Shown piece by piece: positions 1 through 64,000 of a stretch of 64,000 bases of DNA. The first letter of the stretch is position 1, and each line of letters opens with the position of its first letter. The position numbers and the translations under genes were made by a program. Source of the stretch: Lasiosphaeria ovina (Eukaryota > Ascomycota > Sordariomycetes > Sordariales > Lasiosphaeriaceae); the NCBI GenBank assembly GCA_033439765.1, contig JAULSN010000014.1, forward strand, positions 124,001 through 188,000, given 5' to 3'. Below the pieces are notes generated by a model, which saw only the letters and a list, made by a program, of their open reading frames with translations, did not search any database and was not told the DNA's origin.

Positions 1-182
1 AACCCTCAGCCCAGTTTATCCGCCCCAGATTGGCAGATTCTTCGCAATTCTGCCTAAAAAAGGTTAGGGCCGTACCGTACGTAACTCGTCCGTCAGGGCT
101 CGCTCGCGGGCCAAGTAACCGGGCAAGCCGAAAACGACGAACCTTCTCTCCTTCTCCCGACATCACTGACGAACGGGCACTC

Positions 183-320
183 TGTAGCGGGGACTAGCCC
201 TGGCTTAGCTGAGCAGTGCATGGGCCAGTTGCCCGCACTAGGGTTTTCGCCCACACATTTGGTAGGGAGCTTTGGTCTTAGCTAGCCAATGCACCTTTTC
301 TACACATTGTCTACCCAACA
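183..320 (+). repeat. Solo LTR, copia family B (copy 1)
   Basis: The segment starts TGTAGC and ends ACCCAACA, so it has the TG...CA form of an LTR. Its body matches, in reverse, 25690-25808 and 23084-23293, the two ends of the family B copia element. Like the 25.7-kb copy it lacks an internal block present in the 23.1-kb copy. No coding sequence of the element lies beside it, so it is best read as a solo LTR. Confidence 0.65.
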
Positions 321-390
321 CACTCCCTGACCATTGCGACACGCCACGATACGGCACGGGACTAAGCGCCCATCTAGGCCAATGGCCTGT

Positions 391-666
391 CATCATCTGC
401 GATGAAGGCTGCCCTTCTCCCTCCTCAAGTCTCGACCAGTCACCGCCAAACGCCCCGACGGTACCTACCGCGAGGATGTTGTCATCATCTGCGATGAAGG
501 CTGCCCTTCTGCCTCCTCAAGTCTCGACCAGTCACCGCCAAACGCCCCGACGGCACCTACCGCGAGGATGTTGTCATCATCTGCGATGAAGGCTGCCCTT
601 CTCCCTCCTCAAGTCTCGACCAGTCACCGCCAAACGCCCCGACGGCACCTACCGCGAGGATGTTGC
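391..666 (+). repeat. Three tandem copies of a 92-bp unit
   Basis: The start word CATCATCTGCGATGAAGGCT recurs at 391, 483 and 575, an exact 92-bp period, with only a few substitutions. One frame of each unit reads like protein (…RPDGTYREDVVIICDEG…), but 92 is not a multiple of three, so the frame breaks at each junction. This looks like a triplicated exon fragment of an unrecognised gene. Confidence 0.85.
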
Positions 667-1084
667 CGACGGTGGCAAAAAGGCCGCCGACCGCACATTC
701 CCGGTCATGTATCTCCACACACACACCCTCGACACCGATAATCCTCTACTGGCCCAGCCCAGGCTGAGCGAGAGCCCCGGTGCGTGCCGTGGGCACTTTT
801 GCACCCGTTTGGCCAGCAGCTTGATCGATCGTGGCGCGCTGCCCTCGGTCCGCAAATCCCTCGACAACTTCTCTTCTCCCGACACTGTACCCGACAATCC
901 GCTCCCTAAGCTTCCTGTACCCTGGCCGCATCCCCCCCCCGGCGTATTGCCTTTGCGCACCCACCCACATAAGACGTCCCACACTCTCCAAGAACTTGTG
1001 TGGTGGACCCGGTTCTCGTCACTCTGGCCGAAGCCAAGGTTTGGTCCGATGATGGGCTGGCTGGCTCCAAGAGTCGCGGCCCCC
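667..1084. other. No recognised gene
   Basis: GC-rich sequence following the 92-bp repeat. One forward frame stays open from the last repeat unit, but its composition (Pro, Arg, Ser, Thr) and the equally open reverse frames give no support for a real protein. Confidence 0.5.
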
Positions 1085-1140
1085 TTTCGAGCGAAGCGAG
1101 CAGCCCGCCGCAGGCGCCCCCGGAGGGCCGCCGGAGGCAA
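1085..1140 (+). repeat. GC-rich dispersed repeat, copy 1
   Basis: About 55 bp running from a CGAGCGAAGCGAGCAGCC end to a GGCCGCCGGAGGCA end. Related copies occur at 14980, 31621, 36463, 39675, 40600 and 50286, in both orientations. This copy belongs to the subtype with a GCAGGCGCCCCC centre. It holds no coding capacity and is bounded on both sides by unrelated sequence. Confidence 0.85.
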
Positions 1141-2570
1141 CACAGCGACCATGCCAGGCACCACAGCGACCATGCCAGCAGCGACCATGCCCAGCAGCGG
1201 CCATGCCCGCAGCGGCAGTGATGGTCCCCAGTGCCTCGGGCGGCGACATGTCGGCTCGGATCTTGCCACCCTCCCGACCATCACGGCTGCAACCATTGGG
1301 AGAACGGGGTACCCGTCCGTATCCTCCTTGAGCAGTAGTAGTGACGATGAGGATGATGGCGACCGTCGTCGAACACAGTGGATCCGTCGAGTCGCGGCAT
1401 GCCGGGATGGGATGGCGGGTCGGTACAAGGCTGAATCATGCATGGTGCGCCAAGTCCTTCGAAGACGGCTCGGGTGATGGTCCACCGCTGCCGCCAACAC
1501 GGTGTTGCTAGGACGACGGTGCTCGCCAGGGCCGGCTTCCACGTCCTCTTGGTCCGCGCCGCCACGCCTTCCATGTCTGTCTTCATGCGCTCCGACACCC
1601 GCGTGCCCCGTCAGCATGGCCGTCTCGACGAGGACTCGGCCGCACAAGCGCTGCTAGCTAGCTATCCACCTTTTCACTTCTACTGCAAGGCCTGCTTCTA
1701 CGCGCAACTCCTGACCCCCGGTGAAGGGGCTGGAGGCAGAGAGCCCGTGGGCAGGAAACATTCTCAGGACCAGCCCCGACGGCGAATCGCCAATCTCGTT
1801 TCCCGACAAGACCCCATCCGCACCAAGTGTGGAAGAAGACGTGGAAGGGCTTGGAGCATCGGCATCGTGGTCTCCAACCCGACGCACGCACGATATATCT
1901 GAGTGCCAACACGGAGCAAATTTTCACGATAGCTAGCCAGGCCAGCCTTCGTGTCATCCGCCAGCCTTCGTGTCATCCGCCAGCCTTCGTGTCATCCGCC
2001 AGCCTGACAGTGTCAATCGCCCTCCACCCTCTGCATCATGTTTGCGCAAACGATGCCTTCCGCACCGCCCTTCCATCCACTGTTGCACTGAACCCCCAGA
2101 TCCCAAGATGTTGTGCCGTGCCCGCGCAAAAAACCCCCTTGCGCCCAACCCGCAACATTTTTTTTTCTACACCGGACAACATGGCTCAGATGGTCCATAC
2201 CTGCTGCGCCATGGGCCGCCTCCACGACTCGGCGATACGCCCCTGGCTCTTTGTGCACAGTTATGGGTGTCGTATTGGAAGAAGGATCACACAGGCAACC
2301 ATGCTCATCGAGGACACGCCCACCTTTCCCGGCCTTGCCCTGCCAAGGGTAGACGTCTCGCCGTCCGCTGCCAAAGACGAGGGCGATGCTCGAGATTGTC
2401 ATGGCCCGGCGCGAGTGTTTGTTCCTCATGGCCCGGCCCGCGACGGGTCATGCCGGCACGCTACGTCACACCGCTGCAGCGCGGAGCTAGAGGAATCGAC
2501 GGACGCAGACACCCTCTCAGACTATTGCGTGGCACGATGGCCAACCCGACACTTGGTGCGAAACTTGTCG
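1141..2570. other. No recognised gene; short tandem repeats
   Basis: Open frames occur on both strands but none shows a domain or a fungal gene structure. It contains an AGCGACCATGCC-type short repeat (about 1143-1215) and a 19-bp unit (CCAGCCTTCGTGTCATCCG) repeated just over three times at about 1942-2005. Confidence 0.5.
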
Positions 2571-2777
2571 TGTCAGAAAGACGTACCTAAATCGGGTATG
2601 GTGCAGGGCCTGCACAGGCCACTGTAATTAAACACCTTTCCTCGGGGTCAACACAGGTCCCCGACCTGCCTGCGGCAGGCCTTTTCTCCTTCCTACACGA
2701 TCAATCAATATAACACGGTTGAATGCCCTCACTTTGGCCGCATTTTGGCTGCATTCTGGAATACGTTGTTTCTGAGA
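2571..2777 (+). repeat. Solo LTR, copia family A (copy 1)
   Basis: The segment begins TGTCAGAAAG and ends TTTCTGAGA. It aligns over its whole length with 12256-12463, which has a perfect inverted terminus (TGTCAGAAA / TTTCTGACA). The pair differ by small indels only. There is no copia coding sequence alongside, so this is a solo LTR; the 3' terminal CA is mutated and no target duplication is evident. Confidence 0.8.
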
Positions 2778-3179
2778 GTTATGAGCCCGGCAGCAACATC
2801 TTCCGATATAATAAACATCATTGAAGCACGTATTCTACGGCATTCCACACGGACCACCCTAGCAAAGGGAAGCATTACGCAACAACATCGCGATGTCAAC
2901 ACGCGACGCAACGCGCCGTACGCGGCCGCAGTCACCACGGAGCCGGCATACGGCAGGCCCGCACGAGGGCCCGCATCAAGGGCACAGGCCGCTCGAAGGC
3001 ACCGAACGCGTATGCCGATCGAAGGCAGCGCGGGCATCGAGCCGACCTAGGCAGGCGGCTCGGCACAAGAGAGTGAATGGTGCTTACAACGCGCCCACAA
3101 CGCGCCCACACGGCTAGCCCGCACCAAACGCGCCCGGCCTACATCGAAGGCATCACGGGCAGTACTAGACTTGCAAAAA
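2778..3179. other. No recognised gene
   Basis: Open frames on both strands are Arg/Ala-rich and mirror each other. No domain, intron set or repeat was recognised. Confidence 0.45.
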
Positions 3180-3609
3180 TCGAGTCCGGTCTTCAGAGGC
3201 TGCGATACATCGGCCCACTCCCACTCCTCAGGCACTTCTCCATGTGACGTTGTCTGGCGAACAATGGCCACGAAATTGACGACCATGGTAAGGGCCGTCG
3301 CCGCAAAGCTGCCGCGGCAGACGCTTCCGGTGAAAGCCCCATGTTGCCGCTGTTGATTGCTGCTGTTGCTGGTAACCCTAATGCTGCAGTAAGGTCCATC
3401 ACTCCGGCATGCTATTGATGTTGGTGCTAACAACAACGCAGACCAATGACAGGGGAACACCGAGGCCTGAGCATAAGCGGAAACATCCTGATAGCTACGA
3501 CGACCGTAACTCGAAACACCGGCGACTGGATGACCAGCGTCGCGGCATTGACAGCAAGCGCGACAAGAAGACTCGGAAGGAAAAGGAGAAGCCGAAAATA
3601 TCGCCCTAG
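3170..3609 (+). pseudogene. Remnant of an unrecognised two-exon gene
   Basis: A forward frame reads KIESGLQRLRYIGPLPLL, meets a TGA at 3245, then continues with RRRKAAAADASGESPMLPLL to 3388. A convincing intron follows (3389-3441: GTAAGG donor, GTGCTAAC branch, CAG acceptor), and phase 0 is kept into a 55-codon basic exon containing PEHKRKHPDSYDD and ending in TAG at 3607. The upstream exon lies in the 189-bp duplicate. The opposite strand is also open across the duplicate (with a SHGEVPEEWEWAD peptide), so the coding strand is not certain. The family is unknown. The in-frame TGA and missing 5' end argue for a fragment. Confidence 0.35.
3180..3368 (-). repeat. 189-bp inverted duplicate of 20943-21131
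   Basis: The reverse complement of this segment matches 20943-21131 over the same 189-bp length with almost no differences (one clear mismatch was noted at the outer end). Similarity stops sharply at both ends. The two copies are about 17.8 kb apart and in opposite orientation. Confidence 0.9.
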
Positions 3610-4072
3610 GCAGGCGGCACGGCATAACAACAGAGACGTCATGGCGCAGCGGAAACGCATCGGGCCCGCACCACGCGTATGCCGCATCGAAGGCGCACCG
3701 GCCCCGGAAGGCATCAAAGGCATCATGCCGCCACGGCGAAGGCCGCAGACAGGAAGCGACACACATGTCACAGCCGGCAGTGACGGCAGGGCATGCTGCC
3801 CTCGGCACACCAAAGGCGTTCACAGCTCCCGGTTCGCTTTCGTTCCCCGGCGCAGCGGGGGCGCTCACACCTCCATCAACAGCGCAAAGCGCAAATGGAT
3901 CGGTCCACGGTGGACAGCTGGGCAACCAAGGCATGAAGGCGAATGGGGCGACTCCCGCTACGCCAGCTGCCACCCCGGCTGCAGCCCCTGGTCCCAGTGG
4001 GCTTACTCCCACGCTCCAGTAGGACATGACCTCTTTCCTGTAATTTCCATTTGAAAGAGGCGGTGGGCTGAC
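3610..4072. other. No recognised gene
   Basis: Forward frames read as Ala/Pro/Gly-rich low complexity near 3850-4020. The reverse frames are shadows or the frame-shifted end of the Ulp1-like gene to the right. Confidence 0.4.
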
Positions 4073-4904
4073 TCAAATCAGGAATATCGTTGCCGCGGTG
4101 TTGCCCTCGGCATTCACCTCGGCAGTCATACGGCAGGCAGGGCACACCAACGACCCAATGGTTGCGACGAATGAGCATTGGCAGTAATACTCGGTGGTTA
4201 AGGAAGTCAGGTCTCGCAGGCTCGCCGGGGAAGCGTGCTTCCCCCGCAGATGACGACGACGACGGCGGTGAGAGGAGTGCCCAAAGGAACTGGGTCCCTC
4301 GTAGGGAGCCTGGGCCTGGGCCTGCCGTTTGGATTGGTGTGATAATGAATCGACGACCTGCACCTTGTCGTTGCTTACTTCCTTGATGAGATGAAGAGCA
4401 CCGTTGATAATCTCGTCCGTTAACCATTTACCAGGCTGTAGTATTATGAGTGATTGCCTCGTAATATGGAAGTTTAACTCATAGAGACGCAAGACCGACG
4501 TTGTCTCATCCGAGGAGTCTGTGTCGTGTACTTTGTCGGGGTTGGTTAGATCTATAGTGCCACTAGTAGGGGCAGGTTTTGGAGTCTTGATTGGATTTGA
4601 GACGGATCCATTTTGCTACAGATAATTATAAGAGAGATTAGATGATTTTTGTGTATTTGCAGGGACATACTAGTATAGTCTTCGCCATTGCCAAGTCTAG
4701 GGGCTGAAGCCGGTCCATTTTATTGACCCCGCGCCTGGGGTTAGATTGTCGATGCTCTCGGGCTTTGTTCAAGGCCTGCTTAGCTTCCTCCCATGGATAG
4801 GAAGTCAGTAGGTGTAGATTCTTCCGAAACTTTTCTGACGTATTTTGGAAGAACTCTTCCAAAACTAGCTCCTGAACTCCCCAACTGAACGCCGCTTTCT
4901 CCAT
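4073..4904 (-). pseudogene. Ulp1/C48-type cysteine protease remnant, two exons
   Basis: Exon 1 (4671-4904) encodes 78 residues from MEKAAFSWGVQELV. An intron at 4616-4670 has a GTATGT donor and TAG acceptor and keeps phase 0. Exon 2 runs to a stop at 4073. Exon 2 contains LQPGKWLTDEIINGALHLI, the substrate-side signature of Ulp1/SENP-like proteases (WL-D--IN). The expected catalytic His motif is present but in another reverse frame: LLPMLIRRNHWVVGV, near 4150-4200. A frameshift between about 4200 and 4340 is therefore likely. The later catalytic Asp and Cys are not seen. Such proteases in fungi are either SUMO proteases or passengers of DNA transposons; a transposon origin is plausible here but is inference. 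Confidence 0.6.
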
Positions 4905-5043
4905 CTCGGAGACGATTTAACGTAGTGGAAAAAAGGTCATGTATGAAAGGTTAGCCGAGAATGGAGGCAAGGTGGGGTGGGAAGGCAGGCATGCTACTTA
5001 AGGCAAGCAAGGTGGGAAGTTAGGCAAAGGTAGGCAGACATAC
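4905..5043. other. Degenerate flank of 13-bp minisatellite
   Basis: Scattered AAGGTGGG / GGCAGGCA words lead into the cleaner array at 5044. No gene is seen. Confidence 0.4.
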
Positions 5044-5212
5044 AAGGCGGGCAGATAAGGTGGGTAGAAAAGGTGGGTAGATAAGGTGGGCAGATAAGGT
5101 AGGCAGAGAAGGTGGGCAGATAAGGTGGGTAGACAAGGTGGGCAGATAAGGTTGGTAGACAAGGCGGGCAGACAGCGGCAAACAAGGTGGGCAGATAAGG
5201 CCGGCAGACATT
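5044..5212 (+). repeat. 13-bp minisatellite (GATAAGGTGGGCA)
   Basis: About 13 units of consensus GATAAGGTGGGCA with variants (GACAAGGTGGGTA, GAGAAGGTGGGCA). The 13-bp period rotates through all frames, which explains the open Leu/Pro/Thr-rich frames on the reverse strand; these are not genes. Confidence 0.9.
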
Positions 5213-7565
5213 GGGGATATTGCGGCGTGGAACAGCCCCAAAACATAGCTATCTTGTCCCACCTTAATTGCCAACGTCTTGTCTATAAACAAGTTGTTTG
5301 CCCACATTAACTACCTCCCCATTTCCTCTACCATTTGGGCGTAATTTAGTTTTATAGAGACCGTAGTCTACTAACGGGCTATAGAAGGCCCTTAGCCAAT
5401 AATTAATAGTCGAGGAATAAATATACCCTAAGCAATAATGGAAAAATATATGGACATCACTAAAAGCCACGAGCATAATATATATTGCGCCATTATTCTT
5501 GACGCCCCTAAGAGGGCTGATTATCTAAGGTCCCTCAACCTTTTCTCAGTCCAGGCTACCAAATCACCAAAATAGTCCTCGACGGCAGGGCGAAGCATAT
5601 CATGCTCAGGCAAATCGGAGGGCATACAGCCCTATATCATCACAATATACGACGATTCAGTCATAGCGAAGAAGAACTCTGACCTGGTGATGCCGGACTC
5701 GCAACGGCGAGAGGGGGTGGTAGCTGTGGAAAACCTCGGACAGGGACAATAACGCTCGCCTTTTCGGACCTCACACACGGGAAGCGGGCATGCAGGAGCC
5801 CCGGGAAGCGGGCATACAGGTGCCTTCTCGGCACACGCACATGACCACCTTCAAATGCCCAGGGCATGTGGCATGAAGCTGACCCGTTGGCACTGCCAAC
5901 CGACCCCCAAACAGGCACCCTGATAGGCACTCTGACAGCCTCCTTGACAGGCGAGTGCACCTGGCACCAACCACCCGGCTCGAGGTGACAAGATTGTCCC
6001 CGGCAGCCGGCACAAACCACCGAGCCACGCCGCAGACAAAATCCGACCCCCCAAACATGGGAACGTGCTAGTTGAGCTTCCAGATGCCCCTTCCCAAATC
6101 CTGACGGCCCAATGCCATATATCAACAGGACTATGGCTTGGCGCTTTGCGCTTGACACTTTGCGCGTGACCATTGCTTGGCGTCATTTGGCTCCTCCCTC
6201 ACCTCTTGGGCATGTTCTTTCTTCGTAGTTTAAACAGTTGCCACCACTCCCCCACAGTTAAATTCAGCGACAGACAGTGTGTTCCGCGGCCGAGATAATT
6301 AGTTGGCCCACGGGCATCCGCTACTCCTAAACTGGCACACGATAGCGGTCGCGGCGGCGAAAACATTCAGGCAGAAGGGGCAGCGGGCAACCTGGGCGCG
6401 GTGCGTTACGAAATCAGGAGGTCAGGAGGCCAGGAGGTCAGGTAATCTACTTTATTCTCTAATTAGCAAGTGCGGGCACTTCTCTATAGTTGGAATATGG
6501 GGGATTGTTTCCTACTATCTGATACCTTCGGCTTGTGGAAATCGTAATCGTATTCGCGGTAGTGAAGGTTCTCGTGGGTACAAAGTAAACCAAGGTCAAG
6601 CAGGTGACTTACTAATATAGAGGAAGGCTAATGGCAACGCCTGGAGACTTGCTTGCTTGGTAGCGGTGGTGCTTGTGAGAGTCAGCAAAAGTTAGGCACC
6701 AGCGTAGATGGAAGGTTGTTGGTTAAGGTTAGAGATTATATGGAGAAATTGCGGCTCATGATTCTTATCTCTGGCTGGGAAAGAACCAACTTGAACGGAG
6801 ATGGCCGGGCTAGTACGGGAGTGCCGAGTAGAAGGTTTAGCAGGCGGTTTAACGGCGGTTTAATAGCTCGAGCTCGAACCTTAATACGCGGCAATCCCCA
6901 CTCTTGCCCCAAGCTCCTGAGCGCATTCGCCGCAAGGAATTTCCCGATGGTTTCAACTCCCGTCCCAAGTTTTTATAAACATCATCGCGCAAAATCACGG
7001 TTTCGATCAAACGCTTATGCTAACAGACGAAGTCTAACAAAATTTTCGGCCAAGTTCCCCTTTCATACTTTTAGTGGGAAGCATTCTACCCGGTACGGAT
7101 TGGTGTTTCGCCCAAAAGATGCAGCTCCCCATATGCTTCCAAGTTCGCCGAGATTTCCCGGCGGGAACTTGTTTTGATGGTCGATGTTGTGCCGGGCACA
7201 ACTGACTGGAAGGGCGCCATTCCAGCCGCCCTGGCTTGCCGATCGCTTTTACCCAATCGGCCACAGGCACAAGGAGACAGAAGAAGTCGGGCGCTGGACT
7301 CGGCGGATAGCTTCGGGGAATTATTCCTTTGTTGAGACGGCTCCCTCTGTGCAGTCGCACATTAGTTCTACTTTGAAGTGTGTAAAATTAAATGAGGGCG
7401 TGAACTCTCTTCACGCGCATGCCTTGAGCCATCTGAAGTAGAAGACGCGCCTTTTCGTCGGCAGAAAGACGACACCTTCCCTACCCCCTTCGGTCACGAC
7501 GGCCGCCCTTCCAGCAGGCAGTCACAAGTCTTATTGCGCTTAGCAAGCTAATCACAATCTCTTTG
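5213..7565. other. No recognised complete gene
   Basis: AT-rich at 5300-5700, mixed beyond. A reverse-strand stretch at about 5540-5640 reads protein-like (PEHDMLRPAVEDYFGD) and lies upstream of, and in the same orientation as, the Ulp1-like remnant, so it may be an older exon of that gene. A reverse frame at 5661-6173 and a forward frame at 6653-7177 are long but show no domain. Other frames look incidental. Confidence 0.4.
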
Positions 7566-8277
7566 GCAGAACCAGAACCAGAGCCCCGCCGATCGATCGG
7601 TTAGGGCTACGAAAGGCCAGCACAAAGCACTGGAGCAGCTCGACCAGGCCGTCGACACCCCGAAGCGGCGCGGAAAGAAGGGCAAGAAGGCGGCGCCGGA
7701 GCCCGAGGAGCCCGAAGAAGAAGTCATCCCATGTGTCTGCGGGGCGACAGAGCAAGATGAAGACTCGGGCGAGCCCTGGATCGCGTGCGACCAGTGCGGC
7801 GCATGGCAGCACAACATCTGTATGGAGAGGCCCTGGGAAGCCAGGCGCAGGGCGTATGAGGAGGAGAAGACAGAGAAGAAAAAAAGAGGCCCCAAGAAAG
7901 GTGCCAACAAGAAGAGGACCAGCGAATCCAAAGAGGAGTCTACTCCCGCCCCCCAGAAGTTAAAGGAGAACAAGAGCACCGCGGGCCAAAAGCGGAAAAC
8001 TTTGCATGGGTCACAAGACAAGGAGGCTAAGGTGACTCCGTCCTCACCTCAGTCTCAGAAAGAGTCTTTTACTGATATGGCATGTTCACAGAAAATGCGA
8101 AAAATCTCCGAAACCCAAGCACTACCCGTCCAGTCATACACAGCGCCTGATGACATGCCTGCCAAGATTACAGAGCTGCCAGAGGCCCGCGAGGGTTCTG
8201 CCGTCGCCTTGTCGAAGGCGCTTAACCACGCTCTTGAGGACGAAATGAAGGGATTCAAGATATTGAAGTTGAGATGA
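7566..8277 (+). pseudogene. Bye1-like PHD-finger protein fragment
   Basis: The frame carries a basic N-terminal stretch (GKKGKKAAPEPEEPEEEV), then the first half of a PHD finger, PCVCGATEQDEDSGEPWIAC followed by DQCGAWQHNICM, giving the Cys pairs and His of a C4HC3 finger. It then jumps to PWEARRRAYEEE and a Lys-rich region, and ends MPAKITELPEAREGSAVALS. This order matches fungal Bye1 (PHD, TFIIS-like and SPOC domains; an RNA polymerase II-associated regulator). The last PHD cysteines are deleted between CM and PWEARR, the 5' end needs a frameshift near 7605, and the TFIIS and SPOC domains are absent. It is a broken copy; the intact gene should lie elsewhere. Confidence 0.65.
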
Positions 8278-8648
8278 GAGAGATGCACCGCGAGCCTTTT
8301 GGTGGCAATCTACTTGACTTCGAGAATGCAATTGAAAGCAAATTCTGGGAGAACCAGGCTCCCTCGCCCCAATATGGCGTCATCAATAAGGACCTCATAC
8401 CCATTCTGCCACTTCTCGGCCACACGATACAGGCCTCGCATGCAACGTCGGCCGGTACGATGGGTCTTTACGTCAAACTCGACGGCCGCCCATCCGAAGT
8501 CTTTGGACTTAGCTGCCGCCATGTTGTGGTACCATGCAACAATGCTTGGCTCAGCGATCAAGACTCGTATAATGGGGACTTGGATAAGCAGCAGCGTTTG
8601 GTAAATGGCGGATGCAGGGGACAGTTCAGGGACATACAAGACTCTTGA
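8240..8648 (+). pseudogene. Fragment of fungal SCRHVV-family hypothetical protein
   Basis: Directly after the Bye1-like piece a different protein begins: DIEVEMREMHREPF, then GTMGLYVKLDGRPSEVFGLS and CRHVVV. This resembles a common fungal family of unknown function with a conserved D-V/I-E-V-E-M/I-R-E element and a later T/S-x-R-H-V-V motif reminiscent of the trypsin-type His box. No Asp or Ser box of a protease can be recognised. The frame stops at 8646 and the rest of the family is missing. The junction with the preceding gene lies near 8240, inside an open frame, which suggests rearrangement rather than a natural fusion. Confidence 0.45.
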
Positions 8649-8786
8649 TCCCTTCCTGGAAGTTGTCGAACGGAGGAAGATGAAACACGATATGGACCCA
8701 GCCAGTCACCCTTGGACGTCTGCGGACCAAGGAAGGTTAGAATCTCTCCAGATGAGGCAGGCAGGCTACTGGCATGCAGAGCATAC

Positions 8787-8832
8787 GCAGCGGGTGCGCA
8801 GCGGGTGCGCAGCGGGTGCGCAGCGGGTGCGC
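8787..8832 (+). repeat. 11-bp tandem repeat (GCAGCGGGTGC)
   Basis: Four consecutive units of GCAGCGGGTGC. Short GGCACGCAGC-type repeats follow at about 9040-9075. Both lie between two host-gene fragments. Confidence 0.85.
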
Positions 8833-9074
8833 AGAGCTGAATGCCGCACTTTGGCTAAGCTTCAGGGCTGCATGCCGACCCGGGAATGGTGCCCGGCGGT
8901 GAGCCTCTTGGAGAGCTATATACCGTACGCGGTCAGCCTCGCATGCCTCACGGCGCACAAGCAGGAAGACTCGCATTCTGAGCCCTGCATGCCTATGCCT
9001 CACAGGCGCACAAGCAGAAAGCTTCGCAGGCGCATACGCAGTCGGCACGCAGCCGGCACGCATTCGGCACGCAG

Positions 9075-9911
9075 TTGACCTGCATCCAGCCCTTCTCCAT
9101 CTCTGACGCGGTTAATATGCTGCGCATGTCGGAGAAGTCGGTAGCGATCATCTGTACGACATTTCATGACATCATCAAGACTCACGATGCTGGCTGGCTG
9201 GACAAGTACCGCAGGGCGCGAATGGCTGTTAGCCATTTCATCTACATTGCCGAGAGTGGTGAAGTCAAAGTCCACGACTACGAACGTCTCACGGGGGACA
9301 ACCACGAGTATCTTGGCCTTCAGCTTCCCTCAGAGCTTTTCCACTACCTCAACACAGGTCTCATTGGGCCGCGTATTTTGAGCTGGATTACTCATGGGCA
9401 GTTGCAAGTGCTGCCGACTGTGGACGGATACGCTTCGGACGAGTACAAAAAGCTTGTGTCGACGCAGCTGGTACCAATTAAGGAAGCAGCACTGGGCCTT
9501 CTTATTCCACGACTTCACCGCGGCATCGGCCACAAGGACATCACCATGAGAGTCTGGTATGACCGAAACTTCACCTACACTGCATGGAACAATCACGACC
9601 AGGCCAACTTCGGAGGTCAGGTAGCCACCTGGAGCGTGGACGAGTCTACGATCAAGGCGCTCTACCCTGGCTTTGTGCACGGCTCGGTCGGATCAGAGGT
9701 CCTCTCCCTGAAGAAGCCGGAATTCGTAGCGCAGACATTCCTGGGTCCGAAGGAGAAGTTGAAGGGGCTCCAGTCGGCAGAGATGATAAAGTCACTCTGC
9801 CTCTGGAGATTCCTTCATGTTCGCGGCTATGTGAATGACCGACACGAGCTCACACCTCAGGGGGTGGGCGACTTGCCTGTTTGGCAGTGCCCAGGCATAT
9901 CAGAGTCTTGA
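9075..9911 (+). pseudogene. Mkt1-like protein fragment (internal region)
   Basis: A 278-codon open frame contains QLVPIKEAALGLLIPRLHRG, IGHKDITMRVWYDRNFTY, KPEFVAQTFLGPKEKLKG and SLCLWRFLHVRGYVNDRHEL. These match the central region of fungal Mkt1, the XPG-like protein that works with Pbp1 in post-transcriptional control and was first known for supporting M2 double-stranded RNA. The nuclease-like N-terminus and the C-terminal domain are absent. After DRHEL the reading turns into unrelated sequence ending in TGA. The upstream part (MTCIQPFSISDAVNMLRMSE) does not obviously belong to Mkt1. This is a displaced internal piece of a host gene, not a working copy. Confidence 0.65.
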
Positions 9912-10025
9912 ACGGCCCGGCGCACCAGCTGGAAGCCCTTATGGCCAGCTGCAGCGCTCACGAATCGAGCCAAAAGACGAAGACAGGCTCAAACGCATTT
10001 TCTCGGCGGTCAAGAACCAACTTAC

Positions 10026-10285
10026 CGAGGCATGCTGCCCTGCAGGGCCCTCGGAGAACTGAACCACCTGTGCGGCGTGTCGAACAAGAAGCCGGCGATG
10101 AGGCTATTGCACTGGGCCATGAGAAAGCGACACAGCTCGTACAGCCACAAGGTCTTGTCGATGCCAGGCGGCGGCGTAGCCAGCGTCTTGGCCGTCTCGC
10201 GCGTTATGGCGCACGTGTTGCCGGCCGTGTGGTGGTAGTGGAGGGCAGCCAGGTGTTCTTGCAGCTGGAAGGCCGAGTCGAGCTG
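10026..10285 (-). pseudogene. MOB/phocein-family exon fragment
   Basis: On the reverse strand the frame reads QLDSAFQLQEHLAALHYHHT, then PPPGIDKTLWLYELCRFLMA, QCNSLIAGFLFDTPHRWFSS. The phrases D-K-x-L-W-L-Y-E-L-C-R-F-L and Q-C-N-S-L-I are typical of fungal MOB1/phocein-family proteins (kinase co-activators or STRIPAK-type adaptors). The exon ends at a GTAAGT donor (reverse complement at 10020-10025). The Cys/His zinc-site region expected right after (C-x-E-M-x-A-S-x-W) is replaced: here the reading goes to HRWFSSPRALQ. No downstream exon is found. Confidence 0.6.
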
Positions 10286-10505
10286 TCGAGGGGGGGCAGA
10301 GGGGCGATGGCTTTATGTATTCTCCTTTTTTCTTACCAGCATCCTTGGAGATGACTTCGAATACCAAGGAGAGGTCGTTCTTGTTGCCTCACAAGCTCAC
10401 ATCATGCTGCTGCTCTTGGCCTCGCGCAGGTTGCTGGCCACCTCGAAGACTTCGGGCAGCAGGAATAGCAGCGTCGTCGTCTGTAGGGGGTAGAGCAGAG
10501 TGCCC
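10286..10505. other. Possible exon scrap on minus strand
   Basis: Reverse-strand readings NDLSLVFEVISKDAG (ending at a GTAAGA donor-like site near 10335) and LLFLLPEVFEVASNLREA look protein-like but lie in different frames with a stop between. No family recognised. Confidence 0.25.
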
Positions 10506-10793
10506 CTCCGCCCATTGTCGACGACCGTCTGCGTCATGTCGAACAGTACGTGCCCGTCCCCGGCGCCGCCCTGGCCAACGCCACTGCCGCTGACGAGGAG
10601 AGGAGCGCACTCATCGTCCTGCGCCTCGTCTCGTCCTTTTGGGTCGACAGCCAGAAGCTCTCCCAGGTTATCCAGGAGTTCAGCTCCAGCTTCCTCCACT
10701 TCCGCAAGTCCTTCCAGAACACGGTCGCCCTTGTCACCCCGCTGCTCATCACGCGCTGGTTCGACCGGTACCCCGGCGAGTTTGTGCAGCTCA
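10506..10793 (+). pseudogene. Unrecognised coding fragment
   Basis: A forward frame runs PIVDDRLRHVEQYVPVPGAA to SFWVDSQKLSQVIQEFSSSF and VTPLLITRWFDRYPGEFVQL. The amino-acid mix, with aromatic and hydrophobic residues spaced as in a helical protein, looks more genuine than the Gly/Ala/Glu-rich reverse frame over the same DNA. The 3' part (to 10951) becomes Thr/Pro/Val-rich and is probably not part of the same gene. I cannot name the family. Confidence 0.3.
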
Positions 10794-10951
10794 GCACACG
10801 ATGCAGAAGCGCCGTGACAACGGGGCCCCCCCAAGTGTCTATCGTCACTGAGCGGCAGCAAACGCCCACCGGGGCCGCAACAACATTACCGGCGTCGTCC
10901 CCGGTCCGCACCCGGCCGGTCATCGTCTACCGAGTCGTATTTTTGGCTTGA

Positions 10952-11562
10952 TCATACGATAGATCAGACCCGGGAACAGCCCAGGCTCATAAGAGAGCTA
11001 AAGTTGTAATGCTTGGACGCCAATCCCTCAAGACGAATAGGGAACTTGATATCGTAAGATACAACTATATTCTGGATCTTGAAATCGGTAAAAACTTGGC
11101 GTTAAAACTAAGCTTTTAGATAATACGCGTATATTTCCGCGACGTAAGCTTCGAGTCGTCCTCCGACTTCGCGCCTGTGATAACCATCTTTCCACTTGCG
11201 AAGATGAGAGCAGTCCATGATCACAGCCGCGAAACGCTACGCTTTGGGTTGTACTATTTCAACCGTCAGAACCAAGCTTGCAGGAGACGCCCAGCAGCGG
11301 CTATAGTTCCAACGCTAGGGACTCAGCTCGGCATTTCTCGCATGCAGTGCAATTGTCTTCAAGTCCAAGGCAGTTCTGACAGTGGTTGGCAGTCCTGTCG
11401 GACCGACGGGAATCATGGCTAGCATATGCATTGGCCCACATACAGGCATGAAGACGCGGGTCGACGACGCTGTTGTTTACTACCTTCAGGACATGATACT
11501 GGCATCCCCTTGAACTCGGGGGGTGGAAGCCCGGCTTGTGGGCGTAGCGGTCATCCATTTGA
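10952..11562. other. No recognised gene
   Basis: Mixed-composition sequence without domain or repeat structure. Small frames at 11177-11422 (plus) and 11301-11618 (minus) have no support. Confidence 0.5.
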
Positions 11563-11848
11563 GGCCCTGAGCACAGGAAGACTGATGGCATGAGCCACTC
11601 AGGGCCCGGCATTTGCATGTTGTTTACTTCAGTAGGCCCTGAGCAGGGGGACCGACGGCATGAGCCACTCAGGGCCCTGCATCTGCATATTTACATGATG
11701 GACTTCATCATCCGGCCCTGAGCAGACAGACTGACGGCATGAGCCACTCAGGGCCCGGCCAGAGAAGGGCACTTGCACTACAGAAGCCCGATGATTTGAG
11801 AAAGGAAGCCCCTGAGCCGGAAAGACCGAAGGCATGAGCCACTCAGGG
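11563..11848 (+). repeat. Hairpin-forming repeat, four copies
   Basis: Four units start at about 11563, 11635, 11714 and 11808. Each carries GGCCCTGAG at its left and CTCAGGGCC (or a shortened form) about 25 bp to the right, so every unit can fold into its own stem. Between the arms lies a shared GACxGAxGGCATGAGCCA word. Spacing is 70-95 bp. Confidence 0.8.
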
Positions 11849-11956
11849 AGCTACAGAGCCACAGAATGGCCAGACCATGAAGGTCTACATCAACAAGACA
11901 GAGGAAGTCATCACCAACACAAAGGAAGTCATCACCAACACGCACAGGGCGTTGGA

Positions 11957-12075
11957 AGCATGCCGCATTGGAGCATGCCGCATTGGAGCATGCCGCATTG
12001 GAGCATGCCGCATTGGAGCATGCCGCATTGGAGCATGCCGCATTAGAAGCATAGCGCATTGGAAGCACACCGCAT
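11957..12075 (+). repeat. 15-bp repeat (GCATGCCGCATTGGA)
   Basis: About eight units of GCATGCCGCATTGGA, degenerating at the right end. As 15 is divisible by three, the array is open in several frames and yields repeated ACRIG or MRHAP peptides; these are not taken as genes. Confidence 0.9.
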
Positions 12076-12129
12076 TGACTCACGGCATATACTACGTAGG
12101 TCAGGAAACCAGGCATTGGAAAGGATGGA

Positions 12130-12255
12130 AGAATGCAGGCGCAGAAAAGGGACCTCAGTTGACTACAGGGCTTACCGGCGGCTTGGAATACCCGCATTTT
12201 GGGTCTTTGTTTACTTTGGCAGTCGAATCCGGGAATGGCTTCAACTGAGGGCGTG
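12130..12255 (+). mobile_element. 3' internal stub of copia family A
   Basis: The last ~60 bp before the LTR (TTGTTTACTTTGGC, GTCGAATCCGGGAATGGCTT, CAACTGAGGG) match, in reverse, 52675-52745 just inside the LTR of the larger copia at 52.5-57.4 kb. The purine-rich AACTGAGGG next to the LTR fits a polypurine tract. The stub plus LTR shows a 5'-truncated element rather than a pure solo LTR. Confidence 0.7.
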
Positions 12256-12463
12256 TGTCAGAAAGACGTACCCAAATCGGGTATGGTGCAGGGTCCCGTC
12301 AGGGCCTGCACAGGCCACTGTAATTAAACACGTTTTCCTCGGGGTCAACACAGGTGCCCGACCTGCCTGCGGCAGGCCTTTTCTCCTTCCTACACGATCA
12401 ATCAATATAACACGGTTGAATGGCCGCATTCTGGCTGCATTCTGGAATACCTTGTTTCTGACA
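12256..12463 (+). repeat. LTR, copia family A (copy 2)
   Basis: A 208-bp LTR with perfect 9-bp inverted termini TGTCAGAAA / TTTCTGACA. It is nearly the same as 2571-2777. It contains ACACGATCAATCAATATAACA, an AT-rich promoter-like stretch. It follows the internal stub in the order expected for a 3' LTR. Confidence 0.85.
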
Positions 12464-12543
12464 TGTCGCTATAAGCCCCAAATCTCGAATGCGACCAGGC
12501 GGGCGCGTCCGTCGACCAGCCTTGGACATGCCTCGCGATCCGA

Positions 12544-12586
12544 TATACCTTTATAAGGCCTCCCTCGGCGGCTGCCGTCATAGGTA
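12544..12586 (+). repeat. 43-bp direct repeat, left of Fot1 element
   Basis: The segment from TATACCTTTATAAGGCCTCC to the TA at 12585 is repeated at 14717-14759 with three mismatches. The transposon lies exactly between the two, at the TA. Confidence 0.9.
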
Positions 12587-12649
12587 CCATCCCCCCCCCC
12601 TTACCCGATCACCCCACCTTACCCGATCACTATTTACACCAAAACACTA
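12587..12649 (+). repeat. Left terminal inverted repeat, Fot1 element
   Basis: Begins CCATCCCCCCCCCC, then two copies of TTACCCGATCACC and ends at CACCAAAACACTA. It is the reverse complement of 14653-14716. Confidence 0.95.
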
Positions 12650-12865
12650 CATCTTCCAACAACAACTACGCGTTCAATTTTGAAGCTATTCACAAGTAGA
12701 CAATTGAACTAGTTATATAATTACATGTAGAACAAAGTTTGAGCAGATTTGTTAGCCCACATACAGTAGTCTTTTCGCTGCATCGATACAAGTCAAGCTC
12801 AATTTTAACCTCATCAACTTCTTACCTTCTACCTTTAACTACGTATATTGTCCTATATTATCATC

Positions 12866-14573
12866 ATGGCCTCATATACTAAAGATAATATAGTTAATGC
12901 TTATCTTGACGTCACTGACAATGGTATTTCCATTCGAAAATCTGCCCAGAAGCATAGTATTCCATACACAACGTTACACGATAGACTCAAGGGAGTCCCT
13001 ACAAAGAGCGAAGTCTACCACCCCTCCCGGCGGCTCACAGACGCTGGAGAAAAGCGTGTTGTTACTTGGATCATACGCCAAGAGAGCTTCGGCTATGCCC
13101 CGACCTATTCACAAGTCTGCAGCATTGTTAAAGAGCTGCTCAAAAAGAAGGGGGATAATGAGCCCCTAGGAAAACACTGGATTGAGGCCTTCAAAGCCCG
13201 GAACCCCGAGATAAAAGCAAAAGTGGGTAAAAGAATGGAAGCAGCCCGATTCAACGGCTTCACTCCCAAAGCCGTAAACTGGTATTTCGACATCAGGGAG
13301 AAAGAATACGACTGGATCAGGCCTGGGCTCACTTTCAATATCGATAAGGCTAGTATTATGGCGGGCTTTGGTAAGTAAACAATACTCATTATACTCTACT
13401 ATACTGATTGTATATAGGCCTTGACTCTTTAGTCCTGGGGAGCTCAGAGACTCGGAAAACCTACCTCAAAAGTGACCAGGGCCGTAGTTGGTCCACCATG
13501 ATCGAATGTATTAGTACCGACGGCAAAGTCCTTGATCCAGGTATTATTTTTAAAGGAAAAGATCTTCAGACGTAGTGGTTTGAAGACGAGATGAACAAAA
13601 TAGCTGAATGGAGCTTCGTTACTAGTGAAAAGGGCTGGACTAATAACAAACTAGCTATTAGTTAGCTCGAGGATATTTTTATTCCACAGACTGATCCATG
13701 GCTTTAGTACGATAGCGAAGCCCAGCTTATTATTCTTGATGGCCACGGCAGCCACATAACGGTAAGTTATGAAGTCTATGCCCTCTTTTACCTATATATC
13801 TTATATTATTACCCTAGGATGACTTCATGACCTATTGCTTCTTCCATAATATATATCTTTGCTTCCTACCGGCCCATACCTCTCACGGCTTACAGCCACT
13901 TAACAACGGAGTATTCAATACAGTCAAAGCCTACTACAGGCGCGAACTGGCCAAATTGGCTAGTCTAATCGACTCAGCACCAGTCGATAAGATCAACTTT
14001 ATACGATGTTATAAAGTAGCTCGGGAGCTAGGATTCACGGAAAGGAACATCAAATCAGGGTTCCGAACGACTGGGAATTGGCCAATTAGTAGGCAAAAGG
14101 CCCTGAGCCACCCAGAGATTCAACAAGACAGGAAAAAGACCCCTGAGCCCGTTGTACCCCCTAGAGTCCCGGAGACCCCGTCTACTAGTCGCCAGGTCAT
14201 GGATCTGGGCATAGGAACTAGTCCCTCGACAAGGATGAAGTTCAAGAAGGCTGCCCGGGCAGTTGAGAAGCTTCAGACCGAAGTCATCTTCCAGAAACAC
14301 CAGATTGAAGCCCTCGAGGCTGAATTGGAGCGACTGAAGCCCAAAAAACGTCGAAAAATCCCGAACCCGAATAAGCGGTTCATGACTTTGGCCACCATAC
14401 TACTAGGTGGTGAGGTTCCCGAAGAGCCTCAAGTTGAGGCTCAAGAAGAGCCTCAAGTTGATGAGACTGAAGATGAAGTTGAGGAAGATTCTGACGAAAA
14501 TGACGATGTTATGCCTGCAAGGCAAACCCGATCTGGCCGTGCAATCCGTGCGCCGGCACGATATATGGACTAA
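12866..14573 (+). pseudogene. Fot1/pogo DDE transposase, mutated, two introns
   Basis: Start chosen at ATG 12866 (MASYTKDNIVNAYL; good CATCATGGCC context). Introns at 13371-13417 and 13762-13817 (both GTAAGT...TAG) restore one frame of 534 codons, the usual family length. Domain order: psq-type HTH (residues 1-50), CENP-B-type HTH (about 60-130), DDE domain with NIDK (first Asp), LIILDGHGSH (second Asp) and SHGLQPLNNGVF (third position), then a C-terminal coiled coil (VEKLQTEVIFQKHQIEALEA) and acidic tail. Three in-frame TAG codons (13573, 13663, 13705) replace expected glutamines. The third catalytic Asp is Asn, and the Glu after the first Asp is Lys. All are C-to-T or G-to-A type changes, as RIP makes. 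Confidence 0.9.
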
Positions 14574-14652
14574 GCTGCTTTTTATCTACATTTTGCTATA
14601 TTTGCCATGTAAATAGCTTCACAAATGACTATACAATCGTTGCTCAAATATA

Positions 14653-14716
14653 TAGTGTTTTGGTGTAAATGGTGATCGGGTAAGGTGGGGTGATCGGGTA
14701 AGGGGGGGGGGGATGG
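14653..14716 (-). repeat. Right terminal inverted repeat, Fot1 element
   Basis: Reverse complement of 12587-12649, ending in a run of 11 G and ATGG before the TA target. Confidence 0.95.
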
Positions 14717-14759
14717 TATACCTTTATAAGGCCTCCCCCCGCGGCTGCCGTCACAGGTA
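14717..14759 (+). repeat. 43-bp direct repeat, right of Fot1 element
   Basis: Copy of 12544-12586 with 40 of 43 positions the same. It starts at the TA that forms the right target site of the transposon. Confidence 0.9.
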
Positions 14760-14904
14760 GTTGTCGTTGTTAGCAGGCGGCTCGGCTATCTGGTGGGGGT
14801 TCCTCGCGCATCCAACACACGCTGATTCCATTTACTGCCAATTCTTAGTTAGTCGGGCGATTGAACTCGGCGTCTCAGTCGTGACGACAAGTCGTTCTCT
14901 CTTG
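14760..14904. other. No recognised gene
   Basis: Short spacer between the Fot1 flank and the next repeat. Nothing recognised. Confidence 0.5.
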
Positions 14905-15033
14905 GACTCGCAGAAGCAGAGACTTTGTCCTTCTCTTTCTCTTCTCGTTCTCGTTCTCGTTCTCCTGCTCGGCCTCCTTCGGAGCGCAGCGAGCAGCCCG
15001 CCGCTCTGTGTCTGGAGGGCCGCCGGAGGCAAC
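14905..15033 (+). repeat. GC-rich dispersed repeat copy 2, with 75-bp leader
   Basis: The core (14980-15033) is the CTCTGTGTCTGG-centre subtype of the GC-rich dispersed repeat. The preceding sequence, from GACTCGCAGAAGCAGAGACT through a pyrimidine-rich TTCTCTTCTCG run, matches 36394-36462. The whole 129-bp block is therefore shared with 36394-36516. Confidence 0.85.
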
Positions 15034-15679
15034 GCAAGCCAAGAATGAAATGGTAACCTCGGCCGCAGAACATGGGGTTAGAGTTAGGGTTACTAGCATG
15101 AATGACCCGTGCCGACGGCGTCGCCCTCAAGCTTGCCGGTTACTTGTTGAGGAGAGGATTTGGTAGACGGAGGGCAGCACAGCACGGGGCAAGGCTGCCC
15201 TCCAGAGTTCCATGTGACGCCGACGACTCTTCAGACCACGCTGTCGTCAAACACAATGATGGGTGGTTCGTCGAGGTGGTATAGCATGCCAAGATAACGA
15301 TAACCCGTTGCCCTCTTATCCCTTGAGATGGATGCTTATGCAGTGCGCGATACCTTCACGAACCTATTAGAGGTGGGGTAGAGCTTTGGCCTCTTCACAT
15401 TCCTGCGCGGGGTACGCCACTGGGATAGCGACAATGACCATGATGCCGGCTGACGTCGCGGGAGGAGGGCGACCGGCGGACTTGGTACATGGTCGACCTC
15501 AGGGAGAAGCTTGCTGCCTCTGCACACCGACACTCTGCTCCGAAGAACTCAGCTGGTAGTCGTGTCACTTCCTAGTGACACTCGGCAGTCGGGGCGGACG
15601 CTTCCTGTGCGAGTGCGACTGCGACCCTGTGGCCGAATTCTCGTCGGTCTGGGCAGGCAGCCAAGTTTGGTCCAAGAGC
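15034..15679. other. No recognised gene; telomere-like word
   Basis: Contains GGGGTTAGAGTTAGGGTTAC at about 15073-15092, two imperfect copies of the fungal telomere unit TTAGGG. Small open frames on both strands have no support. Confidence 0.4.
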
Positions 15680-15687
15680 ATGTCTTC
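15680..15687 (+). other. 8-bp target-site duplication, left
   Basis: ATGTCTTC directly abuts the left terminal inverted repeat. The same 8 bp directly follow the right one at 17706-17713. Confidence 0.85.
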
Positions 15688-15925
15688 TTATCTCAGTAAA
15701 CTCAGACGTCTTTTTCCAGGCAGGGAGAGGGTAGGGGGGGGGGGGTGTCTTCGCCACCATTCCGGGCAGGTGTGAATTGAATGGCCCACTTCGTGGGCCG
15801 GATGGGCGGCTGGACAAAATCCCGCCCATTTTATATGTAAATTTGTCCCGCTAGCCCATTTGAGTATTTATCATCCCAGGACCCACATTTTTGCCCAGAA
15901 CGCCTGGAAAAGACGTCTGAGAGCT
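15688..15925 (+). repeat. Left fold-back terminus of the RecQ unit
   Basis: Outer arm CTCAGACGTCTTTTTCCAGG (from 15701) is complementary to the inner arm 15902-15921, which differs by one T. Between them lie a 12-G run near 15734 and a small hairpin, GGCCCAC-TTC-GTGGGCC, at about 15782-15798. Confidence 0.85.
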
Positions 15926-16309
15926 AAATTGGGTAGATCCAATATGAAGGTACGCGCCCCCATACAAATCGGGATTTTCCAGAAAATTGAACTGCGAATA
16001 GCCTCAACACCACAACAGTTGACATGAAACCAAAATATGTCTGAGGATGCTAGAGACCAGGAGAATTCTTTGCCGTTGTTTTGAATGTATTTGCAGTTGA
16101 AATGCGGATTTTGGTACGACTAGACCTTCAAAATTTATGAAGTTACGCTTTTCATCCGACTCGATAACCCCCATCCAAAAGAACAGCCAAAATAGTTATT
16201 GCAGTAAAAATTTAATGCCGAGGACCTTCTTCTTCCTGACAACCTCCGTGTGTAATTTTCAATCCTTCAATCAATCTGTTGCTCGTATGCCAGCCTCGAA
16301 CGCCTCAAA

Positions 16310-17403
16310 ATGGCCTCTCCTAGCGATATAGAGCACATCAAAGCGACGATTTGCACCATTACCGGCCACCAAAATACGCGCGCAGGTCAGATCAGGGCGG
16401 TCGCTCGATTAGTCTTCGAAAATGCAGACACGGTGCTCGTCGCGGCGACGGGGTACGGCAAAAGCGCTGTTTTGTACGCCTGCTCGGCGCTGATACATAA
16501 GATCACGGTACAAATCGTACCGTTGACGAAGCTGGGCGAGAACCAGTGTGAAGCTATCGCGAAAGACGTCGCGGGCGCAAGGCCTGTTTGGATCGATGCA
16601 GACACGCATCTCAAGGCGAGTGCTGAATGCCCTGTCGCTCTGCTCGTTACCCCTGACCCCTGAAATTGATCGGCAACTGACTTCCTTCGGTAATAATATA
16701 GAATCGAGCGATATGGAGCGAAGTACGCGAAGGAAAATACACGCACGTACTCTTGAGCCCAGAGCAGGCCGTCAGCGCCAAGTTTAAGGCTGTTTTAAGG
16801 GACCCGGGCTTCCATACACGAGTCGGTCTTTTCGCAATCGACGAGCTACACATTGTCGGCGAATGGAGAGAATTCCGGGAGGAATCCACATACCTATACT
16901 CTCTGAGAGCCCTGCTTCCTCGCGCCATTCCTTGGTTCGGTTGTACTGCAACGCTCGATGGGGACAATCAGGAATTTATCCTCAAGCACGCCGGCTTCGA
17001 TCGACAACGCCTCGAAATTATCAGGACCTCTATTGACAGGCCTGAAATATCGATCGTTGTACAGCCTCTCGTGAGAGGGTATATCAATGACTTCCGTCGA
17101 CTCAATTTCCTTCTGGAGGGAGCAACTACCGCCACAGTCCGGGAGATTCCAAAGACCATTGTTTATATTGATAGTAAGCCGAGGCTTTCGGAAGCTCGGT
17201 ATTCGTTATGCCGGTATGCACAGGAAGTCTATGGCTTTTCCAAGGAGTTCTCTCGAAAGGTTATCCAGCGTTATGACGCCGATGTTCGCGATGCCGATCA
17301 AAACCTCATTCGCGATGGACCGGCATTTCTGCGCCACGGCGGCGCAACCGGAGGAAGCTGCGGGACTTCGTCGCCGTCAGAGTCTGACATTTTCTATCGA
17401 TGA
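16310..17403 (+). CDS. RecQ-like superfamily 2 helicase, N-terminal half
   Basis: ATG at 16310 (CAAAATGGC context). Exon 1 is 16310-16615; the intron 16616-16701 has a GC donor (GCGAGT), an AACTGAC branch site and a TAG acceptor; exon 2 is 16702-17403. Splicing joins DADTHLK to NRAIWSEVREGKYTHVLLSP without a break, giving 335 residues. Helicase motifs: Q-like GHQNTRAGQIRAV, motif I AATGYGKS, motif Ia VPLTKLG, Ib LLSPEQA, motif II DELH, motif III GCTATLD. Reading stays like the fungal RecQ/TLH-type family through RRYDADV-like VIQRYDADVRDADQNLI, then leaves it. Motifs IV-VI (second RecA lobe) are missing. An ATPase lobe alone is unlikely to be a full helicase. It lies inside the TIR-bounded unit. 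Confidence 0.8.
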
Positions 17404-17539
17404 GATTAGTAGCAATCGAGAGCGCGCTTTCTAGCGATCAAAGTGGTGCATACGACGTATTTTTGCGCCCTGATTTGGTGGTGTAAGTGGCATGCGCGCA
17501 ATTGACTGATTTGGCCCGTAACTGCAAGAGGGAAAGATG

Positions 17540-17705
17540 CAGAATTGCTCTCAGACGTGTGTAGGCCCTGATCCCGGTGCGCGAATATAAAAGATCTAAT
17601 TGGTTGGAATTTATTTAAAAAGCGGGTCCATTGATCTATTCCTAATTGGTATGCCACCCCCCCCCCTCCTTCCTTGCCTACACACGTCTGAGTTTACTGA
17701 GATAA
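17540..17705 (-). repeat. Right fold-back terminus of the RecQ unit
   Basis: Outer arm (17676-17692) and inner arm (17550-17566) are perfect 17-bp inverted copies. The outermost 22 bp (17684-17705) are the perfect reverse complement of 15688-15709. A poly-C run near 17657-17666 mirrors the G run of the left end. Confidence 0.85.
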
Positions 17706-17713
17706 ATGTCTTC
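17706..17713 (+). other. 8-bp target-site duplication, right
   Basis: ATGTCTTC, the same as 15680-15687. Confidence 0.85.
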
Positions 17714-18896
17714 GCTATATCCCTCTCGGCTCGGCAGCTTTTACTCGACAATGCGAGGGAACTATGCTATTAATAGGCTTGCGGTGGTGGCAGAGGCAGT
17801 CGACTCCCCAGCTCCCCGCGCGCGCGCGCGCAATAAACTACAAGTTTCCTCCTCGTATCGTCACCACCAAAGATGGAAGCAGGGGGCGCCGGAAGCCGGG
17901 AGTGGTGGCGTCAGCTGAAGAGCTTGTGTGAGCTGCAAATGCACGGTAATGATGGGCAGCTACCGCAACGTTCATTAGTCGAAGAATTATTCCGATAATT
18001 CTGCGACTTTATTATAGGCAAGGCAACGGGTAGCGCATCTTGTCATGTTTATTTTTTAAATGGCCACACTCCTTCCACTCATCCTCTTTCGCCTCCTACC
18101 CGCCTTCGTCATTCCATTCCATTCCTTCGGGGAGAGAGAACAGGAGCACGGCCCTGGTACGTCTCTGCCCCGCTACCTACGACCATGCCGCTGCAGTGCA
18201 TCGTGAGACAATGCTGATATCTTTGTCAGGTGGCGGTGATATCTTTGTCAGGTGACGGCCACCACCGAAGCGCTAGACCAAACCTTCAGCAGCCGGGGTC
18301 TCCAGATACCTAGCGCCGGCCGTGCTGGCTCTATGCATGATGGTCGTGTGTTTTTTTGTCTTTTTTCTGCACGCATGCTCCGGAGTCTCTGGAGGAGGAG
18401 GCAGCTGTGAGTCCTTCCACCCCTTTCAGTCCGGGTGGACCACTAACAACCGTTAGCCCTTCAAAGGGCCCGAGGATGAGAGGTAGAAACCTCGCGTGCG
18501 TTTGACGTCTGCAATCTGCCTCGAGCAATGAGGACCATGTGTCGGCACGCTTTGTTGGGGGGACGCTTCCCGGCGCTGCCGAAGACGACGCCAGTCACAA
18601 AAGTTCTGGAGGCAATCGAGGGGCTGTTGGCTTCACGCAAGAGCCCCAAATAACCAACTCAACTTCAGTGCCGTACACGCCCTACGTTACAACTACCGTG
18701 GTTAATTTGGAGAGCTTTGATGTACGCACCCACCATTTTTTTCCTCGCACCTACCCGGATTTACACGCAAATTAACCAAATGCTATGGCAGGTGCCCAAT
18801 TACTTGAACGATCTGTTAAATCCTGACATGCTGACATGGTGGATTTGTTGACATGGCGATGTAGTTCCTTGGTGTTGAGTCTATCAATCTAGCAAC
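17714..18896. other. No recognised gene
   Basis: Contains a CGCG run near 17818, a CATTC pentamer run near 18108, and a direct repeat of ATATCTTTGTCAGGTG at about 18217 and 18239. Open frames are short and unsupported. Confidence 0.5.
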
Positions 18897-19430
18897 CTAG
18901 TAAACAAAGTCGGGGTCATCGTCGTAGTCCCCCTCTCCCTCGCCACTTTCCTTGCGAGGAAAAGGGTCTTCTTCATCCTGTGCATCCTGTTCATCCTGTT
19001 CATCCTGTTCATCTCGCTCTTCTAGGCTCGGCCCGGCCACTTCGAACTGTGAATAGTAACGCCGCGCTTCCCGGCGAATCGTGCCGCCCCGGGGTGTTGT
19101 CTTCGTCTCCGGCGCCGGCGGCTCAGGTGGGATGGCTTCATTTCCGAAAGGACCCTGATTGACAGGGCGACCTTTCGGGGATCGCTTTGTCGGGCTTTTC
19201 GATGCGTAGATGGTTGTTTTCCGCATCCTAGAAGCAAATTAGCTAGGAAAAACAAGGCAACAAGATTCCTGACAACCTACTCGATGCTTCTTGAGATGCC
19301 AGGTGCGGTCGCAGTCAAGTAGGTCAACCAAAACACCGTCTTCGTGATCGTCATTGTATCTTTCGAGCATCACATGCGCGCAGGGCATGCCGCACTGGCT
19401 ACTGAATCGTTCAGTGCAGGGAGGAAGAGG
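18897..19430 (-). pseudogene. Mutator-like transposase C-terminus with SWIM zinc finger
   Basis: The reverse strand encodes CTERFSSQCGMPCAHVMLER, a SWIM-type finger (C-x-F ... G-x-P-C-x-H) as found after the DDE domain in fungal Mutator-like transposases. It goes on with DLLDCDRTWHLKKH, then an intron of about 53 bp (donor GTAGGT near 19275-19280, acceptor TAG near 19228), and a second exon (YASKSPTKRSPKGRPVNQG ... acidic EQDEQDEQD tail) ending at 18897. The exon phases are off by one base as I read them, so a small lesion or a shifted splice site is likely. Upstream of the finger the reading runs straight into minisatellite sequence; the catalytic domain is gone. Confidence 0.7.
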
Positions 19431-19439
19431 CCACGTCCA

Positions 19440-19860
19440 GATCCCCGCGACGGAAAACCCCCTGATGGACACAATCGACAGCTGATCTATTCCGACTTTG
19501 CTCTGGATGGTGTTGCTGTCCCAAACCTTCTTGTAGACGGAAAACCCCCTGATGGACACAATCGACGCCGGTTGGGAGACCTATCTCGACCTCTCCTCGA
19601 ACTCATCGCCAAAGACGGTTCACTGTGTTCCACGTCCAGATCCCGCACGCTGTCACAGCTGATCTATTCCGACTTTGCTCTGGATGGTGTTGCTGTCCCA
19701 AACCTTCTTGTAGACGATGCGAGCCAGAGGCCATGGACACAATCGACGGAAACCCCCAGAGGAGCTACCCCCCAACGAGCCCAATCGACCCGGCCATCCC
19801 CAGAGGAGCTACCCCCCAACGCGACGCCACGCCCGACTCGCGCCGTACGTTGGAGAGCTT
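19440..19860 (+). repeat. Mixed minisatellites (families M1 and M2)
   Basis: Family M1 has the core GGAAAACCCCCTGATGGACA linked to GGGAGACCTATCTCGACC and CACTGTGTTCCACGTCCAG blocks. Family M2 has the core CCAGAGGAGCTACCCCCCAA with CGACCCGGCCATC. Both appear here, along with a duplicated GATCTATTCCGACTTTGCTC block (19484 and 19660). Confidence 0.8.
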
Positions 19861-20050
19861 GTTGGATGGAAACCAGACGGGACAGCCGTGAAAACCTTTC
19901 TCTGAGGGCCGTGAAGGGAGTGTCGTGTTCCAAGTTCTTGCCAAAGTGCGCCGAACAGAGCGCTCGCTCGCACAAATGCTTGATAAATAATATGCATCAC
20001 GATGATTGCGGTGTTGAGAAAGGTAGGTGTTGGTCGCGTTGAGCAGCCTC

Positions 20051-20252
20051 GCCGTCAACATGAGGTAGGGATTCTGCAGGAACGTCTTGCCCGGGTCCTT
20101 TCGAGGGCTGGGGGGTAGCTCCTCTGGGGATGGCCCGGTCGATTGGGCTCGCCGTCAACATGAGGTAGGGATTCTGCAGGAACGTCTTGCCCGGTTCCTT
20201 TCGAGGGCTGGGGGGTAGCTCCTCTGGGGATGGCCCGGTCGATTGGGCTCGC
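20051..20252 (-). repeat. ~102-bp tandem duplication containing M2 core
   Basis: Two copies of a block that starts GCCGTCAACATGAGGTAGGG and ends in the reverse complement of the M2 core. Flanking reverse-strand readings (NPYLMLTARLLNATNTYLSQ) look like the edge of an unknown gene fragment; a diverged second copy of that edge lies at 20260-20310. Confidence 0.75.
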
Positions 20253-20942
20253 ACAAATGCTTGCTCAATAATAGGCATCAAAAAGACTGCGGTGTTGAGA
20301 AAGGTAGGTTGACAGCTTGATGATGTGCTCTTCAAGGGTTATATGGCCGAGGAAAGGCATGCAAAGGCCTGCAAAGGCCACCTGGCCATTGAAGAACTTA
20401 AACACCAAGTACACGCAAAAATGCCCGCATATGGAAGCGTAAATAGTGGCATTTTGACTTTACCGGGCTTCCTTAGTGCCCGGTATGCTTCCTTGGTGCC
20501 GGCTAGGTTTTACCGTACAAAAAGCGGTCCCTGCGACGAAAAGTTAAGTGGGTGCGTGCCGGTATGCTTCCTTGGTGCCGGCTAGGTTTTACCGCGGTCC
20601 CTGCGACGAAAAATTAAGTGGGTGCGTGCATCAAAGCTCAATTTGAATACGCGAAGTGCTCCTGCCTAATGTTCTATTTAGTCAGCTCGTGGTAGCTACG
20701 ATACAGAGGGCTGACTAGGAGCCATCTGCAGTGAGGAAACTCTGAGTTCGGGAAAGAATGGAATAGCTGATATCCGTCCGTGATAGCAGCTTCCTGTTAG
20801 CCTGGAATGGAAGATTACCCAAATTCGGAAAGCGCAACTCGAAGTCGGGAAAGAGCAAACCCCCGCGGCCAGAACCCAACCTCTTTTCCCACCCTTCCAT
20901 CTTGGGCAGCAGCAGAAACAACAGAACCAGAACCAGAACCAC
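20253..20942. other. No recognised gene; ~80-bp tandem duplication
   Basis: A block with GTATGCTTCCTTGGTGCCGG ... AAGTGGGTGCGTGC occurs twice at about 20480-20632. No gene recognised. Confidence 0.55.
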
Positions 20943-21131
20943 CAACAGCAGCAATCAACAGCGGCAACATGGGGCTTTCACCGGAAGCGTCTGCCGCGGC
21001 AGCTTTGCGGCGACGGCCCTCACCATGGTCGTCAATTTCGTGGCCATTGTTCGCCAGACAACGTCACATGGAGAAGTGCCTGAGGAGTGGGAGTGGGCCG
21101 ATGTATCGCAGCCTCTGGAGACCGGACTCGA
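20943..21131 (+). repeat. 189-bp inverted duplicate of 3180-3368
   Basis: Near-identical reverse complement of 3180-3368. On this strand it is open as HGAFTGSVCRGSFAATALTM; on the other strand it would carry the exon reading described for 3170-3609. Sequence on either side is unrelated to the 3-kb copy. Confidence 0.9.
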
Positions 21132-21179
21132 GTCACTCCCGGACGATTCAGCGGGCGGTGTGCTCTGGGTTCGGGCCCG

Positions 21180-21467
21180 CTACACCAATCCCTCCGCCAT
21201 CACCTCCGTCGCCGACGCCGCAGACGCCTCCGACACCACTGCCGCTGCCGCCGCCACCACCGCCAACACGGCCATCAATACCGCCGCAGCCGCTACTAAA
21301 GCCGCCGACGCCGCAGACGCCTCCGACACCACTGCCGCCGAGGCCGCAGACGCCTCCGACACCACTGCCGCCGAGGCCGCAGACGCCTCCGACACCACTG
21401 CCGCTGACGCCGCCACCGCTGCCGCCGACACCACCGCCCACCCGGAGGCACAGGAGCCGGCTTCGGG
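21180..21467 (+). repeat. GCC/GAC-rich low-complexity repeat
   Basis: Runs of GCCGACGCCGCAGACGCCTC and GACACCACTGCCGC units. They read as Ala/Asp/Thr, Val/Ser/Ala or Pro/Leu strings depending on frame, so none is taken as a gene. Confidence 0.7.
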
Positions 21468-21935
21468 ACCCGGCCATCCCCAGAGGAGCTACCCCCCAAG
21501 GCGTGGGAGGAATGCGAGTTTACCCATGTGCATCTCAAGACCATCCACCACCAACGCGACGCCACGCCCGACTCGCACAACCACACGACCGACCACCAAG
21601 GCTCGCCACCCCCAGAGGAGCTACCCCCCAACGACCCCAATCGACCCGGCCATCCCCAGAGGAGCTACCCCCCAACCAGCCTAATCGACCCGGCCATCCC
21701 CAGAGGAGCTACCCCCCAACCAGCCTAATCGACCCGGCCATCCCCAGAGGAGCTACCCCCCAACGACCCCAATCGACCGGCCATCCCCAGAGGAGCTACC
21801 CCCCAACGCGTGGGAGGAGCTACCCCCCAACGACCCATCGACCCGGCCATCCCCAGAGGAGCTACCCCCCAACGCGACGCCACGCCCGACTCGCACAACC
21901 ACACGACCGACCACCAAGGCTCGCCACCCCCACCA
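21468..21935 (+). repeat. Minisatellite family M2, main array
   Basis: About ten units with the core CCAGAGGAGCTACCCCCCAA, most preceded by CGACCCGGCCATC. A longer block (GCGACGCCACGCCCGACTCG to CCAAGGCTCGCCACCCC) occurs at about 21549 and 21869. Reading frame changes between units. Confidence 0.9.
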
Positions 21936-21944
21936 CCACCCCGC

Positions 21945-22108
21945 CCCGGGTTTATCTCGATGCTACAGAAATGCCGCCTCGGTATTCCTTTTACCCCTGA
22001 CGAGGTCGACCTCCTGATGAACCACCACTCCATCACTACCAACGCCATGAAACTCTTCTCCACGCGTGAGGAGGTGCACGTCGCAGTCTCTCCCCTACCA
22101 GTGTTTTG
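21945..22108 (+). pseudogene. PIF1-like helicase fragment
   Basis: The reading FISMLQKCRLGIPFTPDEVD, then LLMNHHS and MKLFSTREEV, resembles the C-terminal half of fungal PIF1-type helicases, where a F-x-x-M-L-Q-x-C-R-L-G segment is followed by a R/K-L-x-x-T-R-E-x-V segment. Only about 50 codons are left; no Walker motif is present. It starts directly after an M2 minisatellite array and ends in TGA. Identification rests on this short match. Confidence 0.5.
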
Positions 22109-22416
22109 ACGTTTTCGAGTGGAGGCGCGAGGACCACAAGTAATCATGTCCGTCTCCCTTGCTTTTCCCTTTTTCTTCCTTTTTTGACAGTATCCCTCTC
22201 ACGGTTATCGCCTTTATAAACATGATGTCAGTGCATGGACGGTCTGTTTCTGTTTCCTGGTCTTGCATGGTCCTATTATTTTCTCTTCTTTTCTCTCCTT
22301 GCATTCCGCTTACTGATCCTGCATAGAAACTCGGTGACCATCTCAACCACGGGTCAAGTAAGATTCGGGACTTGAACCCTCTGGGTGACACAACGCATGA
22401 CGAAGAAAGGAGCGAA
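22109..22416. other. No recognised gene
   Basis: T-rich spacer. A GGACTTGAACCC word near 22368 resembles a tRNA T-arm but no cloverleaf can be drawn around it. Confidence 0.5.
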
Positions 22417-22545
22417 GATCGGGATTTTGCGACAACACTGGTATCGGGATTTTGCGACAACACTGGTGTCGGGATTTTGCGACAACACTGGTATCGGGAT
22501 TTTGCGACAACACTGGTATCGGGATTTTGCGACAACACTGGTACA
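22417..22545 (+). repeat. 25-bp tandem repeat, five units
   Basis: Unit ATCGGGATTTTGCGACAACA plus CTGGT, nearly perfect over five copies. It is open in several frames on both strands for that reason alone. Confidence 0.95.
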
Positions 22546-22725
22546 GGGCGCGATGAAGAGCGACGATGGCGCCAAAGTGTCGGGAATGGTGGGCTGTGAA
22601 ATATCCAGAGCACAAGACATCATCGCTCCCGATGCACTGGTGCACCTTTGCGGCGATTGAGACACAACGGAGGTCCTTACACAACCACGGGCCGGAATCG
22701 ACCTTCATACGACTTTCCCCCTAGC

Positions 22726-22857
22726 ACCTCTCCTCGAACTCATCACCACCTCTCCTCGAACTCATCAGCACCTCTCCTCGAACTCATCAGCACCTCTCCT
22801 CGACCTCATCAGCACCTCTCCTCGACCTCATCAGCACCTCTCCTCGACCTCATCGCC
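22726..22857 (+). repeat. 22-bp tandem repeat, six units
   Basis: Unit GCACCTCTCCTCGAACTCAT plus CA. The same CTCTCCTCGACCTCATCGCC word is part of the longer M1 minisatellite units, so this array looks like amplification of a sub-block of M1. Confidence 0.95.
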
Positions 22858-23083
22858 GGACTGGTTCACTGTGTTCCACGTCCAGATCCCCGCGACGGAA
22901 AACCCCCTGATGGAAACAATCGACCCAGTTGGGAGACCTATCTCGACCATCTGAGAGCTCAGGTCCAGGCCATAGACGGAAAACCCCCTGATGGACACAA
23001 TCGACCCAGTTGGGAGACCTATCTCGACCATCTGAGAGCTCAGGTCCAGGCCATAGACGGAAAACCCCCTGATGGACACAATC
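22858..23083 (+). repeat. Minisatellite family M1 (left of copia B)
   Basis: Three M1 cores (GGAAAACCCCCTGATGGA) at about 22898, 22977 and 23058, two of them linked by an ~80-bp unit with GGAGACCTATCTCGACCATC. The array is cut by the LTR at 23084. Confidence 0.9.
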
Positions 23084-23293
23084 TGTTGGGTAGACAATGT
23101 GTAGAAAAGGTGCATCTACCAAATATGTGGGCGAAAACCCTAGTGCGGGCAACTGGCCCATGCCAGTGATCTTTCCAGCCAGCTCAGGCTGAATAGCCTG
23201 GATCTTGGGGAAGAGGTTCTCGCCGGGAATCTGCTTTTGTTGCTGCATGCTGGTGGTAGAAGCAATGCACTGCTCAGCTAAGCCAGGGCTACA
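23084..23293 (-). repeat. 3' LTR of copia B
   Basis: 210 bp, TGTTGGGTAG at the left and GGGCTACA at the right, that is TG...CA when read along the element. The inner edge is preceded (element sense) by a purine-rich AGCCTCACATTGGG. It shares sequence with 183-320 and 25690-25808. Confidence 0.75.
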
Positions 23294-23419
23294 CCCAATG
23301 TGAGGCTATTCCCAGAAAGTAAACAAACCAGGCGCCAAGTGTGGTCAAAAGTGTGTAATCTATCTAGTATACAAATATCCTCCGTTCAGTCAGTCCTTAT
23401 ACCAGGGGACCTTCATGGA

Positions 23420-23968
23420 CTACATTCCCAGCATTTTGACGAATTTAACATGTAAATCCAGTACCAATGGCTTGGTGAGTCCGTCCGCCGGCATCTCCTT
23501 TCCCGATACGTGAATGAGGGTGATTTCCTTCTTGTTGACTACTTCGTCAATGATCCATTTGTACCGAATGTCTATGCATCTCGTGCGTGCCTTGTTCATA
23601 GGGTTGAGGACCGTTGCGAGGGCATTCTCGCTATCAGTAAACAACACCAGTGGCGTGCCCTGCTTGACTCGGTATTCGTTACAAAGGTTGTTGATCCATA
23701 TAGCCGAGCGACCTGCAGGCGTAAGGTTCGTGAATTCCGCCTCTGTGGTGCTCAATGCAACATAGGTCTGCTTCTTTGACTTCCAGTATATAGGGCCACC
23801 TGCGAGAAAGACCACATGTGCGCCTGTTGAATACCGGGTATGCAGGTCATCTGCGAGTGAAGCATCTGCATACGTGAGTAAGCCTAGGTCCTGAATAGTT
23901 GCATCTCTTCCGCCGAAGACTAAGCCCAAAGACTTGGTGCCCTTGAGGTAGTGAAAAAGGTGCTGCAA
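23420..23968 (-). pseudogene. Copia B RNase H region
   Basis: The reverse frame contains LGLLTYADASLADD (first catalytic Asp region), SKKQTYVALSTTEAEFTNLT, LFTDSENALATVLN and RYKWIIDEVVNKKEITLIHV, the standard order of a Ty1/copia RNase H. It ends KFVKMLGM at 23420. The frame is interrupted upstream (near 23970), where it should join the reverse transcriptase. Confidence 0.85.
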
Positions 23969-24115
23969 AAGCTCAAGATGCTTCTACGTAGGCCCTCCAT
24001 TAGCTTCACAAAGTCGTGAGACGGTATATATAATGTCAGGCCGTATTCCGGTTGAGAGGTAATTCAGGGCGCCCGTCTTCTTCATATAGCTCTTTTATTC
24101 ATCCTGAATAACTAG

Positions 24116-24640
24116 CTAGTCTGACGATTCCTTCTTTAGTAGCTCAAACCTCGAGGGCCACGGCGTTTTGGCGGGGTTGACGTTCTCGTAGTCATACTTG
24201 TTCAGTATCGACTTGGTATATGCTTCCTGAGTAAGAAAGACGGTCCTATTTTCCCTATCCCTAACGACATCACAGCCGAGGAACCTCTTCACGTCGCCGA
24301 GCTCCTTCATTTTGTAGTGCTTCTGAAGCTCCTTGGCGACGTTATTGATGATTTCAAGAGTAGGTGCCGAGATGAGGAGGTCATGTACATGTAGTAGAAT
24401 CATCGACGCGTTGGATTCATGCCTAAAGAGGCATGTATCGGCATCAAAAGGAATAAAGCCTAAAGACTTCATGATTGGTACGATGGTCAAATACCAGTAG
24501 AGAGGGCTTCTTGGTAGGCCGTAGAGAGCTTTCTTCAAGAGCCAGCATTTGCCTTTTCCTCTCTCTAGGCCAGATGGTTATTACACATGGTATAGGTGCC
24601 CGGGAGGCACGAGGGCATTCAGGAATGCTATGTCGAAGTC
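24116..24640 (-). pseudogene. Copia B reverse transcriptase fragment
   Basis: The reverse strand reads FDIAFLNALVPPGHLYHV, then two stop codons and a frame change, then LLKKALYGLPRSPLYWYLTI and MILLHVHDLLISAP. The YVDD-type box is HVHD, missing the first catalytic Asp. KELQKHYKMKELGDVKRFLG and the conserved TPWP follow. It is clearly inactive. Directly upstream (element sense) lies the gag zinc-knuckle remnant rather than integrase. Confidence 0.8.
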
Positions 24641-25689
24641 GTACTACCTGCATTCAGAGTTCCGGCCTACTGTGATGGTCATGAAGGTTTTGACAGAGAA
24701 GCGCTTTCTTCTTGCCTTTCTAGTAGTCTGGAGCAGTCTCGGGATTACAGGTCCAGCAACCATTTGACTTGGCGCCGTGATGACCGCAGGGCTTATGCAC
24801 AAACCAAGCGGGAATAGTCTCACCACAGCCTGCCTTCTCGTAGGTCTTCTTCTTATGCTTATTGAACTTGTTGTTACTATTGTCCCCTTTGCTATTGGAC
24901 TTCTTTCTAGCTAGAGGGAGCGGGAGCGGAGCTTGGCGAACCTAGTCGTCGTGGTTTCTTCGCTTATAGCGATTTCTTCTAGTTCGGCATTCAGCTTCTA
25001 CTAGGTCAAGGTATTCTCCTTCAAGCCGTTGAGCCAAAAGAGGTGGCGTTCAGGGTAGGACTTCTTGAGGCTTGCAATAACTTGACTAGATTGAGGTGAA
25101 AGAAGTCTCCGACTTGTGCCTTCAGGTCATTGACCTTGCAAGGTATAAAGGAAACGAAGTCTAGTCAGGAATACGGCCATTGTAGTAAAAGACTATCGAT
25201 CCAGGCCGACGTATTCCACGATGAAATCCATCACGGCTTCCTGCGTAATGCATGCGAGGAATAACTTCCTTAATTAGATTATACGTATACGAGTCCGTCC
25301 TCAAGGTCGTACATGTTCAGGAGCGCCCACAGGGCTCCGTCCCACTGCACTATTATAGATTCTTCTCGCCTTCCAAGACGATCAGGTCCGAGCGGAGAAT
25401 CGAGCGATTCTCCATTGTTAAGTTGGTCATGTCTTCTTTCTCTGGGTTGGTTACGCAGTGAAGTGAACGAAGACTTGGTTTGGTGGGGCTAACAGTCGGT
25501 TCTGGAAAAAGAAACCGAAAGAGAGGTGGCCAAATGACTATCAAGGACTCGCTCGGGAGCCGGGAATGCCCTCAAATGACAAGGCGAAAGTGTTAGCTTA
25601 CAAAGCTTTTGCAGGGCAGCGAGAGCAGTAGGCCAAAGCAGACTACTGCTGTTGTGCGGGTTGCAGTACGTACCTGGGCACCGCAAGGT
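24641..25689 (-). pseudogene. Copia B gag-like remnant
   Basis: No frame stays open for more than a few dozen codons. The reverse strand gives HKPCGHHGAKSNGCWTC near 24770 and scattered gag-like bits such as ERHLFWLNGLKENT near 25020, separated by many TAG codons. Its place between 5' LTR and RT supports a gag identity. Confidence 0.45.
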
Positions 25690-25808
25690 GCATTGGCTAG
25701 CTAAGACAAGGAGGGGCAAAGCTCCCTACCAAATGTGTGGGCGAAAACCCTAGTGCGGGCAACTGGCCCATGCACTGCTCAGCTAAGCCAGGGCTAGTCC
25801 CCGCTACA
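25690..25808 (-). repeat. 5' LTR of copia B (shortened)
   Basis: Matches 183-320 in reverse, including the TAGTCCCCGCTACA edge. The other edge (CCCAACA) is replaced by CCTTGCGGTGCCC. The outer edge is followed at once by AAACCCCCTGATGGACACAA, an M1 unit. Confidence 0.65.
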
Positions 25809-26345
25809 AAACCCCCTGATGGACACAATCGACGCAAAACCCCCTGATGGACACAATCGACGGAAAACCCCCTGATGGACGCAATCGACGGAAAACCCCC
25901 TGATGGACGCAATCGACGGAAAACCCCCTGATGGACACAATCGACGCCAGTTGGGAGACCTATCTCGACCTCTCCTCGACCTCATCGCCAGACTGGTTCA
26001 CTGTGTTCCACGTCCAGATCCCCGCGACGGAAAACCCCCTGATGGACACAATCGACGCCAGTTGGGAGACCTATCTCGACCTCTCCTCGAACTCATCGCC
26101 AAAGATGGTTCACTGTGTTCCACGTCCCGATCCCCGCGACGGAAAACCCCCTGATGGACACAATCGACGCCGGTTGGGAGACCTATCTCGACCTCTCCTC
26201 GACCTCATCGCCGGACTGGTTCACTGTGTTCCACGTCCAGATCCCCGCGACGGAAAAACCCCTGATGGACACAATCGACCTCTCCTCCAACTCATCGCCA
26301 AAGACGGTTCACTGTGTTCCACGTCCAGATCCCGCACGCTGTCAC
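25809..26345 (+). repeat. Minisatellite family M1 (right of copia B)
   Basis: At least eight M1 cores. The first five are tightly spaced (about 29 bp); the later ones carry the full ~110-bp unit with GGGAGACCTATCTCGACCTC and CACTGTGTTCCACGTCCAG. The end (GATCCCGCACGCTGTCACA) matches 19640-19660. Confidence 0.9.
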
Positions 26346-26821
26346 AACACTCACCTCAGTACCGCTTCTAAACCGACATTTGGGACTTTGTTCATCGTTC
26401 ACCTACGTGTCCGATTCTACGACCAAAAACCTCGCCTGCATTTACGGACTTTTGGCCGCCTGTTTTTTTTACAAGGCGCGCAGTGCACCCTCAATTGGAG
26501 GCCAGCATGCCCGCCATCCGAGCAGTCAAGAACGAGATCCTAACCCAAAATCCACAAGGCTCTCCAAGACGTCTCGAAATCGTCCTCCAAAATGCACCCC
26601 CAATTCATCTTACACTCTCCCGCACAAACTTCAAGTCTCGTCCCGAATCTCACACTGACGTCCTTGTGTCTCCCCGCAATCTTCAGCCGTCGGCTTTCGC
26701 CAAACCCAATACCTTGGGTGCTGCTGATCTGCTTCCAACCTCTAGGCCAACCTCTAGGCCTTGATTATCTCGCCGTTAACCCTGAATACTCGGCTTTGGA
26801 CTAATACAGAACTCTCGAGAG
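26346..26821. other. No recognised gene
   Basis: One forward frame (26483-26764) contains PAIRAVKNEILTQNPQGSPR and reads like coding sequence but matches nothing I know. Confidence 0.35.
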
Positions 26822-27538
26822 GGAGAGATGGACTGGGTCGGAGAAGGGTCCGAGGACCAGGAGATGGCCTCGCTTTTGGAGGAAGAGGACGTCCATATGG
26901 AGGACGTCATAGGGTTACCCGTTTCGATCCTTCTTTGGCTTGCCCGTCGAGGGCCAAGACCACGCCGCCACCGCCCAGCCTGCCGCCGCCTCTCACGCTG
27001 CCGCCGTTGGTGGTCAGCTCCCCCTGTTCGGTACGGACGACTTCGTCAGTCGGGCCGAAGTGCTCGACCAGGCTGCCCGAGCGAGGGTTTTATCGAGCTG
27101 CTAGACCTCACCACGAGGCTGGGGTCGTCATCTTCGACCCGGACGACTTCGTCAGTCGGGCTAACCCTATGGCTGCCCGAGCGAGGGTTTTTATCGAGCT
27201 GCTAGACCTCACCACGAGGCTGGGGTCGTCATCTTCGACCCGGACGACTTCGTCAGTCGGGCTAACCCTATGGCTGCCCGAGCGAGGGTTTTTATCGAGC
27301 TGCTAGACCTCACCACGAGGCTGGGCTCGTCATCTTCGACCCGGACACGGGCCGCTACGACTTGGCCCAGCCCCTGGCCTTTTTTAACAACGAGCATCTC
27401 CCCCTCGTTGGCGGCGCTCCGGTTGACGCTGCGGCGTACCATCTTCCTGCCCCCGAGCCATATTTCCTTCCCGCACCCGTGGCGCTTCCTCCAAACCCAC
27501 AGCTATCCCAATCCCAGAGACACCTGAACAAACACATC
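26822..27538 (+). pseudogene. Unrecognised gene broken by a 101-bp triplication
   Basis: One frame reads GYPFRSFFGLPVEGQDHAAT, VGGQLPLFGTDDFVSRAEVL, DQAARARV. Another resumes after the repeat as VIFDPDTGRYDLAQPLAFFN, NEHLPLVGGAPVDAAAYHLP and ends NKHI with TAG at about 27539. The two halves join smoothly if the repeat is collapsed to one copy (RARVFIELLDLTTRLG then VIFDPD). The triplication and a missing base therefore destroyed what was a normal reading frame. No family recognised; the Asp-Pro-Asp and Pro-rich tail are not diagnostic. Confidence 0.45.
27060..27345 (+). repeat. 101-bp tandem repeat, nearly three copies
   Basis: The word GCTGCCCGAGCGAGGGTTTT starts at 27072, 27172 and 27273. 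Units are 100-101 bp and differ by single bases. As 101 is not a multiple of three it shifts the frame at each step. Confidence 0.95.
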
Positions 27539-27990
27539 TAGAATCTACGACCACTTGCACCCGCTCTCACCTGGAAAGCACGACAAGCGCGTCCTTCACC
27601 CTAATGGCCGTTTTGGTGTCTGCTCTCGCAACATGCCCACACCAGCCCTCCACGTTACGGACATGGGGTTAAGTCGGCCATAATGAGCATAAACACGAAT
27701 ACCCCATGTTTAAGCCAGAAAAGATGCACCGCGTCGTTGCGGTGCTGGGTCGTTACCTCGCTGTCGTCGGGCAGCTGTATCCATGCCACCTTTGTTATCG
27801 TCCGTGACCCGTCGCACCGCAATAAAGCGGTGCGAACGACTGGATCCGGGCTTGTCAAATCATCAAAAGGCCAAATTTGACAAACTCGCCCGTTCACGCC
27901 CGAGGGCCGGAAAAAGGAGACGCTTGCTTCTAACCGCCCGCCCGGCTGGTACATGGACTAATGCATTATCATCATACACACGGCAGTCCC
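27539..27990. other. No recognised gene
   Basis: Open frames on both strands lack support. Confidence 0.4.
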
Positions 27991-28300
27991 AAAGTATCTC
28001 GTCGGACGGCCTCATCAGCGACGCGCAGGGTCGGATCGGATACATGGCGAGCAACTACCAGTTCCAGTTCGACGGCCCCCCACAAGCGGGCGCCATCTAC
28101 ACGGCCGGCTTCTCCAAGTGCGGTGCGGCAACGGCACGCTGGCCCTCGGCGGCTCGACCGTCTTCTACCAGTGCGCCTCGGGCAACTTCTACAACCTGTA
28201 CGACGGCTACTGGGCCGCCCAGTGCTCGCCCGTCGAGATGCTGGTCATGCCTTGCGGAGGCGAGGACTCGGCCGCGGGTAATGCCGGCGTCGGCCTTATT
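27991..28300 (+). pseudogene. PIR-type cell-wall protein, C-terminal domain, frameshifted
   Basis: The reading [41 protein letters not shown] then, in another frame, [40 protein letters not shown]. This is the hallmark of the PIR1-like C-terminal domain of covalently linked fungal cell-wall mannoproteins, including its spaced cysteines. The frame break is explained by an extra GGTGC in AAGTGCGGTGCGGCAACGG. The N-terminal signal peptide and repeat region are absent. After ...[10 protein letters not shown] the match stops. Confidence 0.75.
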
Positions 28301-28559
28301 TCCCCCCCTCCCCACCACGACATTTACTCCATTGAGGACTTGAAGCAGCTCATACTATAGCCTTCCCAGTCCTCTCGACTCTCCGGCCAGCAGTTGGAGC
28401 GCCGGCTTTCCCCCATGCTTTCCAGGCCCGCAATAGAAACCCTTCTCTCCCCCCTATACAACTCAGCATACGATATTTACGACAAATGCGACTGTCTGCG
28501 TTGGCGTATGTCGTATGTTGTTATGGTCTTGCGGAGAGGTGGTTGCTAAGTTGTTGGGA

Positions 28560-28860
28560 GCGGCCGCTGATGCCATGATGCAGGCTGCTGGCCTGTGCAA
28601 CAAAGGTAGCAAGGGCGCAAGGGAGAAGGTGAGTTGAGATGCGCATTTATGCAGTTGCAAGCTCGTTGCTAACTCGATGCAGGCTCACACCGAGTTCGCG
28701 TCTGCCTGCCAAAACTAGAAGGATTTGGCGGCTAATGATGGTCGCCCAACCGTCCAAGGTCGCGTCGCTCAGCTCGAGCTCCTCACCAGTCAAAAAATGG
28801 TGCTTCCAGTGCAAGAGCGTCCAACAGGCTGACTGCATCATGAAGGAGTATATAAATGGT
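28560..28860 (+). pseudogene. Unrecognised spliced gene fragment
   Basis: An exon ending ADAMMQAAGLCNKGSKGARE-K is followed by an intron at 28629-28682 (GTGAGT donor, TGCTAACTC branch, CAG acceptor) and then AHTEFASACQN-stop-KDLAA and GRPTVQGRVAQLELLTSQKM. The TAG sits where CAG (Gln) would fit. The well-formed intron supports a real gene origin. I do not recognise the family. Confidence 0.4.
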
Positions 28861-29252
28861 CTACAATCTCTCTTTGTAATGACTTTCATACGGAATTCCG
28901 TTGGTAGACGTGCGGCCTTTCAATGTTATGTAGAATATTGATGACGAATAATATGCCATGAATATAGCCGAGGCTTGGCGTAGTAGTTGGCTACCTTGGT
29001 GGGGTGCAGAGGCCCAAGCCAGGCGTAGTCGCGTTTCCTGCCGCGCCGCGCCGCGACTTCAAAGAAACGACCACGGGGCTTTTTTCGCTTACGACCTTCA
29101 CCCTTCCTTCCTTTAGACGCTCGTTTTCTTGATTACGACAACGACTGCGATGCGATACCTCAACCTTGGCCGACTATAGGCCGCGACGCGACGCGCTTTT
29201 TTTGTTCCTATTATTCTGTGCGCCTATTGTCTTGCGCCGGGGCGAATTCATA
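28861..29252. other. No recognised gene
   Basis: Includes the likely promoter and 5' untranslated side of the SAP-domain remnant. A GCCGCGCCGCGCCGCGAC run lies near 29041. Confidence 0.4.
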
Positions 29253-30256
29253 ATGGCCGACTATAATAGCATGAAGGTGCCGGAGCTTAAGAAGCTATTG
29301 AACGAGCGCGGCCTCACCTCATACAAGCTGGCAATAAAGCCGACCTTATTGTTCGCCTCCAGGACAATGATGAGGAGCAATCCAAATCTGAGGAAGCTCC
29401 CGCCGGTTAGTTTCTCCTATATATGAGGACTCTTCTTTCTGGATGCGCTTCACATACTCGGAATCCTCGTACTTGGTATCTCTTCTGTGTTTTGAAGAAG
29501 CTATCGATCTCGAATCATTCTCTCTTCGAAACCCATATCAAAACATGACTTCCACATGACTATAGCTTCCTCTTTCGAAACCCATATCAAAACATGTCCC
29601 TAGTAACGACTATGGCTCTCGCTAATACTATACTGATTTTGTTATCCATGTCCACCTAGACAAGAAGGATGTTGCCGCTGAAGATGAGATGGACTATGAC
29701 GACCATGACTATCCCAGCTTCAGCAAGGACAAGAAAGATAATGTATTCAGATTACCAAGAAGGCCGACGATGCGCCCGCTGTGGCTGCCCCTGCCGCTTC
29801 CCCGACCGCTGCTCGCACCTCTACCTCGCCAGTGATTGCCAAGAGCACCGCACCCCTGCGACGTCAACATCAACCTCTGCGACCAAGACCACGGCCAAAG
29901 CTGTGGACTCAGTCGTCAATGCCCCTGCCCCTGCCCCAGAGTCGAAGAAGACAGCTGAGGCTGCCACTGCTGCCCCTGTCACTGCAGCTTCCGAAGCCGC
30001 CGCGCCGCCGAGAAAGACGAAGCCGCGAAACAAAGCGAGGCACCATTTTCACAGCACAGCACCTGCCGCCCACCAATGCCAAGACCGAGGCAGAGAAGCA
30101 CGCTTCGGCATTACCACGGATGCGGAAGCGGAAACGGAAACCGACGAGGCCAAAAAGGCAGCACGAGCACGGGCCAATCTGTGCAAATTGCACTACGAGA
30201 ATCCTTGGATGAGGCAAAGGAAGGAAAAGCGAAGGCGAGAGGAGACGTCCATCTAA
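29253..30256 (+). pseudogene. SAP-domain protein of the Tho1/CIP29 type, frameshifted
   Basis: From ATG 29253 (CATAATGGCC) the frame reads ADYNSMKVPELKKLLNERGL, the start of a SAP DNA/RNA-binding domain. A one-base loss near 29332 shifts the frame; the other frame gives GNKADLIVRLQDNDEEQSKS, completing the domain. An intron (29406-29659, GTTAGT...CTAG) is followed by DKKDVAAEDEMDYDDHDYP and Ala/Pro-rich sequence spread over shifting frames, then FGITTDAEAETETDEAKKAA near 30100. The order SAP domain, acidic-alanine linker, repeated R-F-G-I segments matches fungal Tho1-like proteins that act in mRNP assembly. At least three frameshifts make it non-coding. Confidence 0.7.
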
Positions 30257-30870
30257 TATACATGACTGTGGTGCTGAAGAAGGTTCTGTAACTGAAGCAT
30301 GGTGCGTGCGTTGGCCTTGACAATCTGGGAATAGCTTCAGCTTCAGGGGTCAACTAGTACATAATGCATGTCTTGGAATATACCAGTACATGCCACGCCA
30401 CGCCACGCCACGCCACGCCAAACGTAGCCCCACTTCTTCTTTCCGTTTACCAACATGTCGTGTCGTTTGGCAGACTCTGATGCTGCATGTCGGATTACAG
30501 CACACGTAATAGAAACGTGACCTTCATTGCCATGTCCATGTCCGATTTCCGACCAACCCTAATCGCTTCATGGCCGTACAATCATGCACCAAACTAGTGC
30601 CGACCTAGGCTCTTGAACATGGCCAGAAAGCGCAGGTTTTTAAAAGAGATTCACGTCACGGCCGATTGCAACCGAAACCTCAAACTCGCTCTTAATTCCA
30701 TCAGAACATTACACTACACCAAGGATCATAAAAGAGTTTGCATCATGGTTATCGCCAAGGCTAATAACGTAAAGTGAGAACAATCACGACCAAAAGGCTC
30801 GGCTCGGCTCGCCTCTCCAGCGCAACCAATTGGATAATGCTCCCATTTCTAGGCCTTTACCTGCGGTAGG
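30257..30870. other. No recognised gene; CACGC repeat
   Basis: A pentamer run (CACGC, six copies) lies at 30391-30420; the same pentamer runs at 32992-33022. Nothing else recognised. Confidence 0.55.
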
Positions 30871-30872
30871 TA

Positions 30873-31605
30873 CAGTGGGGCTGCAAAAGTTCCGAGTCCG
30901 GGCCACTTTGCGCGAAAACGCGTCAAAGTTCCACAAGGTATCCTTCAACTTCAACCATCAATTGCACGCACACGCAATTTCTATAGGAACTAAATAAAAT
31001 CAGATGCAAAATACTCGCTAGAAGCCAGACTTCATTTTGATGCCTATCATGGCCCCCTAGTACTAGTACTTCGTATACCACCCATCCGCAGCGATAACGA
31101 CAACTGCAGCCAACCTGCGTCGCATGCTCTCAGCTACCTCTTGCCACAGCTCATCTGGAAAATCGTTCCACACTTGCACCGCTGCTGCTTCTCGTAACTG
31201 TGCTAAGCTTTTCTCGTTTTGTGGCATGTCTGAAAGCTCCGGATATCTTTTGCAGATTTCTTCTTTGACAAGTTTAGTTTCCAGAGATTTTCGACAGGAT
31301 TCAGATCAGGCGAATATGGCGGCCAATCCATCAACTCAACGCCCTCCTCTTCAGCCCAAGGGATTAACCAATCTTGGGCGAGAATCGCTACATGCGTACG
31401 AGCGTTATCTTGCATGAATATTGATCCAGCATGGCAAATATTAGGCAATTCGGCCTGAAGGGTTTCGAGTATTCGTTGTGCGTCAACTCCACCACGGGGG
31501 GGAATCAGGATGCCCACCATATAAAGGAACCAGTGAGGATTTTCTGAAAAAGGAAAAGGCCCCCCCAAAACATGTGGCTATATCTCGTTGGTTTGGATTT
31601 AGCCT
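30873..31605 (-). mobile_element. Tc1/mariner element, 3' half
   Basis: TACAGTGGGGCTGCAAAAGT at 30871 is a typical Tc1/mariner end (TA target, then CAGTG). On the reverse strand from about 31600 the transposase reads HMFWGG, then GSIFMQDNARTHVAILAQDW and DWPPYSPDLNPVENLWKLNL. These are the second Asp and the Glu of the DDE triad; by my count 38 residues lie between them. The first Asp and the DNA-binding domain are absent: the element stops at about 31605, where a GC-rich dispersed repeat begins 15 bp later. A C run at 31561 shifts the frame. Upstream of 31200 the C-terminus is degraded. Confidence 0.8.
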
Positions 31606-31620
31606 TGTTTTCCTTCGCGT

Positions 31621-31674
31621 TGCCTCCGGCGGCCCTCCGGGGGCGCCTGCGGCGGGCTGCTCGCTGCGCTCGAA
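31621..31674 (-). repeat. GC-rich dispersed repeat, copy 3
   Basis: Reads TGCCTCCGGCGGCCCTCCGG on this strand; GGGGGCGCCTGC-centre subtype. It marks the break point of the mariner element on its left. Confidence 0.9.
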
Positions 31675-32424
31675 AGGCTGGCGCGGGTGCGGGTGCGGGC
31701 GCTGGCAACGGCGTGGGCAGGCGGCGGGCACTCGTGCGACACACACCGGCGGCTGGCTTTCTTTCTTGCAGCCGTCGCACACGCCCCTCCCTCCTGCGCC
31801 AGAGAACCGACACAACACGCTGCCCTCCTGCGCCAGAGAAACAACACAGCACGCTGCCCTGCCCTGCCCTGCTGCACCAACGAACGAGCGCCCCCCCCTG
31901 CGCCAGACCCGAGCCACGACGCCGCAGACCCTCGACAGAATAGCCACAGACCTCGACAGAATAGCCAGACCCTCGACAGAATAGCCAGACCCTATATCTT
32001 CTCCGTCACCAGACCCCCGAGCCACGCACGATGCCGCAGCCCCTCGACAGAATAGCCACAGCCTGCTCCCCCCCCCGCCCCCGCCGCCGCCGCCGCCGCG
32101 ACAGGCTTCCCCCCGTCGTCCGTCCGTCCAGGCCACAGCTGCGTCTGCGTCTGCGTCTCCTTCTCCCTCGCCCGCCGGTATGCCCCCTATATCTTCTCCA
32201 GCCCCTATATATATCTTCTCCGTCGCCAGGCCCTGCCCTGCCCAGCCCAGCCCAGCGCGTGCAGCCTGCCGCGCCACGGCCCGGCCCGGCCGACACGTTC
32301 CCGCTGCGCGCACACCGTGGCGCCACTGCGTTGCACGGCACGGGAGGCGAGGCAGGCGAGGCGAGGCGAGGTGCGCACGGGCTAGCCAGCCAGCCAGCCG
32401 CCGTGCCGTGCCGTGGCCAGGCTG
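31675..32424. other. GC-rich, no recognised gene; short repeats
   Basis: The block CCTCGACAGAATAGCCA occurs four times at about 31931-32062, and TATATCTTCTCCGTC or a variant at 32001, 32188 and 32208. A 539-codon open frame on the reverse strand spans this block and the GA tract; it is low-complexity (Ser-Leu repeats) and not a gene. Confidence 0.6.
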
Positions 32425-32705
<281 letters not shown>

Positions 32706-32935
32706 TAGAGTACAGTAGACTGCAGCGTAGAGTATAGTGGACTACAGCGTACAGTGGACTGCAGCGTAGACAGCCCAGCGCAGATCCCCCAGTGGCCAGC
32801 CAGCGTGCCGTGGCCAGGCTGACAACAGGGAGAGGGAGACAGAGACAGAGACAGAGACCAGAGTAGAGTGCAGCAGGCTGCAGCGTAGACCAGCCCAGCG
32901 CAGATGCCGTAGTGGCCAGCCAGCCAGCCAGCCAG
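32706..32935 (+). repeat. Duplicated flank of the GA tract
   Basis: The block ACCAGAGTAGAGTxCAG to CAGCCCAGCGCAGAT occurs at about 32699-32786 and 32856-32903. Each is followed by a GTGGCCAGCC word. The CGTGGCCAGGCTG word before the GA tract (32411) recurs at 32808 before a much shorter GAGACA run. The two segments are copies with very different GA-tract lengths. Confidence 0.75.
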
Positions 32936-32991
32936 CCAGCCAGCACGGCTCGACGATGCACATACACGGCGGCGAAAGGGGCAGCATCCAC

Positions 32992-33022
32992 GCCACGCCA
33001 CGCCACGCCACGCCACGCCACG
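32992..33022 (+). repeat. CACGC pentamer repeat
   Basis: Six or seven copies of CACGC, as at 30391-30420. Confidence 0.9.
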
Positions 33023-33035
33023 GGGCGAAGGCTGG

Positions 33036-34077
33036 TGGCCCGGCAACACGCTACGCTACGGTGCCTGGGCCACGCGGGCAGTCTCAGGGGCAGAATATGC
33101 AAGCTGCCGTCTCGAGCAGCGGCGAGCCAGTTTCAGGGGCAGAGACGGACGGGCAAACTTGGAGCATCACCACTCTGTTATCGAGCATCACCACTCTCTT
33201 GGAGCATCATCACTGTTGTACACATGACTCTCTTATTCGAGCATCATCACTCTCTAATTCGAGCATCATCACTATTGTACTGCCGGCTTTCTGCATACGA
33301 GACGTGTGCCGGCCAAGACCATCTTGTTGGCTCCCTTCACGCTGTCTGCCTTGGCGTCACGAACCCTGTCGGCCTGTTGGCCGGCCTCGGTCAGAGACGA
33401 GTCAAGCGTCCCAGGAAGAAGTCGTGACGCAACCCCTTGTCAGTGAACTGGAACAAGTTCACAAAGGCCAGTCGTCCCGTGCTATTCTCGTCCCCGCCCG
33501 GGCAGCCCTCTCGGCCTTGTTCGAGCTGGCGTGGGAGCTCTCAGCCGCGTCTGAGCCTTCGCAATCGCATCATCGGACCTTGACCTTCCTCGTCGTCGTC
33601 GTCGTCGTCGTCGGGCAATTCGGAGACGCAGCAGCCGCGATATTGGCTTTCCCCTGGACTGGACTGCAGTCCCTAGTTCCAACTGCGTGCGTGCGCCCTT
33701 GTCCTGAATCCATGCATTTCCTCGGACCAACAGCCCCGGTCGTGGCGTCGGACGGGAGGAGGCAGCCGAGTTGGACGAGGGGGGTCGGACGAGAGGAGGC
33801 AGCCGAGTTGGACGAGGGGGGTCGGACGAGAGGAGGCAGCCCAGTCGGGCAAGTGAAGTCGACGCAGCCATGGCGAACACGAACACGCAGCTCCTTTCTG
33901 GGGACAGAAATGGAATCTATGGCCGTCTTGCCGTGTCTGGAAAGTGAGGGAGGGGCGCCTGATGGTCTCTCCTCCCATACCTTCTCAAGTAGGACGCACT
34001 CTCGAGCGGTGCTCCGCCATCACAAACATGCATCTTTTCCGTCATGCCGTGCGTGTCTGGAAAGTGTGCTGCTGTCC
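33036..34077. other. No recognised gene; short repeats
   Basis: GAGCATCACCACTCT-like words repeat six times at 33163-33280. A GGGGGTCGGACGAGAGGAGG unit is doubled near 33780-33840. CCGTGTCTGGAAAGTG recurs at 33932 and 34050. Long open frames here are composition effects. Confidence 0.5.
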
Positions 34078-34116
34078 GCGTTCCCGTTCCCGTTCCCGTT
34101 CCCGTTCCCGTTCCCA
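34078..34116 (+). repeat. GTTCCC hexamer repeat
   Basis: Six tandem copies of CGTTCC/GTTCCC. Confidence 0.95.
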
Positions 34117-34753
34117 TAGCTTCCCAGACAGACATTCTCGGGCGACGCTCCGCCGTCGCGAAGAAAAGTACAATCCCTCCCTCAGCATATCGACGCCGAC
34201 AGCTCTGCCTGCAGTCTGCTCGCGCATCACGCTCATGTTCCGCTCCCGGCCCGGCCCTGCTTCATAGTCGGCCAAGGAAGGGGTGGGCGCTCGGCTCGGC
34301 TTCGTCGGCTCGCTTCCATTCGCATTGCGAGCGAGCCAAGAAGCCATTTCTGGCAATTGTCGGGCGGGCAAAAGAAGACGGTAGAATTGAAAGGAATCTC
34401 GGGTGCAAGGCATGTAGTCAGTCGGATTGAGGGCATTCCTACCTACCTACACTACCTTCCCCAGCCGCCACCGACTTGCACGCATCAAGATTGCGCCGAC
34501 GGACCTTGCTATCCCCAGCAAAACTATTCGTTTTCGTTCGCGTCATCCGACACCGACACCGCATGTCCCTTATCTCGCATATCTTCTGCTCTTGCCACAT
34601 CTGCCACCCACTCGCACTCGCACCTGCCGCACCTGCCACACCGCACCTGCCGCACCTGCCACACCGCTTTCCAGTCACACCGCCCTCCTTCAACATTACC
34701 CTCCTTTCGCATTTCACCCCCGTCACCTCGCTCTCCCTTACACATCACTTCTT
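34117..34753. other. No recognised gene
   Basis: Pyrimidine-rich, with short CACCTGCCGCACCTGCCACA repeats near 34620-34670. Probably upstream region of the gene at 35248. Confidence 0.4.
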
Positions 34754-35239
34754 CATCCAAGCACCTCAATCCTGCATCGCCTCGCCAGAGCTAATCGCAC
34801 CACCATCACAGAGCAGCACACGGACGAGCAAGATCATCCAAGCACCTCAATCCTGCATCGCCTCGCCAGAGTTAATCGCACCACCATCACAGAGCAGCAC
34901 ACGGACGAGCAAGATCATCCAAGCACCTCAATCCTGCATCGCCTCGCCAGAGTTAATCGCACCACCATCACAGAGCAGCACACGGACGAGCAAAATCATC
35001 CAAGCACCTCAATCCTGCATCGCCTCGCCAGAGTTAATCGCACCACCATCACAGAGCAGCACACGGACGAGCAAAATCATCCAAGCACCTCAATCCTGCA
35101 TCGCCTCGCCAGAGTTAATCGCACCACCATCACAGAGCAGCACACGGACGAGCAAAATCATCCAAGCACCTCAATCCTGCATCGCCTCGCCAGAGTTAAT
35201 CGCACCACCATCACAGAGCAGCACACGGACGAGCAAAAT
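34754..35239 (+). repeat. 81-bp tandem repeat, six copies
   Basis: Units start at 34754, 34835, 34916, 34997, 35078 and 35159 (CATCCAAGCACCTCAATCCT ...), with one or two substitutions. A seventh, cut-short start (CATCCAAC) at 35240 runs directly into the start codon at 35248. Because 81 is divisible by three, all frames stay open and give 27-residue repeats; no frame is favoured. Confidence 0.98.
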
Positions 35240-35247
35240 CATCCAAC

Positions 35248-36006
35248 ATGTCGAGCACCACAAAAGATATCTTCACCCATCGCGAGCAGGAGCTGCTTGC
35301 AAATGTCATGCTCTGCATCAAGCCATTCCCAACGGTAAGCATGCATTCCTCATTCTCTCCCGCACAAGTCGTCGTCAACGAGCTGTCGCACTGACCGGCC
35401 AATCTCCAGGTCGACTACACCAAGCTGGCCGCCCTCCAGGGAATGACCAACGTGCGCTCGGCGAGCAACGCCTGGGCGGCGTTGAAGAAGAAGATTGAGG
35501 ACTACCAGCGGCGTCGGGAGGACGCCGACGAGCTGTTCGACAGTCCCCCCAAGATCAAGACGGCCCCGCGCAGACGCCCTGATAAGGGCAGCGCCAAACA
35601 CACCAAGAAGACAGTCTTCGAACCCATGGCCTTGTCGTCCGACTCGGACGAGAAGTCCGTGGCGTCGTCGTCCGACGAGGACAAGAAGTCCGTGATCAAG
35701 ACGGCCCCGCGCAGACGCCCTGATAAGGGCAGCGCCAAACACACCAAGAAGACAGTCTTCGAACCCATGGCCTTGTCGTCCGACTCGGACGAGAAGTCCG
35801 TGGCGTCGTCGTCCGACGAGGACAAGAAGTCCGTGGCGTTGTCGTCCGACGAGGACAAGAAGTCCGTGGCGTTGTCGTCCGACGAGGACAAGAAGTCCGT
35901 GGCGTTGTCGTCCGACGAGGACAAGAAGTCCGTGGCGTTGTCGTCCGACGAGGACATGGAGTCCGTGGCGTCGTCGTCCGAGGAGGACAACAAGTCCGTC
36001 GTCTAG
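35248..36006 (+). CDS. Myb/SANT-like nuclear protein with repeated acidic tail
   Basis: Exon 1 is 35248-35334, the intron 35335-35409 (GTAAGC donor, CACTGAC branch, CAG acceptor), exon 2 35410-36006; 227 residues. The N-terminal 55 residues (FTHREQELLANVMLCIK, then VDYTKLAALQGMTNVRSASN and AWAALKKKIEDYQ) form the short helical domain seen in many fungal Myb/SANT-like DNA-binding proteins, where an R-S-A-S-N-A-W motif ends the last helix. A basic linker (KTAPRRRPDKGSAKHTKK) and acidic serine repeats follow. A 47-residue block (from KTAPRRR to DEDKKSV) is present twice (141-bp period at 35554 and 35695), then an 11-residue unit, VALSSDEDKKS, is repeated four or five times. S-S-D-E-D fits casein kinase 2 sites. 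The frame is clean throughout. Likely nuclear; function unknown. Confidence 0.75.
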
Positions 36007-36393
36007 GTAGACGAGTGACATTGGGAGAAACTTGGAGGTACATCTAATCTGGCGCGGGGTGGTGGCAGGACGCAAAGCGGCGAGAGGTGTCCAAAATGGC
36101 AGGTGTGCGCCGCACCTTCTAGAGGCGGGTTACTTTTAAACGTCTAAAATTCGCCCAATAGTATATTACGAAGCCTGACAACTTCTGGAAGACATGGATT
36201 TTTAGCCATGAGGTGACTATGGCGCGTGGTGATGGTGAAAAATAGAAGTGGGTTTTTTTGTCGACGCCCATGTTTAACTCCCCTATTTTATGTCGTAATA
36301 ATTAATAACGTTCAGGGCGAAAGACTACTTCCAAAAAATATCTAGACTTCTCCTTGTCTTGCTCGTCCTCGTTGTCTTTCTCAACCGCCTTTT
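36007..36393. other. No recognised gene; 3' flank of Myb-like gene
   Basis: AT-rich with no repeat structure. Confidence 0.5.
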
Positions 36394-36516
36394 GACTCGG
36401 CAGAAGCAGAGACTTTCTCCTTCTCCTTCTCTTCTCCTTCTCGTCTCCTGCTCGCCCGCCTTCCGAGCGCAGCGAGCAGCCCGCCGCTTTGTGTCTGGAG
36501 GGCCGCCGGAGGCAAA
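36394..36516 (+). repeat. GC-rich dispersed repeat copy 4, with leader
   Basis: The same composite block as 14905-15033: GACTCGGCAGAAGCAGAGAC, a pyrimidine-rich run, then the GC-rich core (36463-36514) of the TTTGTGTCTGG-centre subtype. It is the left border of the 3.2-kb satellite. Confidence 0.9.
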
Positions 36517-38492
36517 ACAAAGAACGACTTGCCCCTTTGTGTCTGGACGAGGCAAAACAAAGAACGGCGTGCCCCTTTGTGTCTGGAGGGCCGCCGGAAA
36601 GAGAAGCAAGAATGTTGCCCCTCTGTCTCGTCCTGTTTGCCGCCGGAAAGAGAAGACCAAGAATGGCTTGCCTCTGTACTCGTTCTTTTTGCCACCACCA
36701 GACGCAAGAGAAGAACAAAGAATGGCTTGCCGCTCTGTGTCTGGAGGGCCGCCGGAAAGAGAAGCAAGAATGTTGGCCCCTTTGTCTGGTGGTGTACTCC
36801 TTCTTTGTGCCGCCAGACGCACGCAGAGAGAAGAACAAAGAATGGCTTGCCCCTCTGTGTCTGGTGGTTTGCTCCTTTCTTTGCGCCGCCAGGGGCAACG
36901 CAGGGCAAAGAGACAAGCAAGAACGGCTTGCCCCTTGGCATGTCCTTGTGTGTCTGGTGCTTCTCCTTCTTTGTGCCGCCAGAGCAGAGCAGGGCGGGCA
37001 AAGAAGCAGGAATGGGCTGTCTGTGTCTGGTGCTTCTCCTTCTTTGTGCCGCCAGAGCAGAGCAGAGCAGAGCAGAGCAGAGCAGGGCAAAGAGAGAAGC
37101 AGGAATGGGCTGGCTGTGTCTGGTGGTTTACTCGTTGCCGCCAGAGCAGAGCAAGGCAAAGAGCACAACCAAGAATGGCTTGCCCGCTGCTGGCCTGTCC
37201 TGTCTGTGTGTTCTGGTGGTTTAGGCAAGGCAAAGCAAAGCAAAGAGCAGAACCAAAGAATGGCTTGCCCGCTGTGTGTCTAGTGGTTTAGGCAAAGCAA
37301 AGCACAGAGCAGAGCAGAGCAGAACCAAGAATGGCTTTGCCCGCTGGCCTGTCTGAGTCTGGTGGTGGTTTACTCGTTGCCGCCAGAGCAGAGCAAGGCA
37401 AAGAGAGTAGCAGGAATGGGCTGCCTGTGTCTGGTGCTTCTCCTTTTTGCCGCCAGAGCAAAGCAAAGCAAAGAGCACAACCAAGAATGGCTTGCCCGTT
37501 GGCCTGAGTCTGGTGGTTTACTCGTTGCCGCCAGAGCAGAGCAGGGCAAAGAGCAGAACCAACAGCCTGCCAGCCAGCCAGCCTGTCTGTCTGTGTGTCT
37601 AGCAGTTTAGGCACAGCAAGGCAAAGAGAAGAGCGGGACAGGGCTTGCCCGTGTATCTGGTAGTCTACTCCTTCTCTCTGCCACTAGAGCCAAAGCACGG
37701 CAAGAGAGGAGAAGCAGGAATGGCTTGCCCGTTAGCCTGGCTGTGTGTTTAGGCAAAGCAAGAGAGAAGAGCGGAACAGGGCTTGCCCGTTGTCTGGTGG
37801 TCTACTCCTTCTTTCTGCCACTAGAGCCAAAGCACGGCAAGAGAGGAGAAGCAGGAATAGCTTGCCCCTTTGTGGCTACTCCTTTTTGCCGCCGCCAGGC
37901 CAAGCTTGGCAAAGCAAAGCAGAGAGAAGAACCAACATGTCCTGCCCGTTGGCCTGGCTGTATGTCTAGGCAAAGCAAAAGAGAAGAGCGGAACATGGCT
38001 TGCCCGTTGGCCTGTCTATGTCTGGTAGTTTACTCCTTACCGCCAGGGCAAAGCAAAGCAGAGAGAAGAACCAACATGTCCTGCCCGTTAGCCTGGCTGT
38101 GTGTTTAGGCAAGGCAAAGCAACAGAGAAGAGCGGAGCATGGCTTGCCGTTGGCCTGTCTGAGTCTGGTGCTTCTCCTTCTTTGTGCCGCCAGAGACAAA
38201 GCAGGGCTGCGAGAAATGGGCTGCCTGTGTCTGGTGCTTCTCCTTCGTTGTGCCGCCAGAGCAGAGCAAGGCAAAGAGCAGGCCTGTCTGTGTGTCTGGC
38301 AGTTTAGGCACAGCAAGGCAAAGAAAGGCTTGCCCGTTCGTTGCCTGGTGGTTTACTCCTTCTTTTTGCCACTAGAGCCAAAGCAAGGCAAGGCAAAGCA
38401 GAGAGAAGAAGCAGGAATGGCGTGCCCGTTAGCCTGGCTGCGTTACTGCGTTACTGCGTGTCTAGGCAAAGCAAGAGAGAAGAGCGAAACAT

Positions 38493-38521
38493 GGCTTGCC
38501 CGTTGGGCCAACGGGCAAGCC
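38493..38521. repeat. 29-bp perfect palindrome 1
   Basis: Arms GGCTTGCCCGTTGG and CCAACGGGCAAGCC around a central G. Lies inside the satellite where a unit meets an inverted partial unit. Confidence 0.95.
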
Positions 38522-38568
38522 GAGTCTGTGGTTTACTCGTTGCCGCCAGAGCAGAGAGAACCAGGAAT

Positions 38569-38597
38569 GGCTTGCCCGTTGGCCCAACGGGCAAGCC
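38569..38597. repeat. 29-bp perfect palindrome 2
   Basis: The same arms as at 38493 but with a central C, so the two palindromes are reverse complements of each other. Confidence 0.95.
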
Positions 38598-39674
38598 GTG
38601 TGTCTAGCAGCAAGGCAAAGAGAAGAACGAAACATGGCCTGCCCGTTGTCTTAACCCTTTCTCCTTTTGCCGCCAGAGGCAGAGCAGAGCAAAGCAAAGA
38701 GAAGAACCAAGAATGTCTTGCCTAACGAGCCTGTCTGTGTGTCTGGTGGTTTAGGCAAAGCAGAGCAAATTACTCCTTTTGCCGCCAGAGGCAGGGCAAG
38801 GCAACAACATGGCTTGCCCGTTGGCCTGTCTGTGTCTGGTGGTTTACTCGTTGCCGCCAGAGGCAAAGCCACCAGACACAAAGAGAAGAAGCAGGAATGG
38901 CTTGCCCCTTTGTGTCTACTCCTTTTTGCCGCCAGGGCAGAGCAAAGCAACAGAGACCCGTCAGCCTGTCTGTGCCTGGTGGTTTACTCCTTTTGCCGCC
39001 CGAGGCTTTTGCCGCCCGAGGCAGAGAGAACCAGGAATGGCTTGCCCGTTGGCCTGGCGAGGTGTCTAGTAGTTTAGGCAAAGCAACACCAACAAGTCCT
39101 GCCCGTTAGCCTGTCTGTGTCTAGTAGTTTAGGCAAACATGGCTTGCCCCTTGGCCTGTCTTTGTGCCTGGCGGTTTACTCCTTTTGCCGCCCGAGGCAA
39201 AGCACGGCAACAGATAAGAACCAACATGTCCTGCCCGTTAGCCAGCCTGTGTCTACTGTGTGTGTCTAGTAGTTTAGGCAAAGCAACAGAGAAGAACGAA
39301 ACCGTCTTGCCCCTTGGCCTGTCTTTGTCTAGTAGTTTAGGCTAGGCAAGGCAACTTCTCTGCTCACATGTCCGGCCCGTTAGCCAGCCTGTGTCTAGTA
39401 GTTTAGCTAAAGCAACTTCTCTGCTCACATGTCTTGCCCGCTAGCCTGTCTGTGTGTCTAGGCTAGCCTGTCTGTGTGTCTAGGCAAAGCAAAAGAGAAG
39501 AACCAACATGGCTTGCCCGTTGGCCTGTCTTTCCTTCGTTTTTTGCCGCCAGGGCAAAGCAAGGCAACTTCTCTACTCACATGTCCTGCCCGTTAGCCAG
39601 CCTGTGTCTAGTAGTTTAGGCAGAGCAAAAGAGATTCCGTTCTTCTTGCCCGTTGGCCTGTCTTTCCTTCGTTT

Positions 39675-39727
39675 TGCCTCCGGCGGCCCTCCAGACACCG
39701 AAGCGGCGGGCTGCTCGCAAGCTCCAA
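39675..39727 (-). repeat. GC-rich dispersed repeat, copy 5
   Basis: Reads TGCCTCCGGCGGCCCTCCAG on this strand, GACACCGAAG-centre subtype. Opposite in orientation to copy 4, it is the right border of the satellite. Confidence 0.9.
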
Positions 39728-39756
39728 AGGCTGGCATGGCAACGCAACGGCGGACG

Positions 39757-39965
39757 GATTAGCACACGTTTGGAGCGCAGCAAGCACGGTTCGGGGTTAC
39801 GTCTTCACGGCTAGTCTAGATACAGAAGCGGGATACTCAACAGACACACTGGCTGGCACACACACAACACCACTCGCTTCCTCGGCGTCACAGCTCCTGG
39901 GCCACGTCCCCCGACCGGCCGCTTTGTGCTGCGCGCTGGGCCGCCGCCTGGCCTCGGGGCGCCGT
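39757..39965 (+). repeat. ~200-bp segmental duplicate (partner 41945-42150)
   Basis: GGATTAGCACACGTTTGGAG, GGCTAGTCTAGATACAGA, CGGGATACTCAACA, GCTGGCTGGCAC and CGCGCTGGGCCG appear in the same order at 41945-42150. The two copies bracket the tandem arrays between them. Confidence 0.75.
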
Positions 39966-39989
39966 CCTGCTGCGCTGCTGGGCGACGTG

Positions 39990-40255
39990 GAGGCTGGGCT
40001 CGGCGTCGCCGTGCGCGGTTCGAGCATGTCGTGTCCGACGAGCACGCGGCCGAGAGGTACGACGAGGACGAGAGCAGCCTGGCTGGGGCGGTCCGGCCCA
40101 CGGCGGCGAGGAAATGGCGCAGACGTCGCCGTGCCCGGTCCGAGAATGTCATGCCGACGAGCACGCGGCTGGCATGTACGGCGAGAACGACGAGAGCCGT
40201 CTGGCTGGGGCGTGCCCGGCCGTGGCGGCGAGGAAATGGCGCAGGTCGTATCTTG
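39990..40255 (+). repeat. ~125-bp tandem duplication
   Basis: Two copies of a block with GTCGCCGTGCxCGGTxCGAG, GCCGACGAGCACGCGGC and GGCGGCGAGGAAATGGCGCA. Confidence 0.8.
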
Positions 40256-40397
40256 GTCCACGCCAGCGCAAACCCAGGCCAAGAGCAAGGTACGGCGACT
40301 GGTATGGCTGCCATCTCCCGCTCAGGGAAGTTCTCGATATACAATATCAGATTCGGGTCAGGGGCAGGAGCAGGGGCAGGAGCAGGGCAGGGGGCTG

Positions 40398-40570
40398 TTT
40401 CTGGGAGATGCGGTACGGCACGGAGCCGCACGGGCTGATGGGGCAGGAGGAGCACAGGGGCTTCCCTGGGAGATGCGGTACGGCACGGAGCCGCACGAGC
40501 TGATGGCGCAGGAGGAGCACAGGGGCTGCTTCTGGGAGATGCGGTACGGCACGGAGCCGGAGGGCTGACG
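40398..40570 (+). repeat. ~66-bp tandem repeat, first block
   Basis: Three units with GGGAGATGCGGTACGGCACG, GAGCCGCACGxGCTGATG and GGAGCACAGGGGCTTCCC. Confidence 0.85.
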
Positions 40571-40599
40571 GGGCAGGGGTTTGTCCCCAGTCCCAGTCG

Positions 40600-40654
40600 T
40601 TTCGAGCGAAGCGAGCAGCCCGCCGCAGGCGCCCCCGGAGGGCCGCCGGAGGCA
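40600..40654 (+). repeat. GC-rich dispersed repeat, copy 6
   Basis: Same subtype as copy 1. It lies between the two blocks of the 66-bp repeat, so it probably inserted into that array. Confidence 0.9.
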
Positions 40655-40837
40655 AACGGGGTGCATGTTGCTGTTCTCTCTCACACACGCATTTTTTGTT
40701 CTTCTTTTCTAGGGGCAGGAGCTGGCCTCGGAAGATATATGACCGTGGCTGTGGCTGTGGTTCTGGCTATGGCTATGGCTATGGCTATGGCTGGGAGCAG
40801 GGGCAGGGGCAGGGCAGGGGCAGGAGCACGGGGGCTT

Positions 40838-40945
40838 CCCTGGGAGATGCGGTACGGCACGGAGCCGGAGGGCTGGTGGGGCAGGAGGAGCACAGGGGCT
40901 TCCCTGGGAGATGCGGTACGGCACGGAGCCGGAGGGCTGACGGAG
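40838..40945 (+). repeat. ~66-bp tandem repeat, second block
   Basis: Two more units of the GGGAGATGCGGTACGGCACG repeat, preceded by GGCTATG and GGGGCAG short runs (40764-40828). Confidence 0.85.
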
Positions 40946-41039
40946 CGGCGAGGGCGAGGGGGTGGACTACCGAGTGTCGTCGGGCGTGGGAGGCTGCTGC
41001 TGGCAGTTCACGGCCCGCGCTGACGCCTCGGTGGGAACT

Positions 41040-41990
41040 GAGGCGGTGCGTGATTCTGGTGGAGGCGTTGCTTGCGTGGTTGCGGCGTACGTGATTCTAG
41101 CCAAGGCGTTGCCTGTGGAAGGCCGAGGCGTTGCGGTCCTGGCAGGTCGTGCTGGTTCTGGTGAGGACGGGCGGATTAGCACGGGTTTGGAGCGTCCTAC
41201 CCCTATATCATCACGGCAGTCTAGATACAGAGCGGGATACTTGACACGAGCGGAAGCGGCGTGCGTGATTCTAGTCGAGGCCTTGTGCAAGACAGAGGCC
41301 TTCTCGATCCCGACCGGGGCGTTGCTTGTGCGAGGCCGAGGCGTTGCGTGGTTCTGGTCGAGGACGGGCGGATTAGCACGGGTTTGGAGCGGGATACTCA
41401 ACACGAGCGGAAGCGTACGTGATTCTAGTCAAGGCCTTGCTTGTGTGAGACAGAGGCTTCTCGATTCTAACCAAGGCGTTGCTTGTGGGAGGCCGAGGCG
41501 TTGCGTGGTTCTGGTCGAGGACGGACGGATTAGCACGGGTTTGGAGCGTCCTACCCCCATATCATCACGGCAGTCTAGATACAGAGCGGGATGCTTGACA
41601 CGAGCGAAGCGGCGTACGTGATTCTGGTCAAGGCGATGTGCAAGACAGGCCTTCTCGATCCTGACCGGGGCGTTGCGTGGTCCTGGCAGGTCGTGCTGGT
41701 TCTGGTGAGGACGGCGGATTAGCACGGGTTTGGAGCGTCCTACCCTATATCATCACGGCAGTCTAGATACAGAGCGGGATACTCAACACGAGCGGAATAC
41801 TCAACACGAGCGGAATACTCAACACGAGCGCAAGCGGCGTCAAGGCCTTGTGCAAGACAGAGCCTTCTCGATCCTGACCGGGCGTTGCTTGTGCGAGGCC
41901 GAGGCGTTGCGTGGCCCTGGCAGGTCTGCTGGTTCTGGTCGAGGGCGGACGGATTAGCACGGGTTTGGAGCTAGTAAGCACAGTTCCGAC
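41040..41990 (+). repeat. ~200-bp irregular tandem repeat
   Basis: Four to five units, each with GGATTAGCACGGGTTTGGAG, CATCACGGCAGTCTAGATAC, AGAGCGGGATACT, GTGATTCTAGTC and GGCCGAGGCGTTGCGTGG in that order. Units differ by deletions. Open frames here are repeat-driven. Confidence 0.85.
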
Positions 41991-42150
41991 GTCTTGTCTT
42001 GGAGGCTAGTCTAGATACAGAGCGAGATACTCAACACGCGGAAGCGGCACGCTGGCTGGCACGCCACCAAGAAACAACAACACCACTCACGTCCGCCTCC
42101 CGGCCGTCTCCTCCGCGCTGGGCCGTCCCCTGGCCTGGCTTCCGGGCCCG
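41945..42150 (+). repeat. ~200-bp segmental duplicate (partner 39757-39965)
   Basis: See 39757-39965. This copy ends where malate dehydrogenase fragments begin. Confidence 0.75.
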
Positions 42151-42189
42151 TCCGAGCCCTGTCCCGTCCTGGTGCGTCGCTTTGTTCTT

Positions 42190-43170
42190 CAAAATCTCGG
42201 CGTCCTTCTGGATGGGTGTTCCACCGGAGAAAAGCCCCTTGGCGCCCTCGAGAGCCTTGAGAAGCTTCTCGGCGAATCTGTAGCCGGCATAGGCCGTCGA
42301 GAGAGTAGCAGAAAATCTCGGCGTCCTTCTGGATGGGTGTTCCACCGGAGAAAAGCCCTGAGAAGCTTCTCGGCGAATCTGTAGCCGGCATAGGCCGCCG
42401 AGAGGGTAGCAGAAAATCTCGGCGTCCTTCTGGATGGGTGTTCCACCGCAGAAGACGTCCTTCTGGATGGGTGTTCCACCGGAGAAAACGCCGGTTTTGT
42501 GCGCCCGGCCATCGAGAGGGTAGCAGATCCGGACCGTCCTTGGCTCAGTACAGAGAGCCGGCTAGCTACGTGCCGCAGTTGCCTTACGGCTCAGCCTAAA
42601 AGTAGATTTACCAACAAAATGCTAGTAAAAGGACTTCCCGACTCACAGGACGCACCAGCCGCCCTTGCAGGCCCGCGCCTACCGGAAACGCAACAATTCC
42701 ACAATTGCAGAAAGGGTAAAGGCTTTGACCCTACATGCAGATGGCGTCAAGCTTCCTCAAATTGAAGCCATCCATTGAGAGCGTAACCCTCGGCTGAATG
42801 AGGCCTGGAATTGCTTGCGAAGCTCTTTGGTAATGTCTCACGGTCGACCAGAGCATCGTACTTGTCCCTCATGAAATCGTCCCCGAGGACAACGTTTGGA
42901 CAGTCAGCTCCCGAGGAGTGGGCTTGCCAGCCATCTCGGCCACAAAGGTCTCGGCGCGGACAATGTCGAGGGTAGTAACACCGAAGGGCGCTAGGCGTTG
43001 AAGACGCCCTCAGCAGCCGCCTCGATGAGTCCGAGTCCCATATGAAGAGCATGCGTAGTGTGGCGGCCAAGGTCTCACGTTGAGTCCCTACTCAAAGAGT
43101 CATGCCAGCCGGGATGACCATCATGTCGGCATCCTCGACGGCGGCCTGGCACCGTCGTTGGGGAGGTAAC
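42190..43170 (-). pseudogene. mdh: Malate dehydrogenase pseudogene, rearranged
   Basis: Reading the reverse strand from 43170 downwards gives malate dehydrogenase segments in natural order: GYLPNDGA and EDADMMVIPAGMT (cofactor-domain region), then FGVTTLDIVRAETFVAEMAG near 42990-42930 (a diagnostic NAD-dependent MDH stretch), then AKDGPG-type sequence and SATLSTAYAGYRFAEKLLKA near 42310-42240. Stops and frameshifts separate them. The last part is present twice (about 42236-42312 and 42357-42414), each followed by FSGGTPIQKDAE, which does not belong to MDH. The type resembles the mitochondrial/peroxisomal enzymes. Catalytic His and N-terminal Rossmann GAxGxIG are not seen. Confidence 0.65.
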
Positions 43171-43229
43171 CCGTGGTTTCTGTTGCTCGCCTGTCAGCCG
43201 GAGCCGGAGCCATCGCGGAATTGCGCGCC

Positions 43230-43590
43230 AACCGAGGTGCTTCTTGTCTTACTCACCGCAACCGACGAGATGTGGGAGAGATGGGCGGCGACGCCGGGGG
43301 GTGTGGCTTGTGTGTCGGGCTCAAAGGTTGACTGGCCGGCAACCGACGAGATGTGGGAGAGATGGCGGCGACGCCGGGGGGTGTGGCTTGTGTGTCAGGC
43401 TCAAAGGTTGACTGGCCGGCAACCGACGAGATGTGGGAGAGATGGCGGCGACGCCAGGGGGTGTGGCTTGTGTGTCAGGCTCAAAGGTTGACTGGCCGGC
43501 AACCGACGAGACGTGGGACAGATCGGCGGCGACGCCAGGGGGTGTGGCTTGTGTGTCAGGCTCAAAGGTTGACTGGCTAGCAAGAAGAGC
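43230..43590 (+). repeat. ~80-bp tandem repeat, four units
   Basis: Units start CAACCGACGAGATGTGGGAG at about 43261, 43341, 43420 and 43500 and end TCAAAGGTTGACTGGCCGG. The last part of the unit is shared with the next, shorter repeat. Confidence 0.95.
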
Positions 43591-43938
43591 CAGGGCTTGT
43601 GTGAGGCTCAAAGGTTGACTGGCTAGCAAGAAGAGCCAGGGCTTGTGTGAGGCTCAAAGGTTGACTGGCCAGCAAGAGCCACGGCTTGTGTGAGGCTCAA
43701 AAGGTTGACTGCCCAGCAAGAGCCACGGCTTGTGTGTGAGCCTCGAGATACTGGCCAGGAGGAAGAGCCGGGGCTTGTGTGAGGCTCAAAGGTTGACTGG
43801 CTAGCAAGAAGAGCCAGGGCTTGTGTGAGGCTCAAAGGTTGACTGCCCAGCAAGAGCCACGGCTTGTGTGAGGCTCAAAGGTTGACTGCCTAGCAAGAGC
43901 CACGGCTTGTGTGAGGCTCAAAGGTTGACTGCCCAGCA
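43575..43938 (+). repeat. ~46-bp repeat (block 1)
   Basis: Eight or more units with GGCTTGTGTGAGGCTCAAAG, GTTGACTG and CAGCAAGAGCCA. It grew from the tail of the 80-bp repeat. Confidence 0.95.
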
Positions 43939-44320
43939 TTGCCGCTGTTTCAGATGAACAGGTTGTTGCCCTGGACGAAGGCGATCTGCGACGACGAGAC
44001 GGGGCTCCACTGGGCATACTGCATGTCGCCGGCGGAGCCTGGCACCAGCGACTGGGTCTCGCCTGATGCCACATCCTGCACGAGGTAGAGATACAAGTCT
44101 CCAGATGTGGGATGACGAGGCTTGCAAGCAAGGCGCTGTCGGTGAAGGGGTTCTCTCGGGCTTGTCTGGTCAACGGCTGGCACGTGAATGCCTGCATGGC
44201 ATTGGCAATGAGATATCTTGCAGCCTTTGTTAGCACGAGGTACAAGCTTGTAACGTATCATCATCAGGGCACTTACCTCAGGTCCAGGTGCCCACTTCTA
44301 GAGCGCCCGCTTGACTTGGA
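43939..44320 (-). pseudogene. Dipeptidyl-peptidase IV-like fragment with intron
   Basis: The reverse strand reads GDLYLYLVQDVASGETQSLV, PGSAGDMQYAQWSPVSSSQI and AFVQGNNLFI before TGA at the border of the repeat array. The pattern (Y-x-V ... G-x-x-Q-Y-A-x-W-S-P ... I-A-F-V-x-x-N-L-F/Y) is that of the N-terminal beta-propeller of S9B dipeptidyl peptidases, secreted by many fungi. A likely intron lies upstream (donor GTAAGT at about 44272, acceptor CAG near 44198). The alpha/beta-hydrolase domain is absent. It is an isolated exon piece between two blocks of the same minisatellite. Confidence 0.5.
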
Positions 44321-44324
44321 TCCC

Positions 44325-44695
44325 AAAGGTTGACTGGCTAGCAAGAAGAGCCAGGGCTTGTGTGAGGCTCAAAGGTTGCCCAGCAAGAGCCGGGGCTTGT
44401 GTGAGGCTCAAAGGTTGACTGCCCAGCAAGAGCCACGGCTTGTGAGGCTCAAAGGTTGACTGCCCAGCAAGAGCCACGGCTTGTGTGAGGCTCAAAGGTG
44501 ACTGCCCAGCAAGAGCCACGGCTTGTGTGAGGCTCAAAGGTTGACTGCCCAGCAAGAGCCACGGCTTGTGTGAGGCTCAAAGGTGACTGCCCAACAAGAG
44601 CCACGGCTTGTGAGGCTCAAAGGTTGACTGCCCAGCAAGAGCCACGGCTTGTGTGTGAGCCTCGAGATACTGGCCAGGAGGAAGAGCCGGGGCTT
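44325..44695 (+). repeat. ~46-bp repeat (block 2)
   Basis: About eight more units of the same repeat as 43575-43938, including the variant with GAGCCTCGAGATACTGGCCA seen in both blocks (43738 and 44658). Confidence 0.95.
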
Positions 44696-44744
44696 GTGTG
44701 GGCCGAGTTTCTCGGGGTGCGCCCACGGACCACACCGTCAGAGG

Positions 44745-44975
44745 GAATGGGCGGTGGGTGTATTCTACCGTGGAACACCCATCCAGGTTGTCAAAGCCAA
44801 GGACGGTCCGGATCTGCTACCCTCTCGATGGCGTATGCTGAAGATTCGCCGAGAAGCTTCTCAAGGCTCTCGAGGGCGCCAAGGGGCTCGTCCAGCCCGG
44901 CATCCCGGGTGGAAAGGAGATCCGGGACAAGACTGGTGTCGACTTCTCGGTTCCGATCGAGCTTGGGGTAGGTGA
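44745..44975 (+). pseudogene. mdh: Malate dehydrogenase fragment, plus strand
   Basis: Forward frames give VVKAKDG, then SATLSMAYA, FAEKLLKALEGAKGLVQPG, IPGGKEIRDKTGVDFSVPIE and LG, the C-terminal third of malate dehydrogenase. Small deletions shift the frame after the first segment and remove the residues between LVQP and GIPGG. It overlaps in content with the copy at 42190-43170 on the other strand, so this segment was duplicated in inverted orientation. Confidence 0.65.
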
Positions 44976-45420
44976 CAACCAGGTGAGCCTGTAATCCGCG
45001 GATTAGCCGATTAGGAAATGGTCATGTTTGCTGTGGTGTTGTAGGTCCACAGGCCCTGTGTTGTTGTTTTGATCAGATGCTGAACGTCTTGTAGGTTCGA
45101 CATGGCTCTAAAGTGTTCAAGTCGTTGCCGGGAGAGCTTCTTGGTCAGGCCGTCGGCAGGCATCTCGTTAGTAGGCAGGTAGTCTTGTCCTTTTTTCTCT
45201 TCTTCTCTCTCTTAGCGGCCGCTTCGGCTTCCTTGAGAGCCAGGCTCACTTCGTCCACTTCACCTCCCCCTCCACCTTCTCCTCACCCCCTACTTCTTCT
45301 TCCCCGGATTTTACCCCTTACTTACTCAGCCCCCGTCCCCTTGCTTGATCAGGGAGCTGACCTCTGTTGCCTAACCAGACGACGACATCGACTCCACGAC
45401 GTGGCCGGATGCGACACAAC
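44976..45420. other. No recognised gene
   Basis: Follows the mdh fragment; sequence near 45170-45350 is pyrimidine-rich. No clear exon. Confidence 0.4.
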
Positions 45421-45755
45421 AGGACCTGAGGGTGCTGGCCTCCGTGGGGGGTGCGTCTCTTTGTTTTTCAAAAGCTCGGCGTCCTTCTGGATGGGTGTCC
45501 CACCAGAGAAAACGCCGGTGGAACACCGGTGGAACACCCATCAGGACCTGAGGGCGCTGGCCTCCGTGGGGGGTGCGTCTCTTTGTTTTTCAAAAGCTCG
45601 GCGTCCTTCTGGATGGGTGTCCCACCGGAGAAAACGCCGGTGGAACACCGGTGGAACACCCATCAGGACCTGAGGGTGCTGGCCTCCGTGGGGGGTGCGT
45701 CTCTTTGTTTTTCAAAAGCTCGGCGTCCTTCTGGATGGGTGTTGCCTGGGCTCGA
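45421..45755 (+). repeat. 122-bp tandem repeat, almost three copies
   Basis: Units start AGGACCTGAGGGxGCTGG at 45421, 45543 and 45665. Each contains TCGGCGTCCTTCTGGATGGG, the same junk found beside the mdh fragments at 42.2-42.5 kb, and an inverted GGTGGAACACCGGTGGAACA segment. Confidence 0.95.
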
Positions 45756-46309
45756 CTCGGGTGAGTGGTAGTCGACGCTCACGTAGGGTGTCCTTGGGTT
45801 TGACGGGTGTTCCACCGGCGTTTTCTCCGGTGGAACACAGGCGCGCGAGCCCCTAGCGCAGGCGTGCGCGCGAACAAGGGACGCATGGCGCGGCCAGCCC
45901 TGCGTCATCTGCCGACGGTGCGGATGAGTGGCACCAAGAGGCGTCGGCATTCGCATTAGCCTGGCCCTTGGCCTTGACGCCAAGGTGATCGCTGCTTGTC
46001 CGAGCTGGGACGGGGGAGGATTGGTCCGAGCGTCGACTTCCAGATCGACTGGGGATGGAGAAAATCACTACCAAGGAAGCTGGCAAAGAAAAAAGGAGAA
46101 TGCATCAAGATATCGTCCAAATACATAAGGCATTGTCTAAAAGCATCATAGGACGGCCGTCACGACGCGGCCGACGACGCAGAGCTGTCTTCCAAGATCC
46201 TCGACTTCTAGGACTATAAGGTCGGAAGACGGTCGGAAGACATTAGGTGCGCCGAGGTAGCGGCAGCGGCAGGAGTCGGATAGGTAGGCAATACACCCCG
46301 GAGAGGGAC
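45756..46309. other. No recognised gene
   Basis: Contains an inverted CCACCGGCGTTTTCTCCGGTGG hairpin-like word (45811-45832, split for length: CCACCGG / CCGGTGG arms). No coding evidence. Confidence 0.4.
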
Positions 46310-46317
46310 GGTATTTG

Positions 46318-46548
46318 GGCAGCCCGCGGCTGCTCTCCCGTGCCTCGTTGAAGTTCTGGGCCGCTGCCGTCGCCGCCGCTGCTCTCTCGTGCCTCGTTGA
46401 AGTTCTGGGCCGCTGCTCCCCCGTGCCTCGTTGAAGGTCTGGGCAGCTGCTCCTCCGTGCCTCGTTGAAGTTCTGGGCCGGGTCGGTGCCTCGTTGAAGG
46501 TCTGGGCAGCTGCTCCCCCGTGCCTCGTTGAAGTTCTGGGCCGGTGTC
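46318..46548 (+). repeat. Irregular ~35-60 bp tandem repeat
   Basis: GTGCCTCGTTGAAGTTCTGG or GTGCCTCGTTGAAGGTCTGG occurs six times, each followed by GCxGCTGCTC-type sequence. Confidence 0.9.
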
Positions 46549-46735
46549 GGTGTCTCCCATCGGCTGCGGTCGCGGCCGCGTCGCCGCTCACATGGCCACG
46601 GCGACGGGAGCTCTGGTCACGGGTCTCAACATCGACCCCAACCAGGTTGCCCAGGCGCGCGAGTCCAACGTCGAGCGCAGCCAGGGCGACCTGCAGACGC
46701 AGGACCATACGAACCGGCAAAGTTGGTAGCGACAG
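46549..46735 (+). pseudogene. SAM-dependent methyltransferase fragment
   Basis: The frame reads GCGRGRVAAHMATATGALVT, GLNIDPNQVAQARESNVE. G-C-G-x-G is SAM motif I of class I methyltransferases and V-T-G-L-N-I-D is the acidic strand-2 end; together they resemble Erg6-like small-molecule methyltransferases. About 45 codons survive, then a TAG at 46728. The left edge is the tandem repeat; the right edge meets the degraded 3' end of the copia element. Confidence 0.6.
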
Positions 46736-46779
46736 GGGGGCGTGGATGGCGATCCATGCCCCAGCCGCTCAAGATCGAC

Positions 46780-46970
46780 GAGAGGCTGTTGAAGTGCCCT
46801 GAGCTCAGCTTCGGTTGTTGACGTTGTGACGGCTTCCTCGGTCGACTTGGTGAGGCCCAGGTCAAGCAGGGCCTTCGCTCTCATGGGAGGGGAGAGCTAC
46901 GCAGGCCGTAGAGGGCCTTGTCGAGCTCAAGGACCTTCCCGGGCTCCTTGGATCCGTCAGGGAGCTCCAC
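46780..46970 (-). pseudogene. Copia C RT/RNase H junction remnant
   Basis: DKALYGLRSSPL (RT palm entry) is followed within a few codons by a frame change and EEAVTTSTTEAELRALQ (end of RNase H). About 400 codons of the usual polymerase are missing. Confidence 0.7.
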
Positions 46971-47358
46971 GTGTACCGTCTCGTTGAAGTCGAGAGGAAG
47001 GCTGTCAAGTCGTTTGGCCGCTCTCTGCCTTGTTGTTCAGAGAGCCGGCCTTTCTCTGTTTGCTGGCGTGCCCGGTTGCTTCCGAGTGGGCGTGCGTCTG
47101 CCGGTAGGGTTGACGGCCCTGATGTTGGCTGGGCAGTACTAGTAGGTGCACCCTCGGTACTCGTCTCAATGCCACGTATTTCCAAAGGCTCGTTCCTGAC
47201 CTGTAGATCATCGCCATCATCAGTGAACGATGTGATAGGTGTCAGGGCTGGCGTAGGTAGTCCACCGGGCTGTGCGTCGGCCTTGTCAGTCGCCTTGCTT
47301 CCTTCCACCCCCGAGCTGTTGCTTTGGGTGGCCCCGGTGCTGACCACGATGCAGTCTT

Positions 47359-48840
47359 CTACGATATCGTCGGCTTCTTCGTCTTCGTGGTGACGTCTCT
47401 GGTGGTGATGACTTCGTTTAGGGCTGGAATCCAGATCCTGTAGATATTGGTAGCGACGTAACCAACCAGGTATCCGATATGTGCCCTCGAGTTGACGCTG
47501 AAGTGGGCGCTGTGCTTGTTACGCTTGTACTCCTTTTGAAGAGGGTATGCGCGTGCTCCGTAGGCGTAGATGCCGCTCCAGGTTGGCTTCAGCTCTGTGT
47601 TGACGTTGGCGAGCCTCTTCGGGTCAAACCAGCGGTAGTGAGAGTTCATCCATGCCTGGATTACTTGGTGCGGCGATTTCCAGCCGTTGGTTTGTGAGGG
47701 CGAGATGTTGTGTAGGGAGGCGGCTGTTTTCGAAGCTTCAGGCCATAGGGACTCTGGCAGCCGTGAGGCTATCATCATGGTCCTGGTCTTCGTCTTGATC
47801 AGGCCTCCTGCTCTCTCACTGCCTCCGTTTGGTTCTGGTGTGCTTGCCGGGGTCCTTTCGATATCGATGCCTTCGTCTTTGGCCCAGTCTTCGAATCGGG
47901 ACAGCTTTTGGTCATCTAGGTTGATTAGCGACCTCTCGTTATCGATCCTGATCTTGCAAATGGCTAGGCCGTATTACCTCTTGATCCAGGCTTCGAATCT
48001 GATGATGAGTTCCACGGCGTGATCTTTCTTGGCCATCGAGAAGACCCAGATCCCGCCGCTATACTCATCCTTGATGACGAGAAGGTATTTATGGCCGTTG
48101 AAGCCGTCGACGTACTTGAATAGATCCATCAGGACCCTCCAGAACGGTTGTTGTGAGCGATTTTCCGATGCTCGCCGGGAGACAATCTCATGCGCCTTTC
48201 CTAGCCTGCAGGCCTCACAGTTCTTGAAGTCACCTGCCTTGATCTTGACCCCTCTCACGTTGTCAACCAGCTTCTCGATGGCTTCCTTCCGTAGATGCCC
48301 TGAGCGAAGGTGCCAGAGATGACTGGGGTCCTCCCTTGGTTGTGGAGGGTCCCTGGAAGGCCGGTGTGTGGTTATTCGAATGGCTATAAGAACGAAAACA
48401 CCTGCATTACTTCTGGGTATCTTGCTGAGTACGGTGAAGCAATCGGGGATCGGGTTGTATTGGATGACGGGAAGGTTGTACATGATCGTAAGCTGAATGA
48501 TGACCTTGTTCTTCTCCAACGAGCCATACCGGATCGTGTTATCAAGCCCTGCAAGCCAGAACTTGGCCTTCTGGTTGAGGATCGTACCTGAGACGATATT
48601 GACGTGGAAACCCGGAATGATAGCTGTATCCTCGAGGGTCAGATCAACCGTGTTCTTTCCGTGCGGACCGTTGAGGGCGTTCTCGATGACCCAGGTGCCT
48701 CTGCCTTGAATGGCCAGACAGCTATCACCGACCTGGATGAAGTCGTTTGTGCAGGGCGTGAATGTGCCGGGCTTTAGGGCAGCCTTGGAGTTGACAACGT
48801 GGATGGAAGCGCCGGTATCGAAGATAATTGATCGTGAGAG
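47359..48840 (-). pseudogene. Copia C protease-integrase region
   Basis: The main frame (47974-49197) has the protease box SIIFDTGASIHVV, then WHLRSGHLRKEAIEKLVDNV (GAG-pre-integrase), CEACRLGKAHEIVSRR and VLMDLFKYVDGFNGHKYLLV (first integrase Asp). A TAA at about 47971 ends it. The reading continues in the same sense with IRIDNERSLINLDD (second Asp), STPEPNGGSERAGG (Glu region) and the 47359-47778 frame (LWPEASKTAASLHNISPSQT ... GYLVGYVATNIYRIWIPAL), the usual integrase C-terminal region. So the D-D-E residues survive but the frame does not. Confidence 0.85.
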
Positions 48841-50029
48841 AGGGTGAGGGCCGTAATTGATCGTATTGACGGTGGAAATGACCACCGCGACCGAGTCCTT
48901 CGGCCAGCTCTCCTCCTCTCCTGCGCTATTTTTGATCTTCTGGACCAGGTCCTTCCACTCAGCCTTCTTCAGTTCCTCACGAGCGTATTCCAGCCTCCTC
49001 TTGGGTGTATTGTGCCGGCCTTTCTTGCCCGTGATGATCTCTTGCAGGGCCCAGCACTTCTGGCTTGTGGAACGCAGGGTCGGGCCGACAAGGGCATGTA
49101 TAGGTAGGTCGATCGCCTTCCGGCTTGCCGTTGAATGTGGCGGTAGTGGTGGTCGCGAAGGCGCTCTGGTGGCTGTTTTTTCCTGACTTGGCTTCACATA
49201 TTAGCCTGAATGCATTGGCGTGGTGGGGAAGGTCTCTCTGCTTAGAGCCGGCTAGCTCAGCGTTCACGGTCTCATGTAATGCTATGTTCATCCACATCGA
49301 ATCGTAAGAGCCCACTGCCCTGATGAAGTCCTTGAGGGCGAGGGCGCCCTTGATCTCCTGGACGTCAAGTCTGGCGGCTTCGTTGTAGGCCTCCTGCCAC
49401 TGAAGGAGCCACATGGAAGGCGAAAGCGACTTTCCCGGCTTCTTGAGGATAGCCCGGTAGTTTTCGCGGGCTCGTTCGACTTCTTCTGCCGTTGAAATGG
49501 AGACGAGGGCGTGAAGGTTCCTGACGATGTCCTGTAGGGTTGAGTCCTTCAGTTCAGCGAGGTTGGCGAACGTAGCTGCTGTGCTGGAGCGGATCCATTC
49601 CTTGACTTTATAGATCTTGTCCTGTTGCTTCTCAACATGCTTGACATCGCGGAGTTGCTTGGCTTCAAACGATCGCCAGATCTGCATTTGCTGTGTGGTT
49701 GCGTTGTCAAGAAGGTCACTCTTTTCCTCATCGGTTCGTGGGGTGCCCTGAGGGTAGCGAGCATCGAGGAAGTCCTCGAAGGTGTCGAGGATGACTTCGG
49801 GGAGCGGGAGCCAGCTGTTGTTGTTGATGTCAACGGCCTCGCTGAGGCGCCTGTCGTTTGCGACCTTTGTGAGGGCAGAGTACCATGCGGGCCGGTCTGA
49901 CGGACGCGTCAGGGTGGGCTTGTAGGCCGTGGTGGAGGAAGCGGTTGTTGAAGGCATCGTCTGAACGAATGAAGGAAGGATTGAACGATTGAACGAGGTT
50001 TGAGAAAGCGGTCTGGATGCTTGGATCAC
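48841..50029 (-). pseudogene. Copia C gag
   Basis: A 350-codon frame from ATG 50029; the more likely gag start is the internal Met at about 49957 (MPSTTASSTTAYKPTL). It contains a gag-type helical region (WLLQWQEAYNEAARLDVQEI, FIRAVGSYDSMWMN). A zinc-knuckle-like stretch near 49090 is split over two frames (CPCRPDPAFHKPE versus TSQKCWALQEI), so a one-base frameshift separates gag from pol here. Confidence 0.75.
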
Positions 50030-50118
50030 GAGCTTGGAAAACGAGGTGCGAAGAGTGCTGTTGCGGAAGCGATTTGGTGTTTTAGGCCGGGCTCATGACT
50101 GTTGCACGCAAGGGAGGT

Positions 50119-50196
50119 TTATTTTAAAATTTATTTTAAAACTTATTTTAAAACTTATTTTAAAGTTTATTTTAAAATTTATTTTAAAATTTATTC
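50119..50196 (+). repeat. AT-rich 12-bp repeat (TTTATTTTAAAA)
   Basis: Seven near-perfect units of TTTATTTTAAAA and variants with C or G at one site. Very low GC within a GC-rich setting. Confidence 0.95.
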
Positions 50197-50285
50197 GGTG
50201 CAAAGGAGAGAAAAACAGGTGTTTGCATATGCAGGGGTAAAAGAGGGTCAATTTTGCAAGTAAGGGTTATTTCCTGGCGACATTT

Positions 50286-50333
50286 TGCCTCCGGCGGCCC
50301 TCCGGGGGCGCCTGCGGCGGGCTGCTCGCAAGC
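50286..50333 (-). repeat. GC-rich dispersed repeat, copy 7
   Basis: TGCCTCCGGCGGCCCTCCGG on the plus strand; GGGGGCGCCTGC-centre subtype, about 250 bp from the copia C gag start. Confidence 0.9.
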
Positions 50334-50939
50334 TCGATATTCCGCGGCTTACTGTCCTCGCAAGCCCTCGGTCCGTCGTATTGCTCGTATGTCTTTTACT
50401 ATGGTGCAGTGCTCGGATCGCGACCAACGCGCATCGGCGCATTGCGTGCTTATGGGCAACGAAAAACCATGGTAATCGTTGAGAACACGGGTCTGTCGTT
50501 TTTCTGCTCGGCAAATGCGCCGTGTGCGCCATCTCGTGCTCTTGGTGTTTGCCAATCCGAGCGCGATCGGCAGTGCTAGCGAATTTGCTTTGCGGGCGTT
50601 CTGCCTTGCGGTTGTCTTCAGTTCTCCAATCTGGACTGTGCATGTTTGGGTAGCCTTGGGCCGCTGGTCCTGCCAAAGCCGGTTGGGTTGCTGGGAACAG
50701 ATGTGGTAAGGAACCGAGTTGCGACGCTGAAGGAAAGCGCTGCCTAGGCCAGGACATGCAGCCTTGCTTGTGCTAGCTAGAGGCGTTTCTTGTCATGTAT
50801 AACGCTACATCATTGAGGGCAAAATAGTGCTTGTATTAGGAAGAAGAAAAGAAGGTGGGCATAGGCTAGATACCTAAATATACAGGCAAATCTGACCTTT
50901 GTTCTCGATGCTTTATAGCTTGGCAGATGCGCCACTTAC
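50334..50939. other. No recognised gene
   Basis: A 169-codon reverse frame crosses this block but includes the repeat copy and has no domain. Confidence 0.5.
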
Positions 50940-51150
50940 GCCTCAATGCGACAGAATCCTGCGACAGACTGCCTGCGACAGACTAGATAAGGATACTATC
51001 GTATCGTTGAATCAGAGAATTAATCGGGGCACCCACCATAATCGTGCGCGCACCTACCTAACCCTGAGAAACCCGCGCTGGCAGTTGGTATCAACTATTA
51101 GCGGTAAAATCAGGACTTCTGGATACCGCACCCCATATGTAGATTCCCGG
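50940..51150 (+). repeat. Element end shared with 58.6-59.2 kb
   Basis: A short run of CCTGCGACAGA-type units is followed by ATCGGGGCACCCAC, CACCTACCT, AAACCCGC, GGACTTCTGGA and ACCCCATATGTAGATT. The same order appears in direct orientation at 58620-59180. This suggests the end of a shared transposable element; here it lies about 200 bp upstream of the MULE gene. Confidence 0.6.
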
Positions 51151-51352
51151 CCTTCAACCTTCGAAGCCACAATTGCGTCAATCTGCAGGCCATCCTTCCT
51201 TCAGGGCCAAATTAGACAAATCCACCACAACACAACCAAAAAAGCACCACCAACCAAAAACATCACCACTTTCGCCTCCAGCCCCGAATCAATCAAGGTA
51301 GGTAAGCGGCTACCTTCTGACACGTATAGGCATACTAATTTGCATCGTCTAG

Positions 51353-52132
51353 ATGTCTTCTCGAGCTCCCTCGCCTACCCCCTCGATCGCAGAGTCTTTC
51401 GCAAGCAGCGCAACCTTGGAAAGCGTGAGCCCCGAGACTTGCGGCCCCGAGACCGACTGGGAAGTCGAACCCGGTGATATATTCGATCGTCCTCTTCGCG
51501 GCGGCGAGTTGAATATGAAGCTTTACGAGTGGGCAAAAGACGGGGCATGCGGCGTAGTCAAATCGTGTTCAAATGCGGCCTGGCCGATCATGGCCGACGA
51601 CCCTCACCATGTCGTGCAACTCGCAAAACAACGAGCAAGAAGAAGGCGCCGGACTGCCCTTTCAAGTTCATTGTTCAAAGATTCAGGGGACAGAGCGATT
51701 GATCACCTCATGTTCAGGCTCCAAACAAGGCCGCCTGAATTTCATGCCTTCCTTGACAGCCCAAGTGGTGATGGCCAAATCGGGGCGACATCTATGGAGT
51801 TCCTGTTGCATCAGCAATTTCCCGACGACGTCTTCACGAAAGCAGCATTCTGGGTAACTGCACATCAACGGCGAGAGTGGCGCCGGGCAGGAAGCTGTAT
51901 TATGATTGACGCTACATACAGGGTCAACTACCGGTCTTCCAAGCTGTGTTGGCCGGCGAGACTCAAGATGACTACAACTACCTGGCTCAGCAGATAAAAC
52001 ATGGGTTTAGGCTCGATAATATCGCGTTGCCCGCACTATTTATTACTGACGGCGATCAACAACTAATCAGTGCCCTCGATGAATACTTTCCCCATGTACA
52101 GAGGCGACGGTGTGTGTGGCACCTCAATTGCA
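51353..52132 (+). pseudogene. Mutator-like transposase, N-terminal and core remnant
   Basis: ATG at 51353 (TAGATGTCTTC; a possible intron acceptor CTAG precedes it). The frame starts SSRAPSPTPSIAESFASSAT. A FAR1-like zinc region is split across frames (PDCPFKFIVQRFRG in one). The core gives MIDATYRVNY (first acidic residue region), then a deletion, then LAGETQDDYNYLAQQIKHGF, LFITDGDQQLISALDEYFPH (second Asp) and VQRRRCVWHLNCN (the C-x-x-W-H motif of MULEs). After this a 17-bp repeat replaces the rest. Frameshifts and stops make it inactive. Confidence 0.75.
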
Positions 52133-52232
52133 ATTCTGGGAAACAAGCAATTCTGGGAAACAAGCAATTCTGGGAAACAAGCAATTCTGGGAAACAAGCA
52201 ATTCTGGGAAACAAGCAATTCTGGGAAAAATC
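52133..52232 (+). repeat. 17-bp tandem repeat (CAATTCTGGGAAACAAG)
   Basis: Five to six units of CAATTCTGGGAAACAAG. It cuts into the MULE remnant right after the C-x-x-W-H motif. Confidence 0.95.
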
Positions 52233-52497
52233 ACCACCACCAAAGCCTCGCACCAAGGCGAACAAGACTGTCTATGTTGACGACATCAGCGACGACGACT
52301 ACTGCGAGGATGAGCCGCCCGCGCAGGCTGTTGGCGATGCGGCTGATGACAACACAAAAGACGCCGACGACGCCGACTTCAAGAAGCTCAACGGCATGCA
52401 CCAGAAGGTCCGCACGGCGGGCCGGACCCGGCTCACGATGGGGGCATTTCCGAACGAGGTCCTCAACACCCGGGCAGGGCTTTTTTCACTGTGGCAG
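52233..52497 (+). pseudogene. Acidic coding fragment of unknown origin
   Basis: The frame reads KANKTVYVDDISDDDYCEDE, PPAQAVGDAADDNTKDADDA and MHQKVRTAGRTRLTMGAFPN. It could be the spacer of the MULE protein or another gene. It is ended by a copia LTR. Confidence 0.3.
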
Positions 52498-52671
52498 TTT
52501 CTCAGAAGCCAAAAGTATGCAGAAGCAGTCAAAATGAGGGTATTCGCAGTGCTTGTATTCATGTGTGTAGCCGCGAGAGGGAAAAGGCGGTCTAATTAGG
52601 TGCCCTGTGCGGTGCGGCCCCCCTGCCCGGGCACCCTGAACCAGGCCGAAAGTAGTATGGCCTTTCTGACA
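52498..52671 (-). repeat. LTR, copia family A (copy 3, diverged)
   Basis: Right edge CTTTCTGACA, i.e. TGTCAGAAAG when read along the element, next to the polypurine-like GGGGG. The body is related to 2571-2777 and 12256-12463 only in blocks. The left edge (TTCTCAGAAGCC) is placed by comparison and is approximate. Confidence 0.6.
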
Positions 52672-52785
52672 CACCCCCTCAGTTGAAGCCATTCCCGGAT
52701 TCGACTGTCCATAGTAAACAAAGGCCAAAGTAAACAAGACATTTCCTGTCTTCCTGCCTGCTTCCTTCACGCCAACTGAGGGCAT

Positions 52786-54350
52786 TCACAAGTCCCCCGG
52801 TAGTTCAAGGTGCTGAACTGGGGTCCCCTCTTCATTCCTACGCACTGACAACTGCCGTGACACGTCCTGCAGGTTCATTTGTTGCACGAACCCCGTGAAT
52901 GCGTTGTTTTGTAGTAGCGGCTTTGCGAGGCCGTCAGCCATCATCTCAGCGCTCTTCGTGTATACTGCCGTCGTGTGCCCCAGCCGGTATTCCTGCCTCA
53001 GCCAGTGGTTGTGAATGTCAACATGCCGTGAATTCGTCTTCAACTGCGAGATTTCGTCCTTCAATAGCCTGATCGTCTGCGTCTTGTCACATTCGACGGT
53101 GATGCGGTGTTCTTCCAGGTTAACCTACAATTCCCTGAGCAGCCGGCTCACGCGTATAGGGCTTCCTTTGTAGCCTGTGAGGGGGCGAGAAGCTCTGCTT
53201 CTGTTGTTGACGTCGTGACAGTGGCTTGTTCATTCGCCCTCCAGCCTATCATGCCTCCGAACAGCTTCATTGCGTATGCCTGCGAGCTCTTCCGGTCCAC
53301 TGAATTGTCGCCAAATGAAGCGTCACTGGCTACCCTGAAGTCATCGTCACCCCCGAATTACAGGGCGAGGTGGCTTGTACGGAGTAGGAGTAGGTAGCCG
53401 AGGACTCGGTCTGCCGCCCTGTGGTGCTCCGGGCCGGGGTTGGTAGTGGACCGGGACAGCCGGGAGACGGCGAATGCCACGTCCGGGCGTGTGATCACTG
53501 CGGCGTACATGACTGAGCCGACCTTCCGCATATACCGTAAAATGTCTGGTTTGTTCGCGAGGCCCTCATAGGGTAGGAGTTCCTCCTTCGCCATAGGCGT
53601 GTTGGTATGCAGTGTAGAGGATATGTCGGCCAGGGCACCTATTTTGGTGACGTATGACGACTGTGATAACCACAATAGGCGTTTTGGCCTGTCACGAAGG
53701 ATCTCTATGCCGAGGAACCACTGCAGGGCGTCACCCCCGGTTAGTTGGAAGCGTTGTTTGAGCCTGGTGATGACTTCCAGCGCTTCTTCCCTCTGCTGCT
53801 CCCTGAACGCCAGTACGATGTCATCAATATAGAAGAAAAGGATCACGCCGTTACGCGTAAAGGCACAGGGTTCATAAGGGACAGGGGTATAACCTAGGGT
53901 CTTGAGGGCGCTTAACAGGGCCCTCTGCCAAAGAAGTGGTGATCTCCTGAGTCCGTATAATGCCTTGCTGAGCTTCAACACCGTGCCGGGCTTCTTGTAC
54001 CCTGGGGGCATGCGCATGTAGACTTCTTCGTCCAGGGATGCATGTACGAAGGCATTGACGGCGTCATACTGCAGGAGCTCAAGGTCGAAGCGTACAGCTA
54101 TCGCCATAATCGTGCGGAAGGATCGGCCGGCCAGTATTGCAGCGCAATTGCTCTCGTTAAGGCCTTTTGGCTATTGATCTCCCCTGATAACTAGTCGGGC
54201 CTTGTACTTAACGAACCTTCCATGTTTATCGAACTTGTAGACGTATACCCACCTACAGTCTAGGACCTTGAAGCCTTTCAGGCCTTTCTACAGGACCTCG
54301 ACCTAGGAGTGTATTTCATTATAACTCTATAGATGTGCCTTTTCTATGGC
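52786..54350 (-). pseudogene. Copia A reverse transcriptase and RNase H
   Basis: Reverse transcriptase: KVLDCRWVYVYKFDKHGRFV, KARLVIRGDQ-stop-PKGLN, LLQYDAVNAFVHASLDEEVY, LSKALYGLRRSPLLWQRALL and the active site LFFYIDDIVLAF (YIDD, near 53815-53837). RNase H: RVASDASFGDNSVDRKSSQA and VTTSTTEAELLAPSQATKEA. A TAG at about 53355 separates RT from RNase H, and more follow downstream. Both catalytic RT aspartates of YIDD are present, so the break is due to stops, not active-site loss. Confidence 0.85.
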
Positions 54351-56320
54351 CTTAAAGAGATTCCCTATAGGGTGCGCCTTCAACTCCCCGTAGTGCCTAG
54401 GAGGCTTAGGGAGGTCACGTCGATATAGTGATAAGGGTGTTTTGAGTAGTCTTTCGACCTACGCTCTCGTGAGAGACTTCTTTACTAGGGTTCCTACCCT
54501 TGACGCCCTGGTTCCTGTATGGAAAGCTCCATTCTAGTGGTCTTGATAGCTGAGCTTAGCCGCCCGGGTTTCCCCTGCGTCGGTATTCGGCCTGCATTGC
54601 GTGATCGCCCCGGCCAACATAGCTGCTGGTGGCGACGGGGGCGGTGTAGGGAGGCCGGCCTGCCCTGCCTTGTGTTGCGGCGCGTGCGGCTCGGCTGCCT
54701 CCCTTGCCATAACGATCTCTTCCTCGATGACTTCGTCTTCCTGCGTATTGAAGTCCCTGACGTCCCCTGGATCTACCGGGTTGGCCACAACTTCCTCGTC
54801 ATCAGGCTCGGCAACCGTGAGGGCCTCCAGGTGCTTTGTGAGGGCTTCAGAGTCCATTTCCTTGACTCCCTACTCTAGGGTTTCTAGCCGGCCGTCGAAG
54901 ACTGTATCCTCATCGAAGATGACGTCCCTTACGACGATGACCTTATTCTTCAGAGGTACCCACACCTTGTAGATGTTTGTTGCTGTGTAGCCGATGAGGT
55001 AGCCGATCCACGCCCTAGGCTCGAAACGCTTGAGGCGGCCTTCCTTGTTTTGTGCGGCGTCGGTTATCGCGTATGCCTTGCAGCCGAAAGCGCGGAGGTG
55101 GCCTGAGTACGGGAGTGTGTAGCCGTTGAAGAAGGAGTAGAATATCTGGTAGGGAGTCTTCCAGTCATACTGGGCTCGGGGCTGCCTGTTGAGTAGGTAG
55201 ACTGCCGTGCGGGAGATCTCTCGCCATAGTCTATGCGGGAATGTAACGCCTAGGACGAGTGCGAGGGCTTTCTACTTAGCCAACGCCCCCGCCCTCTCGG
55301 CGGTACCATTCTGACCCTGAGTACGTGGCGCCGAGGGCTTCCAAATAAGGCCATACTTCATGAAGAAAGCCTTGAACTCGCCTTTGGACTCTGGTGACTT
55401 ACTAAGCTCGTTGTCTGACTCGATGATCTTCGGTACGATGTTATGTTGAACCTTTAGCTGCTTGAACAGGCCTTCCAATACTACGACGAGGGTAGCATAC
55501 TTCCTGTTTATTATGTAGAAGTCCCAACAGAAGCCTAAGTAGCGGTCCGTGACGAGCATAAGGGAGTTATATTTCTTGTCATCTGGTTCCCAGTCGTGGA
55601 AATCGATCGCCAGGCGCTCTCCGGGGCTCAATGCAGGCTCTGTAGGCTCTCTCTTGATCTGCCGCTTCATCTTTGCCTGTGCGCAGGCGCTGCATTTGAC
55701 TGTTTTGATGCCCTTGATGCGCACTCCATGCGATGTGTTGACGAGCCTTTCCAGGGCTCCGGGGCCCGGGTGGCCCATGGGCAGGTGCCAGGTTTCGGCA
55801 CTCACGCTCCGGGGCTTCCGTTTGGCGTAGGAGTTGAACTGGTTCCTCCTCACGAAGAAGGCTGCGCGGCTCAGGTCTTCCGGAATATATTCAATAACGA
55901 ATTGGTCGTGTAGGGACTGAAGCTCGCATATTACTGATTGATCAGAGGCGCGGCGCAGGCATGTGGGCTCCCTGAAGTTGTCCCAGTACATGCCTCTCTC
56001 GCGAAGGCGCCGTAGGGACACCAGGTTGCATGCGATGCCCTCACATAGGGCCACATCGTATAGGCGTAGTGCCCTTTTTCCGCCGAATGCCGTTGTGATC
56101 TGTAGGTCTACCTCTCCGTATGCCGTGATCGGAATCTTGTGGTCCCCGGCCTAGACGAATTCTCCGGCGAGGGCATGCCGAAGGTTGAGAAAGCGGCTGA
56201 CTTGGTTGAAGATGTGTATTGTAGAGCCTGAGTCGAGAATTGCTGAGTTCTTAAGTGGGTATTCAGCTGTTGAGAAGGCTGCATGCTACACTACGAATGA
56301 GGCTTTTACAGTGCCCACGC
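54351..56320 (-). pseudogene. Copia A protease-integrase region
   Basis: Protease box NSAILDSGSTIHIFN (56215-56260). GAG-pre-integrase RNQFNSYAKRKPRSVSAETW, HLPMGHPGPGALERLVNT and CSACAQAKMKRQIKREPTEP (zinc-binding His/Cys). Integrase: AIDFHDWEPDDKKYNSLMLV (first Asp), IIESDNELS (second Asp) and RTQGQNGTAERAGALAK (Glu). Then stop (TAG, 55272), RLWREISRTAVYLLNRQPRA, GYLIGYTATNIYKVWVPLKN and an acidic linker (HLEALTVAEPDDEEVVANPV). Stops are TAG. Confidence 0.85.
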
Positions 56321-56330
56321 AGCGCACTAG

Positions 56331-57412
56331 TCAGTCCTGTTCGGGGCTGTCTCCGGCTGCAGACCCGGCTCGAGAGCCCTTGTGCGGCGCTCGGGATCGG
56401 CTTGCGTTGCGGCTCGGTGCCTTGCTCGGTGCCCTGGCCGTTGCCTTGCTTGGTGCCCTGCCCCGGGGTTGCTGTCTCTTTGTGCCCGAGTCCTCGCGTG
56501 CCCGCTTCCTCAGAGCCTCAACTTCCTTCCTAAGGGACTCATCTGCCTGCATTGCGGCCTCTGCGCGGTCCTTCAGGTGCTGTGACGGGTCCCAGGTCGC
56601 CGGGGCCTTCTCCGGGAGGGCAAACCAGCACCGTGACAGGGTGTGTGCGTTGCCGCATACCCTGCAGCCTGAGCTGCTTCCTCCGGTATATTTGCGCTTC
56701 GAGGACAACCGGGGTTTCTCTTCCTCCTGCTGCTTGGCTTCCTGGTTGCCGTATGATGCCCCCCCCCGAAGGCGCCCCGTGCGATGCGTGAGGGCTTCTT
56801 TGTTGCCTCCTGTGCCCTGACTTCCTGGTTGAACGAGTTCACGAGCTCTCTGTAGTCAAGGGTGCCGGCGTCGATATCCTTCTAATTCATCAGGCGGTAG
56901 GTTGCGCACCAGTTGGTCCAGCCAGCCTCCCGAATCGCTACCTCGAAGTCATCGTACCAGGTTGTAGGGTGTTGTGCCTCGGGGACTCCCTTGGACTTCG
57001 CTATCTGCAGGGCTTCTTGCCAGTTGTCGATCCATGCCTTCCATGACTTTGCAGGCTTCGTGAGAGGGTATACCGCTTGTTTGTATTTGCTCCTCGCCTT
57101 GCCGGCATCATTCGACCATGTGGTGCTCGCCTGCTTCTTCAGGCTGGCATACCAAGTGTTGATCGGCTCGGTAGGCTCGCATGCAACGTTGAACAGGTGC
57201 GTTGAGACCGTCTCTTGCACCCGGTCCTTGAGGGCAGCCACTGCTCTGCGCTCCGTATCGTAGTCCTTCACGTCTGTGTTGTACAGGGCGAGGCTCTGCG
57301 TGTAGGTCTTCGTGTCCTTGTCTGTCAGGTCTGCTAGGCACGTGGCCGGCACATCTTCGTTCGCCGGGGGGTTGGCCGGTACTAATCCTCGGCCTGCTCC
57401 TCTTTTTGGCAC
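56331..57412 (-). pseudogene. Copia A gag
   Basis: ATG at 57412 (MPKRGAGRGLVPANPPANED). The frame carries a helical gag core (WYASLKKQASTTWSNDAGKA, WKAWIDNWQEALQIAKSKGV) and stops with TAG at 56882. It resumes as YRELVNSFNQEVRAQEATKK and, after a frameshift in a run of eight C/G bases near 56761, as GCRVCGNAHTLSRCWF (C-x2-C-x3-H-x4-C zinc knuckle) and an Arg/Lys-rich tail ending at 56331. Confidence 0.8.
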
Positions 57413-57684
57413 GTAGCTTTCGAGAGCAAAATGGACTTCCCTGTGCGCATGATATGCTGGCGAAGCATATGGCAGGGTTATCTGTGTTGGTGACCCTGGA
57501 AGACTGCCACCCTTACTGGCATCTTAAACAACGGCTTGTAAGTTAGCAGATGCGTACTTGAGGGAGTTCACAGCTAATTTACCATGTAGGATGCCAACGA
57601 CCGTTTTCTCCGAATGCGCGCACCGGACAGCAGGGGGGGGGTCGTCCCCGTAACCAGGGTGGTCCATTTGGTAACGAAGCCGCC
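57413..57684. other. No LTR or gene recognised
   Basis: Expected site of the copia A 5' LTR and leader. No TGTCAGAAA-type end is found on the minus strand. A run of nine G lies at 57633. Confidence 0.45.
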
Positions 57685-58232
57685 GTGCCGAGCGAAGTTG
57701 CCCTACCTACACGACCTGCAGACCCTCGAACAACAACAACATCACAAGCACCTATACTTTCCTCTACACGGCGGCAGCTCTCGCGGTGGGAGCTCGCCCA
57801 GCCTAGTCTGGAAGACGTGGATGAAGCAGACGATTGCATCATTGCGCGGGTTGTAAACACACAAGAGGAGGCTATACAGAGACGGGGACAAGGTGGCACG
57901 AGACAGCGATTCCGAATCCACACACCCAACTACAGGCTTTTGCATTGTGGGAGGCACCCAAGGCAAAACGCAGGAGGGCTGCAGAGCTGGAGACGCCCGA
58001 AGAAGAGATGTGGCTATTCGATTCGGCGGATGAAGATGATCCTAATCCACAGTTAATTGGGTGGAATGCAGATGGCGGCCGTCTCTGTTCAACCTGCCTC
58101 ACATACATGCATGCCTCTGACTATATGCAAATTAGGTTATTTGAACGTGTTGGCCAACGCCAGCTCAACACGCTGATTTGCACCAAATTTTCCCACTTTT
58201 GCTGGGCAGGCATAATGCCTATGTTGACATAG
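57685..58232 (+). pseudogene. Unrecognised coding fragment, frameshifted
   Basis: A first frame gives QPSLEDVDEADDCIIARVVN and TQEEAIQRRGQGG; a second gives ALWEAPKAKRRRAAELETPE, EEMWLFDSADEDDPNPQLIG and WNADGGRLC. Joined by a frameshift near 57890-57950 they look like one acidic protein with a K-R-R-R patch. The family is unknown; it could be a transposon accessory protein. Confidence 0.3.
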
Positions 58233-58329
58233 CCCCTGACAGCCTCAACACCAAAAAAACATCACCACTCGTCCGGGCAGAACACGTCCTCGTATGACGG
58301 GGTCCGGAAGGCTCGGGCGAAGACGGCGG

Positions 58330-58560
58330 GGAGGGTGTCTCCAAGTCGTATATTGACAGTACAGGGAGACGGCGGGGGCGCGGGCGACGGCCTGAATGAC
58401 GGCGACCGCGACGGCCATGCCGGCGACAGGGAGGGCGAGGGCGAGGGTGCCGGCGACGGCGAGGGTGCCGGCGAGGGTGACGGCGAGGATGAGGAATATT
58501 GTGAGCTTGAATCCGAAGAAATCTCAATATACGTTGTTGGCATTGTGACGACTGCAGGCA
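58330..58560 (+). repeat. GGCGAGGGTGCC-type low-complexity run
   Basis: Short repeats of GGCGACGGCGAGG and GGTGCCGGCGA. They read as Gly/Asp/Glu on the plus strand and Pro/Ser on the minus; not taken as a gene. Confidence 0.7.
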
Positions 58561-58627
58561 CGGCGTTGTGTGGTGATGACTTGGGCGAATTACCGTAGTT
58601 AGTGTGTTGTTTGTAGGGAAAAGCCCT

Positions 58628-58870
58628 GCAAAGGCCTTCAGATGCCTGCGACAGATGCCTGTGCCTGCGACAGATGCCTGCGACAGAATCCTGCGACAGA
58701 ATCCTGCGACAGAATCCTGCGACAGATTGCCTGCGACAGATGCCTGCGACAGGTTCCTGCGACAGACTACCTGCGACAGGTTCCTGCGACAGACTGCCTA
58801 CGATAGAATGCTGCGCCTGCGACAGACTGCCTGCGATAGAATCCCGCGCCTGCGATAGATTGCCTACGAC
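58628..58870 (+). repeat. 13-bp minisatellite (CCTGCGACAGAAT)
   Basis: About 17 units of CCTGCGACAGAAT and variants (CCTGCGACAGATG, CCTGCGATAGAAT). Three further units occur at 50950-50990, ahead of the same downstream sequence. Confidence 0.95.
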
Positions 58871-59185
58871 CTATAGATAGATTAACGTATTCGCCTAGGG
58901 TATATAAAGCGTACTAAATGTCCAACTATATAGGATCGCTCGAGAATAGAACACACCTTAGAAACGCGGTTTGGGGGGTTAATAGCTTCAACCTTACTAA
59001 CCCGAGTGGCCGGGCGGCTGGGCTGGCGCAGGAAGCGTATGGCGGTGAGATGGATTTCACCATGTTTCCGGCCTCAATTAAGGGAATTCATCGGGGCACC
59101 CACGCTATCGTTACGTACACCCACCTCCACAAAAACCCGCCATCAGTACTTTTGGATTCTAACCCCCATATATAGATTTTTCTAG
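58871..59185 (+). repeat. Element end shared with 50.9-51.2 kb
   Basis: Follows the 13-bp repeat. TCATCGGGGCACCCACGCTA, CACCCACCT, AAACCCGCCATCAG and CCCCCATATATAGATTTT match 51025-51145 in direct orientation. Between the repeat and this match lie about 200 bp not found in the other copy. Confidence 0.55.
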
Positions 59186-59272
59186 GTACAATCGGGTACC
59201 AAAAGTGTTGCGCCACCCACTTACACACACCCTTTTCTTCTAAAAAAAATCACAACTTTATCAATTTGAGAC

Positions 59273-59330
59273 CAAAATAAGTGCAAAATATACCAAAATG
59301 ATCCTCATTCAATATTTTGCACTTATTTTG
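59273..59330. repeat. Perfect 19-bp inverted repeat, 20-bp loop
   Basis: Arms CAAAATAAGTGCAAAATAT (59273-59291) and its exact reverse complement (59312-59330). It lies just outside the 3' end of the Tc1-like remnant and may be its terminus or a separate foldback. Confidence 0.95.
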
Positions 59331-59334
59331 ACTA

Positions 59335-60122
59335 CCTAAGTAAATCTATCCTTTTGGGCATAGAATTCACCAATTTCATCATAACTTCAGGGGTAATTTC
59401 CGCCCAAACCTCCTCAATGGCCTACGCCTTCGTGCCCCTATTCTGAGCTTCATCCAGTGCCATAGATTCTCAATGGGCGAGAGATGCGGGCTTTGTGGCG
59501 GCCAGTTAAGTATCCTGACGTCGAACGCCTTCTTCAAAAGACCCAGGAACCCGTAGTGGTGATATGTAGCTCCATCCTCTTATATTCGAACGCCGTGACC
59601 GTACTTCTCCTTCATTCGGTTGTAGAAAGGAACATAGGCTTAATCGGTATATTCTTGACCGTTAAGACGGGTCCGCTAAGGAAGTATAATAATGTGCCCT
59701 TTTTTAGGGCCCGTAAAACATCCCCATACACCCACTTTCGTCGTACGGCCGCTCTTGAAGGTCGGTTGTAGATAATCAGGGTGATATTCCTCGCCCGGGG
59801 ACCGTGTAATATAGATGGAACGGCCGTCTTCCCCGACTTCCAAGTATGCTTCATCTGACCAACAGATCAGGGGCCGGGCAGTGTATTTATTAATACGGCC
59901 GAAGACTTGGCTCTTCTTCTTATTCTTGGGCGACACCCAGGGCTTCTTGCGGGCACGCCGGCGACCTTTATTGGCTTCCTTGAGGAGCCTCCGGACCGTT
60001 GAACAGTTGATACTATACCTAGACTTTGAGGGCGTTCCGAGGGTGTCTGTTCGAGACAGCGTTGTATGGGCCCTTTTTTGTTCTGAAAGCTCTTTTCTGA
60101 AGCTCTTCGAAATGCCGACCAT
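59335..60122 (-). pseudogene. Tc1-like transposase 2, decayed
   Basis: Reverse strand from ATG 60122: an HTH-type region (TPSKSRYSINCSTVRRLLKE), then LICWSDEAYLEVGEDG (first catalytic Asp), VWGCFTGPKKGH and a TAG at 59674. Reading on: AYVPFYNRMKEKYGHGVRI, a TAA, EDGATYHHYGFLGLLKKAFD (second Asp), NWPPQSPHLSPIENLWHWMK (Glu), a frameshift, AIEEVWAEITPEVMMKLVNS and a final TAG near 59337. The stops sit where Gln codons would fit. All three catalytic positions survive, so decay was recent or by stop-creating mutation only. D-to-E spacing is near the Tc1 norm. Confidence 0.8.
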
Positions 60123-60595
60123 TTTACAGTTTAGAAGAGGTAAAAAGACAGTGAAGATTTTTCACCTTGAAGGTAGAGGGTCATTTGGCCAACAGGCCAC
60201 AATTATGTCAAGTTGCATGCAATAGCCCGGCCGAAGTCTTCAAATCTACACAAGACAACGAAAAAATATCACAACCTTGGCCAATAGCTAGAGAAAAAAA
60301 ATTTACACCAAATTTATCGCATTTTCCTGGCCGGCCGCAAGACCAGTCAACCTGGCTACTAACTAAGCCCTGAAAATGAACAGAACGCCACGTTCTAGAA
60401 TTGGCTAAGCTTCCTACGCCAGCTGCCTGGTTAACAAGCCAATCCTCCACTGAAGCCCTGGGCCGCACCTGGCAAGATAGTTCGTACTGTGGGAGTTAGG
60501 GTTAAAGGCACTAGGAGTCGTAATTGCTCAATGATGTTTTCCATTTCAACCCCCACGTCCATCTAGCCCGAGACCCACCTCCCCGCGCCGGGCCC
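60123..60595. other. No recognised gene
   Basis: AT-rich spacer; includes GGGAGTTAGGGTTAAAGGC at about 60490 with one telomere-like unit. Nothing else seen. Confidence 0.5.
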
Positions 60596-61711
60596 TCACA
60601 ACTCGTCCAGTTCTTCTAGTTCTGCCCCAAAAGAGAAGGACAGAGTGGCGCGACCCTCCTCCCCCGGCAGTAGTTTAACCGCGATGCAATCGTCCCAGGG
60701 CGATCGTTGGTACATGCAGCAGCAGGCGCCATTCGCCACGGATTCACTTTCATGGCCGTCTGTCCATATTGCCATGAGGCAATAGTCGACGCCCCGGGGG
60801 CCCGACTCGATGAACCGGTGAAAGTTCTCCCTCGGCCCGGCCCTCTTGTAAGTATCGACCAAGACTTGCATTATCATGTCGGGGGCCAACGGCGAGTCGG
60901 CCACGTCGAGATGCCGAAAGGCATCGAGGTTGACGACGATGCGGCCAAACGTGCCAGTTGAACGACCAGAGGTCGAGCGAGGAGTGTGCCCTCGCTGGCC
61001 GAGTGCGGGGTCGGACGATGCCAGCGCACAAGTTGCGCTGCCCGGGTTGGCTCGGAGATCCTCGATGATCTCTTCCAGCATGTCAGCGAGTGCGTGCCGG
61101 GCCTGTTTGCCCTTTGTATCGATCAAAGGCTTCAAGGCTGCGTCCAGCTGGGAACGGAGGGAGCCGTCGATATTCTCCCCGATGTCAGCAGAAAGGTCAC
61201 GGGCGCTCTCTTCAACCCTGACCCGCTTGGTCTCGCGTTGCTGGGACGGGCCGTGGCGCTTGCCCTTGCCCTTGCCCTTGCTCCCGTTGCGAGCGGAAGC
61301 CCCGCCCTTGGCTTGGGCAGCGTCTGCCGGCGGGGGCGGCGGCGGCGGCGGCACGGCACTAGCCTTGCTGGCTGCCTCCTTCTCTGCCTGTTCCTTGCGA
61401 AACTTGGACCAGGCAAGATTGTAGGGGGGGCAGAATCGGTCCGGCTGCCGGTCCGGGAAGTCACGGCCGCGAATGAACCGAACCCAGATGACATGGTCCA
61501 TAGCCCAGTTGATATAATTAGTAGAGAGCTCGATTTTTCCAAAACCGATAGTGTAGTGTTGCGCACAGACGGTGCGCTCGGCATCCTTGATGGCCGCCTC
61601 AGCGACCGGCGGGTCCGCCATTTCAGGGCGGGCTTCGATCAAGGCCGCGACGACGATGTCGCGACGGTCCTTGATGGCCTTTTTAACGGCCGCGATCTCC
61701 TCGGGAGTCAT
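60596..61711 (-). CDS. Intact orphan protein, 371 residues
   Basis: Uninterrupted reverse frame. The start is taken at the Met at 61711 (MTPEEIAAVKKAIKDRRDIV); the frame extends 56 codons further to 61879 but that part is Ser/Asn/Gln-rich with AAC/AGC runs, like an untranslated leader. Residues 1-112 look helical and conserved in character (FGKIELSTNYINWAMDHVIW). Residues 121-128 are eight prolines; 143-165 are basic (SKGKGKGKRHG, KRVRVEE; a likely nuclear signal); 175-225 helical. A C-terminal domain (255-371: GRIVVNLDAFRHLDVADSPL ... CCCMYQRSPWDD ... LPGEEGRATLSFSFGAELEE) looks globular. I do not recognise the family. It lies between two dead Tc1 elements. No sign of frameshift or RIP-type stops. 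Confidence 0.7.
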   Translation of the reverse strand: MTPEEIAAVKKAIKDRRDIVVAALIEARPEMADPPVAEAAIKDAERTVCAQHYTIGFGKIELSTNYINWAMDHVIWVRFIRGRDFPDRQPDRFCPPYNLAWSKFRKEQAEKEAASKASAVPPPPPPPPADAAQAKGGASARNGSKGKGKGKRHGPSQQRETKRVRVEESARDLSADIGENIDGSLRSQLDAALKPLIDTKGKQARHALADMLEEIIEDLRANPGSATCALASSDPALGQRGHTPRSTSGRSTGTFGRIVVNLDAFRHLDVADSPLAPDMIMQVLVDTYKRAGPRENFHRFIESGPRGVDYCLMAIWTDGHESESVANGACCCMYQRSPWDDCIAVKLLPGEEGRATLSFSFGAELEELDEL

Positions 61712-62087
61712 CTTGATGATGTTGCTGTTGTTGTTGATGTTGCTGCTGTTGCTACTGCCTAACTGCAGTGGTGGTGACGGCGCTATGGTCGAGGATTGAT
61801 GGTGTTGCTCTGCCGATTTTTTAGAAAGGAAAGAACGAAAGCCGCAGCATAAGGCGAGACTGGAGAAAAAAAAAAGCACAGACCAAACCTAGAATTTGTC
61901 ATCGGCGCGAGTTCTTGGGGCTGAAAATGGCAGTCGGTTGACAAAAGTCTGACCCATGCAATTTTGGCACCTTCCCACATTCTAACCACGTCCCTTCAAA
62001 TGCAAGCCGCCATCTCAATTATATAGCAAAATGGTTGTAAACTGAATTAAAATAATGCCCGGAAGAGGCTCTTCAAAATGAAGAATA
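61712..62087. other. Upstream region of the orphan gene
   Basis: Contains (AAC)n/(AGC)n-type leader repeats at 61730-61760 and, on the minus strand, a TATATAATT box at about 62018-62026 that could serve as a promoter element. Confidence 0.35.
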
Positions 62088-62974
62088 TCAATATTTTGTA
62101 TACCAGCCGTCTGCACCGATAACTGCTTCCAAGCGCTGTCGCATCGATAAAATCAATGTATCCAACAGTTCATGTTCAAATTCCTCCCAAATAGTCATGG
62201 CGGCTGTAATTAAGGCTTGCAAGGCCCTGGCATTCTTAATGACAAAAGCTCGGGGAAACACTCCATTATCCTCTCTTTGAGCAGTTTCCATAACGTTACA
62301 TTCTCGATAGGGTTAAGATCTGGTGAGTATGCCAGCCAGTCTAGGAGTTCAACCCCATTTTCATGCCTGCCCACTCATTAATCCGATTTTGGACCAATTT
62401 ACACGCATGTGTAGAAGCATTATCTTGAATGAATATAGATCCCGGGGAAGCAGGCGAGTGCAACCTTCCCGCCAAGACCGCCACGAGGGGATTCAGCGTC
62501 TCCAAGCACCGGTACGAGGGATGTGCGCATAGCATACCGAACGAAAAAGCGCCCCAGAACATCTATTCACAGTGGTTTGGTCTTTGGTTGCCCATTCTTA
62601 GGAAGTAATCGCTCGCCCTGTCCGGTCAGCGGTCGACTGGTAAATGGGGGTCAAAGGTAGGGTAGGGTACTTTTCGGCAGAAAACCCATGCCTGGCTGGC
62701 GCTCTCCCTGGCCGCGGGCCATGGTGGATTCGTCAGACACTATCACGCGCCGCCGCCACCACGCAGGCGGCTTCCTGATATGCAGGCGCGCCAAGACCAA
62801 GCGAGCTGCAGCGAGCCGGTCGCTCAATTTGGGCCTTCTCAGGGCTGTTTTGTGTAGGATGCCCAGTCGGCGAAGCTCTCGGGTAATCGTGCGATTACAA
62901 GACGAAAGCTGTAACGTACCTATCGCCAAGTCAACAAACAACCGCCAGAGCTTGTCCTTGGAACGCAGAGCCAC
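62088..62974 (-). pseudogene. Tc1-like transposase 3, decayed
   Basis: Reverse strand: TITRELRRLGILHKTALRRP (HTH tail), RRRVIVSDESTMARGQ (first Asp), MFWGAFSFGMLCAHPSYRCL, SPASPGSIFIQDNASTHACK (second Asp) and, after a frameshift near 62360, VELLDWLAYSPDLNPIEN (Glu). The C-terminus follows in another frame (62088-62291). It is related to the 31-kb copy (same GSIF-x-QDNA-x-TH and MFWG phrases and a similar long second spacing). Several frameshifts; inactive. Confidence 0.8.
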
Positions 62975-63360
62975 AGCCTTGGTGACGATTCTATAAAGAA
63001 GCTCCTTTATATAAAGAATTGGGCTGGAAATGCAGGAGCTTTAGTAAGGCTGCTGAAAATGGCAGTTTTCGCCATGCCCTCAAAACACAAGGCATTACGA
63101 TTATCAGTGACGATCACGTCGGGGAGGCGGCATCCTTCAGCAGTACTGTACGCAAGGAGATGAAGATGCTCATCAAAGAGCCAGCTTTTGGTGTATTTGA
63201 GCCTTTCAAGGGCCAGTCTACAGTGCCTACTACTATTGCACAAGTCTGTGATACTGCATGGCTCGAAAACACACTCAAACAAGCCTGGCCAACGCTCAAA
63301 AAAGAAGCCCCGAATATGGTCACCTTTTTATCACAGGTCCTACAGAATCAGGTATATTTC
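62975..63360 (+). pseudogene. Unrecognised coding fragment
   Basis: A forward frame (from 63019) reads RHALKTQGITIISDDHVGEA, KEMKMLIKEPAFGVFEPFKG and TLKQAWPTLKKEAPNMVTFL, SQVLQNQ, then a GTATAT donor-like site at about 63350. The ending (W-x-x-L-K-K-x-A-P-N-x-x-x-F-L) resembles poorly known large fungal proteins that are often multi-copy. Family not assigned. Confidence 0.35.
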
Positions 63361-63450
63361 CCTTCCCATTCCTGTAACTCTTTATCCTATTCCCATGGGT
63401 CTTTATCCCATTCCCATGGCTCTTTATCCCGTTCCTGTAACTCTTCATAG
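63358..63450 (+). repeat. ~24-bp tandem repeat
   Basis: Four units of TCCCATTCCCATGGCTCTTT or TCCCGTTCCTGTAACTCTTT type, directly after the donor-like site of the preceding frame. Confidence 0.85.
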
Positions 63451-64000
63451 TACTAATAATGAGGCAGCCCATAACCCACAAAGACAATCTGGCCCTAACG
63501 AGCTTCCCGGGCGCCTGTGATCTCGTACATCACATCGTTAATGCGTTTTTTCTACTCGTTTTCTTCCATTTTGGCGGCGTAGGAAGGCTTCCGGTAGGGC
63601 GATTAGAAAAGGTTTGTTATACAAAGAAAAAATTACATGCCGAGGATGCCCTGCGCGAGGGCATTCTATATGCAAATTTGCAGATTTTTCGGCTCTGTTG
63701 TGATAGCATAGTTGGGATGAAGCTTACAGCAAAAAGACAGAGACGTATGGTTGTTTTTCCGTTTAACATTACGAATAACACTTCTACTTCCTTTAACGAT
63801 ATAAAAATCATACCAAAAGACTCGCGCGCGTCTCAGTGTCCTCAGATATATATTTTTATATTTTGAAGATATGTTGTTGTTGTACAGTTGCAGGATAACA
63901 TTCTGTCATTTTTTCTATTTGTATGGGGCGCAGAGACCTATGCCCCCCCCGAGCAACAGTTTGCTCTCAGACCTCTTTTTCAGGCCTTCTGTACAATATG
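63451..64000. other. No recognised gene
   Basis: A forward frame to 63866 contains LREGILYANLQIFRLCCDSI and may continue the fragment at 63.0 kb; the rest is AT-rich. The window ends without a clear feature. Confidence 0.35.

Follow-up and report, generated by a model that had tools for sequence, protein, structure and literature searches.

A RecQ-like helicase gene of Lasiosphaeria ovina lies in what is very probably a non-autonomous copy of a two-gene DNA transposon family

AcademH, a lineage of the Academ superfamily, is reportedly due to Kojima in 2020; the target site of Kolobok elements is TTAA, and we know of no hAT (Hermes) or P element that carries a helicase. Passages of PMC10045372 and PMC10799480 describe AcademH elements, found in fungi and animals, as DNA transposons with terminal inverted repeats (TIRs) that encode both a transposase and a helicase, and the former, a citing paper, gives in such a passage their target site duplications (TSDs) as 9 or 10 bp. 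KolobokH is presented in part of PMC9587614 as a lineage of DNA transposons in fungi whose RecQ helicase follows downstream of the transposase domain, and telomere-linked RecQ helicases appear in a portion of PMC4522978 as subtelomeric genes of fungi such as Mycosphaerella graminicola. Here we describe a RecQ-like helicase locus of L. ovina that is very probably a non-autonomous member, deleted in its interior, of a family of cut-and-paste DNA transposons. Longer members of the family, of ∼5 to 6 kb, carry a helicase and a probable DDE transposase.

The window, by which we mean the whole stretch of 64,000 nucleotides analyzed, corresponds to C6:124001-188000 in the L. ovina assembly (51.7 Mb, 32 contigs). 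It contains a unit of 2,018 bp between TIR outer ends at 15688 and 17705. The 5′ TIR reads TTATCTCAGTAAACTCAGACGT and positions 17684-17705 are its exact reverse complement, with a weaker inverted repeat that reaches 52 nt at 77% complementarity (15688-15739 and 17654-17705). The features of the unit are as follows.

15680-15687, no strand: left TSD, ATGTCTTC, 8/8 identical to 17706-17713
15688-15709, plus strand: 5′ TIR, 22 bp, beginning TTATCTCAG
15908-15921, minus strand: subterminal inverted copy of the inner TIR motif (CTCAGACGTCTTTT), a putative transposase binding site
16310-16615, plus strand: helicase exon 1 with motif I, GYGKS; DEAD match at E 2.8e-05 and 24.3 bits, below the curated Pfam cut-off of 26; 68% by tblastn to P0051
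16616-16701, plus strand: putative intron; the C12 and C23 copies also have a break at about this point of the protein (P0051 residue 102/103)
16702-17308, plus strand: helicase exon 2, truncated; motifs II-IV retained, V-VI gone
17308-17310, no strand: internal deletion junction with shared ATT; ∼0.8 kb missing relative to the C32 copy and ∼3.2 kb relative to the C23 copy
17311-17683, minus strand: 3′ remnant in which no transposase coding is detected; its counterpart in longer relatives lies upstream of the transposase gene
17550-17566, plus strand: exact 17-nt copy of the inner TIR motif, inverted and subterminal
17684-17705, minus strand: 3′ TIR, 22 bp
17706-17713, no strand: right TSD, ATGTCTTC, exact 8/8 to the left TSD

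The initial annotation had reported perfect 22-bp TIRs and a perfect 8-bp direct repeat just outside both, and these are exact in coordinates and sequence. The spliced RecQ-like helicase that it placed inside the unit is present in two exons, but the gene is truncated before motifs V-VI. The exons carry the helicase motifs GYGKS, DELH, and TAT, and the frame departs from that of the family at the deletion junction (∼17308-17310), upstream of motifs V-VI. Exon 2 alone (16702-17308) gives no Pfam match at E up to 0.001, and tblastn with P0007 and P0011 (E up to 1e-4) finds no transposase match inside 15688-17705. The window copy is thus non-autonomous, having lost helicase motifs V-VI and the transposase. 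Both flanks of the unit are single-copy in the genome except for one 68-bp match, and their search yielded no paralogous empty site. Elsewhere in the window, a DDE_1 (pogo/Fot1-like) transposase piece lies on the plus strand at 13818-14573, 1.1 kb upstream of the element. Shortly downstream of the element, at 19430-20310, direct repeats of 31 to 100 nt form a cluster together with inverted repeats of 43 nt that are nearly exact (98%).

A search for further copies of the 22-bp ends, as the initial annotation had proposed, gave 20 matches with three or fewer mismatches across the 51.7-Mb assembly (10 per strand, the window's two included), and the reversed TIR pattern, used as a control, gave none. 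With the window unit as query, at least 60 matching pieces are found across the assembly, a count that takes in self-matches and distant helicase matches; among the matches listed, the longest to another copy is on C32 (83% identity), and the next two are on C12 and C23 (both 78%). The smallest copies measure ∼0.35 kb (C32:161052-161404, which has a degraded end) and 0.92 kb (C27); the window copy has 2.0 kb and C32:131618-134477 has 2.9 kb, and the largest are those of ∼5.1 kb (C23) and 8.2 kb (C12), the last with a retrotransposon-like gag ORF within it; full-length relatives are ∼5 to 6 kb (5.1 to 6.2 kb). Most family pieces are decayed, because in-frame stops occur in 20/27 helicase matches and 28/47 transposase matches. 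In the C12 copy, a RIP-like dinucleotide skew (TpA/ApT 1.35) marks the first 3.0 kb; the window copy has none (0.68). Among the matches listed, 20 of the 60 pieces lie on C6 (0.55 Mb), 19 on C32 (2.5 Mb), and one on C1 (9.2 Mb), a crowding that looks as if C6 and C32 were repeat-rich or accessory chromosomes.

An exact 8-bp TSD flanks seven of the nine copies with both ends, one further copy agrees at 7/8 bases, and one has no TSD; none of the nine has a TSD of 9 or 10 bp. The count covers two-ended copies, leaving aside C32:161052-161404 (L019), where the left end is degraded and a 7-bp overlap, CCAAATC, is visible. The TSDs differ in sequence within the first family (window, ATGTCTTC; C32, TTCGAAAT; C27, CTCTCAAG; C12, GTTTGAGC; C23, AGGGCATC). 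A second family, with ends near TTATCTCAGCAAGCTCAGACC, has exact TSDs at C28 (GCCCCCCA) and C32 (GAAAACCC), the 7/8 match at C29, and the copy without a TSD at C6:302850-309053. The latter is of full-length size with both ends in place, and is possibly a recombinant between two copies. At window positions 63828-63849 (minus strand) there is a sequence, ATATCTGAGGACACTGAGACGCGCG, that is six mismatches off the TIR; a close variant recurs at L028:2989, within the second-family copy, which suggests that the sequence is part of that family rather than a true end. An inverted copy of the inner TIR motif, 10 to 22 nt long and ∼120 to 230 bp inside, is present at 21 of 23 ends and absent at two; in 200 shuffles of each, the observed length was reached in 0/200 for 20 ends and 2/200 for one. 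These subterminal motifs may act as sites for the transposase.

In the longer copies, a gene for a RecQ-type helicase and one for a DUF6589 protein lie on opposite strands, convergent and tail to tail. By tblastn, both genes are found in the C12 and C23 copies, each of which has TIRs and a TSD. Merging of matches defines 22 helicase loci in the genome. At 10 of them a DUF6589-gene match lies in convergent orientation no more than 7 kb away, at one (C6:191478) the match is on the same strand, and the other 11 lack one. When all 22 loci were placed at random, 2000 trials gave a mean of 0.23 pairs and a maximum of three, against the 10 observed. The same-strand case, C6:191478-192293, lies ∼4 kb past a second DUF6589 transposase gene fragment in the window (63016-63351, plus strand), which is 46% identical to P0007 over residues 12-122; the two are not convergent. 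The lists of homologues comprise 44 DUF6589 proteins and 36 helicases, and seven contig sizes are common to both: Achaetomium macrosporum (14,770), Annulohypoxylon truncatum (7,473), Diatrype stigma (406,399), two from other contig sets (6,123 and 4,000), and two of L. ovina itself (645,570 and 549,880). Equal-sized contigs were taken to be the same contig, a coincidence that has little weight for the long ones. The remaining 36 of the 44 DUF6589 homologues, including those of Chaetomium globosum and Xylaria intraflava, have no equal-sized contig with a listed helicase.

Two lines of evidence bear on the DUF6589 protein. First, a 667-aa ORF of the C5 relative matches DUF6589 (E 4.1e-63) as its sole Pfam domain; the first fragment of this second gene that we examined had no above-cut-off Pfam match. 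Second, the DUF6589 model has the RNase-H strand order with a conserved D, D, and E, although in model and alignment other acidic residues are equally conserved, and among solved structures, which the comparison covered, its best matches are the hAT and P-element transposases, at 8 to 13% identity in the alignments. No Academ entry is among the structural matches, which carries no weight given that the comparison covered solved structures. The alignment behind this comparison comprised 34 of the 44 homologues. No hAT dimerization, BED, or P-element Pfam domain was found at E up to 0.1, with the N-terminal part scanned in fragments of relatives; this and the low structural identity distinguish the protein from the hAT (Hermes) and P-element transposases. 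The predicted fold makes the DUF6589 protein a probable DDE transposase with a helical insertion.

The helicase of the longer copies has Helicase_C and DEAD domains by Pfam. For P0051, a full-length relative, the best match to a solved structure is WRN (E 5.9e-19), followed by RecQ, BLM, and RECQ5; the core is thus nearest RecQ by a structure match for P0051, with Pfam covering six relatives. RecQ_Zn_bind is found in two of those six at E values of 0.0043 and 0.11, both below the cut-off, with the cysteine pattern visible. For six pairs among the window, C32, C12, and C23 copies, dN/dS is 0.09 to 0.18 over ∼300 codons, with stop codons skipped; for the four pairs that involve C5, saturation of synonymous sites leaves no ratio. 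These values record past purifying selection, and the gene therefore appears to have been under selection while the family spread.

We envisage that the transposase would recognize the TIRs and subterminal motifs, excise the element, and join it to target bonds 8 bp apart, with gap repair generating the TSD. The helicase might unwind DNA at the ends or at the donor site or gap, or might aid copying or repair, and so yield more copies. The ends, TSDs, and fold support the transposase step; the helicase step is conjecture. Because the window copy has no transposase match and its helicase ends before motifs V-VI, it would have been mobile only with the help of a full-length relative providing the enzymes in trans, or its interior was deleted after landing.

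How these elements relate to described ones depends on several comparisons. With AcademH they share a transposase and a helicase in one TIR element, as seen in the C12 and C23 copies, and this is a lineage already described in fungi. The TSD differs, being exactly 8 bp in 7/9 copies here as against the reported 9 or 10 bp; passages on Academ in PMC12210899, PMC8290104, and PMC9970103 contain no sequence criterion for the superfamily. DUF6589 has no mention in the literature searched, and so no literature link to Academ. It is likely that the elements belong in or beside AcademH. That they are true AcademH elements of the Academ superfamily with a shortened 8-bp TSD is a finer placing of the transposon reading, its odds overlap with those of that reading, and we regard it as likely too. 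It seems rather doubtful that they form a superfamily separate from both Academ and Kolobok, defined by a DUF6589 transposase with a hAT/P-like fold, a strict 8-bp stagger, and an independently paired RecQ helicase required for transposition or copying.

The initial annotation had offered two alternatives, that the helicase gene had been moved as the cargo of a DNA transposon, or that it belongs to an element that uses the helicase. The pairing at 10/22 loci favors the second and makes capture of a host gene unnecessary. An 8-bp TSD is indeed a property of hAT elements, and the transposase fold is hAT/P-like; both speak for capture of a host RecQ-like helicase by a hAT-type transposon. Nonetheless, this explanation is largely refuted by the pairing with the DUF6589 gene, by the presence of both homologues on equal-sized contigs in Achaetomium, Annulohypoxylon, Diatrype, and the two other contig sets, and by the lack of a Pfam hAT domain, and we consider it improbable. 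The helicase seems to belong to the transposon itself rather than to be a passenger.

KolobokH resembles these elements in being a fungal DNA transposon with a RecQ helicase. Here, however, the helicase is a separate convergent gene on the opposite strand rather than downstream of the transposase domain, the C5 transposase ORF gives DUF6589 alone, and the TSDs are 8 bp and vary in sequence between copies. The 8-bp, non-TTAA TSDs and the convergent opposite-strand genes rule out a KolobokH assignment, to which we give very little credence. Least credible of all, with no point in its favor found, is that the inverted repeats and 8-bp repeat arose by chance or as a recombination artifact around an ordinary gene, which is refuted by the 20 TIR matches against none in the control and by TSDs of other sequence at other sites.

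These elements share with the telomere-linked helicases the occurrence of multi-copy RecQ-like helicase genes in an ascomycete; compared by genomic location, those genes are subtelomeric, and here they belong to dispersed TIR elements. The initial annotation had seen in such a unit a route for the spread of telomere-linked RecQ genes. For two of the 22 helicase loci the nearest contig end is less than 50 kb away (39 kb on C7 and 26 kb on C8), against 1.7 expected from even placement of the loci on their own contigs, a weak test because contig ends need not be chromosome ends. The proposed route is thus unsupported, and we dropped the idea of spread from telomeres.

DUF6589, listed as of unknown function in the copy of Pfam searched, gains a concrete and testable role as a DDE transposase. 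The findings also suggest that some of the RecQ-like helicase genes annotated in multiple copies in Sordariomycetes belong to transposons rather than to host DNA repair. Finally, why some cut-and-paste transposons bear a helicase can now also be asked of a family whose ends and TSDs are clear and which has non-autonomous derivatives.
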